From positions 4,045,199 to 4,109,198 of the forward strand of contig CP000875.1 of the NCBI GenBank assembly GCA_000018565.1: a stretch of 64,000 bases of DNA, in the 5' to 3' direction. The position numbers and the translations under genes were made by a program. The stretch's first letter is position 1. Every line of letters starts with the position of its first letter. Below the pieces are notes generated by a model. That model was not told the DNA's origin and did not search any database. It saw only the letters and a program-made list of their open reading frames with translations. Positions 1 to 64,000 of this stretch are shown in pieces. The DNA is from Herpetosiphon aurantiacus DSM 785 (lineage in GTDB: Bacteria; Chloroflexota; Chloroflexia; Chloroflexales; Herpetosiphonaceae).

Positions 1-390
1 TTGCTTGACGCTGGCTTGTTCGGCCAGCCATTGAGCGCTGGCTAAATCAAGCGTCGCATACAAGGCATTAACCGAGAGAAAGCCCTCGGATTGAATCCCG
101 CGGTTGCTGAGTTCGGCAAGCAGTGGAGTTTGATCGCGTTGGGCTTGTTGGCGCAGGGCGGCAACCACCGCCGCACCCTTGGCTTCTTTACTGGCCAAAC
201 GATCAGCGAAGTTGGTATCGACTTGGGCTTGCAATAGCACGAGGGTTGGCACTTGTTGGCCAGCATTCAGCTTTGCCAGCAGGGCTGAATCGGCTTTGCT
301 TGCGAGACGGTCGGGGGGGTTGGCGGAGGCGCTTGGCAGACAAAAGCCTGCTAACACCATTAGGAGGATGAATGGTTTGATCAGACGCAT
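1..390 (-). CDS. Secreted subtilisin-like serine protease, N-terminal part (partial)
   Basis: The reading frame is open from the ATG at 390 to the window edge (130 codons), so only the N terminus is present. Residues 1-23 form a clear Sec signal peptide: a basic start (MRLIK), a hydrophobic core and an A-S-A cleavage site, so the product is exported. The following segment, with blocks such as VPTLVLLQAQVD, VVAALRQQAQRDQTPLL and FLSVNALYATLD, resembles the I9-type propeptide of subtilases (family S8), which folds the protease and blocks it until cleavage. The catalytic domain lies outside the window, so the call rests on the propeptide alone. A GGGGAG ribosome site sits just before the ATG. 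It could be another secreted protein with an inhibitor-like prodomain. Confidence 0.62.
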   Translation of the reverse strand, partial: MRLIKPFILLMVLAGFCLPSASANPPDRLASKADSALLAKLNAGQQVPTLVLLQAQVDTNFADRLASKEAKGAAVVAALRQQAQRDQTPLLAELSNRGIQSEGFLSVNALYATLDLASAQWLAEQASVKQ

Positions 391-503
391 AGGCTCCCCA
401 CACAGGTAAAAGATATTAAGGTTGGGGCAAGTATAGCAAACTTTTGGGCATGGTAAAATAGCATGATGCTGATAGATTGCTCAATACGCTGAATGGGAAT
501 ATT

Positions 504-1490
504 ATGGAAGATTTTTTGCGCCGAGCAGCGGCGGATTTACATATTGGGGTTGAACAAACCAGCCCAACCACTTGGACACTCACGATCCCCGGTAGTTTAG
601 GGCGGGTTTTTGGTAAAGAAACTGTTTTAGTAACAACTGATAAGCAGGTCGCGGCGCTCGACCCTGATCTTCAATTGCTTTCGCCCAACTCATCGTTGAC
701 CTTGCGTTTAGCCGAACAACTGCGCTCACGTGGGCGGCCAACTCATCGCGCTCGCTTGGAATGGTATCCAGATCAAGTGTCATTGCTGGCCGATGTTCAG
801 GAAGCGCAATTAATTCAAGGCCCAAACTTGCAACTGAGTGGGCTACAACAGCATATTGTGTTGCGGATTACCTTTCGTATTCGCTTTGAACGCGAGGTGA
901 TTGAGGAAAAAATGGTGGCCTGTTGTGTCGATTATGAAACTGGCCAAGTTTGGCCAACCATCACCGACATCACCAATTTACGCGATCAGCTTACGCCGTT
1001 GCCATCAACCGGCCTGACCGATGAGCATGTGAATGTGGCTTTGCACCATGCTCGCCGCTGGCTTGAGCGCTTGCTCTACCCGCAAAAAGCCCTGCACGAA
1101 GCCCAATTGGCCCAATTACTGGCCGTTGAAAAAGCGCGGATCAACGCCTTCTACGATGCGCTCGAAGAAGATTCAGGCCTTGCGCTCGGAGCCAAAGAGG
1201 GCGAATCGAACAAGCAATATGCCCTCGAAGAAGAGCGTAAACGCCTGCTTGACGAGCAAGAATATCGCTATGCCTTGTCGTTGGCTGCCGAAACTGTCAG
1301 CGTAGCCACAATTCAAACGCCCGTGTTGCATATTGGCAGCAAACACCAACCGCATTTGATTGCGATCTCGCCCTTATTTGAGCCGATGATTCAATTGCCC
1401 CATTGCCAAACCTGTGGCCGCCAAGCCAGTTTGGTGGCGCATAAAGAACAACTGGTTTGCAATGTTTGCCATCAGGTGCTAGCGCAATAA
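504..1490 (+). CDS. Unknown protein with C-terminal zinc ribbon
   Basis: About 328 residues if translation starts at the ATG at 504 (MEDFLRRAAADL). An in-frame start at 477 is possible, but neither has a strong ribosome site. The N-terminal half is mixed alpha/beta. The middle (about residues 185-270) is charged and helical, with a block reading KARINAFYDALEED and a likely coiled coil rich in E, K and R. The C terminus carries two CxxC knuckles (CQTCGRQ and CNVCHQV) that should bind one zinc ion. The charged helix plus zinc ribbon recalls regions that follow helicase cores in some SNF2 proteins, but no ATPase motif is present, so that is only a weak hint. Named family not recognised. The gene stands alone, followed by repeat DNA. 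Confidence 0.75.
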   Translation: MEDFLRRAAADLHIGVEQTSPTTWTLTIPGSLGRVFGKETVLVTTDKQVAALDPDLQLLSPNSSLTLRLAEQLRSRGRPTHRARLEWYPDQVSLLADVQEAQLIQGPNLQLSGLQQHIVLRITFRIRFEREVIEEKMVACCVDYETGQVWPTITDITNLRDQLTPLPSTGLTDEHVNVALHHARRWLERLLYPQKALHEAQLAQLLAVEKARINAFYDALEEDSGLALGAKEGESNKQYALEEERKRLLDEQEYRYALSLAAETVSVATIQTPVLHIGSKHQPHLIAISPLFEPMIQLPHCQTCGRQASLVAHKEQLVCNVCHQVLAQ

Positions 1491-1555
1491 GTTTTTCACA
1501 GCCCCAACCCCTCACCTCAACCTTTCAAGGGTAGGTTTTCAAAGATAGCTGAGTT

Positions 1556-1675
1556 CCCTCACCCCCTAGCCCCCTCTCCCGCCCAGCAGGCGAGGGGGAA
1601 CCTTCACATCATGTCATTGGATCTCCCCTCTCACGCCGCAGTGGGAGAGGGGACGGGGGTGAGGGAGGGTATACA
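1556..1675. repeat. R1 palindromic repeat, copy a
   Basis: Left arm CCCTCACCCCCTAGCCCC, right arm ending GGGGGTGAGGG, with an inner pair CTCCCGCCCAGCAGGCGAG and CGCCGCAGTGGGAG. The whole can fold into a long cruciform or hairpin. It is preceded at 1521-1539 by the sub-element CTTTCAAGGGTAGGTTTT, which also flanks other R1 copies. It fills most of the 406-bp gap between 1490 and 1897. Confidence 0.85.
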
Positions 1676-1713
1676 AAACTCCTAACTATCCAGCCGACCT
1701 TCGCAAAAGCCAA

Positions 1714-1735
1714 TTGATTAATAAAGGTTAATCAA
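1714..1735. promoter_or_regulatory. Operator-like palindrome upstream of the Lcp-type gene
   Basis: Perfect inverted repeat TTGATTAA-taaagg-TTAATCAA. It ends 18 bp before the -35 box of the predicted promoter for the oxygenase at 1897, a typical place for an activator or repressor site. The factor that binds it is unknown. Confidence 0.5.
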
Positions 1736-1753
1736 GAATAGGACTTAAGGCGC

Positions 1754-1782
1754 TTGCAAGGGCTTGCAAACAAAACTATGAT
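1754..1782 (+). promoter_or_regulatory. Predicted sigma-70-type promoter for the Lcp-type gene
   Basis: TTGCAA at 1754-1759, a 17-bp spacer, then TATGAT at 1777-1782. The -35 lies in a direct repeat GCTTGCAA (1752-1759 and 1762-1769, 10 bp apart, about one helical turn), which may also be a binding site. The implied leader before the ATG at 1897 is about 110 nt. Confidence 0.5.
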
Positions 1783-1896
1783 ACTAGCCAAGCATAGATC
1801 CTTTGGTTCTCAGCCTTCTACCCTTTCTATGCAAATCAGTTGTTGTAGCCAACCAGCTTGGCATGGTACTGAGCGTTGCAGAAGTAAAGGGGAAGT

Positions 1897-2988
1897 ATGC
1901 GTTACACCCAGCCCTATCTTGAATCATTGCGCCAAATTGGCGACCCTGCTGCCGATAGCTTGATTGAGCAATTGGCCAACAATGGCGATTTAGCGCGGGT
2001 TAGTCAGGTGTTGCGCCAGATCACCAAAAACGATCAACCCTTGCCTCGCGATTTGCCCCCCGTTCTGTTTGATTGGCTCGAACACCATTGCAGCCCCTCT
2101 GGTTCAATCGATTGGCAACGGATCAATAATGGCGCAGCATTTTTTGCTCGCTATGGCATGGCGATCACCGTCGTGCTCTCAACGGCAGCTTTGGTTGGCT
2201 GTTACGCTGCTCAAAAAGGGGTCAAAGTGCTGACCCAAACCCAACGCTTGCAGGCCGAACCTTATCGCCGAGTCACTGAATCGGGCCATTTTGTGATGAC
2301 GGTATTACAACCGCAGGCGCTCCAAAACAACGGGGCTGGCTTGCAGGTGATTCAAAAAGTGCGCCTAATGCACGCCGCTGTGCGTTATCAAATTGCTCAC
2401 GCTGGCCAATGGCAGAGCGCCGAGCTTGGTGTACCGATTTGTCAAGAAGATATGCTGGGCACGCTGATGGTATTTTCGTATGGCGTAATTTGGGGCTTGG
2501 AGCAACTGGGCTATCGCATAGCCGCACAAGCTGCCGAAAATTTTTTGTATACTTGGTGTGTGATTGGCGAACTGATTGGGGTTGATCCGGCCAGCTTACC
2601 ACGCTCGATGGCTGAAGCCGAGGATCTGGCCTATAGCATCTCCAATCGTCAGCATGGCCCATCTGATGAGGGGCGCGAATTGACCCAAGCGCTACTAGCA
2701 ATGCACACTGGGCTCTTACCAGGCCGCTTTTTCGATGGCATGGTTCCAGCATTGATTCATCATCTCGCAGGTGATGAGGTTGCTCGCTGGATGGGCGTGC
2801 CGCAAACCCGTTGGAAATATGCGGTACGCTATCTCAAAACCCTCAATAGTGCAATGCGTAGCATCACCCAACGCTTTCCAGCTATCGATGAGCAATTTGA
2901 TCGACTGACCTTCTTGCTGCTCCAACGTTGGACTGGCGCAATCCATCGTGGCGAACTTAGCGAAACTCTCAGCGAACGCGTGGCCTAA
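1897..2988 (+). CDS. MpaB / latex-clearing-protein (Lcp) family oxygenase
   Basis: 363 residues with a good ribosome site (AGGGGAAG) before the ATG. The block KVRLMHAAVRYQI (about residues 153-165) matches the conserved K-x-R-L-x-H-A-x-V-R stretch of the MpaB_Lcp catalytic domain (formerly DUF2236), where family members bind a b-type haem. The length agrees with bacterial Lcp (about 400 residues). Rubber oxygenase Lcp cleaves the double bonds of poly-cis-1,4-isoprene with dioxygen, but many relatives act on unknown substrates. The N terminus is not a classic signal peptide, although residues 80-105 are hydrophobic. An intrinsic terminator follows 32 bp after the stop. Family is fairly sure; substrate is unknown. 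Confidence 0.82.
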   Translation: MRYTQPYLESLRQIGDPAADSLIEQLANNGDLARVSQVLRQITKNDQPLPRDLPPVLFDWLEHHCSPSGSIDWQRINNGAAFFARYGMAITVVLSTAALVGCYAAQKGVKVLTQTQRLQAEPYRRVTESGHFVMTVLQPQALQNNGAGLQVIQKVRLMHAAVRYQIAHAGQWQSAELGVPICQEDMLGTLMVFSYGVIWGLEQLGYRIAAQAAENFLYTWCVIGELIGVDPASLPRSMAEAEDLAYSISNRQHGPSDEGRELTQALLAMHTGLLPGRFFDGMVPALIHHLAGDEVARWMGVPQTRWKYAVRYLKTLNSAMRSITQRFPAIDEQFDRLTFLLLQRWTGAIHRGELSETLSERVA

Positions 2989-3020
2989 TTTTCAACCAAG
3001 CCCCAGCCAATGCTACACTG

Positions 3021-3055
3021 AGACCGATCTGGCTTTGCCATGATTGGTCTTTTTT
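3021..3055 (+). terminator. Rho-independent terminator after the Lcp-type gene
   Basis: Stem AGACCGATC (3021-3029) with GATTGGTCT (3042-3050), 9 bp including one G-T pair, followed by a run of T ending at 3055. Confidence 0.85.
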
Positions 3056-3060
3056 CGTCC

Positions 3061-3113
3061 TTGACACAATTCAATTTACATTGTAAATTCATTTATAGAT
3101 TTACACTGTAAAT
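3061..3113 (+). promoter_or_regulatory. Promoter with two tandem TetR-type operators
   Basis: TTGACA at 3061-3066, 17-bp spacer, TAAATT at 3084-3089. Two near-identical 15-bp palindromes overlap and follow the -10: ATTTACATTGTAAAT (3074-3088) and ATTTACACTGTAAAT (3099-3113), centres 25 bp apart. The ATG of the TetR gene is at 3130, so this is very probably its own autoregulatory operator, which would also control the downstream dehydratase. Confidence 0.75.
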
Positions 3114-3129
3114 CTATTGAGGTTTTGAA

Positions 3130-3828
3130 ATGGCGCGGACTCGTAATCAAGCACTCAACGATGAAACGATCATTCAAATTAAGCAAGCGGCCCGCCAACT
3201 GATGGCGCAACATGGCACAGCTGGCTTATCAATTCGTGGGATTGCCAAAGTTCTATCGGTTAGCCCACCAGCCCTGTACCACTATTTTGCTAATTTGGAA
3301 GACCTGATTACAACCTTGATTGCCGATAGTTTTAATAGTTTGGCCGATACCTTGGATGCTGTTGGGCTTAAATCGCGTACAAAAACCAAGGCTGGGCGTT
3401 TGTTGACGGTATTTGAGGCCTATCGCCAATGGGCCTTCGATCATCCAATCGACTTTCAATTGATCTATGGCAATCCAATTCCTGGCTATAACGCGCCGCG
3501 CGAAATTACGGTGCCAGCGGTGGTTCGCACCTTTATTACGCCAGTACGCTTGGCCGATCTCGCGATCAAAGCTGGCGAATCAAGCCTCAACGATTTTCGT
3601 ATTCCAGCATTTTGTGCTGAGCATATGAATGGCATGATTGCCGAACATGGCTATCCGGTGTCGTTAGAGTCGATGTACCTGATTATGACCCTGTGGACAC
3701 AAATTCATGGCCTGATTATGTTGGAATTGTATGGACATCTTAGCTCGAATGTTGGCAATGCCGACGCTTTCTATCGCCATCGCGTCATAGAAATGCTGCA
3801 TACGTTTGGTTTTGACGATCTAACTTAA
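3130..3828 (+). CDS. TetR family transcriptional repressor
   Basis: 232 residues. The N terminus is a typical TetR helix-turn-helix: AARQLMAQHGTAGLSIRGIA, then VSPPALYHYFANLEDLI (recognition helix, LYHYF signature). The ligand domain (about residues 75-225) contains FELIYGNP-like and WTQIHGLIMLELYGH blocks found in TetR proteins with a WHG-type C-terminal domain. A GAGG ribosome site precedes the ATG. Two 15-bp palindromes overlapping the promoter are its likely binding sites. The next gene, an NAD-dependent dehydratase 77 bp downstream on the same strand, is the likely target along with the regulator itself. The inducer cannot be read from sequence. Confidence 0.92.
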   Translation: MARTRNQALNDETIIQIKQAARQLMAQHGTAGLSIRGIAKVLSVSPPALYHYFANLEDLITTLIADSFNSLADTLDAVGLKSRTKTKAGRLLTVFEAYRQWAFDHPIDFQLIYGNPIPGYNAPREITVPAVVRTFITPVRLADLAIKAGESSLNDFRIPAFCAEHMNGMIAEHGYPVSLESMYLIMTLWTQIHGLIMLELYGHLSSNVGNADAFYRHRVIEMLHTFGFDDLT

Positions 3829-3905
3829 TTCAATTTGGCCGGCACGCTCAAGCAGTTTCGGCAACGAGGCTTAGTTTGCTGTTGCCAAAAATTAGCAAGG
3901 AATCA

Positions 3906-4835
3906 ATGATGTCAGGTGAATTACACGTTATTTTTGGCACAGGCCCAATTGGTAAAGCGACCGCCCGTTGTTTGGTCAGCGCAGGTAAACAAGTGCGGAT
4001 GATTAATCGTTCGGGCAAGGCTAGCCATCTGCCCGAGAGCGTTGAAGTCTTAGCTGGCGATATTTATGATCAACATTTTGTAGCCCAACAAGCACAGGCT
4101 GCCACCAGCGTTTACCAATGTGCCCAACCAGCTTACTACGAATGGACCAGCAAATTTCCGGCGATGCAAGCAGCAGTGATCGAGGGAGTCGCCCAAAGTA
4201 AGGCCAAATTGGTGGTGATGGAAAATTTATATGGCTATGGGCGCAGCAACGGCCAACCAATGACTGAAACCACGCCATTCGCCGCCCATACCCGTAAGGG
4301 CAAATTGCGAGCGCAGATGAGTGAGCAACTGTTTGCCGCCCATAATGCTGGCAAGATTCGCGCAACCAGCGTGCGGGCCTCGAATTTCTATGGCCCCGAA
4401 TATCAATTAATGGGCGATCAGGTAGTCAAGCCAGCCTTGCAAGGCAAAAAAGTTAATTTGCTGGGCAAAGCCGATGTTCTGCACAGCTTTAGTTATGTCA
4501 ATGATATTGGAGCAAGCTTGGCAATCCTTGGCACTGACGAGCGTGGTTTAGGCCGACCGTGGCATGCCCCCAGCCCTGCCGCACTAACCCAACAGGAGTT
4601 TGTAGCAATTTTGGCCAAAGTTTTGGGCAAACCTGTTGGCTATCGCACCGTCAATACTGCCATGGTTTGGCTGCTTGGACGCTTTATCAAAGAATTGGCC
4701 GAAACCGTCGAGATGATGTACGAGTGGCAAGCACCGTTCATTATGGATAGCAGCGCCTTTAGCAAAACCTTTGAGCTTGAAGCAACCCCAATCGAACAGG
4801 GAATTAAAGCCATGGCCGATTGGTTTCGCAATTAA
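3906..4835 (+). CDS. NAD(P)-dependent epimerase/dehydratase family protein (extended SDR)
   Basis: About 309 residues from the ATG at 3906; AAGGA lies 5-6 bp before it, and the ATG at 3909 is equally possible. The N terminus has the Rossmann glycine motif GTGPIGKATARCL (GxGxxG) followed by a basic residue region (MINRSGK) that would favour NADP. Later blocks GYGRSNGQPMTE and RASNFYGPE fit extended short-chain dehydrogenases, with a Tyr-containing segment near residue 110. Family members act on nucleotide sugars, flavonoid-like compounds or reactive carbonyls; the substrate here is unknown. It follows the TetR gene and is probably repressed by it. It converges on aat across a hairpin. Confidence 0.85.
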   Translation: MMSGELHVIFGTGPIGKATARCLVSAGKQVRMINRSGKASHLPESVEVLAGDIYDQHFVAQQAQAATSVYQCAQPAYYEWTSKFPAMQAAVIEGVAQSKAKLVVMENLYGYGRSNGQPMTETTPFAAHTRKGKLRAQMSEQLFAAHNAGKIRATSVRASNFYGPEYQLMGDQVVKPALQGKKVNLLGKADVLHSFSYVNDIGASLAILGTDERGLGRPWHAPSPAALTQQEFVAILAKVLGKPVGYRTVNTAMVWLLGRFIKELAETVEMMYEWQAPFIMDSSAFSKTFELEATPIEQGIKAMADWFRN

Positions 4836-4845
4836 CGTTCAGCAG

Positions 4846-4876
4846 GCAGCGCAATCAGATCAAAAGGTTGCGCTGC
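4846..4876. terminator. Hairpin between convergent genes, possible bidirectional terminator
   Basis: Perfect 9-bp stem GCAGCGCAA (4846-4854) and TTGCGCTGC (4868-4876). It overlaps the 3' end of aat and starts 11 bp after the dehydratase stop. There is no clear T run on either side, so termination is only a guess. Confidence 0.4.
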
Positions 4877-5435
4877 ATTGCAAAGCCTTGACCAGCAATT
4901 GTTTATATTCAGCGCGTGGAATTTCATAGGCTCCAAATGTTGCTAGATGCGGCGTGATAAATTGGGTGTCGAGTAGTTGAAAACCACCAGCCCGCAAGCG
5001 TTCGACCAACGCCACCAAAGCCACTTTACTGGCATCACGCGCTTTGCTCCACATACTTTCGCCAGCAAACAAGCCCGCCAAACCCACCCCATACAAGCCA
5101 CCGACCATTTCGCCATCCTGCCAAGCCTCGACACTATGGGCTAAACCACCAGCATGTAATTGACTATAGATCTCAATAAATTCTTGGCTAATCCAGGTTT
5201 CATCGCGTTCAGAACAGGCCTGCATCGTTTCCCGAAAGGCAGTATCAAAACGAATTTCAAAGGTTTGGCGACGAATTGTGCGCTGCAAGGAACTGGAGAC
5301 ATGAAAACGTTCATCAAGCGGAATAATCGCCCGTGGATCAGGATCATACCAATAGATCTGGCCATCCTCATCCATCGGAAAGATTCCTTGGGCGTAACCA
5401 TAAATTAATAATTGTGGTGAGAGTCGCTTGGTCAT
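4860..5435 (-). CDS. aat: Leucyl/phenylalanyl-tRNA-protein transferase
   Basis: 191 residues from the ATG at 5435, preceded by GGAGA. This cytoplasmic enzyme moves Leu or Phe from aminoacyl-tRNA to the N terminus of proteins starting with Lys or Arg and so marks them for ClpAP. Family hallmarks in order: LLIYGYAQGIFPM, YWYDPDPRAIIPL, WISQEFIEIYSQLHAGGLAHSVE, GGLYGVGLAGLFAGESMWS, ASKVALVALVERL, LLDTQFITPHLATFGAYEIPR. Length is somewhat short of E. coli Aat (about 234) but all conserved blocks are present. It lies divergent from clpS, whose product recognises exactly the ends Aat makes. The start region of the two genes is shared, so they may be co-regulated. Confidence 0.96.
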   Translation of the reverse strand: MTKRLSPQLLIYGYAQGIFPMDEDGQIYWYDPDPRAIIPLDERFHVSSSLQRTIRRQTFEIRFDTAFRETMQACSERDETWISQEFIEIYSQLHAGGLAHSVEAWQDGEMVGGLYGVGLAGLFAGESMWSKARDASKVALVALVERLRAGGFQLLDTQFITPHLATFGAYEIPRAEYKQLLVKALQCSATF

Positions 5436-5471
5436 GCTATCATGTCTCCAAAAAGTGAGGTCAACCAACCA

Positions 5472-5813
5472 ATGAATACACGACGGGATGTCGCAACCGC
5501 CGAACCACAAACAACAACTGATGTCGAGCTCGATTTTATCACGCTCAGCGATGAGGAACTGGAAAAACCCTATCGGGTTATTTTGCAAAACGATGATATC
5601 ACGCCCATGGAAGTGGTCGTGTGGGTTTTGGAAAAAGTCTTCGAGCAATCGTTTGAACAAGCCAAAAGGATTATGATCGAAGCCCATGTCAAAGGCCATG
5701 CTTTGGTCACAATTTTGCCCTTCAAAGAAGCTAGTGCCCGCGTCTACAGCGCTCAGAGCCGCGCTCGCGATATGGGCTTTCCGCTGGTGCTCTTTTTGGA
5801 GCCAGATTTTTAA
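5472..5813 (+). CDS. clpS: ATP-dependent Clp protease adaptor ClpS
   Basis: 113 residues from the ATG at 5472, which has GAGG 11 bp upstream; an in-frame ATG at 5442 would add ten residues but has no ribosome site. ClpS binds substrates with N-terminal Leu, Phe, Tyr or Trp and hands them to ClpA/ClpC. The binding-pocket signature is present: ILQNDDITPMEVVVWVLEKVF (Asn-Asp-Asp, Thr-Pro-Met-Glu) and the histidine of EAHVKGHA. The N-terminal 30-40 residues are the flexible extension expected in the family. Its neighbour aat on the other strand, 36 bp away, makes the matching degradation signal. Confidence 0.95.
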   Translation: MNTRRDVATAEPQTTTDVELDFITLSDEELEKPYRVILQNDDITPMEVVVWVLEKVFEQSFEQAKRIMIEAHVKGHALVTILPFKEASARVYSAQSRARDMGFPLVLFLEPDF

Positions 5814-5925
5814 TAATCGGGGGTCGGGGTCTGGTTATTGGGGAGTGGGCTGAGGGAATATAGCATAGCACTGGGCCAATTCTGTGGTAGTTTGGTAATG
5901 GCAGCAGAATAATTCGGGTAATTCG

Positions 5926-5972
5926 TGGCTAAAAAGCCTTGGTGCGCTTCGTGTCCTTCGTGGATCAAAATG
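5926..5972. repeat. R4 degenerate ACGAAG-type repeat
   Basis: Short stretch GTGCGCTTCGTGTCCTTCGTGG and flanks, the same degenerate family found at about 10010-10060, 14365-14395, 24600-24650 and 63150-63210. Nothing else is seen in the 182-bp gap between clpS and the Nudix gene apart from a short G-rich R5-like piece at 5819-5850. Confidence 0.6.
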
Positions 5973-5995
5973 AGAATTGATAGTTGGAGGAAGTT

Positions 5996-6571
5996 ATGCG
6001 TTCAACCATTCGTGGATTGGTAACCCAAATTGCCCCCTTAGATTTACGCGAGCAGGCCGATTGCAACGAAACCTTGGCGTGGATCGATAGCGATGCACCG
6101 TTATTTCGCACGGCCAAGCCGGCAACCCCACCGATGCACTTAGTTTCCTACATTGTGGTCTACGATCCGACGACTGTCCAGATTTTATTGGTCGATCATC
6201 GCAATGCTCAATTGTGGTTGCCGTGTGGCGGCCATGTTGAGCCAGATGAACATCCAGCAATCACCGTGATTCGTGAGATCGAAGAAGAATTGGGTATTCA
6301 AGCTGAGTTTTATTGGCAAGATCCCTGCTTCATCACCGTAACCGAAACAGTTGGGCTAACGGCGGGCCATATTGACGTTTCGCTGTGGTATGTCGTGCAA
6401 GCTGATTCGCAACAACCATTGGCCTACGATCAGGCTGAATTTAATCAAGTTCGCTGGTTTGCGCTCGATCAACTGCCGCTAGAACGCAGCGATCCACAGC
6501 TTGGGCGCTTTATTAGCAAGTTTCAACGGTTGCTCAAACGCGAAGCGCCACGACTATTGGCAGTGCGTTAA
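5996..6571 (+). CDS. Nudix hydrolase
   Basis: 191 residues from the ATG at 5996, which has a strong GGAGGAAG ribosome site. The complete Nudix box is visible at about residues 76-98: G-x5-E-x7-R-E-U-x-E-E-x-G-U, read as GHVEPDE then REIEEELGI. The enzyme hydrolyses a nucleoside diphosphate linked to another group using a divalent metal held by the box glutamates. The sequence VYDPTTVQILLVDHRN before the box is the usual beta strand entry. Substrate unknown; an N-terminal extension of about 40 residues precedes the domain. It is followed by a hairpin and the secA promoter. Confidence 0.93.
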   Translation: MRSTIRGLVTQIAPLDLREQADCNETLAWIDSDAPLFRTAKPATPPMHLVSYIVVYDPTTVQILLVDHRNAQLWLPCGGHVEPDEHPAITVIREIEEELGIQAEFYWQDPCFITVTETVGLTAGHIDVSLWYVVQADSQQPLAYDQAEFNQVRWFALDQLPLERSDPQLGRFISKFQRLLKREAPRLLAVR

Positions 6572-6583
6572 CATTTTGTTTAA

Positions 6584-6617
6584 GCAGCTTTTAAGGCATT
6601 CAAAGGCCTAAAGCTGC
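6584..6617. other. Hairpin overlapping the secA promoter
   Basis: Imperfect stem with left arm GCAGCTTTTAAGGC (6584-6597) and right arm GCCTAAAGCTGC (6606-6617). It begins 12 bp after the Nudix stop and ends 4 bp before the secA -10 box. It has no T run, so it could be a weak terminator or an operator site. Confidence 0.4.
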
Positions 6618-6627
6618 GTGGTATAAT
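6599..6627 (+). promoter_or_regulatory. Predicted promoter of secA
   Basis: Consensus -10 TATAAT at 6622-6627, 17-bp spacer, weak -35 TTCAAA at 6599-6604. The leader to the ATG at 6676 would be about 40 nt. Confidence 0.6.
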
Positions 6628-6675
6628 CTAGCGATGCAGCCGTGCTGCCGATATTCAGACACCACGAGGTACCAC

Positions 6676-9600
6676 ATGTTTAAATGGCTTGGGAAACTAC
6701 TGGGCGACCCCAACGCTAAGGTTGTGAAGAAAATGCAGCCAACCTTAGATGAAATTAACGCCCTTGAGCCGAAAATGAAGGCTCTTAGCGATGAACAACT
6801 CCGTGAAAAAACGGCTGAATTACGCACACGGTTCGCAGAGCTAACCAAAGCGGATCGTGAAGCGCTCGACGACCGCTACGCCGACGAAAATCGCCATGAT
6901 TCCACCGTCGAAAAAGACTATCAAAAAGAATTACGGGTGATCGAAGATGCAGCCCTTGATGAATTGTTGCCTGAAGCCTTTGCTTTGGTGCGCGAAGCCT
7001 CAAGCCGCGTGATTGGTCAACGTCACTATGATGTCCAGATGATCGGCGGGATTGTGCTGCACGAAGGCCGCATTGCCGAAATGAAGACTGGCGAAGGTAA
7101 GACCTTGGTGGCTTCCTTGCCCTTGTTTCTCAATGCAATTGCTGGCCGTGGCGCACACTTGATTACCGTCAACGACTACCTCGCTAAAGTTGGTGGTGGC
7201 TGGATGGGGCCAATCTTCCATAGCCTTGGCATGAGCACAGGCTATATCGCCCACGATTATTCAGCAATTTACGACCCCAATTATATCGACCCCAACGCCA
7301 AACAAGATGATAGCCGTTTGGTGCACTGGCGGCCTTGCTCACGCCGCGAAGCCTATATGGCCGATATGACCTACGGGACAAATAATGAATATGGCTTCGA
7401 TTATCTGCGCGATAACATGGTGCAGCACAAAGATCAATGTGTGCAGCGCGAATTGCACTATGCGATTGTTGACGAAGTAGATAATATTTTGATCGACGAA
7501 GCCCGTACTCCCTTGATTATCTCTGGCCCAGCCCAAGAATCCAGTGATAACTATCGCCGTTTTTCTTCGTTGGTACGTGGCCTCAAGCGCTCCAGCATTT
7601 CGCCAGATGAAGTGCGCAAGGGCTTGAAAGACGATTTTGATGGCGATTATTGGATCGACGAAAAATCGCGCTCGATTACCTTGACCGAATCGGGCTTAGA
7701 GGTGATGGAAAAGCGGCTCAATTTGCCTGATGGCGAAAATATGTACGATGCCAAGAACTTCGAATTAACTCACTATTTGGAAAACGCCCTCAAGGCTGAA
7801 TATGTTTTCCATCGTGATGTTGATTATGTGGTGCAAAATGGCGAAGTTGTGATCGTCGATGAATTTACAGGCCGAACAATGCCGGGTCGGCGTTGGTCTG
7901 ATGGTTTGCACCAAGCGGTTGAGGCCAAAGAGGCGGTCGAAGTGCGGCGCGAAAACGTCACCTTGGCCACAATTACCTTCCAAAATTACTTCCGAATGTA
8001 CAACAAACTTGGTGGTATGACTGGTACGGCAATCACCGAAGCTGAAGAATTTAGCAAAATCTACAATTTGGAAGTAGTGATTATCCCAACCAACCGCCAA
8101 GTCGTGCGCGAAGATTATCGCGACCATATTTATGCCTCGCAAAAAGCTAAATACAACGCTGTGTTGCGTGAAATCAAAGAGATGCACGAAGTTGGCCGCC
8201 CAGTCTTGGTCGGTACAACCTCGGTCGAAAGCTCGGAAATTGTCAGCAATTTGCTGAAGCAAGAGGGGCTTGAACACTATCTCTTGAATGCTAAGCAACA
8301 CGAACGTGAAGCGTATATCGTGGCCCAAGCTGGCCGTACTGGCGCAATCACGATTGCAACCAACATGGCAGGTCGGGGAACTGACATTTTGCTTGGTGGA
8401 AACCCCGATGGTTTAATTGAGGAACATCTCAAAGCCCTCGGCACAACCATTACCGATGCAACGCCTGAGCAACTAGCCCAAGCCCAAGCCCAAGCGAAAG
8501 CCGATGTTGAGGCCGAACGTAAAGCTGTGATGGAAGCTGGTGGCTTACACATCATTGGCACTGAGCGCCACGAAGCTCGTCGGATCGATAATCAGCTGCG
8601 TGGGCGGGCTGGCCGTCAAGGCGACCCCGGTTCATCGCGCTTCTTCATTTCGCTTGAAGATGAGTTGATGACACGCTTCGGACGCATCGATACGATCAAG
8701 CGTTTGATGGAGCGTATGTCTGATGGCGATGAGGAATTGCCACTCGAATCGGGCTTACTCGATAAAGCGATCGAAAGTGCCCAAACTCGGGTCGAAGGCT
8801 ATAACTTCGATGTGCGGAAGCATGTGGTCGAATACGACGACGTGGTAAACAAGCAGCGCGAAGTGATTTACGCCGATCGCCATGCCATTCTTGGCGGCGA
8901 AGATATGGGCGACCGCATTCTTGAGATGGTCGTTGATGAAATCGACATCCATGTCGAAGAATTTCTCGATAATCGCGAGCTAGACAAGCCTGATCTCGAA
9001 GGCTTCTTGCGTCAGTTATATTCGATTGTGCCCCAACTCAAGGCCCAAGAAACTGAATTGGCAGCCCGCTTCAAAGGCAAACAAGCTGATGAAATTGGCG
9101 AAATTGCCACCGAAGTGGTGGAAGAAGCCTACAATCGGCTTGGCGAAGAGTTGGCAACCCAATACACGACCTTGTTGCAACGCGGAGTCCAGCCAATTCC
9201 TGGGGTCAGCGGCCCAGAAGCCTTCTTTGCCCACTTCGAGCGCCAAGAAATGCTGGGGGCAATCGACCGTGAATGGATCGATTATCTGACGGCAGTTGAT
9301 GAATTGCGCCAAGGCATCGGCAACGTCGCAATTGCCCAACAAGATCCATTGGTAGCCTTCAAGCGCGAAGCCTTTAAGATGTTCGACGAACTCAAAGGCA
9401 ACATCCAAAACCGGATTGTCTACAACTTCTTTACTGATGCGGCCAACTGGCAAGTGCGTTTGCGCCAAGTTGAGCTTGAAATGGAAGCCCGTTTGGCTCT
9501 GGCTCAAACTGCTGGCGGCTCAGAAAACGCCACCGAAGACGCACCCAAGCCAGCCAAACGTGGCGTTGGTGGAGCGGCACGCCGGGTCAGCAATGCCGCA

Positions 9601-9774
9601 GGCCAAGCTGCACCAGCCCGTCGAATCGTGATCAAAATCGGACGCAATGATCCTTGCCCATGCGATAGCGGCAAGAAGTTCAAAGCATGCCACGGCTTGC
9701 CGGGCAAAGAAGCCGAACTTGAGGCGATTTTGGCGGTCAAGCATACCCACGCGCAAGCGGTTGGTAAAAAATAA
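6676..9774 (+). CDS. secA: Preprotein translocase ATPase SecA
   Basis: 1032 residues from the ATG at 6676 ([15 protein letters not shown]), longer than E. coli SecA (901). SecA is the motor that pushes unfolded preproteins through SecYEG using ATP. Visible: Walker A MKTGEGKT (residues 136-143), [26 protein letters not shown], the DEAD-like [59 protein letters not shown], and [30 protein letters not shown]. The C terminus ends in the SEC-C zinc motif [14 protein letters not shown], which in other bacteria contacts SecB or ribosomes. Extra length comes mainly from insertions, one after the [10 protein letters not shown] block and one rich in Ala-Gln near residues 600-630. A terminator follows. 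Confidence 0.98.
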
Positions 9775-9801
9775 CATTTGGAATAACCAATAATCGTTGG
9801 T

Positions 9802-9837
9802 AGACCGTGGGGTATGTTTGCTCCACGGTCTTTTTTT
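9802..9837 (+). terminator. Rho-independent terminator of secA
   Basis: Perfect 9-bp stem AGACCGTGG (9802-9810) and CCACGGTCT (9823-9831) with a run of T to 9837. Confidence 0.92.
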
Positions 9838-10106
9838 AACGCAGAGGCGCAGAGTCAAGGCAGAAGTCAAAAATCAAAAGGCAAAACAGGAGGAGTTAGA
9901 GGTCAGGATTCAGGGGCGAGTGGCAGAATGAGCGGCGAGAATCTAGTAAGTACATCGGTAACAGAAGCATAATCATCAAAATCTGTGCTCATCTGTGGCT
10001 AAAACAATCCTTCGTGATTTTCGTTCTTCGTGCTCTTCGTGCTCTTCGTGGTTTCAAAATGCAGATTTTATGGTTTGGTTAAAATCAATTTAGCGCCTCT
10101 GCGTTA
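9837..10106. repeat. Small element bounded by a perfect 14-bp inverted repeat
   Basis: TAACGCAGAGGCGC at 9837-9850 is matched exactly by GCGCCTCTGCGTTA at 10093-10106. The 270-bp segment holds an R3 motif (9855-9888) and an R4 stretch (about 10010-10060: CTTCGTGCTCTTCGTG). No gene is visible in it. It fills most of the 374-bp gap between secA and proB and looks like a MITE-like or nested repeat structure. Confidence 0.6.
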
Positions 10107-10148
10107 AAATAGCTATTTGTAATAATCTTGATGGATAGAGATCTGCAT

Positions 10149-11243
10149 ATGCGAATTGTAGTTAAACTTGGGACGAGCGTTTTGACCGATGGAACCGACC
10201 GTTTACATCGCCCGCGAATGGTCGATTTGGCGCGTCAGATGGCCCAATTACGTGAGGCTGGACACGAAGTTGTCTTAGTTTCTTCAGGCGCAGTTTTGGC
10301 TGGCTGGGAGCGCTTGGGCTTTCCCAAACGGCGGCGTGAGTTGACCCATAAACAGGCTTTGGCGGCAGTTGGGCAAGGTCGTTTGATGCATATTTATGGC
10401 CAATTATTTGAAATTTACGATGTGCCGGTGGCTCAAACGCTGCTAACCCGCGCCGACCTGCGTGATCGAGTGCGCTACCTGAATGCGCGTGCCACCTTAT
10501 TAACCTGCTTGGAAATTGGCGTATTGCCAATTATCAATGAAAATGATGCAGTGGCGGTTGATGAAATTCGGGTCGGCGATAACGACACACTTTCAGCCTT
10601 GGTTGCCAATTTGGTTGATGCCCAGTTGTTGGTTATTTTGAGCGATATTGCTGGCTTGTATAGCGCCGACCCGCGCCATAACCCCGAAGCAACCCTCATC
10701 GACGACGTTGCAGCAGTCAATGAACAGGTTTATGCTTTGGCAGGAGCGGCGGGCTCGCATCGTGGCACTGGTGGCATGTTCACCAAAATTCAGGCTGCCG
10801 AATTGGCAACTCGCGCTGGCACAACTATGGTGATTGCTGCTGGCAACGAGCCGAATGTGCTGGTGCGCCTGGTTGCTGGCGAGAGTGTAGGCACCCGCTT
10901 TCGGCCAGTCAGCACCCGCTTGGAGAGCCGCAAACGCTGGATTATGGCTGAGCGCGTGCGCCAAGCCCATATTGCAGTTGATGCTGGTGCCGTGCAAGCC
11001 CTCACTCAGCAAGGCCGTAGCCTGTTGCCCGCTGGAATTGTGGCAGTTGAAGGCGAATGGCGACGGGGCCAAACCGTGGCGATTGTCGCACCCGACGGCC
11101 AAACGATCGCCTGTGGCTTATGCCAATATGCCGCCCACGAAGTTGCCCAAATCAAAGGATCACGTACCAGCGACATCGAAAGCATTCTCGGCTATTCCTA
11201 CGGCGCTGAAGTCATTCACCGCGATGATATGGTAGCCTTTTAA
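10149..11243 (+). CDS. proB: Glutamate 5-kinase
   Basis: 364 residues from the ATG at 10149 (MRIVVKLGTSVLTDG), which matches the family start; an upstream ATG at 10128 would only add an unconserved tail. It phosphorylates glutamate with ATP, the first step of proline synthesis. The amino-acid kinase domain covers about residues 1-255: VVKLGTSVLT, VLVSSGAV, PIINENDAV (substrate loop), GDNDTLSALVA, LVILSDIAGLYSADP and GTGGMFTKIQAAELA. Residues about 275-355 form the C-terminal PUA domain usual in bacterial ProB. proA lies two genes downstream on the same strand, separated only by a histidine phosphatase gene, so the three probably form one unit. Confidence 0.97.
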   Translation: MRIVVKLGTSVLTDGTDRLHRPRMVDLARQMAQLREAGHEVVLVSSGAVLAGWERLGFPKRRRELTHKQALAAVGQGRLMHIYGQLFEIYDVPVAQTLLTRADLRDRVRYLNARATLLTCLEIGVLPIINENDAVAVDEIRVGDNDTLSALVANLVDAQLLVILSDIAGLYSADPRHNPEATLIDDVAAVNEQVYALAGAAGSHRGTGGMFTKIQAAELATRAGTTMVIAAGNEPNVLVRLVAGESVGTRFRPVSTRLESRKRWIMAERVRQAHIAVDAGAVQALTQQGRSLLPAGIVAVEGEWRRGQTVAIVAPDGQTIACGLCQYAAHEVAQIKGSRTSDIESILGYSYGAEVIHRDDMVAF

Positions 11244-11392
11244 AGTCAAAGGGCAGAAGGCAAAAGTCAAAATCTTGAAATTTAGCTTTATGTTGCCTTT
11301 AATCTGGATTTATGCTTAATATCAAAGGATAGCAGATAGAACTATGGCTTTAGAGAGCCTATTTTGCCTTTTGCCCTTTGATTTTTGCCTTT
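11244..11392. repeat. R3-bounded small element between proB and the phosphatase gene
   Basis: Left motif AAAGTCAAAGGGCAGAAGGC and right motif TTTTGCCTTTTGCCCTTTGA are inverted copies of each other, about 95 bp apart. The element starts right at the proB stop and reaches to 15 bp before the next ATG, so it occupies the whole junction of the proB-phosphatase-proA unit. Confidence 0.6.
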
Positions 11393-11406
11393 ATTTGTGG
11401 GGTGTT

Positions 11407-12102
11407 ATGGCTAAACTCTATTTGATTCGCCATGGGCAGGCTGTGGTGAATGTCGAGCCGATTATTGGTGGCATCAAAGGCGATCGTGGCTTGACCGCCT
11501 TGGGCATACAACAAGCCGAATCATTGCGTGATCGGCTGATGGCAACTCGTGAGATTGTGCCCGATCTGTTTATTTGTAGTACGATGCCACGTGCAATGCA
11601 AACTGCTGAAATTATCGCGCCAGCGTTTGCTCAGCCTTTGCTCTACGATGAAGGTTTTTGCGAGTTCAACGTGGGCGAGGCTGATGGCCTGAGTTGGAAA
11701 GAGTATAATGCACGTTATGGTAAATTTGATTTTGACCTGCGCAAGCCTTTATCGCCTGGTGGCGAGACTTGGCAAACCTTTTGTCAACGAACTCATTCCA
11801 ATTTTGAACGGGTGTTGAACGCCAATCCCGAAGCCACGATTGTGATTGTCTGCCACGGTTGGGTGATAGAATCGTCGTTAAGCTATTTTTGGCCGCATAC
11901 TCGTAGCGAACAACCAAATGTTGATCTCGAAGTAACCAATACATCCTTGACCCATTGGTATCAGCATCAGCGGGGTGGGCAGGTGCGCTGGTTTTTGGGC
12001 GGCTACAACGACGCTGTGCATTTACATGCCGCCGTTCGTTGGCAACTCGAAGGCGATTTGGAAGGTGAAGATCATCCAGCCGCCCCGCTTGGCGAGTTAT
12101 GA
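11407..12102 (+). CDS. Histidine phosphatase (phosphoglycerate mutase-like) family protein
   Basis: 231 residues from the ATG at 11407 (MAKLYLIRHGQA); the frame continues upstream through repeat DNA, but the family start and a GTGGGG ribosome site support 11407. The phosphorylated histidine sits in LIRHGQ, the arginine pair in ICSTMPRAMQTAEII, a Glu in the CEFNVGEADGLSWKEY stretch, and the second catalytic histidine in VIVCHGWVIES. These enzymes remove phosphate from small molecules or proteins; the substrate cannot be read here. Its position between proB and proA is notable but no link with proline synthesis is known to me. A gap of 22 bp separates it from proA. Confidence 0.92.
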   Translation: MAKLYLIRHGQAVVNVEPIIGGIKGDRGLTALGIQQAESLRDRLMATREIVPDLFICSTMPRAMQTAEIIAPAFAQPLLYDEGFCEFNVGEADGLSWKEYNARYGKFDFDLRKPLSPGGETWQTFCQRTHSNFERVLNANPEATIVIVCHGWVIESSLSYFWPHTRSEQPNVDLEVTNTSLTHWYQHQRGGQVRWFLGGYNDAVHLHAAVRWQLEGDLEGEDHPAAPLGEL

Positions 12103-12124
12103 CGGCTAGCATGAGGAGTATCCA

Positions 12125-13387
12125 ATGCTTGAGGCAATGGGTCAGCGAGCAAAGCTGGCAGCACGCATATTGGCCCGCACAACCACAGCTCAACGGAATG
12201 CCGCCGTCGAGGCCATGGCCGAAGAACTAAGCCTGGATCGCGAATCGATTCTTTCGGCCAACGAGGCTGATATGCGGCTTGGGCGCGAGGCTGGCTTAAC
12301 TCCGGCCTTGCTCGATCGTTTATTACTCAATGAGCAGCGACTTGAAGCAATTGCCAACGATGTGCGCACTGTGGCGGTCTTGCCTGATCCGGTTGGCGAG
12401 GTGTTTGAGCAAGGTGTACTGCCAAATGGCTTGCGCATCGAAAAGCGCCGCGTGCCGCTGGGGGTAGTTGGCGTGATCTACGAGGCGCGGCCAAATGTCA
12501 CTGCTGATGTGGCGGCATTGTGTATCAAAGCGGGCAGTGCGGTAATTTTACGCGGTGGCAAGGAAATTACCCGTTCAGCTGGAGCATTAGTGCAAGCTTT
12601 ACGTCGTGCCTTAGAACGGGTCGATCTGCCAGCTGATGCCTTACAACTAATCGATAATCCTGATCGTGAGCTAGTGCGCGGCTTGCTAACCTTAGATCGC
12701 TATGTGGACATGATTATTCCACGCGGTGGTTCGGGCTTGCACGATTTTTGTCGTAAAACCGCCACAATTCCGGTAATTACGGGCGGCATTGGGGTTTGCC
12801 ACGCCTATGTTGACCATACCGCGCCACTTGAGCAAGTTGTGCCGATTATTGTTAATGCCAAAGTGCAACGTCCAAGCGTCTGCAACTCGCTCGAAACCGT
12901 CTTGATTGAGCGCAGTGCTGCGGCCAAAGTGTTACCACGGCTTGGTGCAGCGTTGCAAGAACACAAGGTTGAATTACGTTGTGATCCTGAGTCGTTGGCG
13001 ATTTTGCGCGAAGCTGGTAGCGCTGATTGGAACTTGGTTTCAGCTCAGCCCGCTGATTTCGGCCAAGAATTTTCGGCATTAATTTTGGCAGTACGCGTGG
13101 TCGATGGGCTTGATCAGGCAATTGAGCATATTGATCAATTTGGCACCGACCATTCCGACACGATTTTATCGCAAGATCCGGCGGCGATTGAGCGCTTTTT
13201 GAACGAGGTGGATTCGGCGGTGGTATATGCCAATTCCTCAACCCGTTTCACCGATGGCTCGCAAATGGGCTTGGGTGCTGAAATTGCGATCAGCACCCAA
13301 AAATTGCATGCGCGTGGTCCGATGGCTTTGCGCGAATTGACCTCATACAAATGGGTAGTCCGTGGCGCTGGCCACGTTCGCGATTGA
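12125..13387 (+). CDS. proA: Gamma-glutamyl phosphate reductase
   Basis: 420 residues; GAGGAG lies 5 bp before the ATG. It reduces gamma-glutamyl phosphate to glutamate-5-semialdehyde with NADPH, the second step of proline synthesis. Aldehyde-dehydrogenase-type fold: [48 protein letters not shown], the catalytic-cysteine region [18 protein letters not shown], and [28 protein letters not shown] near the C terminus. Length agrees with E. coli ProA (417). It belongs with proB, two genes upstream. Confidence 0.98.
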
Positions 13388-13392
13388 TATTG

Positions 13393-13788
13393 CTAGTGGG
13401 CAATCGCGCTGGTTTGGCGTGGATTGCCCATTTGTTGATCGACCCGCAAGCCCCAAAGCGTTGCAAGTGCGCCAACCACATCAGCGCCAGCAAAAAAAAG
13501 CAATTGCCATGGCCCCGCGCCAGTGATTACCCACCAACCGAAAATCAGTGGCACGCTCAGCCGCAAAATCACAGTGGTCATGGCATAGCGGCGCAGATCG
13601 ATTGGGCTAACATTCATGTGTAATACCCCAATAAAGCCCACCAACATGCCCGCAACGCGCGGCCAAACCTCAGTCGTTGTCGGCATGCCAAATACACTCA
13701 AGAGCAGATTTGGCGCGAGTGCTGCCAAAAGCCCAGTGCTCACCGCATACCAACCAAACCAACGTAAACTACGAATTGTTCTAAGCAT
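13393..13788 (-). CDS. Small integral membrane protein of unknown function
   Basis: 131 residues from the ATG at 13788, with AAGGAG placed 7 bp upstream. Four hydrophobic segments are visible (about residues 9-30, 40-58, 66-88 and 92-112), so it is probably an inner-membrane protein with four helices. No catalytic motif seen and family not recognised. It overlaps the 3' end of the MerR gene by 8 bp and must be co-transcribed with it, so it is probably a MerR-controlled gene. It converges with proA, the stops being 5 bp apart. Confidence 0.75.
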   Translation of the reverse strand: MLRTIRSLRWFGWYAVSTGLLAALAPNLLLSVFGMPTTTEVWPRVAGMLVGFIGVLHMNVSPIDLRRYAMTTVILRLSVPLIFGWWVITGAGPWQLLFFAGADVVGALATLWGLRVDQQMGNPRQTSAIAH

Positions 13789-14191
13789 CAGAAACTCCTT
13801 GTGCGCAGGCCATTTCGGCCAAAGCGTAAATAACAGGGCATTCACGCAGATCATCAGCGGAACGAGCGGCAAATTCATGCAAGGCTTGGCGCAAACGCTG
13901 AAACTGTTGAACCGTCTGATCAATCTGCTGGACTTTTTGCTCAACAAATTGCTGAATCAAGGCTTGCTCGGTATTTTGCGGGCTGAGTTGCAGAAACATG
14001 CCCATTTCGCGCAAGCTAAAGCCCAATGCTTGACCTTGCTTGATTGCCAAAATTCGCGCAACCACCGTGTTTGAATAATCGCGATAGCCTGATTCACGGC
14101 GTTGGGCGGTTTCGATCAAGCCCATTCGTTCATATAAGCGTACCGTTTGCACACTCACGCCACAACGGCGAGCTACTTGGCCAATTTGCAT
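13781..14191 (-). CDS. MerR family transcriptional regulator
   Basis: 136 residues. The N terminus is a canonical MerR winged helix: MQIGQVARRCGVSVQTVRLYERMGLI, then GYRDYSNTVVARILAIKQGQALGFSLREMG. A long dimerisation helix follows (about residues 80-115, VEQKVQQIDQTVQQFQRLRQAL). The C terminus has one Cys in RECPVIYALAEMACA plus a second Cys, so metal or thiol sensing (as in CueR/ZntR-type relatives) is possible but not shown. AAAGGAA precedes the ATG. Its promoter has the long spacer typical of MerR targets. The overlapping small membrane-protein gene is its likely partner. Confidence 0.93.
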   Translation of the reverse strand: MQIGQVARRCGVSVQTVRLYERMGLIETAQRRESGYRDYSNTVVARILAIKQGQALGFSLREMGMFLQLSPQNTEQALIQQFVEQKVQQIDQTVQQFQRLRQALHEFAARSADDLRECPVIYALAEMACAQGVSDA

Positions 14192-14214
14192 CGCTCAATT
14201 CCTTTCTGCTGCTT

Positions 14215-14246
14215 AGCATAAACCCTATACTATGCTATAGAGTCAA
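14215..14246 (-). promoter_or_regulatory. MerR-type promoter with 20-bp spacer and central dyad
   Basis: On the minus strand: -35 TTGACT (14246-14241), 20-bp spacer, -10 TATGCT (14220-14215). The spacer holds the dyad CTATA-6 bp-TATAG (14225-14240). An over-long spacer with the operator between the boxes is the hallmark of MerR-activated promoters, here the regulator's own. Confidence 0.7.
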
Positions 14247-14263
14247 GCCCAAGTTTTTACTAA

Positions 14264-14510
14264 AATCAAAAGGCAGAAGGCAAAAATCAAAAAGTAGCAA
14301 CAGGAGATTGGAATGCAGCTGTAACGCAGAGGTGCAGAGGGGAAGGATGAATGATGAATGATTAAACCACGAAGGGCACGAAGAACGCGAAGGTTACTTT
14401 TTTGCCACAGATTATTTAGATTATCTCAATAGCCCATAACCTAGTGCCAATTTCCCTAATCCTATCCCGCGCCCCTATTTTGATTTTTGCCTTCTGCCTT
14501 TTGCCCTTAA
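14264..14510. repeat. R3-bounded element with internal R4 sequence
   Basis: Left arm AAAATCAAAAGGCAGAAGGC and right arm TTTTGATTTTTGCCTTCTGCC are inverted copies bounding about 247 bp. Inside lie CGCAGAGGTGCAGAGG and an R4 stretch (CACGAAGGGCACGAAGAACG, about 14365). No coding potential seen. Together with the R1 copy next to it, it fills the gap of about 390 bp between the MerR promoter and nuoN. Confidence 0.65.
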
Positions 14511-14539
14511 AAAAACTCCCCCATAAACCCGTAGGTTCG

Positions 14540-14603
14540 TGAGGGAGCATGATGATGGTTCCCCCTCGCCTGCTGGGCGGGAGAGGGGGCTAGGGGGTGA
14601 GGG
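14540..14603. repeat. R1 palindromic repeat, copy b (partial)
   Basis: Carries TTCCCCCTCGCCTGCTGGGC and GGCTAGGGGGTGAGGG, the right half of the family, 12 bp downstream of the nuoN stop. It could act as a transcription terminator for the nuo operon. Confidence 0.75.
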
Positions 14604-14615
14604 ACTCAAACTGAC

Positions 14616-16091
14616 TTAGGGAGCGACGGTCAGAACTAGAGCTTTGGCCAAATCGGTAAAGATATTGGGCAAAATCCCAACAGCGATAATCCCAATTACG
14701 GCGACGATCACGCCCAACGAGAGCGAGGCCGTGGCATAGGTTGGTTGTGGCTCGGTGGCTTCGGTATCGCGCATCCACATCGTCACAATCACCCGCAAGT
14801 AGAAGAATGCCGAAATCACACTGGTAACCACCCCGATAATCGCCAGATAATCGAGGTTGGCATCCCAAGCGGCGCGGAAAATGCCAAACTTGCTGGCAAA
14901 TCCGGCTGTTGGTGGCACGCCCGCCAACGAGAACATAAACACGGTCATCGCGAGCGCCAACAATGGGCTACGCTTGCCCAAACCACGTAAATCGCTCAAT
15001 TCAAATACGGGCATACCGCGATTTTCCAAAGCAATCAGCACAGCGAACGCGCCAAGGTTGGTTAAGGTGTAGGCCAACAGGTAAACCGTGAAGGCGCTGA
15101 TGCCTTTTTCGCTGGCTGCCAACACGCCCAGCAACATATAGCCAGCGTGGGCAATCGACGAATAGGCCAACATCCGCTTGAGGTTGGTTTGCGCAACTGC
15201 CACGATATTGCCATAGGCCATGGTTGCAGCGGCAAATAAGCCAAACAGCAATTGCCACTCAGGTTTGAGTGCAGGAAATGCTACATTCAAGAAACGCAAC
15301 ATTGCTGCAAACGCTGCACCCTTAGTTGCAACCGACATATAGGCGGTGACTGGCGTAGGCGCACCTTCGTAAACGTCAGGTGTCCAAGCGTGGAAGGGGA
15401 ACATTGAAACCTTGAAGCCCAAGGCGATCAGTACAAAGCCAACCCCAGCCAACAAAATTGGATCATCAAGTGCTTTGCCAGTGCTTTGCCAAGTGCTCAA
15501 TTCGTTGGCAATTTGGGCTAGGTTGGTTTTGCCGGTCATGCCATAAATCAAGGCAATGCCATAGACCAAAAAGCCAGCCGCAAAACCGCCAAGCAACAGA
15601 TATTTAATCGCAGCTTCGCCCGATTTGAACTGCGGCACGGCAAAGCCGGTTAGCACATATAACGCAATCGAGAGCGTTTCAACCCCAATGAAAATCGTTA
15701 CGAGGTCAGTTGATTGAACCAAGAACAACATCCCAGAGGTTGCAAACAAGACCAAGGGATAAAATTCGCCTTGGCTGAGATTTTGGCGTGGCATGTAATC
15801 AAAGGCAATCAGCAAGGTCAAGGCTGTGCCCGCCAGCAAAATCCAATTTACCAATACCCCAAACTTGTCAAACACCAACATGTCTGAGAAGCCTGAGATA
15901 GTTGAGCCATAATCCAGCGCACCCAGCGCTGCCGTCACGCCAAGCCCAATCAGGCTCAACGTGAGCAAAACCCGCCGATCCGAGGTGAACATATCGACAA
16001 TCAACACCAACATCGCCCAAATCATCAGGAATGCTGGCATGCCTAAGACTGTCCAGTTAATCTCCGGCGTGATAAATGTTAAATCATTCAT
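14616..16091 (-). CDS. nuoN: NADH-quinone oxidoreductase subunit N
   Basis: 491 residues, about 14 transmembrane helices. It is one of the three antiporter-like, proton-pumping subunits of complex I in the cytoplasmic membrane. Family blocks: FIGVETLSIALYVLTGF, KYLLLGGFAAGFLVYGIALIYG, LALGFKVSMFPFHAWTPDVYEGAPTPVTAYMSVATKGAAFA (with the key lysines), MLAYSSIAHAGYMLLGV and FMFSLAGVPPTAGFASKFGIF. It is the last gene of a unit running nuoI to nuoN, 18 bp after nuoM. Confidence 0.97.
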   Translation of the reverse strand: MNDLTFITPEINWTVLGMPAFLMIWAMLVLIVDMFTSDRRVLLTLSLIGLGVTAALGALDYGSTISGFSDMLVFDKFGVLVNWILLAGTALTLLIAFDYMPRQNLSQGEFYPLVLFATSGMLFLVQSTDLVTIFIGVETLSIALYVLTGFAVPQFKSGEAAIKYLLLGGFAAGFLVYGIALIYGMTGKTNLAQIANELSTWQSTGKALDDPILLAGVGFVLIALGFKVSMFPFHAWTPDVYEGAPTPVTAYMSVATKGAAFAAMLRFLNVAFPALKPEWQLLFGLFAAATMAYGNIVAVAQTNLKRMLAYSSIAHAGYMLLGVLAASEKGISAFTVYLLAYTLTNLGAFAVLIALENRGMPVFELSDLRGLGKRSPLLALAMTVFMFSLAGVPPTAGFASKFGIFRAAWDANLDYLAIIGVVTSVISAFFYLRVIVTMWMRDTEATEPQPTYATASLSLGVIVAVIGIIAVGILPNIFTDLAKALVLTVAP

Positions 16092-16109
16092 TCGAACTCA
16101 CGCTCCGTC

Positions 16110-17663
16110 TTATTGGCCAGCAATCAGTGGCGCAGCATTAGCAACGAAGGCTTCAAGCGCCTTGATCGTTGTTTCCATTGGGCGAGTAAAGTATGACGAG
16201 TAGAGACCAATTACCAACATCAAGATACAGAGTGGCAACAAAATCGCTACTTCACGGCGGGTCAAATCGCTGAGGTGTGGCGTGCGACGTTCGCTAAATG
16301 GCCCCGAAGCGATGCCTTGGAACATCTTGAGCAAATAGACCGCTGCCAAAATCACCCCAACCGCAGCAAACGCGGTGAACGTCCAGCCGATTGGCGAATC
16401 GAACGCGCCGAGCATAATCAAGAATTCGCCAACGAAGCCGTTCAAGCCAGGCAAGCCGACCGAGGCCATCGTAGCAAACAACAGGAAGTAAACGAACACT
16501 GGCACAACTTTCCACAAACCGCCGTAATCGGCCAATTCGCGGGTGTGGGTGCGTTCGTAAACCATCCCAATCAGCAAGAACAATGCGCCAGTGCTCAACC
16601 CGTGGTTGATCATTTGCAATACAGCGCCTTGCAAACCAACTTCATTCAGCGCGAAAATCCCCAAGACGATAAAGCCCATGTGGCTGACTGATGAGTAGGC
16701 CACCAGCTTTTTGATATCGCTTTGAGCATATGAAAGCACTGCCCCATAAATGATCCCGATTACTGCCAACAAGGCAATTGGCCGTGCCCATTCCTGGGCA
16801 ATTTGCGGGAACAACTGGACGCAGAAGCGAATCATGCCGTAGCCGCCCATTTTCAGCAGCACTGCCGCCAGAATCACTGAGCCAGCGGTTGGCGCTTCAA
16901 CGTGGGCATCGGGCAACCATGTGTGGACAGGCCACAATGGCACTTTGACCGCAAACGCCACGAAGAACGAGAGGAACAGCAATTTCAATTCGGTATCCGA
17001 CAAGCCAAATTGATTGATATTGGCCATCAACGTTTGCACTTGGAAGGCAGTATCAGTTGGCAAGCCTTGTTGCGCCAAATATTTGTAATTGAGCAAGCCC
17101 AAGGCAATAATGCCGATCAGCATAAACACCGAGGCAGCGAAGGTATACAAGAAGAACTTCACTGTGGCATAAATGCGGCGCTTGCCACCCCACATCCCAA
17201 TCAAGAAATACATTGGGATGAGGGTAAATTCCCAGAAGATATAGAACAAGAACAGGTCTTGAGCGAGGAACACGCCCAACATTCCCATTTCTTGCAACAG
17301 AATTAGCATCAAAAAGTTGTTGGTTTTCTCTTCAACATTCCAGGCACTCCAAATTGCCAAAGGAGTGACAAAGGTTGTGAGTAAGACCAACCACAAACTA
17401 ATGCCATCAAGACCCAACTCGTAGCGCACGCCCCAATCTGGAATCCAGTTGAAATATTCGTAGAACTGAAGACCAGCGGCATCGTGCTTGAAATTGAACA
17501 AAATTGGCAATGACACGGCAAAAACGAGTGTGCTCCAGCCCAAGGCAAAAATTCGGGCTGCTCCGCGTTGGCCGCGCATAAACGCCAGGATGATCGCACC
17601 GACGGCAGGTAAAAACACCACCAGCGATAAGATCGTAAAACCTAAGTCGTTTGTATTCGTCAA
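16110..17663 (-). CDS. nuoM: NADH-quinone oxidoreductase subunit M
   Basis: 517 residues. The first codon appears to be TTG at 17663 (TTGACGAATACA), because AAGGAG sits 6 bp upstream and no good ATG is nearby. It is a proton-pumping antiporter-like membrane subunit of complex I. Diagnostic blocks: FWEFTLIPMYFLIGMWGG with the conserved glutamate, FAVKVPLWPVHTWLPDAHVEAPTAGSVILAAVLLKMGGYG with two conserved lysines, LVAYSSVSHMGFIVLGIF, MINHGLSTGALFLLIGM and VGLPGLNGFVGEFLIMLG. It lies between nuoL and nuoN, spacing 46 and 18 bp. Confidence 0.97.
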   Translation of the reverse strand: MTNTNDLGFTILSLVVFLPAVGAIILAFMRGQRGAARIFALGWSTLVFAVSLPILFNFKHDAAGLQFYEYFNWIPDWGVRYELGLDGISLWLVLLTTFVTPLAIWSAWNVEEKTNNFLMLILLQEMGMLGVFLAQDLFLFYIFWEFTLIPMYFLIGMWGGKRRIYATVKFFLYTFAASVFMLIGIIALGLLNYKYLAQQGLPTDTAFQVQTLMANINQFGLSDTELKLLFLSFFVAFAVKVPLWPVHTWLPDAHVEAPTAGSVILAAVLLKMGGYGMIRFCVQLFPQIAQEWARPIALLAVIGIIYGAVLSYAQSDIKKLVAYSSVSHMGFIVLGIFALNEVGLQGAVLQMINHGLSTGALFLLIGMVYERTHTRELADYGGLWKVVPVFVYFLLFATMASVGLPGLNGFVGEFLIMLGAFDSPIGWTFTAFAAVGVILAAVYLLKMFQGIASGPFSERRTPHLSDLTRREVAILLPLCILMLVIGLYSSYFTRPMETTIKALEAFVANAAPLIAGQ

Positions 17664-17709
17664 GGGTTACTCCTTGTGAAGTTGCAAGCCGAGGCCTGCG
17701 CTCCACGTC

Positions 17710-19761
17710 CTAGCGCAACGCAAAGAAGCCAAGCACGATCACCACACCGATCACAAACATCAGTGCATACGAGCGTACATAGCCCGATTGGAACGTTCGC
17801 AAGCCGCGACCCGACAAGCCGACAAGCTCTGCCGTGCCATTAACGATGCCATCAATAATTTTGACATCGAAGAACTTACCAAAGAAGCTAGCCAAGGCCT
17901 TGTAGGGCTTGACCAACACCGCGTTATACAACGCATCGAAGCCCCATTTTTCCTCAAGGATGGCATAGAAATCGCCGCCCCAGTGGTGCAAGAGGTCGCG
18001 TTGGTTGGGCTTGATGCGCTTGTGCTTGGCTGCCCAATTGTAGAGATAGAAGCCGGCAGCAAACGATGCCAAACCTAAGATCGTCACAATCGCGGCAATA
18101 TTGAGGTGGAACTTGGCAGCTTCTTCTTCGACGATTGGCTCAAGCCATGTGGTCAATGGGTGGAGAACCACAATATTGATCAAACCGCTGGCAAGGGTCA
18201 AGACTGCCAAAATCGCCAATGGAATCGTCATCCAGCGGCTGCTTTCGTGGGCGTGAATGTGTTGATCACGTTGTTCGCCAAAGAAAACCATTGAGATTTG
18301 GCGACCCATGTAGAACGAAGTCAAGACTGCGCCCAAAATCAACAGCATGCCAACTGTGCGATGGTCATGATCGAAGGCATGGCCGATGATTTCGTCTTTC
18401 GACCAGAAACCCGAAACCAAGGGAAAGCCGATCAAGCCCATCGTCCCGACAATATATGTCCAGAACGTAACAGGCATTTTCTTGCGCAGACCGCCCATCT
18501 TGCGCATATCTTGTTCGTTGCCAAAGCCGTGAATCACTGAACCAGAGCCAAGGAACAAGAGCGCCTTGAAAATCCCGTGGGTCAGCAGGTGGAACATCGC
18601 GGCAACGTATGCTCCCATACCTACGGCTGCCACCATAAAGCCCAATTGCGAGACGGTCGAGAAGGCCAGAACCTTCTTGATATCGTATTGACCGAGCGCA
18701 ATTGAAGCAGCGACCAAAGCGGTCGCAACCCCAATAAAGGTTACGCTGCTTTGAACCGCTGGCGATAATTCAAAGATTGGATGGGTGCGGATCATCAAAT
18801 ACACGCCAGCGGTAACCATGGTTGCGGCGTGAATCAAGGCCGAAACAGGAGTTGGGCCAGCCATTGCATCGGGCAACCAGACAAACAGCGGAATTTGCGC
18901 CGATTTCCCAGTTACGCCAAGCAACAGCATAAAGGCAATCGCCCCAGCCGCCGTGTATTGCGTACCCATAAAGAAGGTGCTGTATTGTTGCAGCGAGAAG
19001 ACCGTGCCTTGTTCCAAGACTTCGCGGAAGACCAACGAATGCAAGAAAGTGCCATCGGGCTTACGCGCCAAGGCCCAAATTGCAAACATCGCCATCAACA
19101 AGCCAAAGTCGCCAACCCGGTTGGTTACAAAAGCTTTGACTGAAGCCCATGGTGGGTCGCGTTGTTCAAACCAGAAGCCAATCAACAAGAACGAACACAA
19201 GCCCACGCCTTCCCAACCTAAGAACAGCATCACAAAGTTGTTGCCCATGACGAGCATCAACATTGCCACAATAAATAAGTTGAGGTAGACAAAAAAGCGG
19301 GTGGGGCGTTCGTCGTGGCTCATATAGCCCACTGCATAGAGGTGAATCAACGTCCCTACGCCAGTGACCAAGAGCATCATCGTGACCGAAAGCTGGTCGA
19401 TTAAGAAACCAAAAGGAACTTCCAAATCGCCAAAGGCCATCCAGTTCCAATAGGTTACATCGAACCAACGATTATTTTCGCCCAATGTGGTTTTGGCAGG
19501 CATGCCCAGCAACTCGATGAGGGTTGCGACGGTCAGCACAAAGCCCAAACCAACCATGACGCTGGCAATCAAGCCAGAGCGTTTAGCGGTGGGATTATCG
19601 CCATGTCCATGGTGCGCGTCACCGTGGCCATGCCCGTGATCATGCCCATGGTCGTGGTGGGCGTTGGCGCGGCTGAGACGCAAATCGTTCAGCCCCAACA
19701 GGGTATTGATCACGACACCGAGCAGTGGCAGCAACGGCACAAGCCAAATTAATTCCGCCAT
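17710..19761 (-). CDS. nuoL: NADH-quinone oxidoreductase subunit L
   Basis: 683 residues from the ATG at 19761 (MAELIWLVPLLPL), which has GGAGAA upstream; longer readings from a TTG at 19794 lack a ribosome site. It is the distal proton-pumping subunit of complex I with the long lateral helix at its C terminus. Blocks: LFLGWEGVGLCSFLLIGFW, GVTGKSAQIPLFVWLPDAMAGPTPVSALIHAATMVTAGVY, VLAFSTVSQLGFMVAAVG, FHLLTHGIFKALLFLGSGSVIHG. An unusual feature is a His/Gly/Asp-rich insert at about residues 34-55 (pattern HDHGHDHGHGHGD), just after the first helix, which could bind metal ions. Confidence 0.97.
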   Translation of the reverse strand: MAELIWLVPLLPLLGVVINTLLGLNDLRLSRANAHHDHGHDHGHGHGDAHHGHGDNPTAKRSGLIASVMVGLGFVLTVATLIELLGMPAKTTLGENNRWFDVTYWNWMAFGDLEVPFGFLIDQLSVTMMLLVTGVGTLIHLYAVGYMSHDERPTRFFVYLNLFIVAMLMLVMGNNFVMLFLGWEGVGLCSFLLIGFWFEQRDPPWASVKAFVTNRVGDFGLLMAMFAIWALARKPDGTFLHSLVFREVLEQGTVFSLQQYSTFFMGTQYTAAGAIAFMLLLGVTGKSAQIPLFVWLPDAMAGPTPVSALIHAATMVTAGVYLMIRTHPIFELSPAVQSSVTFIGVATALVAASIALGQYDIKKVLAFSTVSQLGFMVAAVGMGAYVAAMFHLLTHGIFKALLFLGSGSVIHGFGNEQDMRKMGGLRKKMPVTFWTYIVGTMGLIGFPLVSGFWSKDEIIGHAFDHDHRTVGMLLILGAVLTSFYMGRQISMVFFGEQRDQHIHAHESSRWMTIPLAILAVLTLASGLINIVVLHPLTTWLEPIVEEEAAKFHLNIAAIVTILGLASFAAGFYLYNWAAKHKRIKPNQRDLLHHWGGDFYAILEEKWGFDALYNAVLVKPYKALASFFGKFFDVKIIDGIVNGTAELVGLSGRGLRTFQSGYVRSYALMFVIGVVIVLGFFALR

Positions 19762-19803
19762 AAGTTCTCCAGTAGACACTTCGGCAAGGTGCAAGGCCGT
19801 TGC

Positions 19804-20106
19804 CTAGCCCTTGAGCGTATTCACGTCATCAATGTTGGTGGTCTTTTTGGCACGGAAAATCGACACCAACAGCGCCAAACCGACTGCGACTTCTGCCGCA
19901 GCGACTGCAATCACGAAGAATGTAATAATTTGGCCATCGCTTTCAGCACGTGCACGGCTAAACGCAATTAACGCCAAATTGGCCGAATTGAGCATCAACT
20001 CAACCGACATAAACATCACGATTACATTGCGACGCACCAAGACCCCAACGACCCCAATCGTAAAAAGAATTGCGCTCAAGAGCACATAAGCATTGGTTGA
20101 AATCAC
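19804..20106 (-). CDS. nuoK: NADH-quinone oxidoreductase subunit K
   Basis: 100 residues with three transmembrane helices, the standard NuoK size. It starts with GTG at 20106, and this GTGA overlaps the nuoJ stop by 4 bp, so the two are translationally coupled. The second helix carries the conserved glutamate in [16 protein letters not shown], and the third one in [16 protein letters not shown]; both glutamates are part of the proton path. The C-terminal tail [16 protein letters not shown] is usual for the family. Confidence 0.97.
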
Positions 20107-20627
20107 GATTGGCTCTCCTCACGGGCAACCACCCGCCGACGGGTCAGCACAACTGTCCCGACTACTGCAATCAAGAGCAAAATTGAAATCACTTCAAAGG
20201 GCAAGAGATAGGTGCTGAAAAGCTTGGCGCTGATCGTGGTTGGAGCGCCAATGTTGGTTGCATCGGCCACCGGAGCATCGATTAATGTCGTGCCACGATA
20301 GGCCACATAGCCAATCTCGGCCAATAATGCGACACCCAAGACGAGGCCAGCCGGCTTTTGCCAGCCGATTTTCTCCTCGCCAAGCTCGGCATTTTCAGCG
20401 CCCAACAGCATGATCACGAATAGGAACAGCACCATAATCGCGCCAGCATAAACCGTCACTTGAACAGCACCGAGAAACGGCGCACGCAGCAAAAAATATA
20501 AAATGGCAACCGAGCAGAAATTCAAAATCAAAAACAGCGCACTATGCACTGCATTGCTGCTCAGCACCATTGCCAAGGCTGCCCCCACCGCCACAATGGC
20601 CGTGGTGATAAACAAAAATGTTTCCAT
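20103..20627 (-). CDS. nuoJ: NADH-quinone oxidoreductase subunit J
   Basis: 174 residues from the ATG at 20627, with GGGAG 5 bp upstream; a GTG two codons earlier overlaps that ribosome site. It is a membrane subunit with five helices that helps form the quinone-linked proton channel. The signature block is [22 protein letters not shown] (helix 3 with a pi bulge in known structures), preceded by LRAPFLGA. The end is basic ([13 protein letters not shown]). It overlaps nuoK by 4 bp. A gap of 225 bp to nuoI upstream holds inverted R3 repeats. Confidence 0.95.
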
Positions 20628-20643
20628 GGACACTCCCGAAACA

Positions 20644-20851
20644 AGTCAGAAGTCAAAAATCAGAAGTCAAAATACTCAGTTGAAGCCTTGAATGTTGACG
20701 GTATGCGTATTTAAAGCCAAGATCATTGGTATTGATAATTGCTTTTACACCGTGCAAGCTTAATGGTGGCTTCCAGTTTTGGCTTTGGCATTAGAAACCG
20801 AAATCTCATAGTTGAAAAGGTTTTGCCTTCTGACTTTTGCCTTTTGCCTTT
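20644..20851. repeat. R3-bounded insert between nuoI and nuoJ
   Basis: Left arm AAGTCAGAAGTCAAAAATCA (from 20644) and right arm TTTTGCCTTCTGACTTTTGC (from 20821) are inverted copies of the R3 motif, bounding about 208 bp inside an otherwise tightly spaced operon. No gene seen inside. It looks like a small mobile repeat that entered the operon. Confidence 0.65.
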
Positions 20852-20852
20852 A

Positions 20853-21359
20853 CTACAGGTCTATTTGGGCCGGTGGGTTAAGTTGTTTGCCAGTTTGTTG
20901 TAAGACTGGTGGCACTTCGCCGTGGCCTTTATCGACCGCAACCAGCAACATATCTTGGGTATAGATCGAGGCGCGGCGGTCGTAGAAGGCTAATTCATAC
21001 TGATGCTCAAGCACAATTGCATTGGTGGGGCATGCATCTTCGCAGTAGCCACAGAAAATACAACGCAACATGTTAATTTCATAAACAGCCGCATGGCGTT
21101 CGCCTGCCGAGCGTGGATTCGCCGGATCATTCTGGCCAGGCACCACATAAATTGCATCTGCCGGACAAGCAGCGGCACACAGCGAACAACCGATACACCG
21201 CTCTAGACCATTGGCAAAACGCTTCAGCTCATGCCGACCACGGAAGCGCTCGCGGACAGGCCGTTTGACCTCAGGATATTCAACGGTCACAGGCTTTTTG
21301 AAGAGATATTTCGCCGTGGTTTTGAGACCCTTAAAATAGGCCATCGTTCCTTTCAGCAT
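20853..21359 (-). CDS. nuoI: NADH-quinone oxidoreductase subunit I (2 x 4Fe-4S)
   Basis: 168 residues from the ATG at 21359 with AAAGGAA upstream; an ATG at 21344 also has an AAAGGA nearby. It carries iron-sulfur clusters N6a and N6b that pass electrons from NuoG/NuoB side toward quinone, on the cytoplasmic face of the complex. Two ferredoxin motifs are complete: CIGCSLCAAACP and CIFCGYCEDACP. The N-terminal GRHELKRFANGLERC block is typical. It is the first nuo gene here; nuoA to nuoH are not upstream, so the complex must be encoded in at least two places. Confidence 0.97.
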   Translation of the reverse strand: MLKGTMAYFKGLKTTAKYLFKKPVTVEYPEVKRPVRERFRGRHELKRFANGLERCIGCSLCAAACPADAIYVVPGQNDPANPRSAGERHAAVYEINMLRCIFCGYCEDACPTNAIVLEHQYELAFYDRRASIYTQDMLLVAVDKGHGEVPPVLQQTGKQLNPPAQIDL

Positions 21360-21514
21360 TGGCGATTCCTTTCTCGGTGCGTGACTCCTATGGCGTTCAC
21401 GCCAAAACCGCCACTATGCATCAAGCGGCGGTGCAATGTCATTCGAATCGGTGCCGTCGCGGGCGCGTTTATTTTATCACAATCTCTTGATAAGCCAAAC
21501 AGCCTTGGGGAAAG

Positions 21515-21545
21515 TCAAAAAGCAGAAGTCAAAAGGCAAAAGGGC
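21515..21545. repeat. R3 motif copy upstream of nuoI
   Basis: AAGTCAAAAAGCAGAAGTCA with neighbouring AAAAGGCAAAAGGGC. It lies in the 480-bp gap 21360-21840, which otherwise holds an R1 copy (21664-21775) and no visible gene. A promoter for nuoI is expected here but no clear one was found. Confidence 0.5.
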
Positions 21546-21663
21546 AAGGGGGCAAGGGGGCAGGTCGCAGAACTCAAGGCTTTTGGCTATCGGAACGTTG
21601 TGTGGTATGCCATTCATTCGCGATAGCCAAAAGCCTCGCTGGAATGATTTATAAGGTTAATTT

Positions 21664-21775
21664 CCCTCACCCCCAGCCCCTCGCCCACTGCGGCGGGCGA
21701 GGGGAGGTGCAATGGTCATGATTCGGATGGTTCTCCCTCGCTCGCTGGGCGGGAGCGGAGGTCAGAGGCTGAGGG
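21664..21775. repeat. R1 palindromic repeat, copy c
   Basis: CCCTCACCCCCAGCCCCTCG at the left, an inner palindrome around CCCACTGCGGCGGGCGAGGGG, and a degenerate right end GAGGCTGAGGG. It lies upstream of nuoI and downstream of the next minus-strand gene. Confidence 0.8.
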
Positions 21776-21840
21776 CATGGCCATCGGTGGCAACTGCCAC
21801 CCAACTAATCCTTGAAAAGGAGGGTGAGGTGTTAAATCAA

Positions 21841-24516
21841 TTAGCGCGGATACACATAATACAAGGTATCCGAATGTATAATCTCATCGTTAACCCGCCA
21901 ATTAATTTGCCATTGTTGTCCATTCCAAGTTAATTGCTCAAGGCTTGTTTGCCAAAAATGGCGAGCCAAGATCGTTTTTCCGTCGTTATATAATGCCAAT
22001 GGCTCGTTGATTGAGTCAAAATTTGCAGTAAAGGCCAAACTTGGTTGTTGGGCATTATAGACCCTTAACTGCGATTCTCCGCCAATATTGCTCAAATCCA
22101 ATGCCAACCAATGGCCATCGGGCGACCATAAAAATGGGCTTTCGCCACTCTCGCTATAGCTGTTAGCATCAAGTTGATACCAGCGCTGTGGCTCAAATTG
22201 ATATAAAGCCGGATAGTGCCCGCGATCAGGATGTGGCAGCATCAAGGCAAAACTATTGCCCTCAGGCGAAAAGCTAAGCCCATACAAGCTCATTAAGGGC
22301 AAGGCAATATCATGGCTGCGCTGATTACTTAAATCGAGCACCCGAATCACCATGGTTTTATTGCCAGTTGCTAAAGGATAGAGCAACCACCGTTGGTTGG
22401 GTGAAATATAGACCTGAGTGAGAATCGCCGAATCAACATCGGGAATATTGGCCAGAATACTTGGAATTTCGGCGATCTTCTCAGCTTGAAACGGTGGCCC
22501 GAGCTGTGCGCGCCAAAGAATCTGCGGATTTTTGCTGGTTTGGAGAAAATAGACCGTATCGCCTTGCCATGCAATCGGATACGACCACTTTAGATCCGAC
22601 CAAGCACGCGAATCAGTAATAATATCCCATTGGCCAGTTTGTACATTCATTTGAATAAGCTGGCTCGCCCCAGTAAATTGGTCGGTGCTGCGTAAATCTT
22701 GGCCCACAACCGCCAATAGACGTTGAGTATTTGGCGCTAGCAAGGAATTAAAATTCTCAGCATTGATCAACTTCTCAAATTCCCATTGGGCACTTTGTTG
22801 GGTTACAAGGTCGGTCAATTGCCATGTTTTTGATTGTGGGCGTTGCAATAATAATGGAGATTGGTTATAGCGTGGAAATATACCCATGCCTTGTTCAGAG
22901 AGCAAATCCAGCGATTGATCGCTATTGAATTGGCGTAGGTTCAAGCTTAGCGCTCGAATATCACCAAAGATGGCAATTGGCTGTTTGGTTGGAGGCTGAA
23001 TTGTGGGCAAGGCAGGTTGCTCAAAGATCGGCACTTGGGTTGGTAATGGCGCAACTGCTGCTTGTAATTCCTGATTAAGCGGGGTAAGTGTTGCCCCAGC
23101 TACTTCGCCAATCCAGGCAACGCCATGTTCGCCCAGCACGCTGGGTTCGATCCGCTTAGTTAGGCTATTTGTGGCCACATTCCATGTGTGCAAGGTCAGT
23201 TGTGAGCGATCAAAATCATTCGTTTTTATCAGCCATTGATCGCCAATGGTGGTTGGGTAGACCGAAGTCAATAAGTCAACTTCACGAATCGCAACCAAGG
23301 CTCCATTATCAAGGTTATAGGCCGAGTGAAAATATTTTGTCCTAATCTTAGGATTAGGATTTGCAACAAAACTATTGACTATCAGAATGGTTCGATCATT
23401 GGAGAGGCTGGCACTCAGCATAGTGCCCTGAAAAGGCGTAGCAAGTGTAACATCGTGCTCAGTGCTGTTGGCCCAATCGATCAAGCTAAACTTGGTTGGC
23501 TCACGAAAAACTCCCAGTGCTGCTTGCCGCCCATCACCAAGAATCTGGGTATCGCTGACTGCTCCAAAATCGCGTTGGGTTTGGGTTTCAGGATCTAGTC
23601 GATACAGTTTATCATTATCAACAAACCACAGCTTGCCATCACCGACCAATGAAATGCTATGCAACCTTGGGGATAGCTGTTGAGGCGGATTAAGCAACCG
23701 CCCATCTGCAAGGTTGAGATGACTCAAACGCCAGCTCTGATCTAAACTACTACGATCAAGCAGATAAACCCCTGTTCCGGCTTGATCGACTGTTAAGCTA
23801 CTTTGATAATCATAGTTACTTTTCGGCTGTAATGGGTAGCTCCAACGTGGCAATCCAGTCGTCAGGTCAATCGCAAATAGGGTTTGGTTGCGGGCCAAGA
23901 ACAAGGTTTGTTGTTCAGGCAAAATGATGCTTAGATCTTCGGCATTTTGATCAACAGTCGCAATCGTTACCAAGCCAGTTGGCGCAAGCCGCACCAATTG
24001 ATATTGCTCCAGGTTGGCATTGTTGATAATGGCATAGAGTTCGGTTTCAGCAGCAGCAGCAGGCCGAGCGGTTGAAGTGGGCACTGGAGTAGGTGTTTGG
24101 GCAGCAAGGGTTGTAATCGGCAAAGCAACCGCTGGCTGTTCAATTATCGGCACAATCGTTGGCAACACGGCCAGATCGCTTGGTTCTTGGGTTGGCACAA
24201 GCGTAATCGTGCCAGTTGGTTGGGAAGGAAGCTGAGTAACCTCAGTTGGCAAGGTTGGCACAACTTGAATTGGGGGTTGCTCAAGAATCGTGGTTGGAAA
24301 TGGCGCGGCAATGATCGTCGCGCTTGGTTGCATGCTTGGCGTGGCTGAGCCAAGCAATGCGACCTCGCTGGGGTTTGGGCTGGTTTCGTCAAGGCTGCTT
24401 GGCATAAAGGTCAATACCAGCATCAAGCCAATTAAGCCAATTGCGCCCAACACAGGCAAAAACCGCCACCAATTGCGTTCAGTTTTGGGTGTAGCCCGCT
24501 CACGATGTGGCTGCAT
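21841..24516 (-). CDS. Membrane-anchored, propeller-like extracytoplasmic protein of unknown function
   Basis: 891 residues; AGGAGA lies before the ATG. A short basic tail is followed by one transmembrane helix (about residues 18-38, FLPVLGAIGLIGLMLVLTF), then a Pro/Thr/Ser-rich stalk of about 120 residues with repeats such as PTLPTEVTQLPSQPTG, and then a large globular part. That part has repeated strands with TolB/WD-like turns, for example FSPEGNSFALML, WSPDGHWLALDLS and ISPNQRWLLYP, so a beta-propeller is likely. It would be held outside the membrane by its N-terminal helix. No catalytic motif seen; a role in binding or sensing is a guess. It stands alone between repeat-rich gaps. Confidence 0.78.
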   Translation of the reverse strand: MQPHRERATPKTERNWWRFLPVLGAIGLIGLMLVLTFMPSSLDETSPNPSEVALLGSATPSMQPSATIIAAPFPTTILEQPPIQVVPTLPTEVTQLPSQPTGTITLVPTQEPSDLAVLPTIVPIIEQPAVALPITTLAAQTPTPVPTSTARPAAAAETELYAIINNANLEQYQLVRLAPTGLVTIATVDQNAEDLSIILPEQQTLFLARNQTLFAIDLTTGLPRWSYPLQPKSNYDYQSSLTVDQAGTGVYLLDRSSLDQSWRLSHLNLADGRLLNPPQQLSPRLHSISLVGDGKLWFVDNDKLYRLDPETQTQRDFGAVSDTQILGDGRQAALGVFREPTKFSLIDWANSTEHDVTLATPFQGTMLSASLSNDRTILIVNSFVANPNPKIRTKYFHSAYNLDNGALVAIREVDLLTSVYPTTIGDQWLIKTNDFDRSQLTLHTWNVATNSLTKRIEPSVLGEHGVAWIGEVAGATLTPLNQELQAAVAPLPTQVPIFEQPALPTIQPPTKQPIAIFGDIRALSLNLRQFNSDQSLDLLSEQGMGIFPRYNQSPLLLQRPQSKTWQLTDLVTQQSAQWEFEKLINAENFNSLLAPNTQRLLAVVGQDLRSTDQFTGASQLIQMNVQTGQWDIITDSRAWSDLKWSYPIAWQGDTVYFLQTSKNPQILWRAQLGPPFQAEKIAEIPSILANIPDVDSAILTQVYISPNQRWLLYPLATGNKTMVIRVLDLSNQRSHDIALPLMSLYGLSFSPEGNSFALMLPHPDRGHYPALYQFEPQRWYQLDANSYSESGESPFLWSPDGHWLALDLSNIGGESQLRVYNAQQPSLAFTANFDSINEPLALYNDGKTILARHFWQTSLEQLTWNGQQWQINWRVNDEIIHSDTLYYVYPR

Positions 24517-24589
24517 ACTCTACTTCTCCTACGATTAATTATTTGCTCCACGAAAGCGCTAGGGATCAAAGAGTGGTACTTGATTCATA

Positions 24590-24650
24590 AAGAATGGAAC
24601 CAACGAAGAACGGAACCACGAAGAGCGCGAAGAACGCGAAAGGTTATGAT
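24590..24650. repeat. R4 degenerate ACGAAG-type repeat
   Basis: Tandem-like GAACCAACGAAGAACGGAAC, CACGAAGAGCGCGAAGAACG. It lies in the 406-bp gap 24517-24922, which also holds CTCTATG-type runs (24715-24750) and an R1 copy. No gene seen in that gap. Confidence 0.6.
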
Positions 24651-24767
24651 TCCGTTGTTCGTGCATTTCATCCCTGATCTTTTATCATGCATCCTTTGGA
24701 ACTCTGCGCCGCTTGCTCTATGCCCTATGCTCTATGTTCTATGCTCTACGTGTAATGGTTACGCATG

Positions 24768-24866
24768 CCCTCACCCCAGCCCCTCTCCCACTGCGGCGGG
24801 CGAGGGGATCACTACCCGAGCGGTTCCCCTCGCCTGCTGGGCGGGAGAGGGGTCAGGGGGTGAGGG
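24768..24866. repeat. R1 palindromic repeat, copy d
   Basis: Well-preserved copy: left end CCCTCACCCCAGCCCCTCTC, centre CCCACTGCGGCGGGCGAG, right end GGTCAGGGGGTGAGGG. It shows the intact form of the site that the IS element at 28511 interrupts. Confidence 0.85.
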
Positions 24867-24922
24867 CATGCTGGCTGTTGTTAATGCTATGAACCATTAC
24901 ATCTATGTTCTATGTTCTTCAA

Positions 24923-25837
24923 TCATATTCCTTCGAACAAATCGCGTTCGTAGCCGTTGGGCTGCGGCACAACTCGGCTAAATTGTTCGCGGCCAAGAAA
25001 ACGTTGGCGCAACAGGCGTGGCAATTTAAGGCTTAGCCCCATTTGGCCAAGCTGGCTACGATGGGCTTGCCAAGCAGCAACTTTTTGGTCAACCACGCTC
25101 GAACAATCGACGCTAGCAGTTGGCGGGTTGACTGCTTCTAAAATTTTCACAAAATCGATATCACCATTATTGCCGCCCTTACGTGGATCGCGACCTGAAA
25201 GTCGCCACAAACGCAGCATCATTTTGATCAGCAATGGATTAAAAGTCGAGTAGTAGAGTTTGCGCGGTGTCCAGGTTGGCAAGCCTGCATCAAGCTGCTC
25301 AGGTAGCCAAGCGCCATCGCCCGCCCGCGCAAAGGCCAAATGCGTGGCATGATGCATGGCAATATGATCAGGATGGCCATAGCCGCCATATTCATTAAAG
25401 GTTATTACCACCTGTGGCTGAATTGCGCGAATAGCGGCGGTAACTTTGGCGGCAACGGCCTCGACTGGCGCTTGAACCAAAGCCTCAGGGTGCTCGTTGG
25501 CAGGCGTATTGGGCATGCCCGAATCACGATAATTTAAGAAATGATAGGCCGCCAAGCCCATAGCATTGGCCGCATCGCCCAACTCGGTTGAACGGAGTGT
25601 TGCAATATCGCCATAGCCTTGTAACAAACTTGGGTCAACATCACCAGCTTCGCCACGCGTTGCACAAATATAATGTACACTCACGCCATGATGAGCATAG
25701 TAGGCGATTGTGCCAGCATTACCAAAACTCTCATCATCGGGGTGAGCATAGACAAACAACAAACGGCGGGTCATTGGCGCAGTATTCAGCCAATGCGATT
25801 CAATTCCATAGGCGCGGAGATCGCGGGGAAAATGCAT
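24923..25837 (-). CDS. PIG-L / LmbE family N-acetyl-sugar deacetylase
   Basis: 304 residues from the ATG at 25837, which has GAGGG 8 bp upstream. The ATG at 25774 directly before the conserved domain (MTRRLLFVYAHPDDE) is an alternative but lacks a ribosome site. Zinc ligands are in YAHPDDESFGN (residues 30-40) and in the second motif GYGHPDHIAMHHAT. The family removes acetyl groups from N-acetylglucosamine-type sugars, for example in mycothiol or bacillithiol synthesis, in conjugate amidases or in lipoglycan modification. Which one applies is not evident here. The C-terminal part (DPRKGGNNGDIDF and KVAAWQAHRSQ) resembles Mca/MshB-like members. The gene is divergent from the HD-GYP gene. Confidence 0.9.
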   Translation of the reverse strand: MHFPRDLRAYGIESHWLNTAPMTRRLLFVYAHPDDESFGNAGTIAYYAHHGVSVHYICATRGEAGDVDPSLLQGYGDIATLRSTELGDAANAMGLAAYHFLNYRDSGMPNTPANEHPEALVQAPVEAVAAKVTAAIRAIQPQVVITFNEYGGYGHPDHIAMHHATHLAFARAGDGAWLPEQLDAGLPTWTPRKLYYSTFNPLLIKMMLRLWRLSGRDPRKGGNNGDIDFVKILEAVNPPTASVDCSSVVDQKVAAWQAHRSQLGQMGLSLKLPRLLRQRFLGREQFSRVVPQPNGYERDLFEGI

Positions 25838-26026
25838 GGGAACGGCCCTCACACAAACAAAGAGTATGGTCTGTCGGTTTTCTAGGTTTGTCAAGAAGTT
25901 GGCAATGTTCACGTATCGACTTATACCAAGCCTATAGTATACTTAACCCACTACGTTTTGCGAATACCCTAGCCGCATTGCTGTCCAACGTTGCCTAACC
26001 ACGCTAGCCTATCTATGGTGAGAGTT

Positions 26027-28408
26027 ATGCACTGGCGCTCGTTTATTCCACGGACACTAGCCGATTCCCAATCTCGTCAACAGTTATTGATTGTCATGCT
26101 CAAAAGCGTTGTTTGGATCTTTACTCCCGTCCAAGTTATCTTGAGTTTTACCTTGACAACCACAAGCTGGCCACGCCTGTTGTTGCTGGCGATTGTCAAC
26201 CTGCTTTGTGCTGGAATCTGGCTCTTAATCAAACGCAATAAGCTGGATCTGGCGGGCAAGCTGTTTGTTGGGTTGTTTTGGTTGTTATTTACGGGTTTGA
26301 TGCTGAGCACTGGTGGCATTAGCTCGCCTTCGATTATTGCCTACTTTTTCGTCATTTTTACCGCCAGCTTTTTGTTGGGAGAACTGGCAAGTGTGATTAT
26401 CGGCTGTCTGAGTTTAGCGGCAACCTTTGTAGCCGTGCTCCTTGAGCTGAATCAGCTTTTGCCCGCCTCGGTGATTGTTTATACCCCCGTTTCGCGTTGG
26501 CTCAGTTACAGCTTTTATCTTGGCATTATGCTGATATTTCAGATGGTCAGTGGGCGCTTGGTCTATAAGGCCATGCAAAAAGCCCAAGCCGAGTTACACG
26601 AACGCCAACGCATCGAAGCTGAATTACGCCATTCTGAAGCCCAATATCGTCTTTTGTTCGATACTATTCCAATTGGCATTGGCATGGCTAAACTCGATGG
26701 TACAGTCATCGCCATCAACCCAGCTGGCAGCCAAATGATGGGCTATAGCCATGCCGAATTGATGCAAATCAAACTCGAACAGTTATATGCCAATCCCGAT
26801 CAACGGGCTAGTTTAATTCAGCAAGCCCAGCAAACTGGCAAGATTCGCGACCGCGAGATGGCTTTCCGGCGCAACGATGGCCAATTGGTTTGGGCGTTGG
26901 TCAATCTTGATCTTGGGTTAATTAATGGTGAGGCGGTGACGATTGCCACGCTGCGCGATAACACCACTCAACGCGCAGCAGAACAAGCCTTGCGCACCAA
27001 CGAAGCTCGTTTTCGGGCAATCTTTGAGCATGCAGCAATCGGAATTGTCTTAATTGATAATAATGGTGTGGTCTTTAGCGCCAACCCAACTGCTTGTATG
27101 TTGCTTAATTTCAGTGAACATGAATTGCAACAACAAGCCTTTGTTAATTTCACCCATCCCGATGATCGCCAATTTGAAATGAGCTTAAATCAAGAACTTC
27201 GCGCCGGATTATGTGATTCGTATCAAATTGAGCAGCGCTTTATTCGCTCTGATGGTGGGATTGTTTGGGGCCGTTTGTGTGCCTCATTAGTCCAAGATGC
27301 TGCTGATCAACCTTTATTTATGATTGCGATGATTGAAGATCTTAGCTCGTATAAAGATACCCAGGCCCAACTTGACTTGCAAATGCAAACTCTGACAGCG
27401 CTCTACTACAGCTCACAACGCCTAACAACCAAACTCAAAGTCGAGGAATTGGCCCGCGATGGGGCCGATAGTTGTGTTAGCATTTTTGGCGCACAACGGG
27501 CTTGGCTCACGCTCAATCAGGCTGATCAGCTTAACTATCACGAACATAACCTAGAACAACCCTTGCCCAGTGTTCACATTGAGATTGAATCGACTCAACC
27601 CATCACCCGCGATGGCCCAACTCGAACCATGGCCTTTCCGTTGGTCAGCCATAATCACACCTTTGGGATGCTCAATTTGCAGAGCAATCAGGCTGATTTC
27701 TTTCAAGCTGAGCGCAACGATATGCTACAAACCTATGCCAGTCAGGTCGCCGCCGCCTTGGATAACGCGCTCATGTTCCAACATTTGCAACAAATCAACC
27801 GTGAAGTTACCAGCGCCTACGATATGACGATTGAGGGTTGGTCTCGCGCCTTAGATTTGCGTGATCACGAGACTGAAGGCCATACCCAACGTGTTACCTG
27901 GATGACTGAACGGCTGGCCGCCGCAATGGGCCAATTTAGCGCCGAAGAGTTGATCCATGTGCGACGAGGCGCTTTGCTCCACGATATTGGAAAAATGGGT
28001 GTGCCCGATGCCATCTTGCACAAGCCTGGGCCGCTCAACGATGAAGAATGGGTGATTATGCGGCGGCATCCGGTCTATGCGTATCAACTGCTTGCGCCAA
28101 TTGGCTACTTGCAAGGCTCGCTGGATATTCCGCATTATCATCATGAACGCTGGGATGGGGGCGGCTATCCCAAAGGCTTGCAGGCCGAAGAAATTCCTTT
28201 GGCGGCGCGAGTATTTGCCGTAGTTGATGTATGGGATGCCTTGCGTTCTGATCGACCATATCGCAAAGGTTGGTCAGATCAGCGGATTATGGACTATTTG
28301 GCGGGTGAGGCGGGCAAGCATTTTGATCCATTAGTCGTTGAAGTATTTTTGCAATTGCTCATGACCATGAGCATTGCCGAGGTGCGTAATCCAGTTAATG
28401 AAGCCTAA
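26027..28408 (+). CDS. Membrane PAS-PAS-GAF-HD-GYP protein, probable c-di-GMP phosphodiesterase
   Basis: 793 residues from the ATG at 26027 (GGTGAGAG directly upstream; an ATG at 26015 is possible). Residues 20-175 form five or six transmembrane helices (MASE-like sensor), then a short coiled coil (185-205). Two PAS domains follow (about 205-320 and 325-445), the first with RDNTTQRAAEQAL at its end. A GAF domain covers about 455-600. The C-terminal HD-GYP domain is intact: HDHETEGHTQRV, LLHDIGKMGVPDAILHKPGPL, IMRRHPVYAY and HHERWDGGGYPKGL. Such domains hydrolyse cyclic di-GMP and so favour motility over surface growth. The gene is followed by R1 DNA interrupted by an IS element. Confidence 0.93.
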   Translation: MHWRSFIPRTLADSQSRQQLLIVMLKSVVWIFTPVQVILSFTLTTTSWPRLLLLAIVNLLCAGIWLLIKRNKLDLAGKLFVGLFWLLFTGLMLSTGGISSPSIIAYFFVIFTASFLLGELASVIIGCLSLAATFVAVLLELNQLLPASVIVYTPVSRWLSYSFYLGIMLIFQMVSGRLVYKAMQKAQAELHERQRIEAELRHSEAQYRLLFDTIPIGIGMAKLDGTVIAINPAGSQMMGYSHAELMQIKLEQLYANPDQRASLIQQAQQTGKIRDREMAFRRNDGQLVWALVNLDLGLINGEAVTIATLRDNTTQRAAEQALRTNEARFRAIFEHAAIGIVLIDNNGVVFSANPTACMLLNFSEHELQQQAFVNFTHPDDRQFEMSLNQELRAGLCDSYQIEQRFIRSDGGIVWGRLCASLVQDAADQPLFMIAMIEDLSSYKDTQAQLDLQMQTLTALYYSSQRLTTKLKVEELARDGADSCVSIFGAQRAWLTLNQADQLNYHEHNLEQPLPSVHIEIESTQPITRDGPTRTMAFPLVSHNHTFGMLNLQSNQADFFQAERNDMLQTYASQVAAALDNALMFQHLQQINREVTSAYDMTIEGWSRALDLRDHETEGHTQRVTWMTERLAAAMGQFSAEELIHVRRGALLHDIGKMGVPDAILHKPGPLNDEEWVIMRRHPVYAYQLLAPIGYLQGSLDIPHYHHERWDGGGYPKGLQAEEIPLAARVFAVVDVWDALRSDRPYRKGWSDQRIMDYLAGEAGKHFDPLVVEVFLQLLMTMSIAEVRNPVNEA

Positions 28409-28478
28409 AAAGCAACAGGCGGGCTAGCAAGCCAGCCCACCTTTGCAAGAGTTTATTGGAATTACCAAGGCTTACGTA

Positions 28479-28510
28479 CCCTCACCCCCGACCCCTCTCC
28501 CACTGCGGCG
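28479..28510. repeat. R1 repeat copy e, left half, including the IS target site
   Basis: Begins CCCTCACCCCCGACCCCTCT and stops at CACTGCGGCG (28501-28510), which is the left target-site copy of the IS element. The right half continues at 29832. Confidence 0.85.
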
Positions 28511-29821
28511 TTTAAGGGCGGACAGGTTGGGGAATGGGTATTCATCAGTGTTAGGGGATGGCCGTCCCGAGCCGACCACCCCGCGTCACCGTCGTGGCCC
28601 ACCGTTCGTGCAGCGCCGTTCCCGCCAACGATAGTCGCGCTCCCAGCGCTGGCTGCGTTCCCGTCCACAGCCAGCGCAGCACCCCATACCGCCCCAACCG
28701 AAACAGACTTTCTCGTGCCGCCCATGGGCGGCGCGGGCTGGGGCGATCCCCGCGTTCGGCCAGCACCGCCTGCGCCTCCGCCGTCCCGACCAGCAGCACC
28801 AGCACCGTCGCGATCGCCATGCCCAGCACCAAGGCCTCCTGCGTCGTCTGGCTCCGCGACTGGCTCGCCTCCCATTGCCAGCCCGCCGTTTTCCAATCGC
28901 GAAACAGGGCCTCAATCGCAGAGCGCCGCCCATACGCCTGCCGAATCGCCCCAATGCCCTCCAGATTGCTCACCAGCAGTAACGGCTCGTGACACGTCGC
29001 CTCCCATGCGGCCACCACTGTCACCGTTCGCCAGCCCGCCTTCTTGAAGGCATGGCCCCGCCGCACCACGCGATGGCCTCGCGTGACCAGCGTGCGGATC
29101 ATGGTTTCGGTGTGCCCCCGCAGTTGGATGCGGGTATGGCCTTGGACGCGCACGACCCAGCCCCAGCCGTAGGCCGCGACCTGATCGGTGAAGGCGGGGC
29201 AGCCAAAAGCACGGTCGGCCACGACGACGACGGACATGGCATTGGGCAGCACCTGCTGCACGCGCTCCAGCAGGGTGGCAACATCGGTCCAGAAGGCGGT
29301 GGCGCGGCGGGTATAGCCGGGATGGAGCACCCAGGCAAGCGGAATGGCGCGACCGTGATACCAGAGGGCGGCGGTGAGCAGGGTCCAGCGGTCGGTGTGG
29401 GTGGTTTCATCGATGATGACGGTGACGGATTCAGTGGGTGCGATGTGGAGGGTGGTGGCGAGGATGGCGCGATGGAGCGACCACGACAGCTGGGAATCCC
29501 GATAGGTGCGGCGCAGTCGGCGTTCGTGACTGGCGGCGTGGGCAGCGGTGGACAGTCCAAGGGCACAGCCCCAGGCCACGACGCGCGTGGTGATGGACGG
29601 CATGAGCAGGATGCTGACGAGCCAATCGGTGAGCCGACGGGCAGTCCAGGGCGAGAGGGTGGGCACGGCGGTGCGCAGGATGGTGTTGATCCAGTGGGCA
29701 AGGGCTGGTATACTCGGCATACGACCTCGGTTTTGGGATGGGTTTGGTTTCGTCACCACCCAGTATACCAACCCGAGGTCGTTGTGTGAACCCATGGTGT
29801 GCGTCCCTGTCCGCCCTTAAA
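28511..29821. mobile_element. IS4-family insertion sequence, complete (1311 bp)
   Basis: Perfect 16-bp terminal inverted repeats TTTAAGGGCGGACAGG, at 28511-28526 and inverted at 29806-29821. They are flanked by 10-bp direct repeats CACTGCGGCG (28501-28510) and CACCGCGGCG (29822-29831), 9 of 10 matching, which fits target duplication by an IS4-family element. Removing the IS and one target copy restores an R1 repeat like the intact copy at 24768. One transposase gene fills it. The GC content is clearly higher than in the surrounding genes, so it came from elsewhere. Confidence 0.93.
28551..29720 (-). CDS. IS4-family DDE transposase
   Basis: 389 residues from the ATG at 29720 (MPSIPALAHW), preceded by GAGGT. 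Longer readings would run into the terminal repeat. The three catalytic acids are visible: D104 in VTVIIDETTHTD, D169 in VVVVADRAFG, and E270 in the Y-(2)-R-(3)-E-(6)-K signature (YGRRSAIEALFRDWK, Y263, R266, E270, K277), which is specific for IS4-type transposases. No frameshift or stop interrupts the frame, so the element may still be active. The enzyme cuts and moves the element through its 16-bp ends. The antisense strand carries a long open frame by GC bias, which is not a gene. Confidence 0.93.
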   Translation of the reverse strand: MPSIPALAHWINTILRTAVPTLSPWTARRLTDWLVSILLMPSITTRVVAWGCALGLSTAAHAASHERRLRRTYRDSQLSWSLHRAILATTLHIAPTESVTVIIDETTHTDRWTLLTAALWYHGRAIPLAWVLHPGYTRRATAFWTDVATLLERVQQVLPNAMSVVVVADRAFGCPAFTDQVAAYGWGWVVRVQGHTRIQLRGHTETMIRTLVTRGHRVVRRGHAFKKAGWRTVTVVAAWEATCHEPLLLVSNLEGIGAIRQAYGRRSAIEALFRDWKTAGWQWEASQSRSQTTQEALVLGMAIATVLVLLVGTAEAQAVLAERGDRPSPRRPWAARESLFRLGRYGVLRWLWTGTQPALGARLSLAGTALHERWATTVTRGGRLGTAIP

Positions 29822-29896
29822 CACCGCGGCGGGAGAGGGGCATTTGGTTTGGTGGTTCCCTCTCACCCGCTGGGAGAGAGGGCTAATGGGTGAGGG
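29822..29896. repeat. R1 repeat copy e, right half, with right target-site copy
   Basis: Starts with the right target copy CACCGCGGCG (29822-29831) and continues GGAGAGGGGCATTTGG to GGCTAATGGGTGAGGG. It is separated from its left half (28479-28510) only by the IS element. Confidence 0.85.
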
Positions 29897-29937
29897 CTTG
29901 TTAATATAAACTATCCTAACCCTCTTGCACAGATATT

Positions 29938-31482
29938 TTAGCCTAAGGCTTCGAGCAAGAGTGCCGCTTCGTCAGCGCTAATCTTGCCACTTTGCACCAT
30001 CTTCAAAATTGCCAAGCGTTCTTGGGTTTTATCGACGGCTGGCGTTTCGGCTGGGGCTGCGGTGGCAGCTTGGGCTGCGGCAGCTTGCTCTGGCGAAATC
30101 CGCACCGTATCGCCAGTGTAGGCCACATGTTGGCTTGATGAAGAGCCATCATCTTCGCTAATCGACACCCGATGCGGGGCGTTTGGTGCTTGAGGCGCAT
30201 GCGGTGCGGCTGGCGGCGCTGGTGGGGCTGGCGGGCGGGGCGCATTTGGGTTAGCAATATTTTTTTCGATATTGCCCAAGGCTTGGCCAATTGCTTCGTA
30301 AGCACGGCTAATGCCTTCATCAGCAGCCCGCTTGGCTTGCTCTTTCAAGCGCTCGATTCGCTCAGGATCAAAGCGATATTCGCGTTCGTTGATCCGCACG
30401 CTCATGCGTTCGGCGGCTTTGGCAGCACGTTCGGCGGCGCGTTCAGTGGCTTGGCGAGCACGTTCAGCGGTACGTTCGCCCTTGCCATCACGCCAATCGC
30501 GGCTCATTTCACGGAATTGAGCGGCAATATCGCGGCCCATCGAGGCTAAATCATCGGTGAAATCGCGAATAGCGCGGTTAAAATCATCGTTATTCCAATT
30601 CCAGTTGGTGTTCCAGCTTGTGCCACCAACACTCTTGGAGTGGCTATGGCTAGCAGCTCCGCCCCGAATGCTCAAATCGCCTTGCACATTCAATTCTAAG
30701 CGAGCTGTACCCGTACCCCAAGTCAGGCTAATCGAGCCAGGCTCACGATCGCCCATGCCTGAGACATCGCCTTGGACAAAACCATTGACGCTCAAATTAG
30801 CATCATCGGCAACTTCTAACACAACATCGCCATTGGCACTAGCACGATAGACTTGCTCAGGTAGCCAATTGATGCCCAATTTCAAATCGCCATCAACATG
30901 GATTGGCGCAAGGCTCTTGATCGCGCCACGCAACGTAGCATCACCACTGACGCGGGTAATCGCTACATCGCCAAACAGATCGCTTGCGCTCAAATCGCCA
31001 TTCACATTGATAATCGTCAAATTGTGGGCTTGGCTAATTTTGGCATCGCCATTGACATTTTTAATCACCACAGTATCAGTGTTCTCATAGATTTTGAGAT
31101 CACCATCAATGTTGGCAAGGCTAAGTTTGGCGCTTTTAGTAAAGCTAGCATCGCCGTGCACCGAATCACTTTCAAAGGTTTGCACATCACGGGCGCTAAT
31201 ATCGCCTTCAATTTGGCGGGTATGCACAGCGCTCAAACCAGTCAGATCAACATCGCCTTGAACCACATCAATGGTTAAAACTGCGCCATGGGGCAAGCGT
31301 AATTCCAAATCATCGGAGCAACGCTCGATTGAGAGATGGCCTTCTTGGGCGCGAAAACTAATTTCATCTTCATCAACATCAAACCAAGCTTCGGGCAAAT
31401 CGTGGGCAATTACCCGCAAACTACCTTCACAAATGCGGACCGCTACGGTTGGATTCATACCGACATTAATTCGTTGTTGCAT
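29938..31482 (-). CDS. DUF4097-type beta-solenoid protein with C-terminal SHOCT-like helical hairpin
   Basis: 514 residues. Residues about 55-270 hold some twelve repeats of about 20 residues, each with a turn of the type (V/I)xGD, for example VQGDVDL, IEGDISA, VNGDLSA, VDGDLKL and VQGDLSI, which predicts a right-handed beta-solenoid (DUF4097). Residues 320-400 are a charged Arg/Glu/Ala-rich helix (ERTAERARQATERAAERAAK), then a Pro/Ala linker (APRPPAPPAPPAAPHAPQAP). The last 25 residues, ERLAILKMVQSGKISADEAA, match the hairpin found in both neighbouring genes. Relatives (YvlB, LiaX) belong to envelope-stress modules. Last gene of a three-gene unit, 12 bp after the previous one. Function here is inferred. 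Confidence 0.82.
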   Translation of the reverse strand: MQQRINVGMNPTVAVRICEGSLRVIAHDLPEAWFDVDEDEISFRAQEGHLSIERCSDDLELRLPHGAVLTIDVVQGDVDLTGLSAVHTRQIEGDISARDVQTFESDSVHGDASFTKSAKLSLANIDGDLKIYENTDTVVIKNVNGDAKISQAHNLTIINVNGDLSASDLFGDVAITRVSGDATLRGAIKSLAPIHVDGDLKLGINWLPEQVYRASANGDVVLEVADDANLSVNGFVQGDVSGMGDREPGSISLTWGTGTARLELNVQGDLSIRGGAASHSHSKSVGGTSWNTNWNWNNDDFNRAIRDFTDDLASMGRDIAAQFREMSRDWRDGKGERTAERARQATERAAERAAKAAERMSVRINEREYRFDPERIERLKEQAKRAADEGISRAYEAIGQALGNIEKNIANPNAPRPPAPPAPPAAPHAPQAPNAPHRVSISEDDGSSSSQHVAYTGDTVRISPEQAAAAQAATAAPAETPAVDKTQERLAILKMVQSGKISADEAALLLEALG

Positions 31483-31494
31483 CGTCCAGACTCC

Positions 31495-31857
31495 TTATTC
31501 AACCACAATTTCAATTCGTTCGCCGTCTTCCAGATCTTCCATATCGACAATTTTGCCAGTCATGCCGCCGCGAATTGCCTCAAGCATTTCATCGAAGTTC
31601 AGGGTTGTATGCTTGTTGGAGGCAAAGCGAGCGCCGAGTTTCAAACCAATGCTAATCAAGCCAACTGGAATATTGACATTGATTTTGTGATGGTTGGATT
31701 TCAAATCGGTGACCCGAATGCGTACCCACTGGGCACGCGGCGGGCGCGAAACTCGATTGTTTGGCTCCATCACGCCAAGCAATCGTGCCCCTTCTTCGGC
31801 AGTCAACTGGCCATTTTCAATCAGGCGCAAAATGCGCATGCGTTCTTCGGTTGCCAT
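31495..31857 (-). CDS. SHOCT-like hairpin protein of the DUF4097 module
   Basis: 120 residues from the ATG at 31857 with a strong GGGAGGT site. Residues 1-28 are the helical hairpin MATEERMRILRLIENGQLTA followed by EEGARLLG, the same motif as at the C termini of both neighbours. A positively charged segment WVRIRVTDLKSNHHKINVNIP follows, with a possible amphipathic stretch VGLISIGLKLGARF, then an acidic C-terminal part ending in beta structure (MEDLEDGERIEIVVE). This matches the small YvlB-like N-terminal unit found with DUF2089 and DUF4097 proteins. Probably binds its neighbours through the hairpins. It lies between them with 13- and 12-bp gaps. Confidence 0.82.
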   Translation of the reverse strand: MATEERMRILRLIENGQLTAEEGARLLGVMEPNNRVSRPPRAQWVRIRVTDLKSNHHKINVNIPVGLISIGLKLGARFASNKHTTLNFDEMLEAIRGGMTGKIVDMEDLEDGERIEIVVE

Positions 31858-31870
31858 TTGAAATACCTCC

Positions 31871-32227
31871 CTAGCCTTGTAACAGTTTGAGCGCTTCTTC
31901 AGCACTCAGTTCGCCTGTTTCAAGTTGACGCAACACCTCGCGCGAATCAGGCCGCGTGATTGAAGGCGGTGCACCTAAAGCGGCGGCAATTTCGTCCATA
32001 CGCATACGAGCAGTGGTGTATGAGACACTCAACGAACTCGCAACTTGGTTGACATTGCCTCGATGTTGTGCCAAGAGTTCCACAAAGCTCAGTTGCTCGC
32101 GGGTCAAACGACCCAAGCGTCCTAGGGTAAATTGGCCTTCAATCGCTGTGTTGCAAATTGCACATTCCAAACGGGTACTGGTTAATTCGCCCGAACAAAC
32201 CGGGCACTGAGTCAAGATAGGATTCAT
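31871..32227 (-). CDS. DUF2089 family putative transcription regulator
   Basis: 118 residues from the ATG at 32227 with GAGGT upstream. The N terminus is a zinc ribbon of the type CPVCSGEL...CAICNT. Then comes a sigma-like helix-turn-helix segment, LTREQLSFVELLAQHRGNVN and QVASSLSVSYTTARMRMDEI, that should bind DNA. The last 25 residues, REVLRQLETGELSAEEALKL, form the SHOCT-like hairpin shared with the two downstream proteins. DUF2089 proteins are thought to regulate the genes next to them. Here the promoter just upstream has direct and inverted repeats, so autoregulation is likely. First gene of the unit. Confidence 0.85.
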   Translation of the reverse strand: MNPILTQCPVCSGELTSTRLECAICNTAIEGQFTLGRLGRLTREQLSFVELLAQHRGNVNQVASSLSVSYTTARMRMDEIAAALGAPPSITRPDSREVLRQLETGELSAEEALKLLQG

Positions 32228-32262
32228 CAATACCTCGCGAAGTATCAGTTCATCTGATAAAA

Positions 32263-32316
32263 AGTGTAACCTAAGTTGATAATAAATGTCAATCTAAGTT
32301 ATATTAATTTTAGATT
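32263..32316 (-). promoter_or_regulatory. Promoter of the DUF2089 operon with repeated operator-like sites
   Basis: On the minus strand: -35 TTGACA (32292-32287), 18-bp spacer, -10 TACACT (32268-32263). The heptamer CTAAGTT occurs at 32271-32277 and 32294-32300, 23 bp apart, and AATCTAA (32291-32297) is repeated inverted as TTAGATT (32310-32316). These are candidate sites for the DUF2089 protein. The rest of the 302-bp gap up to the dinG promoter shows nothing clear. Confidence 0.6.
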
Positions 32317-32456
32317 AGAAATATTTCCAGTCTTCCAACCCATTTCCTACGATCTGAGCAAGGGATGTTTAGCCCACCTCGATGTAAGTTATACGAATAA
32401 TTGACTGAGGCCATAAAAATGGCTGGCTACCAAGGTTTGATAAACAGCAAATCGAC

Positions 32457-32484
32457 TTGTTTTGCCGCTTAGAACAGGTATAAT
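32457..32484 (+). promoter_or_regulatory. Predicted promoter of the DinG-type gene
   Basis: -35 TTGTTT at 32457-32462, 16-bp spacer, perfect -10 TATAAT at 32479-32484, about 45 bp before the GTG start. Confidence 0.65.
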
Positions 32485-32529
32485 GGCAAAACATTTGAGC
32501 GACATCGAGCTTGCTAGCGAGGAGCATCT

Positions 32530-35313
32530 GTGGAACCGATATATATCGCCTTGGATTTGGAAACAACTGGCTTAGAACCAGGGCGCGATGAGATTATTGA
32601 AGTTGGGGCAGTTAAATTTCGAGGCAATGAGGTTCTCGAAACCTACCAAACCTTGGTCAAACCCAAACAGGTGCTGCCGATTAAAATCGCCCGTTTAACA
32701 GGCATCGATGCCCATGAATTGACCACGGCTCCTACATTTAATAGTATTGGTGGCCAATTAGCCAAATTTCTCAAAAGCTACCCCATTATTGGCCATTCGG
32801 TCGATAACGATTTGCGCTTTTTGCAACAACAAGGGCTAAAAGTTACCCAGCCGCATTACGATACCTTTGATCTGGCGACGCTGTTGATTCCCCAATTGCC
32901 CAATTACTCGCTTTCAACGATTGCCGAACATTTGCAAATTCAACACCCTGATGCCCACCGCGCCTTGGCCGATGCCGAGGCCAGTCGCTTGGTGTTTAGC
33001 GCATTGCTCGATAAATTAGCCGAATTATCGGCTGCCGAATTGCATAGCATCGCTCAAACCACCCAAAAATTGCAGTGGCCGCTGGCCAAACTATTTGGCG
33101 AAATTGCCAAACGCCGCGTGCAAACGCTCTGGCAAGCGCCGATCGAATTTCAACCGAAACCACTGGTGCGCCCGGTGGCCCTCGAACCAACCGGCAATCA
33201 GCAAGAACTCGATGCCCAAGCAATTGGCGCGATGTTTGGCGCAGATGGTGGGTTTAGCCGCATGTTCCCAGGCTATGAGCCACGTCAGCCCCAAATTGAG
33301 ATGACCGAGGCAATCGCCGAAGCACTCAATCAAGGCGATACCTTGATGATCGAAGCGCCAACTGGCACTGGCAAAAGTTTGGCTTACCTCGTGCCCGCTG
33401 CTCAATGGGCACGCCAGCGCGGCGAACGAGTGGTCATCTCAACCAACACGATCAATCTCCAAGATCAGCTTTGCTCCAAAGATATTCCTACCGTGCAAGC
33501 GTTGTTGGCCGAGCAACCCGACCAATGGCCCGCTTTGCGAGCGGTGCAACTCAAAGGCCGCAGCAATTACCTATGTTTGAAGCGCTATGAATCCTTTCGT
33601 GCCCACCCCGACCACAACGAAGATCAGACCCGTGGGTTGTTGAAGCTCCAACTTTGGCTGCCCTCGACCAACAGCGGCGACCGCGCTGAATTGATGTTGA
33701 TTCAAGGCGAGCAGCAAGTTTGGAACAATGTTAATGTTGATCCCGACCAATGTTTGCGCCAACGCTGCTCGCTCTACAACGAATGTTTCTTCTTCAAAGC
33801 CCGCGCTGAAGCTGAAAATGCCCATATCGTGGTGGCGAACCATGCCTTGTTGATGTCGGATGTCAAATCGCCTGGGATTTTGCCACGCTACGATCATTTG
33901 ATCATCGACGAAGCGCATAATCTCGAAGATGTGGCGACTGATCAGTTGGGCTTTACGATTTCACAACATAGCCTAACTGGTTTGCTCAATGATATGCATA
34001 GCGCTGGCGGTGTGCGTTTGGCGGGTGGCGTGCTCAACGAATGGAGCCAAATCTTCCGTTTGAGCACCGTTGATCATAAAGAGCAGCGCAAACTCGAAGA
34101 TCTCAGCGCCGATTTGCGACCAAATGTTGATAAAGCCCGCGAAGCGGCCCAGCAATTATTCAGCATTTTCAACGATATTATGGCCAAAGATCGCAGTGTG
34201 ACCCAATACGATCCCCAATTGCGGATCACCAGCAAAGTGCGTCGCCACACCGAATGGACTCAAGTTGAGCAAACATGGGAAAACTTGAGCATCAATTTGC
34301 GCAAGCTGGGCGATGGCTTTGGCAAGCTCCAAGCAATTTTGGATAATCTCGAAGGCCGCGATATCAATGGCTACGATGATTTGGTGATGCGGGTCAAGGG
34401 TATGGTCAATGCTTGCACTGAATTACAACGCCAATTTGATGTGGTAATTTATGGCAATGAAGAAACCGTCGCATGGCTGACTGCCGATCAACGTCGCCGC
34501 GAATTGTTGGTGCAGGCTGCGCCAATTCATGTTGGGCCATTGCTCACTGAAGATTTATGGCTGAAAAAACGCGCCAGCATCTTGGTTTCGGCGACGCTTT
34601 CGGTCAGCAACAGCTTCGATTACCCCAAACAGCGCTTGGGCTTGGACGAAGCCACGACGATGCAACTCGATTCGCCCTTCGATTACAGCAAATCAACCTT
34701 AATCTATTTGCCAACCGATATGCCCGAACCCAACGAGCGCAATTATCAACGGGCCATGGAAGATGCCCTGATCAATTTATGCAAAGCGACTGGCGGGCGC
34801 ACTTTGGCACTGTTTACCGCCAATGCCTCGCTGAAACAAACCTATCATGGCATTAGCGAAAGCCTTGAGCAAGCCGATATTTCGACCTTGGCCCAAGGCA
34901 TGGATGGCTCACGCCGCTCGTTGATCCAGCGCTTCAAATCTGACCCACGCACGGTTTTGTTGGGCACAGCCTCGTTTTGGGAAGGTGTTGATGTGGTTGG
35001 CGATGCTTTGAGCGTACTGGTGATTACCAAATTGCCCTTTAGCGTGCCAAATGATCCGGTGTTTTCGGCGCGATCTGAGGGCTTTGATGATGCTTTTGCT
35101 GAATATTCAGTGCCGCAGGCAATTTTGCGTTTCAAGCAAGGCTTTGGCCGCTTGATTCGCTCCAAAGATGATCGCGGGATTGTGGTGGTGCTTGATCGGC
35201 GCTTGCTTAGCAAAAATTATGGGCGGCAATTCCTCGAATCATTGCCCGATTGCACGATTCAACGCAAGCCGCTCGCCGAATTGGCAACAACGGCTGCTCG
35301 TTGGTTGGTTTAA
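32530..35313 (+). CDS. DinG-type helicase with N-terminal 3'-5' exonuclease domain
   Basis: 927 residues starting with GTG at 32530, GAGGAG 5 bp upstream. Residues 1-170 are a DEDD exonuclease (DnaQ-like): ALDLETTGLEPGRDEIIEVG, IGHSVDNDLRFL and HRALADAEA. The helicase follows: motif I EAPTGTGKSLAYLVPAA (about 277-293), a Cys-containing stretch between motifs I and II (LCLKRYES, CLRQRCSLYNECFFF) that probably holds a 4Fe-4S cluster as in XPD/DinG, motif II LIIDEAHNLED, motif VI QGFGRLIRSKDDRG. The family unwinds forked and R-loop DNA after damage. The same fusion is known in Firmicutes DinG. It stands alone with its own promoter. Confidence 0.94.
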   Translation: MEPIYIALDLETTGLEPGRDEIIEVGAVKFRGNEVLETYQTLVKPKQVLPIKIARLTGIDAHELTTAPTFNSIGGQLAKFLKSYPIIGHSVDNDLRFLQQQGLKVTQPHYDTFDLATLLIPQLPNYSLSTIAEHLQIQHPDAHRALADAEASRLVFSALLDKLAELSAAELHSIAQTTQKLQWPLAKLFGEIAKRRVQTLWQAPIEFQPKPLVRPVALEPTGNQQELDAQAIGAMFGADGGFSRMFPGYEPRQPQIEMTEAIAEALNQGDTLMIEAPTGTGKSLAYLVPAAQWARQRGERVVISTNTINLQDQLCSKDIPTVQALLAEQPDQWPALRAVQLKGRSNYLCLKRYESFRAHPDHNEDQTRGLLKLQLWLPSTNSGDRAELMLIQGEQQVWNNVNVDPDQCLRQRCSLYNECFFFKARAEAENAHIVVANHALLMSDVKSPGILPRYDHLIIDEAHNLEDVATDQLGFTISQHSLTGLLNDMHSAGGVRLAGGVLNEWSQIFRLSTVDHKEQRKLEDLSADLRPNVDKAREAAQQLFSIFNDIMAKDRSVTQYDPQLRITSKVRRHTEWTQVEQTWENLSINLRKLGDGFGKLQAILDNLEGRDINGYDDLVMRVKGMVNACTELQRQFDVVIYGNEETVAWLTADQRRRELLVQAAPIHVGPLLTEDLWLKKRASILVSATLSVSNSFDYPKQRLGLDEATTMQLDSPFDYSKSTLIYLPTDMPEPNERNYQRAMEDALINLCKATGGRTLALFTANASLKQTYHGISESLEQADISTLAQGMDGSRRSLIQRFKSDPRTVLLGTASFWEGVDVVGDALSVLVITKLPFSVPNDPVFSARSEGFDDAFAEYSVPQAILRFKQGFGRLIRSKDDRGIVVVLDRRLLSKNYGRQFLESLPDCTIQRKPLAELATTAARWLV

Positions 35314-35337
35314 TCATATCTCTTAATATTTTATATT

Positions 35338-35448
35338 CCCTCACCCCCTAGCCCCCTCTCCCGCCCAGCGAGGAGAGGGGGAACCAGCTCATTATGATGG
35401 AGGGAACGCCCCTCGCCCGCCGCCGTGGGAGAGGGGTCGGGTGTGAGG
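35338..35448. repeat. R1 palindromic repeat, copy f
   Basis: CCCTCACCCCCTAGCCCCCT at the left, inner palindrome CGCCCGCCGCCGTGGGAGAG, right end GGTGTGAGGG. Followed by AAAACCTACCTTTGTAAGG (35455-35473), the inverted sub-element seen next to other copies. It lies between two convergent genes and could terminate both. Confidence 0.85.
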
Positions 35449-35495
35449 GGGCTTAAAACCTACCTTTGTAAGGAGCGGGCTGAGGGTGAGGGAAG

Positions 35496-38303
35496 CTATT
35501 TAACGCTCAGCACACTGACACTACTGGTTGCGCGGTTGCCTGCTTGATCAATTGCCGTGGCCACAACCCGATAATTTCCAGCTTGAGTTGGGCTGAAATC
35601 AAGGCTATACGGTGCTTGATCGCGCATAAACACCTCGCCATTAACCGTCCACTCAACTTTAGCCAGCTGACGATCATCTTGGGCAGTGGCTTGGAATTGC
35701 AGTGGTTGGCCGCGCAAGGCCGAGGCTGGTAGATTAATTGAAATCGTTGGCGCAGTTCGATCAAGATAGATTGTTACCCGTTGTTCGTTCATGCCGTTGC
35801 TTTGCTTGACCAACAAACGCAGGCTATAGGCTCCCTCAGGCAAGCCATCGGCGTTCCACATCGCCAGCAAACCATTAGAAATTCCGCCAAAGCCTTCGAT
35901 AATGGTCGTCCAACTGCTTGGATTGGTGCCAGTGCCCCAAGCCACGTTGTAATCGCCAGCCGCGCTGCCGCGAATTCGAATTGGCGAGGCTAAGGCCGCT
36001 CCATCACTTGGCTCGATCAAGGCAATTGCCACATTTGCGCCACCAGCACTGGTCGAATTGACCAACGGGCAAGGCTTGGTTGGCGGAGTGCCTAAGCCAC
36101 CAGTTTCGCCCCAATTGCCCGCCTCATCAGGATAGATTGCAAATACCCGATCTTCGCCTGGCTGATTGGGCAGCGCTACACAATCGCCACTTGGCCCAAT
36201 CCGCACGGTGCGATAGACGTTTTCGGTTTCGACAGGCTCCGTGCCATTAACAAAATATTCCGTGCGAATGTTGGGGCAGGCGGCTGATGGCTTGGTGCCA
36301 GTTGGAATACAAACTTCATGTTCGGAAACATTTGAAGGCGGGGTAAATTGCTCAATTGGCAAACCTTCGTGATATTTAGTCATTAGCCGATTCCAAATCA
36401 CTGCTGCGCCAAACGAGCCTGGAACTGCTTGCATTGGGCTATTATCGCTGTTACCGACCCATGCACCAATCACTACACTCGGCGTATAGCCAACCGTCCA
36501 GCTATCGCGGTCGTCGTCGGTTGTGCCAGTTTTGACCGCCGCCGGACGATCATTCGGTAATTCCATGGCATTATCTGGCCCAAACATCCATTCGCGGGCT
36601 TTGTTATCGCTGAGCATGCTCGAAATAATAAAGGCAAGCCCATTGCCATCGGGGCCGAGCACCGCTTGTTTTGGTGGTTCGCTCCAAGCCTCAAGCACTT
36701 CGCCACGAGTATTCACCACCTTCAAAATGGTTGTGGCTGGGCGATAATTGCCCTCGTTAGCAAAAACGCTGTAGGCTGTGGTCAATTCAAGCAGCTTAAC
36801 CTCGCCACCACCCAGCGCCAACGAAAGCCCATAGCGTGGGCGATCATCCAAGGTGCTGATGCCAACCCGCTGCATCAAGCGCAAAAACTCATCAATCCCG
36901 ACATGATCGAGGGTTTTGACTGCTGGCACGTTGAATGAATTGGCTAAGGCGACGCGAATTGAAACGGGGCCGTGGAAACTGCGATCATAATTTTTGGGCG
37001 CATAAACTTCGCCACCCGCAAAACGATATTCAGTTGGTACATCCCACAGAACACTGGCAGCAGTCCAATCGCGGAGCATGGCCGCCGCATAGACAAACGG
37101 TTTGAGCGCTGAGCCAGGTTGCCGTTCGGCCAACGCCACATTAACTTGACCATCAATCGCCGTATTGTTGTAATCGGCTGAGCCAACCAGCGCCAACATT
37201 TGGTTGGTTTTGCGATCAAGCATCACAACCGAGCCATTGGTCGCATTTTGCTGGGCAATTTCGCTAATGCGTTGTTGCACCTCTTGTTGGGCAATCGCTT
37301 GCCAATGTGGATCAAGCGTCGTGGTGACCCGCAAGCCGCCGCGATAGAGCAATTCGGGGCCGTAGCGAGCTTCAAGCAATTCGCGCACATAAAACACAAA
37401 ATGCGGCGCGGTTAAATTAACTTGGGCTGGCTTGACATACAACACCTCAGCAAAAGCTTGCTCAGCTTGTTGCGGCGTAATCACCCCATTGCGCACCATC
37501 GCTGCCAAGACAATTTCTTGGCGTTTTTTGGCGGCATCGGCATTAACCAACGGGTCAAGTTGCGACGGCGATTGCGGCAAGCCAGCCAGCATCGCTGCTT
37601 GGGCCAAGCTCAGGTCGCTCACGCTAACCCCAAAATAGGCTTGGGCAGCGGCCTCAGCACCATACGCATTATTGCCATAAGGAATTTCATTCAAATACAA
37701 GGCTAAAATTTGATCTTTGGAGTAGCGTTGGCTAATTTGATAGGCCAAAATTGCTTCGCGAATTTTACGTTGCGGCGTTTGTTGGCTACGCTCCTCGGGT
37801 GAGAGCAACACATTGCGCACTAACTGCTGAGTAATGGTTGATGCACCACCTTGACCGGATTCTTGATCGGTCAAATTGGCTAGCGCGGCGCGGGCGATCG
37901 AAGGTAAATTGACCCCAGGATTAGTATAAAAATTACTATCTTCGACTGCAATTGTGGCCTGTTTCAAATACTCGGAGAATGCGCTGAATGGCACAACCGT
38001 GCGTTGACCAGCATTGGGATCGAAAATTTCATACAGTAAGGTTGTGCCATCGCGGGCATAGAGTTTGGTGGTTTCAAAGGCGCGATGCGTACCCAAATTA
38101 TCAATCGAAGGCAAATTACGACTAAAATACCAATAACCGCCCAAGCCTGCCGCAAGCACGCAAAATACGCCAATGAGCAGCAGTTCAACCAGCAGGATGA
38201 GTGCTTTGAGCCACCACGGGCGGGCTTGACGACGGGCAACCCGCGCCAAGCGCCGTTCTTGGCGCGGAGTTAATAGAGTTTGATTGCTGTTTGATTGTGC
38301 CAT
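35496..38303 (-). CDS. Class A penicillin-binding protein (GT51 + transpeptidase) with C-terminal Ig-like domains
   Basis: 935 residues from the ATG at 38303 (MAQSNSNQTLL). It polymerises and cross-links peptidoglycan outside the membrane. A basic cytoplasmic tail (RQERRLARVARRQARPWW) and one transmembrane helix (about 40-65) precede the GT51 domain with the catalytic glutamate in TIAVEDSNFYTNPGV, and GASTITQQLVRNVLL. The transpeptidase has S-x-x-K as RQPGSALKPFVYAAAM, S-x-N as ALANSFNVPAV and K-T-G as PAAVKTGTTDDDRD. Residues about 745-935 add two Ig/fibronectin-like domains, with SPIRIRGSAAGDYNVAWG and TISINLPASALRGQPLQF, a PbpC-like arrangement probably for cell wall contact. Divergent from an HtrA gene. 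Confidence 0.95.
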   Translation of the reverse strand: MAQSNSNQTLLTPRQERRLARVARRQARPWWLKALILLVELLLIGVFCVLAAGLGGYWYFSRNLPSIDNLGTHRAFETTKLYARDGTTLLYEIFDPNAGQRTVVPFSAFSEYLKQATIAVEDSNFYTNPGVNLPSIARAALANLTDQESGQGGASTITQQLVRNVLLSPEERSQQTPQRKIREAILAYQISQRYSKDQILALYLNEIPYGNNAYGAEAAAQAYFGVSVSDLSLAQAAMLAGLPQSPSQLDPLVNADAAKKRQEIVLAAMVRNGVITPQQAEQAFAEVLYVKPAQVNLTAPHFVFYVRELLEARYGPELLYRGGLRVTTTLDPHWQAIAQQEVQQRISEIAQQNATNGSVVMLDRKTNQMLALVGSADYNNTAIDGQVNVALAERQPGSALKPFVYAAAMLRDWTAASVLWDVPTEYRFAGGEVYAPKNYDRSFHGPVSIRVALANSFNVPAVKTLDHVGIDEFLRLMQRVGISTLDDRPRYGLSLALGGGEVKLLELTTAYSVFANEGNYRPATTILKVVNTRGEVLEAWSEPPKQAVLGPDGNGLAFIISSMLSDNKAREWMFGPDNAMELPNDRPAAVKTGTTDDDRDSWTVGYTPSVVIGAWVGNSDNSPMQAVPGSFGAAVIWNRLMTKYHEGLPIEQFTPPSNVSEHEVCIPTGTKPSAACPNIRTEYFVNGTEPVETENVYRTVRIGPSGDCVALPNQPGEDRVFAIYPDEAGNWGETGGLGTPPTKPCPLVNSTSAGGANVAIALIEPSDGAALASPIRIRGSAAGDYNVAWGTGTNPSSWTTIIEGFGGISNGLLAMWNADGLPEGAYSLRLLVKQSNGMNEQRVTIYLDRTAPTISINLPASALRGQPLQFQATAQDDRQLAKVEWTVNGEVFMRDQAPYSLDFSPTQAGNYRVVATAIDQAGNRATSSVSVLSVK

Positions 38304-38309
38304 AGTCTT

Positions 38310-38390
38310 TTGGGGACTGGTCGCTGGGGAATGGGGGCTGGTTAACATCAGCATATTCCCGATCCCTGACCCCTGATCCCCAACCCCCAC
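38310..38390. repeat. R5 inverted G/C-run repeat at the PBP-HtrA divergence
   Basis: Left GGGGACTGGTCGCTGGGGAA and right TTCCCGATCCCTGACCCCTG with CCCCAACCCCC are inverted and bound about 80 bp. The same type recurs at 59537-59629 and about 63290-63350. It sits in the promoter region of two cell-envelope genes. Confidence 0.55.
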
Positions 38391-38465
38391 AAATAGATTT
38401 TGCGATAAAATTATAGCATGCAGCCTACACCAACTTCGGGTGATTATGCAGAAAGGATGGTTTGC

Positions 38466-39677
38466 ATGAAGCAACGCAGCATGCGTATTTTGATTCCAGC
38501 ATTTCTTATTCCACTAGGCCTTTGTATTGTGGCAAGCCTGTTGATTTGGATCTTCGCCCCAGCTAACGATGCTGCTGGAGAAAGCTCAAATAACGATTCA
38601 ACTCTTTCAGTTGCGCCAACCACAGCTCCAGTTAGCGCTTTGAGCGAAGCACCGGGCAATGGCTTGAGCGACGAACAAGCGCGGATCGATTTGTATAAGC
38701 GAGTTGGCCCAGCGGTTGTCAGCATCGATACCGAAGTTACCGGTGAAGGTAGCGAGGCGGCAACTGGCGAGGCGCTTGGCTCAGGCTTTTTGGTCGATGA
38801 TCAAGGCCATATTGCTACCAACAACCATGTAATCGAAGGTGCAACCCGTATTTTCGTCACTTTTGCTGATGGCCGCCAAGTGCCAGCCACTCTGCGCGGA
38901 ACCGATGAAGATAACGATATTGCGGTGATTAAGGTTGATGCCGCAGCCGTGAGCAAGATTGCGCCGATGGTATTTGGCAACTCACGCGAAGTTCAAGTTG
39001 GTCAAGATACGATTGCAATTGGCAATCCGTTTGGCTTGCAAAATACCATGACTTTGGGGATTGTGAGCGCGGTCGAAGGGCGTTCGTTGCCAGGCCGTAC
39101 CCTTGCTAATGGTGGTCAATTTCGCATCAGCCGAATTATTCAGACCGATGCGGCGATCAACCCAGGCAATAGCGGTGGGCCATTGCTCAATAGTAAAGGC
39201 GAAGTGATTGGGATTAACACCGCGATTCGGGTGAGTGACCCAACTGCTGCACCAGCCTTTGCCGGAGTTGGTTATGCCGTGCCCGCCAACACGGTCAAAG
39301 TGATCGTCGAAGATTTGATTAAAACTGGCAAGCACGATTCAGCCTATCTTGGCGTGAGCATGCTAACGATCAGCGCTCAATTGGCGCAAGAATTGAAATT
39401 ACCAGTCAGCCAAGGCGCGTTGGTGACCAATGTAGTCGTTGATGGTCCCGCCGATCAAGCTGGAATTCGCTTGGGTACAACCAGTATCGAAGTTGATGGT
39501 GCTGCATTAATTATTGATAGCGACATCGTGACTGCCTTCAACGGCGAAACGATTCGCTCCAGTGACGATTTGATTGCCCATATCAACGATTCGCGAGTTG
39601 GCGATAAAGTCATTTTGACGATCATACGGGGTGATGAAGAGCAAACGATCGAGGTAACCTTGGGGGCACGCCCTTAA
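38466..39677 (+). CDS. HtrA/DegP-type trypsin-like serine protease with PDZ domain
   Basis: 403 residues from the ATG at 38466 (AAAGGA 8 bp upstream; an in-frame ATG at 38457 lies on top of that site). Residues 8-29 are a signal anchor, followed by a Ser/Thr/Pro linker, so the enzyme works outside the membrane. The catalytic triad is complete: His in IATNNHVIEGATRI, Asp in DEDNDIAVIKVD, Ser in NPGNSGGPLLNSKG. One PDZ domain (about 300-400) follows, with YLGVSMLTISAQLA, the block LVTNVVVDGPADQAGIRLG and VDGAALIIDSDIVTAFNGE. Such proteases degrade misfolded envelope proteins. The gene is divergent from the penicillin-binding protein and is followed by a strong hairpin terminator. Confidence 0.95.
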   Translation: MKQRSMRILIPAFLIPLGLCIVASLLIWIFAPANDAAGESSNNDSTLSVAPTTAPVSALSEAPGNGLSDEQARIDLYKRVGPAVVSIDTEVTGEGSEAATGEALGSGFLVDDQGHIATNNHVIEGATRIFVTFADGRQVPATLRGTDEDNDIAVIKVDAAAVSKIAPMVFGNSREVQVGQDTIAIGNPFGLQNTMTLGIVSAVEGRSLPGRTLANGGQFRISRIIQTDAAINPGNSGGPLLNSKGEVIGINTAIRVSDPTAAPAFAGVGYAVPANTVKVIVEDLIKTGKHDSAYLGVSMLTISAQLAQELKLPVSQGALVTNVVVDGPADQAGIRLGTTSIEVDGAALIIDSDIVTAFNGETIRSSDDLIAHINDSRVGDKVILTIIRGDEEQTIEVTLGARP

Positions 39678-39802
39678 AACCAGCAGGTTAGGCCTATTTT
39701 ATCACCCCTTGGGGGGATCTTTCGAGAATCTGGATCAAGAGCCGTATCTTTTTTGCAGGCTGCACGGTTTCCCTTATGCCAGACCTCTCCACACAGCAAA
39801 CA

Positions 39803-39845
39803 CGGGCGGGTGCAATCGACTGATAGCACCCGCCCGATGTTTTTA
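39803..39845 (+). terminator. Strong rho-independent terminator after the HtrA gene
   Basis: Perfect 11-bp GC-rich stem CGGGCGGGTGC (39803-39813) and GCACCCGCCCG (39826-39836), 12-nt loop, then a run of T to 39844. The T run merges with the stop codon of the convergent gene. Confidence 0.9.
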
Positions 39846-40649
39846 GGTATTCCGCCATAACAACCCTTGTTGCTCTTGCCTTGCTAAAAGCGCCAAATTA
39901 CGGATAAAGGCCAAACCCAATGCTTCAAATGCTACATTCGGAAAATATTCTTCGCGTAAATCTTGATTCCAAAACGTTCTGAGTGCTTGTTGCATCGCTT
40001 CCAGCGTTGGTTGAATGGATGGTAGTTCAAACTTTGATAGGTGGTAAGCCAACCTAGCGGTTTCTTGTGGATTAAGCCAGCCATGAATCCCTTCGGCTGA
40101 ACCAGCCCAGCCATAGCCGATAACCCAACCGCGCTGACCTAAACAATCCAACAATTGATTGACGGGATGCTCAACTTCGATGCCTTGTTGGAGCAACCAA
40201 GCCTGATGAAAGCGCACGGTAACGGTGCGTCCAACAAAGATGCTTGACCCCAAGCAGCGTTGCTCAACTACCTCGTTGAGTAAAAGTGTAAGCTCATCAG
40301 CTAAATGGCCTTGCTGATGCAGGGCACATTGATTGATCTCAACACAACTCGTTGAGCGACAGGCACGCTGCTGCCAATTGGCAAACCATGCTTTAGCGCT
40401 TTGATGCTGGCCTCGCCAAGCCCAATTCTTATCAAGATAGCTACAATGGGCTTGGAAATCAGCGCCATGCTGAAATTTATAGACATACTGTTCACGGTAG
40501 GCTGGCAGCATAAGCTCATCGCTCGCACGAATAATCGCTGCTAGCCATGGCTCAGCATTGCTGGTTTTGATAAATGTTTGCATTGCAGGCACAACAGAGC
40601 TGGTATACATCTGATAATCAAATATAAAAACCTCTGCATCTGATCCCAT
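39843..40649 (-). CDS. Unknown cytoplasmic protein
   Basis: 268 residues from the ATG at 40649, with GGGGGC a few bases upstream. No signal peptide, membrane helix or catalytic motif. It opens with MGSDAEVFIFDYQMYTSSV, a segment that recalls short DUF-type bacterial proteins of unknown role, and has several His and Cys residues, including CRSTSCVEINQCALH around residues 95-110, which might bind metal. A glycine/tryptophan-rich block (RGWVIGYGWAGSAEGIHGWL) lies near residue 180. Family not recognised. It converges with the HtrA gene and is divergent from the STAND ATPase gene. Confidence 0.72.
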   Translation of the reverse strand: MGSDAEVFIFDYQMYTSSVVPAMQTFIKTSNAEPWLAAIIRASDELMLPAYREQYVYKFQHGADFQAHCSYLDKNWAWRGQHQSAKAWFANWQQRACRSTSCVEINQCALHQQGHLADELTLLLNEVVEQRCLGSSIFVGRTVTVRFHQAWLLQQGIEVEHPVNQLLDCLGQRGWVIGYGWAGSAEGIHGWLNPQETARLAYHLSKFELPSIQPTLEAMQQALRTFWNQDLREEYFPNVAFEALGLAFIRNLALLARQEQQGLLWRNT

Positions 40650-40719
40650 TTTGCCCCCAGTTTAGCTAAGTAACCGGATAGTACCGAAAATCCGCCATGA
40701 ATTTTGGCGATTCTCGCGG

Positions 40720-40725
40720 TATAAT
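40720..40725 (+). promoter_or_regulatory. Possible -10 box upstream of the STAND ATPase gene
   Basis: TATAAT matches the consensus, but no clear -35 lies 16-18 bp before it. The leader to the ATG at 40822 would be about 90 nt. Confidence 0.4.
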
Positions 40726-40821
40726 TAAACACCCGAGCTTGCCATCAATCATCAGCCCAACGACTCATCAACGCTGACTACAGCCTGCCCGAGACCCCAC
40801 ATTAGCATACTGGAGTTCGCC

Positions 40822-43002
40822 ATGCATCATCTTCCCCAGTATTCGACCCGCTTAATTGGCCGAAACCGTGTGGTTGCTGCCTTAGTTGCCCTCTTTCAAG
40901 AGCAAGCGCATCGGCTTGTGAGCTTGATCGGCGCGAGTGGCACTGGCAAAACGCGGCTGGGGCTTGAAGCAACCGAAACTATCCGCGATAGTTTTACTGA
41001 TGGTTGCTATTTTATCAATTTAGCGCCAGTTGATGATGCGGTATTTGTGCTGCCAACCATTGCCCATACCTTGGGCGTGCATGAAACCGCCAATCAATCA
41101 TTGCTCGATAGCGTGGTGAATTTTCTGCGTGGCAAGCGGGTGTTGTTGATTCTCGATAATTTCGAGCAGGTCAAACGGGCTGCTGATGAGCTTAAATTGT
41201 TGATCGAACGCACTGATCAGGCTCAATTTATGGTGACAAGCCAAGTTGCGTTGGGCTTGGCTGCTGAATATGAGTTTAGTGTGCCACCGCTCGAAGTGCC
41301 TGAGCAGTCCAATCTGCCATCCAACCAATTATTAGAATATTCAGCAATTGCCTTGTTTGTTGATCGCATGCAGGCGATTCAGCCGCGCTTTGTGTTGACT
41401 GATACCCAAGCCAAGGCTGTGGTCGAAATTTGTCGGTTGCTGCATGGCTTGCCTTTGGCGATTGAATTAATTGCCGCCCATAGTTCGGCACTCTCGCCGA
41501 CCGATTTGCTGTTGCTCGTGCGCAATTATTTGGCGCTTGGCCGAGGCGCGGCAATTGCCAAACCCGCCCGTCACCATGTGCTCTACCCAGTGCTCGATTG
41601 GTGCTTTAGCCGTTTGTCAGCGCCGCAACAAACTTTATTTAGCCGCTTGGGTGCGTTTATTGGCGGTTGCTCTAACGATGCAGTGATGGCGCTCTATCAA
41701 ACAGTTGGCGAGTTCGCGACTGCTGTTGATCCAGGCATTACCAGCTTGAAGCAAAAACATTTGCTCTTGGAAGAAACCATGCCTGGCCAGCAGTCACGCT
41801 ACATTATGCTCGATGCCGTGCGCGAATATGCTCACCAGCGTTTGCGCAAACGCAAAGAAGCCCATCAAATTGATCTGTATCATGCCCAGTATTACCGTGA
41901 TTTGAGCATAACCGCCAAAGCTGAGTTGGGCGGCCCCAAGCATGAATACTGGACAAATCGGCTGCTCAGCGAAATTCATAATATTCGTTCAGCGATTCAA
42001 TGGGCTTTGAGCCATAACGAAGCCAATTTGGCCTTGCAATTAAGCAGCAATTTGGTGATGTTTTGGGTACGCCAAGGCTATCTCACCGAAGGCCGCCGCT
42101 GGATCACCGCTGCATTAGAACATCAAGCTAAGGCAGACCCCATAATTGTGCGGCCAGCGTTGGGGGCAGCCGCAGGCATGGCTTGGTCGCAAAGCTGTTA
42201 TCAAGAAGCCAAACAATACCTTGAAGCAGCCTTAACAATTGAATCAACCAACCAAGCCGAAACTGCACGGCTACTCAATACGATGGGCTTAGTGCTCTAT
42301 GAACAAGGCTTGCATCAACCAGCTAGCGATTATTTTGAGCAGGCCTTGGCGATCTATCGCACTCTCGACGACCAGACAATGCTGGGAATTACACTCAATA
42401 ATTTGGGCTTGGTCGAAATTGATCGTGGCAATTTGGCGGCAGCACGCTACATTTATGCTGAAGTTTTGGCCTTATTCCGCCCAGCCAATAATCCCTTTAA
42501 TCTCACCATGCCGCTAAGCAACTTGGCCTTGATTGAAATTCTCGAATATCGTTATGCTGAGGCTGAACCCTTGCTGGAAGAGGGTTTAGCGCTGTGTCGT
42601 GATAATCGCGATTACAATGGCTTGGGCTATTTTCTGACCAATTTAGCTGCTTGTTTGGGTGGCCAAGGTCGTTTTGAGCGAGCGCGGGATTGCTTGGTAG
42701 AAGCGTTGATTCTACGCAAAAATGCCCAAGCTAAAATTGGCATGTTGGTTGGAGCCAAAACTGCCAGCGAAATCTTGCTCAAGGCCGGCTTGGCTGAGGC
42801 AGCGGCGCTGGCATGGGGCTACGCCAGCGCATTGTTCAGCGAACTGCAATTAACCCCGCTTTGGTACGATGAGCGTCAACAAACCATGCTCGAAACTGAA
42901 TTAAGCACCATGCTTGGTAACGAACACTTGGCCAGCCTCAAACAAACCGGCACAAGCAAAACGATCGACGACATTATTAGCCTGATACAAACCGCCATAT
43001 AA
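40822..43002 (+). CDS. STAND-type P-loop ATPase with C-terminal tetratricopeptide repeats
   Basis: 726 residues. The ATPase module starts at once: RLIGRNRVVAALVALF, Walker A SLIGASGTGKTRLGLEA (about residues 35-51), Walker B VLLILDNFEQV (about 109-119), the sensor FMVTSQVALGLAAEY and the GLPLAIELIAA block. Helical repeats fill residues 380-720, with TPR-like units such as LNTMGLVLYEQGLHQPASDY, LNNLGLVEIDRGNLAAARY and FLTNLAACLGGQGRFERARD. This is the layout of AfsR/MalT-like regulators, but there is no DNA-binding helix-turn-helix at either end, so it probably works as a signal switch or adaptor with a partner encoded elsewhere. Confidence 0.88.
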   Translation: MHHLPQYSTRLIGRNRVVAALVALFQEQAHRLVSLIGASGTGKTRLGLEATETIRDSFTDGCYFINLAPVDDAVFVLPTIAHTLGVHETANQSLLDSVVNFLRGKRVLLILDNFEQVKRAADELKLLIERTDQAQFMVTSQVALGLAAEYEFSVPPLEVPEQSNLPSNQLLEYSAIALFVDRMQAIQPRFVLTDTQAKAVVEICRLLHGLPLAIELIAAHSSALSPTDLLLLVRNYLALGRGAAIAKPARHHVLYPVLDWCFSRLSAPQQTLFSRLGAFIGGCSNDAVMALYQTVGEFATAVDPGITSLKQKHLLLEETMPGQQSRYIMLDAVREYAHQRLRKRKEAHQIDLYHAQYYRDLSITAKAELGGPKHEYWTNRLLSEIHNIRSAIQWALSHNEANLALQLSSNLVMFWVRQGYLTEGRRWITAALEHQAKADPIIVRPALGAAAGMAWSQSCYQEAKQYLEAALTIESTNQAETARLLNTMGLVLYEQGLHQPASDYFEQALAIYRTLDDQTMLGITLNNLGLVEIDRGNLAAARYIYAEVLALFRPANNPFNLTMPLSNLALIEILEYRYAEAEPLLEEGLALCRDNRDYNGLGYFLTNLAACLGGQGRFERARDCLVEALILRKNAQAKIGMLVGAKTASEILLKAGLAEAAALAWGYASALFSELQLTPLWYDERQQTMLETELSTMLGNEHLASLKQTGTSKTIDDIISLIQTAI

Positions 43003-43089
43003 CGAGCTGAGAGGTTTAGATAGGTATGTTACCTTCGGATTTTCTTTCGGTGCTATCATACCAAACGGTTTTGTTTCAGAGGATTTGTA

Positions 43090-43815
43090 GTGAATTCGAC
43101 AATTTTTGCCAATATCATCACGGTGCTCCACGAACCACAGCGCGAGGTCAATATTGGCTCGACAGTGCGGGCCTTGCTCAATACAGGCTTTCAGCGCTTG
43201 CGCCTAGTTCAGCCAGTCGCCTACTCAATTGAGCGGCTTGACGATATGGCGCATCGCAGTGGCCCATTGGTTGAGCAAATTGAAACATTTGCTAGCCTTG
43301 GCGAGGCCTTAGCCAATGTGAGCTATGTGGTTGGGTTTAGCGGGCGCAGTCGCGGCGAGCGCCAAGCGGTTAGTTTGCCCGAATTTGCGCCAACTTTGAC
43401 CGCGCTGGCAGCAACCGCTCCGGTAGCCTTCGTATTTGGCCGCGAAGATCGTGGGCTGGATAACGCCGCAATCGAACAATGCAGTCAATTAATCAGTATT
43501 CCGGTCGATCCAAGCTATCCTTCGTTGAATTTGGCCGATGCGGTGTTGTTGGCGTTGTATACAATTCGCGGCTTGGCTACGAGCGCCGAGCCATTGCCTA
43601 GCCCTGATTTGGCCGACCAAGCTTCCCACGAGTTGCTGCTGAATTTGCTTGATCAACTTTTGACCAAGCTTAACTTTTCACGCACGGCAGGCCAACAAGC
43701 GAGTGCAGTGCGGGTTATGCGTGATCTGCTGGCTCGTTCAAGGCCTAGCCCCAGCGAAATTGCCCTCGTAACCGCAATCTGTCGCAAAATGTTGGCTGCA
43801 CTGCCAACAGCCTAA
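43090..43815 (+). CDS. SpoU/TrmH-type RNA 2'-O-methyltransferase (TrmJ-like)
   Basis: 241 residues starting with GTG at 43090; AGAGGA lies 6 bp upstream. The N terminus NSTIFANIITVLHEPQREVN with IGSTVRALLNTGF is the first SPOUT block. The C-terminal knot holds the AdoMet site FVFGREDRGLDNAAIEQCSQ followed by ISIPVDPSYPSLNLADAVLL. The motif G-R-E-x-x-G-L, the block L-N-L-x-x-A-V and the length (E. coli TrmJ 246) point to the group that methylates position 32 of tRNA anticodon loops, though other tRNA positions are possible. It stands alone after the STAND ATPase gene. Confidence 0.88.
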   Translation: MNSTIFANIITVLHEPQREVNIGSTVRALLNTGFQRLRLVQPVAYSIERLDDMAHRSGPLVEQIETFASLGEALANVSYVVGFSGRSRGERQAVSLPEFAPTLTALAATAPVAFVFGREDRGLDNAAIEQCSQLISIPVDPSYPSLNLADAVLLALYTIRGLATSAEPLPSPDLADQASHELLLNLLDQLLTKLNFSRTAGQQASAVRVMRDLLARSRPSPSEIALVTAICRKMLAALPTA

Positions 43816-43878
43816 TTCCCGACACATATCCAACTTTCTGTTTAAGTGGAGATTGCTGTTGCCAGCCATAAATTGAAA

Positions 43879-43940
43879 GGGGTGCAGGGGGATGAAAACA
43901 CCCTGCGTTTCCTTCCAGTGGAGGGACGGAAGCGTGGCGA
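43879..43940. repeat. R2 double-hairpin repeat, copy 1
   Basis: GGGGTGCAGGGGGATGAAAA then CACCCTGCGTTTCCTTCC then AGTGGAGGGACGGAAGCGTG. It contains two hairpins (GCAGGG with CCCTGC, and a CCTTCC/GGAGGG-type pair) and is clearly related to the copies at 46997 and 61723. It lies in the 242-bp gap before the histidine kinase gene. Confidence 0.8.
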
Positions 43941-44057
43941 ATTCAGTTAGCAACAATTAATTTTAGTGGCGATTGGAAGCTATAGCAACTTCTTGCAAAA
44001 AGCCGACAATTGCTCTACACTCATTCGGCACGACGACTGCAATGAGGCACGCTGGTT

Positions 44058-45968
44058 ATGATCGATACAAGCGCTCCGAGCGCAGCTATTCTCGCGATTC
44101 TGCAGAATGATAATGCAGTGGCGCAGGCGCAGGAACTTCGGGCGTTTGGCGCAACCTGGCAAAGCCAAAACGCTGATCCGCAAATGCTGACCAAACTTGG
44201 CATCGAAGCCGCTACCCAAGCTCGGCTTGATCCCAGTGCGGTGGTAACCGATCTCTTGCTTGGCTATGCCGCCGCCCGCGAGGAGCAACGCACTCGCCAT
44301 TGGCAAAACCACTTGATGCGCCGCGTGCAGCAGTTGGATGGTTTGCATCGTATTATTAGCGCCGCCAACTCAACCCTCGATATTGATGCCTCACTCCAAA
44401 CCGTCGTCGATACAGTCAGCGATGTGATGCGGGTCGATGTTTGCTCGATTTATCTCTTTGATCAGCATCGGCGCATGTTGCGATTGGTCGCGACTCGTGG
44501 GCTGAATCCCAAGGCAATCGGCACGGTTGAGGTGGAAATCGGTGTGGGCGTGACTGGTTGGGCTGGCGAATTGGGCAAGCCGGTGGCGATTTTTGATGTG
44601 CGCAATGAGCCACGCTACCAGCTTGAGCCACTGCTCGAAGAATGGCATTTTCGCTCGCTGTTGGCAGTACCAGTAATTTTATTTGCCAGCGAACGCCACC
44701 ATATCGAAACCCTGCAAGGCGTGATTACGGTGCAAAATCGCGATCCCCATGAATTTTCGCAAGAGCAAACCTCATATCTCGAAGTTGTGGCGGGGGAAAT
44801 TGCGCTCTCAATCGCCAATGCCCAAATGTATCAACAAACTGATGCTCGTTTACACCAAAAAATTCGTGAATTAACCACCTTGCAGCGCGTAACAGCGGCG
44901 CTAGCCTCAACCTTGGATGTTGATACGTTGCTGCATTTGATTGTGGAGCAAGCTGTCAAGATTGCCGATGTTGATCGGACTGATATTTTCCAAGTACGCC
45001 CCAACAACAAGGTGAAAATGTTGGCTTCATATGGGCCTGGCCGCACTTCCGGCGTAGAAGATATGATCGTGCAGGTGATTCGTGAGCATCGCGCGATCGC
45101 GGTGCCAAATGCCTACACCGACGAACGTTGGTCGGGCGTGCAGGCGATTGCCTATCGCGAGGGCTTTCATTCGTTGTTTGCGCTGCCGATGCGCACGGGC
45201 AATCGGATTATCGGGGCATTATGTTTTTATAGCTATGCGCCGCGCCATATTGAATATGAGCAGGTGCAATTGCTCACCACCTTTGCCGATGAAGGTGCAA
45301 TCGCGATTGAAAATGCCCGCTTGTACGAAGAAACCCAGCGCAATCTGACGATCAAATCAACCTTGCTGCAAGAAATTCATCATCGCGTCCGCAACAACTT
45401 ACAAACGATCTCAGCGTTGCTGCAAATGCAGGCACGGCGTTTGAACACCGAAACTGAAGGTCGGCAAGCACTTGATGATAGTGTACGCCGCATCCATGCC
45501 ATTGCCGCAGTGCATAATTTGCTCAGCCACGATGGCGAAGGCCAAACCACGGTGCAAGATATTGCCAAGCAAATTGCCGAAAATATTCAGATGAGCCTGC
45601 CAAGCGAAACGCCAGTTGAGTTTTTGATCACTGGCGATTCAGTTTCGGTCAATGCGCGGGCGGCTACTGTGCTGGCGATCGTGATCAACGAATTGGTGCA
45701 TAATGCGCTTGATCATGGCTTGAGTGCCGAAGGCGGCATTATTGGCATCGACGGCTGGATGGAAAACGAAGAACAGGCTTGTGTCCAAGTGCGCGACGAT
45801 GGCCCAATCCGACCGGAGCCAGTCAAACGTCGTGTAAGCACTGGGCTAGGCCTTGGCATTATCGAAACTCTCGTCAACACCGATCTTGGCGGCAAATTTG
45901 AGTTCAAACGTGAAACTGAATGGACACGGGCATTAATTACTTTTGCGCCCGATGAGTTGGATGATTAA
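44058..45968 (+). CDS. Cytoplasmic GAF-GAF sensor histidine kinase (HisKA_2/HWE-like)
   Basis: 636 residues with no transmembrane helix. Two GAF domains follow an N-terminal helical region: the first at about 115-265 (VDTVSDVMRVDVCSIYLFDQ, GVGVTGWAGELGKPVAI, LLAVPVIL), the second at about 290-440. The kinase core begins with the H-box LLQEIHHRVRNNLQTISALL (about 445-465), where the first His of the pair is the likely phosphorylation site. The ATP site shows N-box INELVHNALDHG and G-box STGLGLGIIETLV. This H-box form is typical of HisKA_2 and HWE kinases. No response regulator is adjacent. The glycosyltransferase starts 6 bp later, so they are likely co-transcribed. Confidence 0.93.
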   Translation: MIDTSAPSAAILAILQNDNAVAQAQELRAFGATWQSQNADPQMLTKLGIEAATQARLDPSAVVTDLLLGYAAAREEQRTRHWQNHLMRRVQQLDGLHRIISAANSTLDIDASLQTVVDTVSDVMRVDVCSIYLFDQHRRMLRLVATRGLNPKAIGTVEVEIGVGVTGWAGELGKPVAIFDVRNEPRYQLEPLLEEWHFRSLLAVPVILFASERHHIETLQGVITVQNRDPHEFSQEQTSYLEVVAGEIALSIANAQMYQQTDARLHQKIRELTTLQRVTAALASTLDVDTLLHLIVEQAVKIADVDRTDIFQVRPNNKVKMLASYGPGRTSGVEDMIVQVIREHRAIAVPNAYTDERWSGVQAIAYREGFHSLFALPMRTGNRIIGALCFYSYAPRHIEYEQVQLLTTFADEGAIAIENARLYEETQRNLTIKSTLLQEIHHRVRNNLQTISALLQMQARRLNTETEGRQALDDSVRRIHAIAAVHNLLSHDGEGQTTVQDIAKQIAENIQMSLPSETPVEFLITGDSVSVNARAATVLAIVINELVHNALDHGLSAEGGIIGIDGWMENEEQACVQVRDDGPIRPEPVKRRVSTGLGLGIIETLVNTDLGGKFEFKRETEWTRALITFAPDELDD

Positions 45969-45974
45969 GCAAGC

Positions 45975-46925
45975 ATGACCTATCTATCGTTAATTTGTAC
46001 AGTTAAAAACGAGGCTGATAATATCGCCGATTTGCTAGATTCGATGTTGGCACAAAGCCGCCAACCTGATGAAATTGTGGTCAATGATTGTGGCTCAACC
46101 GACTCAACCGCCGCGATTGTCCAAACCTATATTGAGCGTGGTGCACCAATTCGCTTGGTCCATGGTGGTTTTAACATCTCTTCTGGTCGGAATAACGCCA
46201 TTGTGCATGCCCAAGGCGACTTAATTGCCTCGACCGATGCTGGCTTAGCGCTCGATCGCACATGGCTCGAACGGATTATCGCGCCACTCGAAGCAGATCA
46301 GGCCGATTTGGTGGCTGGCTTTTATCAAGCAGCGCCGCGCAGCGATCTGGAAACCGCAATTGGTTCGACCAACTATCCGCTGGCTGAAGAAGTTGATCCA
46401 AGCCGATTTTTGGCGGCTGGGCAATCGGTGGCCTTTCGCAAAGTTGTGTGGCAAACCGTGGGTGGTTACCCCGAATGGCTCGACCATTGCGAAGATTTGG
46501 TGTTTGATCGGGCAGCAGTAGCGGCGGGCTTTCGCAGCACAGCGGTGCTCGATGCAGTTGTGCATTTTCAGCCGCGCTCCAGTTTTCGTGCCCTCTTTCG
46601 CCAATATTTCTTCTATGCACGGGGCGATGGGGTTGCCAACCTTTGGCCGTTACGCCATGCGATTCGCTATGCCACCTACCTCGGCCTACTCCTTTTGATC
46701 CGCAACCTGCCCCAACGCCCATGGCTTCTCGGTGTTTTAGGTTTGGGTATTGCTGGCTACACTCGCAAACCCTATCGACGGTTGTGGCGAGCAACCAAAG
46801 GCTGGTCATTCACTCGCCGCAGCAAAACCTTGGGTTTACCGCCATTAATTCGCATGGTTGGCGATCTTGCCAAAATGCTCGGCTACCCGGTTGGCTGGCT
46901 GGTACGTCTGCGCAAACGTCGATAA
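45975..46925 (+). CDS. Family 2 glycosyltransferase
   Basis: 316 residues. The GT-A fold begins at residue 1: SLICTVKNEADNIADLLDSM, then EIVVNDCGSTDSTAAIV with the nucleotide-binding aspartate, and DLIASTDAGLALDRTWLERI, where a TDAG replaces the usual DxD metal motif. A second half carries GGYPEWLDHCEDLVFDRAA, the usual acceptor-site ED pair. Near residues 235-260 lie hydrophobic stretches that may contact the membrane. It would transfer a sugar to a lipid or polysaccharide; donor and acceptor are unknown. It follows the histidine kinase gene by 6 bp. Confidence 0.92.
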   Translation: MTYLSLICTVKNEADNIADLLDSMLAQSRQPDEIVVNDCGSTDSTAAIVQTYIERGAPIRLVHGGFNISSGRNNAIVHAQGDLIASTDAGLALDRTWLERIIAPLEADQADLVAGFYQAAPRSDLETAIGSTNYPLAEEVDPSRFLAAGQSVAFRKVVWQTVGGYPEWLDHCEDLVFDRAAVAAGFRSTAVLDAVVHFQPRSSFRALFRQYFFYARGDGVANLWPLRHAIRYATYLGLLLLIRNLPQRPWLLGVLGLGIAGYTRKPYRRLWRATKGWSFTRRSKTLGLPPLIRMVGDLAKMLGYPVGWLVRLRKRR

Positions 46926-46996
46926 CTTTTATGCCTTACTCAATCGCCGTTTTATGTCTATCACTAGGTCACTTATAAAGCCCAAATTGTACTTTA

Positions 46997-47059
46997 GGGG
47001 GTGCAGGGGGATGAAAACCCCCTGCGTTTCCCTCCGGTGGAGGGACGGAAGGGTGGCGA
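46997..47059. repeat. R2 double-hairpin repeat, copy 2
   Basis: GGGGGTGCAGGGGGATGAAA then ACCCCCTGCGTTTCCCTCCG then GTGGAGGGACGGAAGGGTGG. Both hairpins are perfect here: GCAGGGGG with CCCCCTGC, and CCCTCC with GGAGGG. Nothing else is seen in the 251-bp gap between the glycosyltransferase and lipoprotein genes. Confidence 0.85.
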
Positions 47060-47176
47060 AGCAAAATATATCAACAATCTAAAAGCCTTTCAAACCAACA
47101 AATGGCTGATTGACAAGCAGCAACAACCTTTGATAGCATCGATTTCTCTGGATTTTGAAGAAATAGGAGTATACCG

Positions 47177-48397
47177 ATGCGTTATCGTCGAGGGTTGGCG
47201 TGTTTATTACTTGGCTTAGTTGGCTGTAGCAGCGCTACCACGCCCACGAGCCAACTCCAACCAACCACCAATGTGATTGCCGTTGAGCCTACTAGTCTAC
47301 CAGCAGCAACAATTATTCCCACTGTGGCGGCAACGATGGCCCCAAGCCCTGAAGTGATGAGCGAACTCCTGCCCCAGCCGTTGTATGCGATTTCGTCGCA
47401 GCCCAATGGTGTGCAAATTATGCGCCTAGAAACTGATGGCAACACCCTCACCTCAATCACAAACGAACCTAATGGTGTGTTTGATTATCATGTCAGCACG
47501 CTTGGCCAAATTGCCTACATTGCCGATAATGACCTGATTTTGGTTGATGGCTTGGGTCAAAATCGCCAAATTTTGGTAGATGGCCCAACGATTAACCCAC
47601 AGGCTGATACCAACATTATGCATCGCGATCAATTGAATACGCCACGCTGGTCGCCTGATGGCAGTTCGATCGCCTTTTCATGGGGCGGTTTGCAAATCTA
47701 CAATTTGATCACTGGCGAACAAACCATGCTGCAACCTCACACCAGTAGCAGCGATTCAGCGCTTGCCGACATTTACGATTACTCGGTATTGTATGGCCCC
47801 AACAGTTGGTCGCCCGATGGGACAACTATTCTAGCTAATGCTGGTTTTGTGCCCGAGGGTGGCAATTTGGTCTTGTTTGATTTAGCCACATCTGAGCCAT
47901 TAACGATTACGATTGATGGCAATTATCCATGTTGCCATGCTGCTTGGGAGCCAGATGGCAGTGCAATCAATGTCACCAACGAAGCATTTGGTATGTTTCC
48001 AACCGGCTGGTGGCATATCAATCCGAGCACTGGCGAATCGAAGGCCTTGATCGATGGCGATAATGTTGAGCCATTTCAGCCAGTTTCGAGTGTTTTCATG
48101 CAGCCCGATGGGAGTCACCTCGCCTTTGTGGGCACAGTCAATAGCAGCGATCCTATGCAGATTTCGGCTCCTTTGACCTTGAGCCAAGTTGGGCTTGATG
48201 GCACAATTAGAGCTTTGCGCCAAGATAGCCAAACGGTTGGCAGTGTGTTGTGGTCGCCTGATGGCAGCGGGGCAGTGATTGTGCCTTCGATGATGGCCGA
48301 AACTCAACTCCAATGGGTTCCGAGTAATGCTAGCCCAGTGGCTAATTTGGCCTTGAGCGGGGCTAATATGCAGTGGGCAACGACCTTAGATCAGTGA
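47177..48397 (+). CDS. Lipoprotein with TolB/propeller-like repeats
   Basis: 406 residues; AGGAG stands before the ATG. The N terminus is a lipoprotein signal peptide ending in the lipobox LVG-C (Cys at residue 17), then a Thr/Pro-rich linker to about residue 65. The rest is beta-rich with propeller turns such as TPRWSPDGSSIAFSWGG, NSWSPDGTTILANAG, CHAAWEPDGSAINVTN and LWSPDGSGAVIVPS, about six blades, as in TolB or the WD40-like PD40 repeat. It would sit on the outer face of the membrane. Its role is unknown, but it resembles the anchored propeller-like protein at 21841. Confidence 0.85.
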   Translation: MRYRRGLACLLLGLVGCSSATTPTSQLQPTTNVIAVEPTSLPAATIIPTVAATMAPSPEVMSELLPQPLYAISSQPNGVQIMRLETDGNTLTSITNEPNGVFDYHVSTLGQIAYIADNDLILVDGLGQNRQILVDGPTINPQADTNIMHRDQLNTPRWSPDGSSIAFSWGGLQIYNLITGEQTMLQPHTSSSDSALADIYDYSVLYGPNSWSPDGTTILANAGFVPEGGNLVLFDLATSEPLTITIDGNYPCCHAAWEPDGSAINVTNEAFGMFPTGWWHINPSTGESKALIDGDNVEPFQPVSSVFMQPDGSHLAFVGTVNSSDPMQISAPLTLSQVGLDGTIRALRQDSQTVGSVLWSPDGSGAVIVPSMMAETQLQWVPSNASPVANLALSGANMQWATTLDQ

Positions 48398-48407
48398 ATT
48401 CATAATG

Positions 48408-48506
48408 CCCTCACCTCTTATTAGGTACATGAAGCAGGGGAACCACAAATCATGAAATCCGAAAACTCCCCTCGCCCGCTGTGGCGGGCGAGGGGTTGGG
48501 GGTGAG
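48408..48506. repeat. R1 palindromic repeat, copy g (diverged)
   Basis: CCCTCACCTCTTATTAGG at the left is degenerate, while the right part CTCCCCTCGCCCGCTGTGGC and GAGGGGTTGGGGGTGAG is well kept. It lies between the convergent lipoprotein and small-protein genes. Confidence 0.75.
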
Positions 48507-48514
48507 CGAAATCA

Positions 48515-48721
48515 TCAATCATCACGCTTTGCTGGCTCATCGAGAGTTACCGGCGCAGCGTGCAAGCCATCGCGATCAACATACAGCGGCGGAGTTGGCA
48601 TCGTGCCATGTTCAAAGGCTGGGTTGGCTGCAACTGGTGGCACAACCGTAGCGTCGGATGCTTGTTCGCCAACATAGGTTCGCTCAAATTCATCAGCATC
48701 TTTAAATAATGGCTCACTCAT
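48515..48721 (-). CDS. Small acidic protein of unknown function
   Basis: 68 residues with AGGAG placed 7 bp before the ATG, which supports a real gene. It is acidic and proline-rich (MSEPLFKDADEFERTYVGEQ at the start, YVDRDGLHAAPVTLDEPAKR at the end), has no hydrophobic helix and no cysteine, and is probably disordered. It ends 8 bp from an R1 copy and is divergent from the DUF4230 gene. Function unknown. Confidence 0.62.
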   Translation of the reverse strand: MSEPLFKDADEFERTYVGEQASDATVVPPVAANPAFEHGTMPTPPLYVDRDGLHAAPVTLDEPAKRDD

Positions 48722-48851
48722 AACATACTCCTAAATGCAACTATCACAATGTTTATAGTGCAAGCTATAGCAGAAAATGCACCACGCCAGCATTTTTCGG
48801 CTATACTAACAAGTACCTTAATGATTGAGCTTCACCGAAGGAGGCTCCTAG

Positions 48852-49652
48852 ATGTATCGTCAACGCAACTCTGGTTGTATGAGTAGTTTGTTTTTTCTGC
48901 TCATCGGAGCACTTGGGATAATGGTTGTGCTTTCAATTACGGGCATGTTTGACCCAATTGGCATGTGGTTTCGCCAGCCTGAGGCTGTCAACAACGCCCA
49001 AGGCCCAGCGATTGTGCAACAACTCCGTGCTCGCGACGAGTGGATTACCTTTTCTTATCAAGCTGATCAATTGATTGAAGCTCGTAAAGAAGGCAATTTC
49101 TTCCAAGAATTGCTCTACGGTGATCGGATTTTATTGCAAGCCCGTGGCGAAGTTGCTGCTGGCATTGATATGAGCCAGCTTAGCGATGATCAGATTGAGA
49201 TCGATGGCAAATCGATTAAAATCACCTTACCACCAGCCCGCATCATCTACTCGCGCCTAGATAATCAAAGCACCCGAGTCTATGATCGTGAACAGGGTTG
49301 GCTGAGTCGTGGTGATATCAATCTTGAAAGTGATGCCCGAACTTTCGCCGAACAATCAATTATCACCAGTGCTTGCGAAAGCGGGGTGCTTGACCGGGCT
49401 GCGGTTGAAGCGCAAAAAAATGTCAGCGATTTGCTCTATGCCGTTGACTATACCAACGTGACGGTGATTGTGAGCAAAGTTGGCGATTGTGCTGGTAGTG
49501 CCAATCAAATGGCTACCCAACAGCCCAATGCCATTGAACCAACCGCGCCAGCCAATGTCCCAACTAATAGCACCGCTCAACCCAGCGTTGCGCCAACACC
49601 AACCAATAGTGGTGGTAGTCTTTCCGGAACCGCTGTTCCAATTAAACCTTAA
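48852..49652 (+). CDS. Membrane-anchored DUF4230 protein
   Basis: 266 residues with a strong AAGGAGG site. One transmembrane helix (residues 11-32) follows a short cytoplasmic tail, so the rest is outside. The core RILLQARGEVAAGIDMSQLS, then DGKSIKITLPPARIIYSRLD and later ITSACESGVLDRAAVEAQKN, matches DUF4230, a domain of unknown function common in Firmicutes and Chloroflexi. The C terminus is a low-complexity Pro/Thr/Asn tail (APANVPTNSTAQPSVAPTPT). It lies 29 bp before era on the same strand and may be co-transcribed with it. Confidence 0.87.
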   Translation: MYRQRNSGCMSSLFFLLIGALGIMVVLSITGMFDPIGMWFRQPEAVNNAQGPAIVQQLRARDEWITFSYQADQLIEARKEGNFFQELLYGDRILLQARGEVAAGIDMSQLSDDQIEIDGKSIKITLPPARIIYSRLDNQSTRVYDREQGWLSRGDINLESDARTFAEQSIITSACESGVLDRAAVEAQKNVSDLLYAVDYTNVTVIVSKVGDCAGSANQMATQQPNAIEPTAPANVPTNSTAQPSVAPTPTNSGGSLSGTAVPIKP

Positions 49653-49681
49653 AGTGCTTAACACTAGAATTTGATGGAGTT

Positions 49682-51151
49682 ATGTTAGAACTTACTTTTG
49701 ATGCTGATGCACGGGCGTTATACGCCTACTTTACCGATATTAACGAAGGCGACGATGCCAGCCAACTGGAAATTCCAGGGGTCTTTTTATTAGATGCTGC
49801 TGGGCAGATTGTTGGCGTGCGGTTGCAATTGGCTTCAGCACCGAAAAAGAGCTTTTTGCAATATGCCCAAGGCTTTGAAGAATTAAGCTACGACGAGGCA
49901 GCCCAGCAATTAACCCTCAGCTTTGGTCAGCACGTTGTTGCTGCAACCGAAGAGTTGCCCTACGACGCAATTGTTGACCTTGATCGCAAAGGCCGCGCTT
50001 TGGGCCTTGAAGTTCAAGCGATGATCGAATTTGGTCTCAACGAACGCCTTGAAGTGCTCAATCCATGGCTGGTAGCCTTCGATGAAGAGTCCGACGACGA
50101 GTTTGAGGCTGATGAAGATGCTGACGACGAGCAAGCAGCTGCCAAACTTGAGGTCAAACCTGAACCCACGGCTGAGGACGAGGACGAAGCTAGACCAGCC
50201 GTTCATCAGCCAATCAAACTCAACCCAAACTTGCCCAAGCCCTTGCTACCGACCGATCAGGAAGTGCATAGCGGTTTTGTGGCCTTGGTTGGCAAGCCCA
50301 ACGTTGGCAAATCAACGTTATTGAATGCCTATCTTGGTCAAAAAGTCTCGATTGTTTCGCCAAAACCGCAAACTACCCGCGTGCCTGTGCGTGGGATTCT
50401 CAACGGCCCCGATGCCCAGATTATTTTTGTGGATACGCCTGGGATTCACAAGCCACGCCATAAGCTTGGTAACTTTATGGTCGATGTAGCCAAACGTGCC
50501 GTACCAAATGCCGATGTGATCTGTTTTATGGTCGATATTACCGTGCCACCCAACCGCATGGATCGTGAAATTGCCCAGATGGTCTTGCTCTCACGCAAGC
50601 CGCATATTTTGGTGCTCAACAAAGTCGATGCGACTGATGAAGCCGATAAGCATCTGCAAGAATATCGCGACCTCGCGCCGTGGGAGATGGAAGTGGCGGT
50701 TTCGGCCCGTGATAAATTGGGCATGGAAACCTTGCTGGCCGAAATTGTTCAGCGCTTGCCGGTTGGCCATCGACTCTACCCCGAAGACCAACTTTCCGAT
50801 GTGTCCGAGCGCAGTTTGGTTGCCGAGATGATTCGCGAAAAAGTCATGCTCAACACCGAGGAAGAAATTCCCCATTCAATCGCAGTTGAAGTCGAAGAAT
50901 GGGAAGATCGCGGCAAGGTTGTTTATATTCGAGCCAATATTTCGGTCGAAAAAGATTCACAAAAAGGCATCATCATTGGTGCGGGTGGCTCGATGCTACG
51001 CAAAATTGGCGCAACCTCACGCTTTGAAATCGAGCGCTCACTTGGCCGCCAAATCTATCTCGACCTCTGGATTAAGGTGCGCGAGAATTGGCGACAAAAG
51101 CCTAACGAGCTACGTTGGCTCGGCTACGACGTGAAATTCTTCAGGGATTAA
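49682..51151 (+). CDS. era: GTPase Era with unusual N-terminal extension
   Basis: 489 residues, far longer than E. coli Era (301). The Era part begins at about residue 198: G1 LVGKPNVGKSTLLNAYLG, G2 region SPKPQTTR, G3 VDTPGIHKP, G4 LNKVDATDE, and a C-terminal KH domain with IIGAGGSMLRKIGATSRFEI. Era binds the 3' end of 16S rRNA and helps build the small ribosomal subunit. The first 125 residues hold two DUF2283-like units, the first from MLELTFDADARALYAYF, the second from ELSYDEAAQQLTLSF to DAIVDLDRKGRALGLEV. An acidic linker follows (about 137-175, DEESDDEFEADEDADDEQ). Start ATG at 49682 with a GGAG site. Confidence 0.93.
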   Translation: MLELTFDADARALYAYFTDINEGDDASQLEIPGVFLLDAAGQIVGVRLQLASAPKKSFLQYAQGFEELSYDEAAQQLTLSFGQHVVAATEELPYDAIVDLDRKGRALGLEVQAMIEFGLNERLEVLNPWLVAFDEESDDEFEADEDADDEQAAAKLEVKPEPTAEDEDEARPAVHQPIKLNPNLPKPLLPTDQEVHSGFVALVGKPNVGKSTLLNAYLGQKVSIVSPKPQTTRVPVRGILNGPDAQIIFVDTPGIHKPRHKLGNFMVDVAKRAVPNADVICFMVDITVPPNRMDREIAQMVLLSRKPHILVLNKVDATDEADKHLQEYRDLAPWEMEVAVSARDKLGMETLLAEIVQRLPVGHRLYPEDQLSDVSERSLVAEMIREKVMLNTEEEIPHSIAVEVEEWEDRGKVVYIRANISVEKDSQKGIIIGAGGSMLRKIGATSRFEIERSLGRQIYLDLWIKVRENWRQKPNELRWLGYDVKFFRD

Positions 51152-51183
51152 CCCCTATAGGCTAACCCTTTATGGACAAATGG

Positions 51184-51203
51184 CGGGGGATATACATCCC
51201 CCG
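51184..51203 (+). terminator. Hairpin after era
   Basis: Perfect 8-bp stem CGGGGGAT / ATCCCCCG with a 4-nt loop, 33 bp after the era stop. Only a short T run follows, so it may be a weak terminator. Confidence 0.6.
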
Positions 51204-51265
51204 TTTGAGGTATTTTATGCCATACTACAATGTATGGTATTTTTTTGTAATCCATGAGGCGGCCT

Positions 51266-54139
51266 ATGCACGATGTTGAGCGAATCCGTCAGAAAATTAT
51301 TAATTTACAAGCCCGCCGTGCCCAAGAAAGCGACCAAGATTTGATCGAGGCGCTTGATCAGATGATTGGGCAACATCAACACCAACTAAGTTTGTTGGCT
51401 CAACAAGCTGCCGCTGTGCTCGAACCACCAGCCCCCGCCGCTACCCAAGGCCAAGTTTATGGTTCCAGTGTGATGACCAACCTTGGTCATGTTTGGATCA
51501 ACCAAGTTTTTAATGCGCCCTTGAGCACTGGCGAACGCACCGATCAATTGATTTTGCACTATCTAGCTCATGTTCAGGGCAATGCTGATCGCTTAGTGCT
51601 GGGCACTGATGTCCAAGATAGCGATCAAGAGCGTATGTCGTTGCAGCGGGTGTTTACCATGCTGCAAGCCGATTTTTATGGGCCGATTGCAGGCGATGCC
51701 TTGTTGCAATCGCTGCTGCTGGGTAGCTCACAGCCACGCCCGCAATTGCAAGATTCGATTCTCAAGGCGCTCAACCAAATTCAACATCAGCGTTCGGTGA
51801 TTTTGGGCGTGCCTGGTGGCGGCAAAACGACGGTGGTGTCGTATCTGGCTTCGGCTCAAGCGGCGGCATTGCTCGACCCAAGCAAAGCTGAATTTTTGCA
51901 TAGCCAAGGCTGGATGCACACCAAACTTGTGCCAGTGCGGGTGCGACTGAAACATGTGCAACCACCAGCCGACCCTGAGCAACAAACTGCCGACGCTTTT
52001 TGGGAAGTCGTGACCGAATTGCAATTGGCTGGACGGTTTGGCCAACGTGCCATCAATAGCGATGTTGGCTTTCAGCGGATCGAAGTTGAGCGCCAACAAC
52101 GGCTGCAAGATGCAATTGAAGAATTATTGACCAATGGCAATGGCTTGTTGCTGCTCGATGGACTTGATGAAGTGCAGCCCGAACATCTGGCTGCCGTCAA
52201 ACGCTGTATCGAGCATGCTCAACGCATGTTTCACAAAAGCCGAATTATTGTCACATGTCGGGTGTTTGATTATGAGCATCCGCTGCCACCGCCGTTTCCC
52301 TCGCGCCAGCTCTACGATTGGCCGACAATTCAATTGATGCCGTTTGACCTAACCGCGCAGCATGTGTATATCACCAATTACTATAGCGAATTGGGACGCT
52401 TGCATGCCTCACACGCTGATATTGTCAGCATTCGTAAAAAGCATGCCAAACTGCATGCCGAGTTGACGAAATCGGGGATGTTGCATGAACTGACACGCAC
52501 GCCGTTACTCTTGGCGCTGACCGTGCACGTGAATATGGTGCACACTGATTTGCCTGAAAGCGAAGGCAAATTGCTACACATTTGTATCGACGAATTGCTT
52601 AAACGCCGTGCGCCTGAGGCCATCGCCGTTTCACTTGAAGATTTGTATGACTTGGTTGCATTGTTAGGCTATTATGCCCATAGTCAAGAAGAAATTCAAG
52701 GCAAAGCGTTGCTTAGTTTGCAGCAAATCAATATGGTGGTGCAGCGCTATTATAGCGATCGCTATCCGCATCCCAATCAAATTCATATGCTTGCGCAGGC
52801 GGTTGGCAACGCAACCTTGCGCTTGATCAATAGCAATGGCTTATTGCAAGAGGCTAGCAATAATCAGCAAGATAATCCACATTATGATTTTGCCCATCGC
52901 TTGTTTCAGCAATTTTTGGCAGGCATGTATTTGCTCAATCAAGAGCGCCACGACGAATGTATTGAACGGGCCGGCAGCGAGCATTGGCGGGTTTGCTTGC
53001 ACTACATGGCCAATTTTGCCCCTTACATTCAAAAGCAAAGCTTCATTTTTGGGGTGATTCAAGATTTATTGGGTGGTATGCCCGATGAACAGGTGCAAGG
53101 CTCGCACCTGCTTTTGGCGATTGGCAAAGCCAAAGTTGCTAGCGCTGGGCGGCGCAATTTATGGCAGCAAGCAGTCAATCATCTCAAAAATATTGGCGGC
53201 TTGAGTGGCAGTAGCCGAGGCGTGCGCCGTTGGGCACCACCACGCATCGCCTTCCCCACTCGTTTGCGGGCGGCCTTAGTGCTGGGCGCAATTGGCGATA
53301 CCCGCTTTATTGGCGAAGATGGCGCACTCATTGCGCTGACTGAGCGGGTTGTTTGCATTCATGCTGGCAGCGTTGAGCTGGAAGATCCTCATTCACGCCC
53401 CCAAACCTATAGCGTTGAGCGCTTTTGGATGAGCCGCTATCTTCTGACCAACTTTGAGTATAGCCAATTTATTGCTGCCCGTGGGTATTTGGATGATCAG
53501 TGGTGGCAGAACGACGATGCGCGGCATTGGCGACGCGGTGATCCATCGTGGCTACATGGTTTGCCACCGTGGGCGGCTCCGCGCCGCTTGCCCGATTTAT
53601 GGCATAACGAGCGTTTCAATCACCCAACTCAGCCAATTGTTGGAGTGAATTGGTACGAAGCGAATGCCTTTTGTGCTTGGCTCACGGTGCAACTGCGGCC
53701 TCAACTTGATGCGCTTGGGCCAAATTTGGTGGTACGTTTGCCGAGTGAGGCTGAATGGCAACTCGCCGCCAGCCAACATAGTGAGCGCGAATACCCGTGG
53801 GGCGATGAATGGCGCAACGATCATGCCAACACCAGTGAAAGCGAGCTTGAGCAACCAACTCCGGTTGGTATGTTTCCCTATGGCACCTGGAGCGATGGCC
53901 CAATGGATTTAGCCGGCAATGTTTGCGAATGGACTAATAGCATCAATCGCGACCCTGAACTTGAACCACAAACCACGCGTAATCGCCGTTTGCAACATCG
54001 CGATTTGATGGTCGCTGTGCGTGGTGGTTCGTGGTTTCATAATCGCTATTTTGCGCGTTGTCGTTCGCGCTTACAGCATCGCCCATTTAGCCATGGCCCA
54101 AATATTGGTGTGCGCTTGATTATCGGCCACGCCGAATAA
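51266..54139 (+). CDS. NACHT/STAND NTPase fused to a degenerate FGE-sulfatase domain
   Basis: 957 residues from the ATG at 51266 (GAGG 6 bp upstream; an ATG at 51254 is also possible). Layout: helical N terminus (1-55), the motif QVYGSSVMTNLGHVWINQVF at about 63-82, a connector YLAHVQGNADRLVLGTD found before NACHT domains in Chloroflexi and cyanobacteria, Walker A GVPGGGKTTV (181-190) and Walker B LLLLDGLDEV (294-303), the D-G-x-D-E form typical of NACHT. Residues about 700-957 are an FGE-sulfatase-like domain (IVGVNWYEANAFCAWL, VRLPSEAEWQLAA, PMDLAGNVCEWTNS, VAVRGGSWFHNRYFARCR). The cysteines needed for sulfatase activation are missing. STAND proteins sense a trigger and assemble; several act in phage defence. 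It pairs with the next gene, 14 bp on. Confidence 0.88.
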   Translation: MHDVERIRQKIINLQARRAQESDQDLIEALDQMIGQHQHQLSLLAQQAAAVLEPPAPAATQGQVYGSSVMTNLGHVWINQVFNAPLSTGERTDQLILHYLAHVQGNADRLVLGTDVQDSDQERMSLQRVFTMLQADFYGPIAGDALLQSLLLGSSQPRPQLQDSILKALNQIQHQRSVILGVPGGGKTTVVSYLASAQAAALLDPSKAEFLHSQGWMHTKLVPVRVRLKHVQPPADPEQQTADAFWEVVTELQLAGRFGQRAINSDVGFQRIEVERQQRLQDAIEELLTNGNGLLLLDGLDEVQPEHLAAVKRCIEHAQRMFHKSRIIVTCRVFDYEHPLPPPFPSRQLYDWPTIQLMPFDLTAQHVYITNYYSELGRLHASHADIVSIRKKHAKLHAELTKSGMLHELTRTPLLLALTVHVNMVHTDLPESEGKLLHICIDELLKRRAPEAIAVSLEDLYDLVALLGYYAHSQEEIQGKALLSLQQINMVVQRYYSDRYPHPNQIHMLAQAVGNATLRLINSNGLLQEASNNQQDNPHYDFAHRLFQQFLAGMYLLNQERHDECIERAGSEHWRVCLHYMANFAPYIQKQSFIFGVIQDLLGGMPDEQVQGSHLLLAIGKAKVASAGRRNLWQQAVNHLKNIGGLSGSSRGVRRWAPPRIAFPTRLRAALVLGAIGDTRFIGEDGALIALTERVVCIHAGSVELEDPHSRPQTYSVERFWMSRYLLTNFEYSQFIAARGYLDDQWWQNDDARHWRRGDPSWLHGLPPWAAPRRLPDLWHNERFNHPTQPIVGVNWYEANAFCAWLTVQLRPQLDALGPNLVVRLPSEAEWQLAASQHSEREYPWGDEWRNDHANTSESELEQPTPVGMFPYGTWSDGPMDLAGNVCEWTNSINRDPELEPQTTRNRRLQHRDLMVAVRGGSWFHNRYFARCRSRLQHRPFSHGPNIGVRLIIGHAE

Positions 54140-54153
54140 AGGAACTGAGATTT

Positions 54154-54765
54154 ATGCAACTTTCAATGTTAGAGCAAATGAGCACCCAAAATTTGTATGA
54201 TTTACGTGAGCAGCATCGCAAAAATTTGAGCATGCTGGCGCAACAGGCTGGACAATGGGGTGCTGGTAGCGTGCCTGCCGAAACCCAGGCCCAAATCAGC
54301 CAGACCCAAGCGATGATCGAGCAAATTAATCTGGTGCTGGGGCAACGTGGCCACAACCATCAAACTGATCCTGCGCGGGGAGCTTCATTGCAGGCGGTGC
54401 TTGAGCATTATCGCCAGCAAGCGCCAATTCAAAATACTGGCACGGTTAATCTCAACAATAGCTCGGTGTATGGAGTGGTTGCAGGAGTTAATACGGGCAC
54501 AATTACGGTAAATCAACAAAATGGCCAAGCTGCTTCAAGCCTGCAACAAGCAGCCGATATGATTCAGCATTTATTGCCGATGGCTCGTAGCCAACGTAGC
54601 CCATTTCGCCATGCCCTGAGCGATGCAGAGGTGGCGGTGGGCGATGCGCTCAAAGCTCAGCGCAATGGCAACGATCCACAGCGCTTAATCCAACAAGCTC
54701 GTGCCGATTTAGAAGAATTTGCCCAATATCCTGAGGTCAGTCAATTATTAGCGTTGTTGCGATAA
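54154..54765 (+). CDS. Small partner of the NACHT-FGE protein, shared N-terminal module
   Basis: 203 residues. It begins with a helical segment NLYDLREQHRKNLSMLAQQA, whose LS-M-LAQQA block recalls LSLLAQQA of the NACHT protein. Residues 105-121 (VYGVVAGVNTGTITVNQ) match residues 64-80 of that protein (VYGSSVMTNLGHVWINQ) with identical spacing of V-Y-G, N, G and N-Q. The preceding NTGTVNLNN and the repeat NTGTITVNQ have a beta-helix-like Gly/Thr/Asn pattern. The last 80 residues are helical and charged. No catalytic site seen. Starting 14 bp after the NACHT gene, it must be co-transcribed, and the shared module suggests direct contact. Function unknown. Confidence 0.75.
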   Translation: MQLSMLEQMSTQNLYDLREQHRKNLSMLAQQAGQWGAGSVPAETQAQISQTQAMIEQINLVLGQRGHNHQTDPARGASLQAVLEHYRQQAPIQNTGTVNLNNSSVYGVVAGVNTGTITVNQQNGQAASSLQQAADMIQHLLPMARSQRSPFRHALSDAEVAVGDALKAQRNGNDPQRLIQQARADLEEFAQYPEVSQLLALLR

Positions 54766-54776
54766 TTATTAAAGAT

Positions 54777-54878
54777 CCCTCACCCCCTAGCCCCCACTCC
54801 CGCACGCGAGGAGCGGGGGAATCATGACGATTGGAACGCCCCTCGCCCGCCGCAGTGGGCGAGGGGTTGGGGTGAGGG
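54777..54878. repeat. R1 palindromic repeat, copy h
   Basis: CCCTCACCCCCTAGCCCCCA at the left and GGTTGGGGTGAGGG at the right, with inner palindrome CGCCCGCCGCAGTGGGCGAG. It separates the two-gene NACHT unit from the convergent gene at 54907 and could terminate both. Confidence 0.85.
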
Positions 54879-54906
54879 CCATGAAAAGATTCACATTTCA
54901 AAAATC

Positions 54907-55623
54907 TTACTGGCCGCGATCTTCAAAAATCGCCGTGCGCACGCCCGCCCAGCGCTCGCGGATCATGCCTGCGAGGGTGCGTAAGCCCCAATGTTCAGCT
55001 CGTTTGATGCCAGTGCTGAAGGCAGCCATATTGTTGGCGCGACAGCTAGCTTGGGCTGATTCGCGCAGAATTGGCGTGAGGAAGGCCTGAGCGCCACGAT
55101 TTGCGGCCTCTTGCACGAGGGTTGGGGTAATTTGGTTGACAATCGCAACCTTACGGATCGATTGAACATTATTTTCCCAAACCTCATCGACCCCGCCATA
55201 CATATCCATGACAAGTCGTCGCCATTCGGCAGTCGTTACAGGCTTGGGCAGATCGCCGACCATGCCCAAAGGACGGCCACTTTTATCGGCCATAGGTGAG
55301 CGCCCGCGCAAGCCCAAAACTTCAGCCATGCGTGGCACAAAGCCAATCGTCAAGCGCTCGTCGAATGGTGCGCCAGCATAGAGCACCCCACGGGTTGGCG
55401 GCACCGTATCACGATCAAGTTGTTGCGGGCGATGTAAAAAGATCGCGTCGAGATCTTCGTGTTCAAGCCATGATGGCAAGGTTGGCCATGGATCGAGCGC
55501 AAAGCCCATGCGGCGAATAGGCCGCACCGACGAAATATAGATCGTACCCCGTTCTTCACTTGGAAAATACTCGGTCTCTAAGATGGTTTGTAAGAAGGTC
55601 GAAAGTTCAGCGAGGTTTGGCAT
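54907..55623 (-). CDS. Possible NIF3-type (dinuclear metal centre) protein
   Basis: 238 residues from the ATG at 55623 with TTGGAG upstream. The blocks LDAIFLHRPQQLDRDTVP, VLYAGAPFDERLTIGFVPRM and MGMVGDLPKP recall the core of NIF3-like hexameric proteins that bind two metal ions through His, Asp and Glu residues. That resemblance is weak. The C-terminal half (IVNQITPTLVQEAANRGAQA, CRANNMAAFSTGIKRAEHWG) fits an alpha/beta fold. No signal peptide. It stands alone between R1 copy h and a terminator that belongs to the operon on its other side. Confidence 0.5.
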   Translation of the reverse strand: MPNLAELSTFLQTILETEYFPSEERGTIYISSVRPIRRMGFALDPWPTLPSWLEHEDLDAIFLHRPQQLDRDTVPPTRGVLYAGAPFDERLTIGFVPRMAEVLGLRGRSPMADKSGRPLGMVGDLPKPVTTAEWRRLVMDMYGGVDEVWENNVQSIRKVAIVNQITPTLVQEAANRGAQAFLTPILRESAQASCRANNMAAFSTGIKRAEHWGLRTLAGMIRERWAGVRTAIFEDRGQ

Positions 55624-55642
55624 GATCCAGACTCCAAGTAAC

Positions 55643-55668
55643 AACAAAAGGAAGCCCGGAGGGCTTCC
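55643..55668 (-). terminator. Rho-independent terminator of the NYN-trpF-Trm112 operon
   Basis: 8-bp stem GGAAGCCC / GGGCTTCC with a 3-nt loop (55650-55668); on the minus strand it is followed by TTTTGTT. It lies about 30 bp after the stop of the Trm112-like gene. Confidence 0.75.
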
Positions 55669-55698
55669 CTTCCGTAATAGGGTTCCACGCTGGACAAA

Positions 55699-56058
55699 TT
55701 AGGCGCGAATCAGGCTGGTATCTTTATGCTTTTCGCCTTCATCGATCAACATAATCGGAATCCCATCTTCAATTGGGTAGCGATAACCGTTGCGTGGGTT
55801 GAGCAGCCATTCTTTGCCGCTTGCATCGGTATACAATTCGACTGGTTTTTTATCGACTGGGCAAGCCAAGATTTCCAGCAACTCGGGGCTGATTGATCGT
55901 TTGGTGCTGCTGGCGCTGACGGCGGTGGTGTTTGAGCCTAAATTGCTGACCGGAGCCAACTCAAATGCTTGATCCGCCTTATATTGTTTATAAACCCGAT
56001 AAACCAAGGCTCCTGCACCAGCAATGATACCGAAGCGCAACAATTTACCAAATTTCAT
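55699..56058 (-). CDS. Membrane-anchored Trm112-like zinc-ribbon-fold protein
   Basis: 119 residues with AGGAGG before the ATG. Residues 4-22 (GKLLRFGIIAGAGALVYRV) are a signal anchor. The C-terminal 60 residues contain LEILACPVDKKPVELYT and NGYRYPIEDGIPIMLID, the Trm112/YcaR fold, in which only one Cys remains of the usual zinc set. Trm112 proteins help methyltransferases; here a membrane anchor is unusual. The ATG overlaps the trpF stop by 4 bp (ATGA), so the gene is translationally coupled to trpF. Confidence 0.8.
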   Translation of the reverse strand: MKFGKLLRFGIIAGAGALVYRVYKQYKADQAFELAPVSNLGSNTTAVSASSTKRSISPELLEILACPVDKKPVELYTDASGKEWLLNPRNGYRYPIEDGIPIMLIDEGEKHKDTSLIRA

Positions 56059-56726
56059 GAATTCCTCCTAGCAACACGCAGCGCATCCAAGGCTTGCTGC
56101 GCGGTTTTCACAAATTGAGTTATTTTGGTTAGATCTTTGATGCCAGCGGTTTCGATGCCGCTACTGACATCGACCCCCCATGGGGCAACTGCTTGAATTG
56201 CTTGAGCCACATTGTTTGGTTCTAGCCCGCCCGCCAGTAATAAGGGCGTTGTTTGGGCCAATTGGGCAGCGGCTGACCAATCGGCCAACACGCCAGCCCC
56301 ACCATATGAGCCTGGCACATGAGCATCGACCACCAAGCGCACGTGTTGATGGCTTTGGGCTATATCATACCACGCTTGCTCATTATTTTGATTGGTTAAA
56401 CGGACAGCTTTAAGCATTGGGAATTGGATTTCATTGACGATCGTTGGATCTTCATCGCCGCTAAGCTGCACTAGATCGAGGCCAACCTGCTGCGCCAGCT
56501 GATTAATCTCGGCGGCGCTGGCATTGGCAAACACCCCAACCAATTGACATGGCATGGCAGTTGCCCGCACCGCCTGAACAATCTCAAGCGCCAAGCTTGG
56601 CTGGATTTGGCGTTTACTGGGAGCGAAGATCATGCCAATTAGGTCTGCGCCTGCCAAAGCCGCTGTAACAGCGGCTTCGACACTACGCACACCACAGATT
56701 TTAATGGCCTGTTCAGGCCAACTCAT
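56055..56726 (-). CDS. trpF: Phosphoribosylanthranilate isomerase
   Basis: 223 residues. It converts N-(5-phosphoribosyl)anthranilate to carboxyphenylaminodeoxyribulose phosphate in tryptophan synthesis. TIM-barrel motifs: KICGVRSVEAA with the catalytic Cys, LIGMIFAPSKRQI, LVGVFAN, VQLSGDEDP, VVDAHVPGSYGGAG with the catalytic Asp, LLAGGLEPNNV and GVDVSSGIETAG, the phosphate-binding end. It overlaps the upstream NYN gene and the downstream Trm112-like gene by 4 bp each (ATGA). No other trp gene is nearby, so it has been placed in an unrelated operon. Confidence 0.97.
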   Translation of the reverse strand: MSWPEQAIKICGVRSVEAAVTAALAGADLIGMIFAPSKRQIQPSLALEIVQAVRATAMPCQLVGVFANASAAEINQLAQQVGLDLVQLSGDEDPTIVNEIQFPMLKAVRLTNQNNEQAWYDIAQSHQHVRLVVDAHVPGSYGGAGVLADWSAAAQLAQTTPLLLAGGLEPNNVAQAIQAVAPWGVDVSSGIETAGIKDLTKITQFVKTAQQALDALRVARRNS

Positions 56727-59008
56727 GCTTCTTCTCCAGTTTCGCTGGCGGCCTTTTTACGGCGACGTGGTTGTTTTTTGGCTGGCTCGACTGGAGCTGG
56801 AGCTTCAGCGACTGGCTCGGCCTTTTTGCGGCGAGTGGTTTTCTTAGGTTTTTCTTCGACGACTTCAACTGGCTCGGCAGCTTTCCGGCGGCCACCCCGC
56901 TTTTTGGGCTTTTCCTCAGTCACTGCTTCAACCACAGGTTCTGCGATTGGTTCGCTGACGATTTCGGCGACAGGCTCAGCTACAGCTTCCACTTCAACCG
57001 CTGGCTCAGGCGCTGGATCATTGGCGACGCTGGCAGCAATCGCTTCGGCCACGCTCAGCGGCACAATCGATTTGCGGCGGCGGCTGGGCTTACGCGGCTT
57101 GATCGCTGCGGTTGAGGTTGCCACAGGTGCTTCATACTCGATTGGCTCGGCAAACGAATAATCGGCATCACTTTCAGGCAACGGCTGTTCTTCAAAGCTT
57201 TCGGGCAAGGCCACTTCATCGATTGGCGCAGTGTAATCATCGTCAATCGCGATGGTTTGGCCACCGATCATGGCTGGCAACAAACGTGGTTCTTCATCAA
57301 CCAGGTCAGGCAAGCTTGGGCCATCATCAAAGGCTTCAAGATCGCTTGGCTCGAAGGTTGTTATTGCACCATCAAACTGCTCAGGGTTGAGCACCAAGCG
57401 ATAGTGGGCTTTGGCTCCACGATTTGAGCGCTGGACTTTGCCTTCGTTGATCGCTTGTTTGATCAATTCCTTCAAGGCATTATTGGTCAGATCAAGCTCA
57501 GCCGTGTTGCGCATTTCGCGAAGATCGTTAAAGATATCGGCGAATGGCACTGGCTCGCTATACACGCCCATCACCTGATAGAACAACTGCCATTCACGTT
57601 CGCCAAAGCTGAAACCTTCGGTTGGTGCTGGTACAAGGATTGTTTCGCTCAACTCTTCGGGCAGCACATCGACGGCTGGTTGTTCGCTGCGGCTGCTGCC
57701 ACGGCGGCGGCGACGACGGCCATTGCGGTCGCCACGTTCGCTGCTTGGGGCAACTTCTTCGCCATCGGCCAATTCCATCGGCTCATCGGCGATGCCAATT
57801 GTTTCAATCGTGATTGGGGCGATCGATTCGGCTTGCAACTCAAGCTCTTGTTCGAGTTCGCGTTCGGCCTCAACTGAGGGCAAATCTTCAGCAAATTGCG
57901 AAAGCTTGTAAGGATCTTCATCGGGCAAGAAGACTTCGTTAACTGTGCCGCTGGTGAAGATTTGAATCTTGCCAAGTCGTTCGGCTTCGCGCACAAAATC
58001 GGTAAATTTGGTGAACGGCTTGCCTTGAGCATCGCGATAGCGACTTTCTTTGAAGTTGGGCAGCAGTTCTTTCATCAGCACCTTGAGCGAGCCAAATGAA
58101 GTCACATAGCCACGTTTCCGCGCTAAGTGCAAGGCCTCAACCAACTTATCATAAATTGCCGCATCGGGATTGCTGGGGGTGGTTGCCACGACTGGCGCGG
58201 TGCTTGGTGCTGGCCGTACCACAATTTCGGGAGCTTTTTCAGCGGGCTTTTCAACCCGTGGTTCGGCTGTTTTCTCCGAACGTGAATCAAGCCGCTCGAA
58301 AGTTGGCTCGGCATTCTTCTCAGGGCGTTCGCGTTCGCGGCGGCGATCATCGCGGCCATTGCGTTCGCTACGTTCTGACCGTTCTGGGCGTTCGCTGCGT
58401 TCAGGGCGTTCTGGGCGTTCGCTACGATCGTTACGTTCAACCCGTTCAGGGCGCTCGACCCGCTCGAAGGTTTTTTCGTGGCGCTCGTTGCGACGGCCAC
58501 CCATCGGGCGAATATCGACAATTTGCTCGTAGAACAAAAATTCATCGGCACTTTGAGCGAGATGGCTGGAGGCAGCCCCGCCAATGCCAACGATAATCAC
58601 ATCTTTACCTTCTTGGCGCACACAGTTGACCAAGGCGATAAAATCGCGGTCGCCAGTGATAAAGATATACGAACCAATGTTGGTGCGTGTGTAGAGCGTG
58701 CGCATTGCATCGATACACATGTGCATATCCACACTATTTTTGATCGGACGGCCCATGCGACCTTCGTCCTTATCATAATAGTAGGTTGGCACATACATTG
58801 GCTCGATATTATTGGCAAACAAAGCGCTGGTAATGCGTGGGTAACGATACCAATCGGCGTAAGCGCGAGCAACTACAACACGGCCATAGTCCTCGCAACG
58901 TTCCATCAAAGCTTCGAAATTAGGGGTAGCGTCGAACTTCTCTCGAACTGAAACATAAATGTTCTCGAAGTCGATAAAAACCGCAACATCCTGCTTGGGT
59001 TTGTTCAT
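56723..59008 (-). CDS. NYN-domain RNA-processing protein with LOTUS/OST-HTH domains
   Basis: 761 residues from the ATG at 59008 (MNKPKQDVAVFIDFEN). The NYN (PIN-like) nuclease domain covers residues 1-165: VAVFIDFENIYVSV, a KNSVDMHMCIDAMRTL block and IFITGDRDFIALVNCV, which carry the metal-binding Asp residues, then KDVIIVGIGGAASSHLAQSA. Next is an Arg/Glu/Pro repeat tract (RSERPERPERSERPER), then an OST-HTH/LOTUS-like domain (about 300-385, YDKLVEALHLARKRGYVTSF, FVREAERLGKIQIFTSGTV). A winged-helix-like unit follows (about 490-565, LTNNALKELIKQAINEGKVQ), then acidic and Lys/Arg-rich tails (KKRGGRRKAAEP). This layout suggests RNA binding plus cleavage. First gene of the operon with trpF. Confidence 0.86.
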   Translation of the reverse strand: MNKPKQDVAVFIDFENIYVSVREKFDATPNFEALMERCEDYGRVVVARAYADWYRYPRITSALFANNIEPMYVPTYYYDKDEGRMGRPIKNSVDMHMCIDAMRTLYTRTNIGSYIFITGDRDFIALVNCVRQEGKDVIIVGIGGAASSHLAQSADEFLFYEQIVDIRPMGGRRNERHEKTFERVERPERVERNDRSERPERPERSERPERSERSERNGRDDRRRERERPEKNAEPTFERLDSRSEKTAEPRVEKPAEKAPEIVVRPAPSTAPVVATTPSNPDAAIYDKLVEALHLARKRGYVTSFGSLKVLMKELLPNFKESRYRDAQGKPFTKFTDFVREAERLGKIQIFTSGTVNEVFLPDEDPYKLSQFAEDLPSVEAERELEQELELQAESIAPITIETIGIADEPMELADGEEVAPSSERGDRNGRRRRRRGSSRSEQPAVDVLPEELSETILVPAPTEGFSFGEREWQLFYQVMGVYSEPVPFADIFNDLREMRNTAELDLTNNALKELIKQAINEGKVQRSNRGAKAHYRLVLNPEQFDGAITTFEPSDLEAFDDGPSLPDLVDEEPRLLPAMIGGQTIAIDDDYTAPIDEVALPESFEEQPLPESDADYSFAEPIEYEAPVATSTAAIKPRKPSRRRKSIVPLSVAEAIAASVANDPAPEPAVEVEAVAEPVAEIVSEPIAEPVVEAVTEEKPKKRGGRRKAAEPVEVVEEKPKKTTRRKKAEPVAEAPAPVEPAKKQPRRRKKAASETGEEA

Positions 59009-59400
59009 AGGGATTCCAATGTGCTCCTGGGCAGTCATTTTGGTTGTGGCATGCCATTTAATTCTGGCGAGTGATCGAGTACGGTCACCCATTACCACTT
59101 AAAACTGCCAACAATTAGACAAAACAATTTGACAAATGACGACATCAAACCAGCTGGAATGATGTATTGCGTGGGCGGCATCGCCTCTCATGGGATACTC
59201 AACGCGGCTAGTATACCATATCATTGCGCTGTGTATAGTCCTAAATTTGTTAGCTGGGGATCGGAGATCTTTCAAGGGTGGGTTTTCAACAATCATTGGG
59301 TGGGATGCACCGTCGATGTTCATGCCCCCGACCCCTAGCCCCCTCCTTACAAGGGTAGGTTTTAATAATGATTGGGTGGGATCTGAAGTCGCTGTGGATG

Positions 59401-59511
59401 CCCTCACCCCCTAGCCCCCTCTCCCGCCCGCGAGGCGAGGGGGAAACCCTTGATCATGATCACTGGCTCTCCCCTCGCCCGCCGCCGTGGGAGAGGGGTC
59501 GGGGGTGAGGG
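59401..59511. repeat. R1 palindromic repeat, copy i
   Basis: CCCTCACCCCCTAGCCCCCT at the left, GGGTCGGGGGTGAGGG at the right, inner palindrome CGCCCGCCGCCGTGGGAGAG. Flanked on both sides by the sub-element (CTTACAAGGGTAGGTTTTAA at 59345-59364 and its inverse AAAACTTACCCTTGTAAGGG at 59517-59536). It lies in the 712-bp gap 59009-59720, in which I see no gene. An earlier sub-element copy is at about 59271-59290. Confidence 0.85.
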
Positions 59512-59536
59512 AGCTTAAAACTTACCCTTGTAAGGG

Positions 59537-59629
59537 ATTGGGGATCGGGGATCGGTCACTGAATTGTATGGAGCAATCAACGGATTAAGCAATTGCTCCC
59601 GACCCCCAACAACCAACTACCGATCCCCT
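59537..59629. repeat. R5 inverted G/C-run repeat
   Basis: GATTGGGGATCGGGGATCGG at the left and CCCGACCCCCAACAACC then ACCGATCCCC at the right, with a smaller inner inverted repeat GGAGCAAT / ATTGCTCC (59570-59599). It lies upstream of the UbiA-type gene. Confidence 0.6.
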
Positions 59630-59720
59630 CTGTTACGTTTGACGCACATGCAATGGGTAGGTAGAATGATCAACGCTAGGCGAAACCGATTCGTCAGGCT
59701 CAAGGAGTAGAGTTATTCGT

Positions 59721-60653
59721 ATGCAACAGCCATATAAAGCGGTTCAACCTCAGTTTTCAAAGATGCCTAAATATCTATTATTGACCATGCGCCCCAAGCA
59801 GTGGGTCAAAAATATTTTTGTGTTTGCGGGCTTAATTTTTGCCAATGATCTGCTATTGACCAACCCGCAAAGCCTGCTACGGGTGCTCGCAACCTTTGGT
59901 TTGTGGTGTTTGATCGCTAGCTCAATTTATTTGATCAACGATCTGGTCGATATTGAGAAGGATCGTGATCATCCTAAAAAGCGTTATCGCCCATTGGCGA
60001 GCGGCCATCTTGCCCCAAGTAGCGCGATTGTCGCAACCCTGATTTTCTTGGTTATCGGCTTGCCCTTGGCCTGGATGCTCAGTCGTGAGGTCGCAATTAT
60101 CTTGGCTGTGTATGTGGTGATGCAATTAGCCTATTCATTTCGACTCAAACATGTGGTAATTCTCGATGTGTTTATTATTGCGGCGGGCTTTGTGTTTCGC
60201 ACAGTTTCGGGCGCGGTAGTGCTTGGCATCGATATTTCACCTTGGTTGTTGATTTGTACTGGTCTGCTATCGCTATTTTTGGCGCTCGCTAAACGCCGCC
60301 ATGAGTTGGTGTTGCTCGAAACTGGGGCTGGCAGCCATCGCCGTGTACTCGATGAATATTCGACCGAGCTATTGCAAGAGATGATTTCGCTGATTACCGC
60401 CAGCACCTTGATTGCCTATATTTTGTATACACTCAACCCAACCAATCCCCATATACCTACGAGTCCTTTCCCATTAATGTTAATTACCGTGCCATTTGTG
60501 ATCTATGGCATTTTTCGCTATCTCTACTTGGTCTATAAAAAAGATGAAGGCGGCAGCCCTGAGGAGTTATTGCTCAAGGATTTGCCAATGTTGGCCGATA
60601 TTGTGCTTTGGGGCATAACGGTTGTATCGATTAGTTATATCTTTCGCCAATAG
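59721..60653 (+). CDS. UbiA-family prenyltransferase (decaprenyl-phosphate phosphoribosyltransferase-like)
   Basis: 310 residues with eight or nine transmembrane helices. An AAGGAG lies 13 bp before the ATG at 59721; an in-frame ATG at 59763 is possible. The two aspartate-rich motifs of the UbiA superfamily are present: LINDLVDIEKDRDHPKKRYR (first, N-D-x-x-D-x-x-x-D) and the second near KRRHELVLLETG. RPKQWVKNIFVFAGLIFAND at the start and RPLASGHL after the first motif are typical of the group that moves phosphoribose onto a polyprenyl phosphate (as in arabinan synthesis) or makes related lipids. Exact substrate unknown. It opens a three-gene unit. Confidence 0.9.
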   Translation: MQQPYKAVQPQFSKMPKYLLLTMRPKQWVKNIFVFAGLIFANDLLLTNPQSLLRVLATFGLWCLIASSIYLINDLVDIEKDRDHPKKRYRPLASGHLAPSSAIVATLIFLVIGLPLAWMLSREVAIILAVYVVMQLAYSFRLKHVVILDVFIIAAGFVFRTVSGAVVLGIDISPWLLICTGLLSLFLALAKRRHELVLLETGAGSHRRVLDEYSTELLQEMISLITASTLIAYILYTLNPTNPHIPTSPFPLMLITVPFVIYGIFRYLYLVYKKDEGGSPEELLLKDLPMLADIVLWGITVVSISYIFRQ

Positions 60654-60662
60654 GAGTTGGTT

Positions 60663-61127
60663 ATGCAAACATCGCGTTCACCGTGGTTGGATCGCCTGTT
60701 CCGCCTTGCAAATTTGGCGATTATTCCAGGCTGGCTGTTGATGATCGGCGCACCGCGTTCGCGCTGGACTCAACGGGTGATCAACGATGATCGCTTTTTT
60801 ATTGGGATGGGCGGGCTTTACGCGGCCATGTTGGGTGGCGCACTGGTCGAAAACGAGGGCAATGGCTTTAGTTTTAGCTCGATGCTCAATCCAACCCTCG
60901 ATTCAATCGGCAAACTATTTCAAGAAGGCGGCCCCAAAGGCACATTTGCGGGCTGGACGCATTATTTGGTCTTTGATTTCTTCGTTGGGCGGGCAATTTT
61001 GCGCGATGCCCAAGAGAAACAAATTCCACATTGGTTGGTTGTGCCTGCGCTGCTTTGCACCTTGATGAGCGGCCCCTTGGGCTTAGCCTACTATCAGGTG
61101 TTGCTGCGCCTGCGAGGTGCTGCATGA
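60663..61127 (+). CDS. ABA4-like family membrane protein (DUF4281)
   Basis: 154 residues from the ATG at 60663, with GGAG 5 bp upstream; a TTG at 60657 overlaps that site. Three or four hydrophobic helices. RLANLAIIPGWLLMIGAPRS, the block GWTHYLVFDFFVGRAILRDA and LMSGPLGLAYYQVLLRL match the ABA4/DUF4281 family, which in plants is needed for neoxanthin formation and is found in many bacteria with unknown role. Standing after a UbiA-family gene, a part in isoprenoid or carotenoid metabolism is plausible. Its stop overlaps the next ATG by 4 bp (ATGA). Confidence 0.85.
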   Translation: MQTSRSPWLDRLFRLANLAIIPGWLLMIGAPRSRWTQRVINDDRFFIGMGGLYAAMLGGALVENEGNGFSFSSMLNPTLDSIGKLFQEGGPKGTFAGWTHYLVFDFFVGRAILRDAQEKQIPHWLVVPALLCTLMSGPLGLAYYQVLLRLRGAA

Positions 61128-61630
61128 ACGAACGTCCAATCCGCCGAACTCCGTTAATTCGCATGTCGGATATCGTGTTGCCTGGCCAAACCAATAATCA
61201 TGGCACGATGTTTGGCGGCGAGGTATTGGCGATGATGGACCGTGCGGCGGCGATTGCAGCGATTCGCTTTTGCCGTCAGCAAGTTGTTACCGCTTCGACT
61301 GAACGCATCGATTTTCGCACGCCAATTCATCATGGCGATTTGGTCGATATGTTGGCCAAAGTGATTTACACGGGCACAACGTCATTGATTGTGCGGATCG
61401 ATGCCTGGGCCGAAGATCCAATCTCGGGCGAGCGGCGTTGGTGTACGACTGGCTTTTATTCGATGGTTTCGGTCGGAATTGATGGCCGTCCAACCGCGAT
61501 TCCGCGTTTGTTGGTCGAAACGCCAACCGAACAGGCCGATTGGGAGCATGGAGCTAAGATCAAAGCCTTGATTAGCGAACGACTCAAAGCCAACGATGCG
61601 CCAATTCCTGCCGACCCACTAACGTTTTAG
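61124..61630 (+). CDS. Acyl-CoA thioesterase, hotdog fold
   Basis: 168 residues from the ATG at 61124, overlapping the ABA4-like stop by 4 bp. Blocks RMSDIVLPGQTNNHGTMFGG, EVLAMMDRAAAIAAIRFC and DFRTPIHHGDLVDMLAKVIY are those of the YciA/BFIT-type hotdog thioesterases, with the active-site region N-H-x-x-x-F-G-G. The family splits acyl-CoA into free acid and CoA. It is translationally coupled to the membrane-lipid-type genes upstream. The C terminus is Pro-rich. No frameshift or other oddity. Confidence 0.93.
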   Translation: MNERPIRRTPLIRMSDIVLPGQTNNHGTMFGGEVLAMMDRAAAIAAIRFCRQQVVTASTERIDFRTPIHHGDLVDMLAKVIYTGTTSLIVRIDAWAEDPISGERRWCTTGFYSMVSVGIDGRPTAIPRLLVETPTEQADWEHGAKIKALISERLKANDAPIPADPLTF

Positions 61631-61722
61631 CTATTGATGCAATCATGCCCTGACCCCAATCCATCTTTCTTTCAAGGGCTGGTTTTTAACCAAATCATTG
61701 ACCATCGCTATGGATCGATGAT

Positions 61723-61786
61723 CACCACCCTTCCGTCCCGCCTCCAGGCGGGAAACGCAGGGGGCTTTAATCCCCCTGCACCCCCC
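61723..61786. repeat. R2 double-hairpin repeat, copy 3 (inverted)
   Basis: CACCACCCTTCCGTCCCGCC, TCCAGGCGGGAAACGCAGGG, GGCTTTAATCCCCCTGCACC: the reverse complement of the copy at 46997 with compensating changes in the second stem (CCCGCC/GGCGGG), which argues for a conserved fold. It lies in the 500-bp gap 61631-62130, which also holds an R1 copy and no gene. Confidence 0.85.
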
Positions 61787-61876
61787 TCAAGGGCATGCCG
61801 TGATGGGCAACCATCCACCGATAAACCACACAATTATTGGTTCGAAGCATCAACCCTATCCCTATAAGAACTAGCT

Positions 61877-61973
61877 CCCACGGCAGCGGGCGAGGGGCGT
61901 TCAAACCTTCATGATCAAAGGAAAGGCTTCCCCCTCGCCTGCTGGGCGGGAGAGGGGGCTAGGGGGTGAGGGA
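61877..61973. repeat. R1 palindromic repeat, copy j
   Basis: CCCACGGCAGCGGGCGAGGG at the left and GGGCTAGGGGGTGAGGG at the right; a partial piece (CCCCTCTCCCACAGCGGGCG, 62082-62101) follows just before the next gene, and the sub-element CCTACCCTTGAAAGGG is at about 62002-62017. Confidence 0.8.
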
Positions 61974-62130
61974 ACGCGCCACAGCAGACCAATCGTAAAA
62001 ACCTACCCTTGAAAGGGCGAGGGGGTGAGGGCATATCAATTGATGATGAATCCATTCAATCATTGTTAAACATTGAAAGACCCCTCTCCCACAGCGGGCG
62101 AGGGTATTTTTAGCATTTGATGAGGTAATT

Positions 62131-63111
62131 ATGCAAGCAATTATATTTGAGCAGGCTGGTGATGCTGATGTGTTGCAATTGGCCGAAATCGCCGATTTGC
62201 AGCCGCAAGCTGGCGAATTGTTGATTCGGGTGTATGCGACTGCCGTCAATCGGGCCGATATTTTGCAGCGTCGTGGTATGTATCCAGCGCCAGCGGGAGC
62301 TTCAGAGATTTTGGGGCTAGAAATTGCCGGCGAGGTGATTGGCCATGGCGTGGGTGTTACAGCTCCAGCGCTTGGGACGCGCGTTTGTGCCTTGTTGCCA
62401 GGCGGCGGTTATGCGCAGCAAGTGGTGATTCCGGCTGAACTAGCCATGCCAATTCCGGCAAATTTGAGCTACGAACAAGCTGCGGCGATTCCCGAAGTGT
62501 GGATGACCGCCTACGATAATTTGTTTAATTGGGGCCGTTTGAGTGCTGGCGAACGCTTGTTGGTGCATGGCGGCAGTTCAGGCATCGGTACAGCGGCGAT
62601 TCAACTAGCGCGTTGGCGTGGCGCTGAAGTACTGATCACTGCTGGCTCCGAGGCCAAAATTGCCCGTTGCCGCGAATTAGGGGCGTTTGCCGGCATCAAC
62701 TATCGAACTGAACACTGGCCTGAACGGGTGCAAGCACTGACTGAGCAGCAAGGTGTTGACGTGGTTTTGGATATGCTAGGAGCCAGTTATTTCAACGATA
62801 ATTTAGCCAGTTTGCGGGTTGGCGGGCGCTTGGTGATTATTGCAACGATGGGTGGAGCACAAACTGAGCTTGATCTACGCACATTGATGCTCAAACGCTT
62901 GACGGTTTGTGGCACAACCTTACGTGCCCGCCCGATTGCCGCCAAAGCAGCCCTAACTCAACAAATGCTGGCCGATGTGTTGCCACGCTTTGCCGATGGT
63001 ACATTTCAGCCAGTCATTGAAGCGGTGTTTGATTTGGCTGAAGCCAGTGCTGCCCATCGCTTGCTGGAATCAAGCCAGCATGTCGGAAAAATTGTGCTGC
63101 GCGTAGCCTAG
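62131..63111 (+). CDS. NAD(P)H-quinone oxidoreductase, zinc-free MDR (zeta-crystallin/PIG3-like)
   Basis: 326 residues with GAGGT before the ATG. Family start MQAIIFEQAGDADVLQLAEI, then NRADILQRRGMYPAPAGASE and ILGLEIAGEVIGHG of the catalytic fold, and the nucleotide fold HGGSSGIGTAAIQLARWRGA (the G-x-G-x-x-A type loop). It lacks the zinc-binding cysteines of alcohol dehydrogenases, as expected for the quinone reductase group, which reduces quinones or alkenals with NADPH. It stands alone, between repeats, on the plus strand before purB. Confidence 0.94.
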   Translation: MQAIIFEQAGDADVLQLAEIADLQPQAGELLIRVYATAVNRADILQRRGMYPAPAGASEILGLEIAGEVIGHGVGVTAPALGTRVCALLPGGGYAQQVVIPAELAMPIPANLSYEQAAAIPEVWMTAYDNLFNWGRLSAGERLLVHGGSSGIGTAAIQLARWRGAEVLITAGSEAKIARCRELGAFAGINYRTEHWPERVQALTEQQGVDVVLDMLGASYFNDNLASLRVGGRLVIIATMGGAQTELDLRTLMLKRLTVCGTTLRARPIAAKAALTQQMLADVLPRFADGTFQPVIEAVFDLAEASAAHRLLESSQHVGKIVLRVA

Positions 63112-63435
63112 AAGAACATAGAGCATAGAACATAGAACATATTTTGATCCACAAAGAGCACGCAGAGCACGAAGGGCTGAAACCACGAAGAACACGAAGA
63201 CCGCTAAGGACGAGGGGTCAGGATTCAGGGGCGTGGGGCCAGATTTGAACTCCATAGCCCACCTGACCCCTGATCGTTGGTCACTGAACCCTCTCCCCTT
63301 TTGCTTAAAACGTACCTGATCCCCGATCCCCAATACCCGATCCCCAAGCCCTACTTTTGATTTTTGCCCTCTAACTTTTGACTTTTGATCTACAATGGAG
63401 TGTATTTAATTCTACCAACCATAGTGAGGATTCTC
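63112..63435. repeat. Repeat-filled gap: R4, R5 and R3 remnants
   Basis: This 324-bp stretch holds CTAGAACATAGAGCATAGAAC-like runs (63112-63140), an R4 stretch (CACGCAGAGCACGAAGGGCT, CACGAAGAACACGAAGACCG, about 63150-63205), R5 pieces (GATCCCCGATCCCC, about 63320) and R3 pieces (ACTTTTGATTTTTGCCCTC, 63353-63372). No gene seen. A -35-like TTGACT is at 63378 but no matching -10 was found. Confidence 0.6.
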
Positions 63436-64000
63436 ATGAGCGAGATTAATCAACAGGCTTTACTGGCGATTGGGCCGCTTGATGGCCGCTATCGTAAAGA
63501 TGTTGAGGCGCTTAGTGGCCATTTTAGCGAAGCCGCGTTATGGCGCTATCGCGTGCGAGTTGAAGTTGAATATTTATTATTTTTGGCGCGAGCACCACGC
63601 ATCGGCCTGATCGAAGGCATCGATGGGCAGCTGGCCGGAGCTTTGCGCAATTTATATCGCCAATTTAGCGTCGATGATGCAGTGGCAATCGCAACCTGGG
63701 ATCGTAAAGTTAACCACGATGTGAAGGCAGTTGAATATTGGCTGCGCGAAAAGCTCGATCTGCTTGGGCTTGGCCAATACAAAGAGGCAGTGCACTTTGC
63801 CCTGACCTCGGAAGATGTCAATAACCTAGCCTATGCCTTGATGGTGCAAGAATCGCGTGATGTGGTGTTATTGCCAGCCTTGGGCAATATTCTCGGCCTC
63901 TTGCGTGATATGCAAATTGAGCATGCCGAAGCACCCTTATTAGCTAAAACCCACGGCCAACCAGCCACCCCCACCACCATGGGCAAAGAAATTGCGGTTT
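63436..64000 (+). CDS. purB: Adenylosuccinate lyase (3' end beyond window)
   Basis: 188 codons are visible from the ATG at 63436 (GTGAGGA upstream), open to the window edge. The enzyme splits SAICAR and adenylosuccinate, releasing fumarate, in purine synthesis. The start LLAIGPLDGRYRKDVEALSG and the block AVHFALTSEDVNNLAYALMV, then LLAKTHGQPATPTTMGKEIA, with the catalytic His in THGQ, place it in the long, E. coli-type PurB group (about 456 residues). No oddity in the visible part. Confidence 0.96.
   Translation, partial: MSEINQQALLAIGPLDGRYRKDVEALSGHFSEAALWRYRVRVEVEYLLFLARAPRIGLIEGIDGQLAGALRNLYRQFSVDDAVAIATWDRKVNHDVKAVEYWLREKLDLLGLGQYKEAVHFALTSEDVNNLAYALMVQESRDVVLLPALGNILGLLRDMQIEHAEAPLLAKTHGQPATPTTMGKEIAV

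Follow-up and report, generated by a model that had tools for sequence, protein, structure and literature searches.

A PF22746-type helical hairpin shared by the three proteins of a DUF2089/Toastrack-like operon in Herpetosiphon aurantiacus

Three adjacent genes of Herpetosiphon aurantiacus DSM 785 encode a zinc-ribbon/helix-turn-helix protein, a small two-domain protein and a Toastrack-like protein, each of which carries one PF22746-type hairpin, and together they represent a widely conserved set. We consider it a reasonable model, with a rough probability of 45%, that the operon is a cytoplasmic, self-regulating sensor switch. The kind of system was already published in 2024 as DUF2089/Toastrack/SHOCT-like neighborhoods, and the Herpetosiphon operon is a variant of it. 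Set against the relevant sections of that publication, the additions made here are the small component, in which the hairpin precedes a C-terminal domain that we term Sc, the hydrophobic paralogue of that component, and the operon's soluble form with three genes.

Three genes and their shared hairpin

The window analyzed here is a stretch of 64,000 nucleotides (contig CP000875.1, positions 4,045,199 to 4,109,198). Open reading frame (ORF) analysis placed the three genes head to tail at 29938-32227 on the minus strand, in the order DUF2089 protein, small protein and Toastrack-like protein, with the following features:

31871-32227, minus strand: DUF2089-type regulator of 118 aa, ATG at 32227, consisting of zinc ribbon, helix-turn-helix and C-terminal hairpin (Pfam PF22747 and PF09862 over cut-off, PF22746 below it; AF2)
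32117-32206, minus strand: zinc ribbon, four cysteines retained (PF22747, 43.1 bits, residues 8-37)
31970-32107, minus strand: helix-turn-helix (PF09862, 47.5 bits, residues 41-86)
31880-31939, minus strand: hairpin 1, C-terminal, DUF2089 type (PF22746, residues 97-116, 22.2 bits, E 1e-4; genome scan; AF2 helices 95-104 and 109-117)
31495-31857, minus strand: small protein of 120 aa, N-terminal hairpin plus a C-terminal domain without a name (ORF, ribosome-binding-like GGGAGG, 58-sequence alignment)
31759-31848, minus strand: hairpin 2, N-terminal, small-protein type (PF22746, residues 4-33, 38.9 bits, E 5e-10; AF2 helices 2-14 and 20-30)
31498-31725, minus strand: C-terminal domain Sc, predicted beta-beta-alpha-alpha-beta-beta (AF2)
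29938-31482, minus strand: Toastrack-like protein of 514 aa, ATG at 31482 after AAGGAG, consisting of repeat core, charged helical region and C-terminal hairpin (local profile Tc)
30616-31434, minus strand: Toastrack-like repeat core (local profile Tc, residues 17-289)
30028-30597, minus strand: charged, probably helical, then Pro/Ala-rich region (sequence reading; weak apolipophorin-III similarity, E 0.014)
29944-30021, minus strand: hairpin 3, C-terminal, Toastrack type (PF22746, residues 488-513, 39.0 bits, E 5e-10)

For the small gene, the most likely start is the ATG at 31857, with GGGAGG ahead of it, rather than that of the longer GTG ORF; its best named matches, among the best 80 of 296 relatives, come from Herpetosiphon giganteus and H. 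geysericola (98%). In six relatives, the Toastrack gene is followed by a gene of opposite orientation. In the window, a DDE transposase gene (PF01609; 28551-29795, minus strand) sits between the operon and a PAS/GAF/HD-domain gene (25991-28408, plus strand); in five other Herpetosiphon regions (L043-L047) the operon and the PAS/GAF/HD-domain gene are adjacent and the transposase gene is absent. The divergent neighbor (32530-35313, plus strand) encodes an exonuclease-helicase (RNase_T plus Helicase_C_2).

The original prediction placed one and the same helical hairpin at the end of the first protein, the beginning of the second and the end of the third, and PF22746 (SHOCT-like_DUF2089-C) recovered it at each of these positions, with scores above the curated cut-off of 27 bits for the small and Toastrack-like proteins and below it for the DUF2089 protein. 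In a scan of the whole genome (6,785,430 bases, 3 contigs), only the three copies of the operon reached E < 0.5, the next match standing at 0.52. Because these sole matches at E < 0.5 sit within 2 kb of each other, chance similarity is an unreasonable explanation and was rejected, and the lack of another convincing genomic copy counts in favor of the switch. Pairwise identity among the three hairpins is 31-38% over 26 columns. The literal pattern proposed at first, opening with A-x-L, does not fit them; one that does is x-(V/I)-L-x-x-(L/I/V)-x-x-G-x-(L/I)-(S/T)-A-(D/E)-E-(A/G)-x-x-L-L. AF2 models, built from alignments of 65 sequences for the DUF2089 protein (mean pLDDT 83) and 58 for the small protein (whole-protein mean pLDDT 77), predict two helices at the hairpin of each.

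The first protein belongs to the DUF2089 family by its PF09862 and PF22747 matches, with CPVC and CAIC supplying the four cysteines. A Foldseek search with its model returned mostly helix-turn-helix regulators in the top rows, all at E >= 0.1. A search for solved structural relatives of the protein yielded none that was convincing. In 9 of 22 aligned DUF2089 proteins (L049, L050, L052, L055, L056, L057, L083, L084 and L094), DPxxG stands in place of the first CPxC pair, so that, judging from the alignment, their metal site in the zinc ribbon seems to be lost.

The hairpin had been thought to stand alone in the small protein; this needs amending, as a second conserved domain, Sc, is present too. 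Pfam searches over 58 small-protein members returned the hairpin alone, plus DUF5983_N in 3, and no family for Sc. A sequence search of the PDB found no convincing solved relatives: its two matches, at E 4e-6 and 4e-5, were to de novo TIM barrels; they owe their scores to the summing of four weak repeats, each with an i-Evalue >= 7, and were rejected. Fold comparisons gave a best Foldseek E of 0.14 and VIA Z <= 4.1.

For the third protein, the label DUF4097 needs correcting: Pfam DUF4097/Toastrack (PF13349) has no match in the window protein, while 7 of 17 aligned proteins of its type match at E 0.01, and the LiaX model (NCBIfam NF038025) matches the window protein with 32.2 bits (E 5e-8), below the 350 bits that it requires. 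The charged region between core and hairpin might bind membrane lipid, to judge from its weak apolipophorin-III similarity; an Apolipoprotein Pfam match occurs in 2 of the 17 aligned proteins.

Conservation, gene order and hairpin types in Chloroflexota

Across sampled Chloroflexota genomes, PF22746 gave a match at E 0.01 in 197 of 301, 144 of them over the curated cut-off (among the matches listed), and DUF2089 was present in 101 of 151; with these fractions, the hairpin/DUF2089 set is not universal, a point against the switch. Our census combined 60 regions chosen from PF22746 matches with 80 named loci in which the small protein has a relative, chosen as the best 80 of 296. After removal of 4 duplicates, the 140 regions were reduced to 136 distinct ones, to which the window was added, and all were annotated with four local profiles representing the DUF2089 body, the hairpin, Sc and the Toastrack core. 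In this set, whose census regions had been selected by a hairpin match or a small-protein relative, a C-terminal hairpin is present on 117 of 119 DUF2089 ORFs (120/122 before removal of duplicates) and an N-terminal hairpin on 199 of 200 Sc ORFs (204/205 with duplicates); among 116 Toastrack-type ORFs the hairpin is C-terminal in 107, N-terminal in 1 and missing in 8 (110/119 with duplicates). All three counts speak for the switch. The arrangement of the window recurs in 17 of 20 same-order regions, with all three genes present and each carrying the hairpin; of the remaining three, two have a hairpin-less third gene (one cut by a contig end) and one has the small gene only.

Twenty further regions were drawn from a DUF2089 search; they are high-scoring and new to the census, and some of their genomes also have PF22746 matches. 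The hairpin ends 19 of their 20 DUF2089 ORFs, and a Toastrack-type ORF is present in all 20 (hairpin detected in 19, one of them N-terminal). Because a hairpin-Sc gene occurs in only 9 of these 20 regions, the core of the system is DUF2089 plus Toastrack, with the small protein as a frequent third part. The two smaller genes, DUF2089-hairpin and hairpin-Sc, also directly adjoin each other in one Bacillota record (Niallia), again in line with the switch. The survey of gene order that had been named beforehand as a check thus bears out a three-hairpin layout that is widely conserved in the Chloroflexota regions.

The hairpins fall into types that follow the protein on which they sit. After 9 hairpins in other ORFs had been dropped, the nearest neighbor outside the own locus was of the same type for 412 of 438 hairpins. 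Identity between types is nearly equal within and between operons (e.g. 0.365 versus 0.363), the largest gap being 0.494 versus 0.469 for the small versus the 2-TM type. Taken together, these two results leave recent copying of hairpins between the genes unsupported. Among unique sequences, position 8 is acidic in 67% of the DUF2089 type and basic in 79% of the small-protein and 75% of the Toastrack type; position 9 is mostly charged in the DUF2089 type and Met in 76% and 89% of the other two. Because the window hairpins have R, R and K at position 8 (and Q, L and M at position 9), this phylum-wide charge contrast does not apply to them, which argues against the switch.

Covariation between hairpins was assessed by partial Mantel correlation on 90 loci reduced to 52 non-redundant ones, excluding the window, a test of low power. 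With shared ancestry removed, the DUF2089 hairpin showed no covariation with the other two in these loci (-0.06, p 0.84; 0.007, p 0.44), a result against the switch, and the small-protein and Toastrack hairpins gave a weak signal (0.22, p 0.012). Weak as it is, this test does not favor an exchange model for the DUF2089 hairpin. With separate types and a DUF2089 hairpin that does not covary, the original proposal divides: a shared module on proteins of DNA-binding, small and Toastrack-like type stands, and the exchange of partners among the hairpins is so far unsupported.

Promoter region and membrane context

Two features lie ahead of the DUF2089 gene:

32263-32292, minus strand: promoter-like site, TTGACA (32287-32292), 17 bp, TTACACT (32263-32269), conserved in six Herpetosiphon loci
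32291-32316, minus strand: inverted repeat AATCTA-N14-TAGATT overlapping the -35 box, a candidate operator, in all six Herpetosiphon loci compared

The promoter coordinates given originally are therefore correct. In the six loci, the 100 bases ahead of the start codon show a mean identity of 92% and the third codon positions of DUF2089 77%, from which it follows that the promoter region is constrained; the next 100 bases upstream have 29% identity ungapped, with the closest pair reaching 64%. The inverted repeat is absent from a family-level relative (L048). A regulon recognizable by the inverted-repeat pattern was rejected, as the genome holds a single exact copy, every other site having 2 mismatches; for TTGACANTTATTATCA, there is one exact genomic copy, and <=2 mismatches occur at 21 places versus 9 for a reversed control.

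On a broader scale, TTGACA-N16-18-TAnnnT lies ahead of DUF2089 in 47 of 110 non-redundant loci, as against 29 of 407 other ORFs, an excess that favors the switch and persists in each GC class (22/27 v 6/17, 16/22 v 11/48, 9/59 v 12/328). TTGA/TCAA half-sites 5-6 bases past the -35 TTGA occur in 18 of 46 such promoters versus 16 of 92 others (p 0.007). Since GC was partly matched and the controls are less AT-rich (GC 0.32 v 0.22), this enrichment is suggestive as a sign of an operator. For half-sites on the upstream side of the -35 box, enrichment failed to reach significance (p 0.07 and 0.06), which counts against the switch. Overall, the promoter data would fit autoregulation by the helix-turn-helix protein and fall short of proof.

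None of the three window proteins has a strong hydrophobic segment (maximum hydropathy 1.3), and the operon contains no membrane component of a PSP-like system; other parts of the genome contain two PspA genes, four PspC genes and one PF04020 gene. Among relatives, at least two hydrophobic segments, identified by hydropathy alone, separate hairpin and Sc in 52 of 199 hairpin-Sc ORFs (e.g. L146:6317-6985 and L162:2285-2932). Of 140 loci, 26 have a holin-like gene nearby, every one of them belonging to the 80 named loci, and in 18 of the 26 this gene lies <=400 bases from the last Sc gene; the one such gene tested is PF04020. The hydrophobic segments and the holin-like genes make up a membrane link in relatives that favors the switch. 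MFS transporter and GNAT genes are found in or near the operons of some relatives with the hydrophobic hairpin-Sc form. Holin-like, MFS and GNAT genes are all missing from the Herpetosiphon operon. Since the hydrophobic form does not occur among the same-order relatives, which weakens the membrane side of the switch, and the window proteins lack a strong segment, a membrane link in Herpetosiphon is one that we infer. Three proteins (L146:6317-6985, L165:5749-6411 and L174:6144-6947) carry two tandem hairpins ahead of hydrophobic segments and offer a natural construct for tests of hairpin-hairpin packing.

Published relatives, the proposed switch and its rivals

In the analysis of Ravi et al. 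2024 (PMC11237479), DUF2089 is divided into zinc ribbon, helix-turn-helix and SHOCT-like parts and assigned to a four-gene Toastrack context of diverse bacteria. Their Toastrack-DUF2089 neighborhood resembles the present one in its three-part DUF2089 and adjoining Toastrack genes, and also in having SHOCT-like domains at the N or C termini of globular domains, Toastrack included; its variants contain LiaI-LiaF-TM, B-box and PspC, and the relevant sections of that paper make no mention of the small hairpin-Sc protein. The classical SHOCT domain is likewise a module of ~30 residues and two helices on many unrelated proteins, mostly terminal, although it is a different Pfam family from the 'SHOCT-like' PF22746; one such domain was tested and, in that test, had no apparent role in oligomerization, which counts against the switch (Eberhardt et al. 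2013, PMC3581485). Beyond Ravi et al. 2024, our searches on DUF2089, on the SHOCT domain since 2014 and on Toastrack retrieved no apparent study of the three-gene set and no demonstration of a function for the widespread SHOCT-like hairpins.

Work on LiaX and on psp/Yvl connects the Toastrack proteins found in Firmicutes with membrane-active antimicrobials (PMC11601895, PMC12791056), and YvlD is assigned to holin-like superfamily IV (PMC12791056), the superfamily that PF04020 represents. Like the Herpetosiphon operon, YvlABCD of B. subtilis and LiaXYZ of enterococci include a Toastrack protein with a SHOCT-like part, and the holin-like genes near the 26 Chloroflexota loci above are of the superfamily IV type, like YvlD. 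They differ in that their hairpin is N-terminal, whereas that of the Herpetosiphon Toastrack protein is C-terminal; in being described as under sigma-W or LiaFSR control; and in the PspC and holin-like genes that this operon lacks. We take YvlB to be CAB15517.1 of the 2024 study, and we know of no DUF2089 regulator in either system. By gene neighborhood only, then, the operon may be linked to PSP-like envelope-stress systems; the connection to envelope stress in the original prediction survives insofar as published work ties such neighborhoods, by inference, to membrane stress.

In the switch that we propose, the DUF2089 protein would act at the promoter of its own operon, binding close to the -35 box. 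The hairpin of this protein would dock onto the other hairpin proteins, which could compete with DNA binding or tether the regulator. The Toastrack protein would read a membrane or envelope signal, directly in Herpetosiphon and through the hairpin-TM-Sc paralogue in other Chloroflexota, and this signal would alter docking and with it the output of the operon. A wider form of the idea, a signaling scaffold based on one docking hairpin and widespread in Chloroflexota, is conceivable and rather unlikely: each core product would carry one hairpin of a type fixed to its role, transcription would be set by the pairing of the DUF2089 regulator with these hairpins, and the small hairpin-Sc protein, a component without a name, would be soluble throughout the order of Herpetosiphon and have membrane-anchored paralogues in other parts of the phylum.

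The main rival to the switch, in our view unlikely, has each hairpin anchor its protein at the inner membrane surface or on one common membrane partner, so that the proteins are co-localized and exchange no partners. Ravi et al. 2024 propose just such inner-membrane-face anchoring for SHOCT-like domains (PMC11237479, section 27), and the 52 hairpins that precede hydrophobic segments, the lack of covariation of the DUF2089 hairpin and the Met at position 9 of the small-protein and Toastrack types, where DUF2089 types are mostly charged, agree with it. A DNA-binding protein anchored in this way would, however, need an extra step to reach DNA, DUF2089 hairpins are systematically unlike the others, and the Herpetosiphon operon encodes no membrane protein.

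Two further readings dispense with both docking within the set and anchoring. The hairpins may have in common a cytoplasmic binding partner from outside the operon (e.g. RNA polymerase, a protease or a chaperone), of which the three proteins would be independent clients. The occurrence of one hairpin family on unrelated domains would suit this arrangement, and weak matches to the small subunit of Exonuclease VII (E 0.07 for the window DUF2089 protein; E 2e-4, below cut-off, for L146) suggest that hairpins of this kind can serve as docking pieces for other proteins. We nevertheless hold an outside partner to be improbable, given the lack of a convincing hairpin elsewhere in the genome and a conserved set that favors partners within it. 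Least probable of all is neutral duplication of a domain within the operon, with three different and unrelated roles: a short domain is readily duplicated, and between-type identity is about the same within as between operons, yet the hairpins keep a near-constant position, recur in many genomes and are conserved type by type.

With three proteins, one hairpin each and one conserved promoter region, the operon is a compact test bed. It brings into view a family, DUF2089, that is seldom named in the literature searched, and it highlights a small conserved protein ending in a domain for which Pfam has no family. Paralogues of this protein look membrane-anchored and could connect a membrane signal to the regulator.
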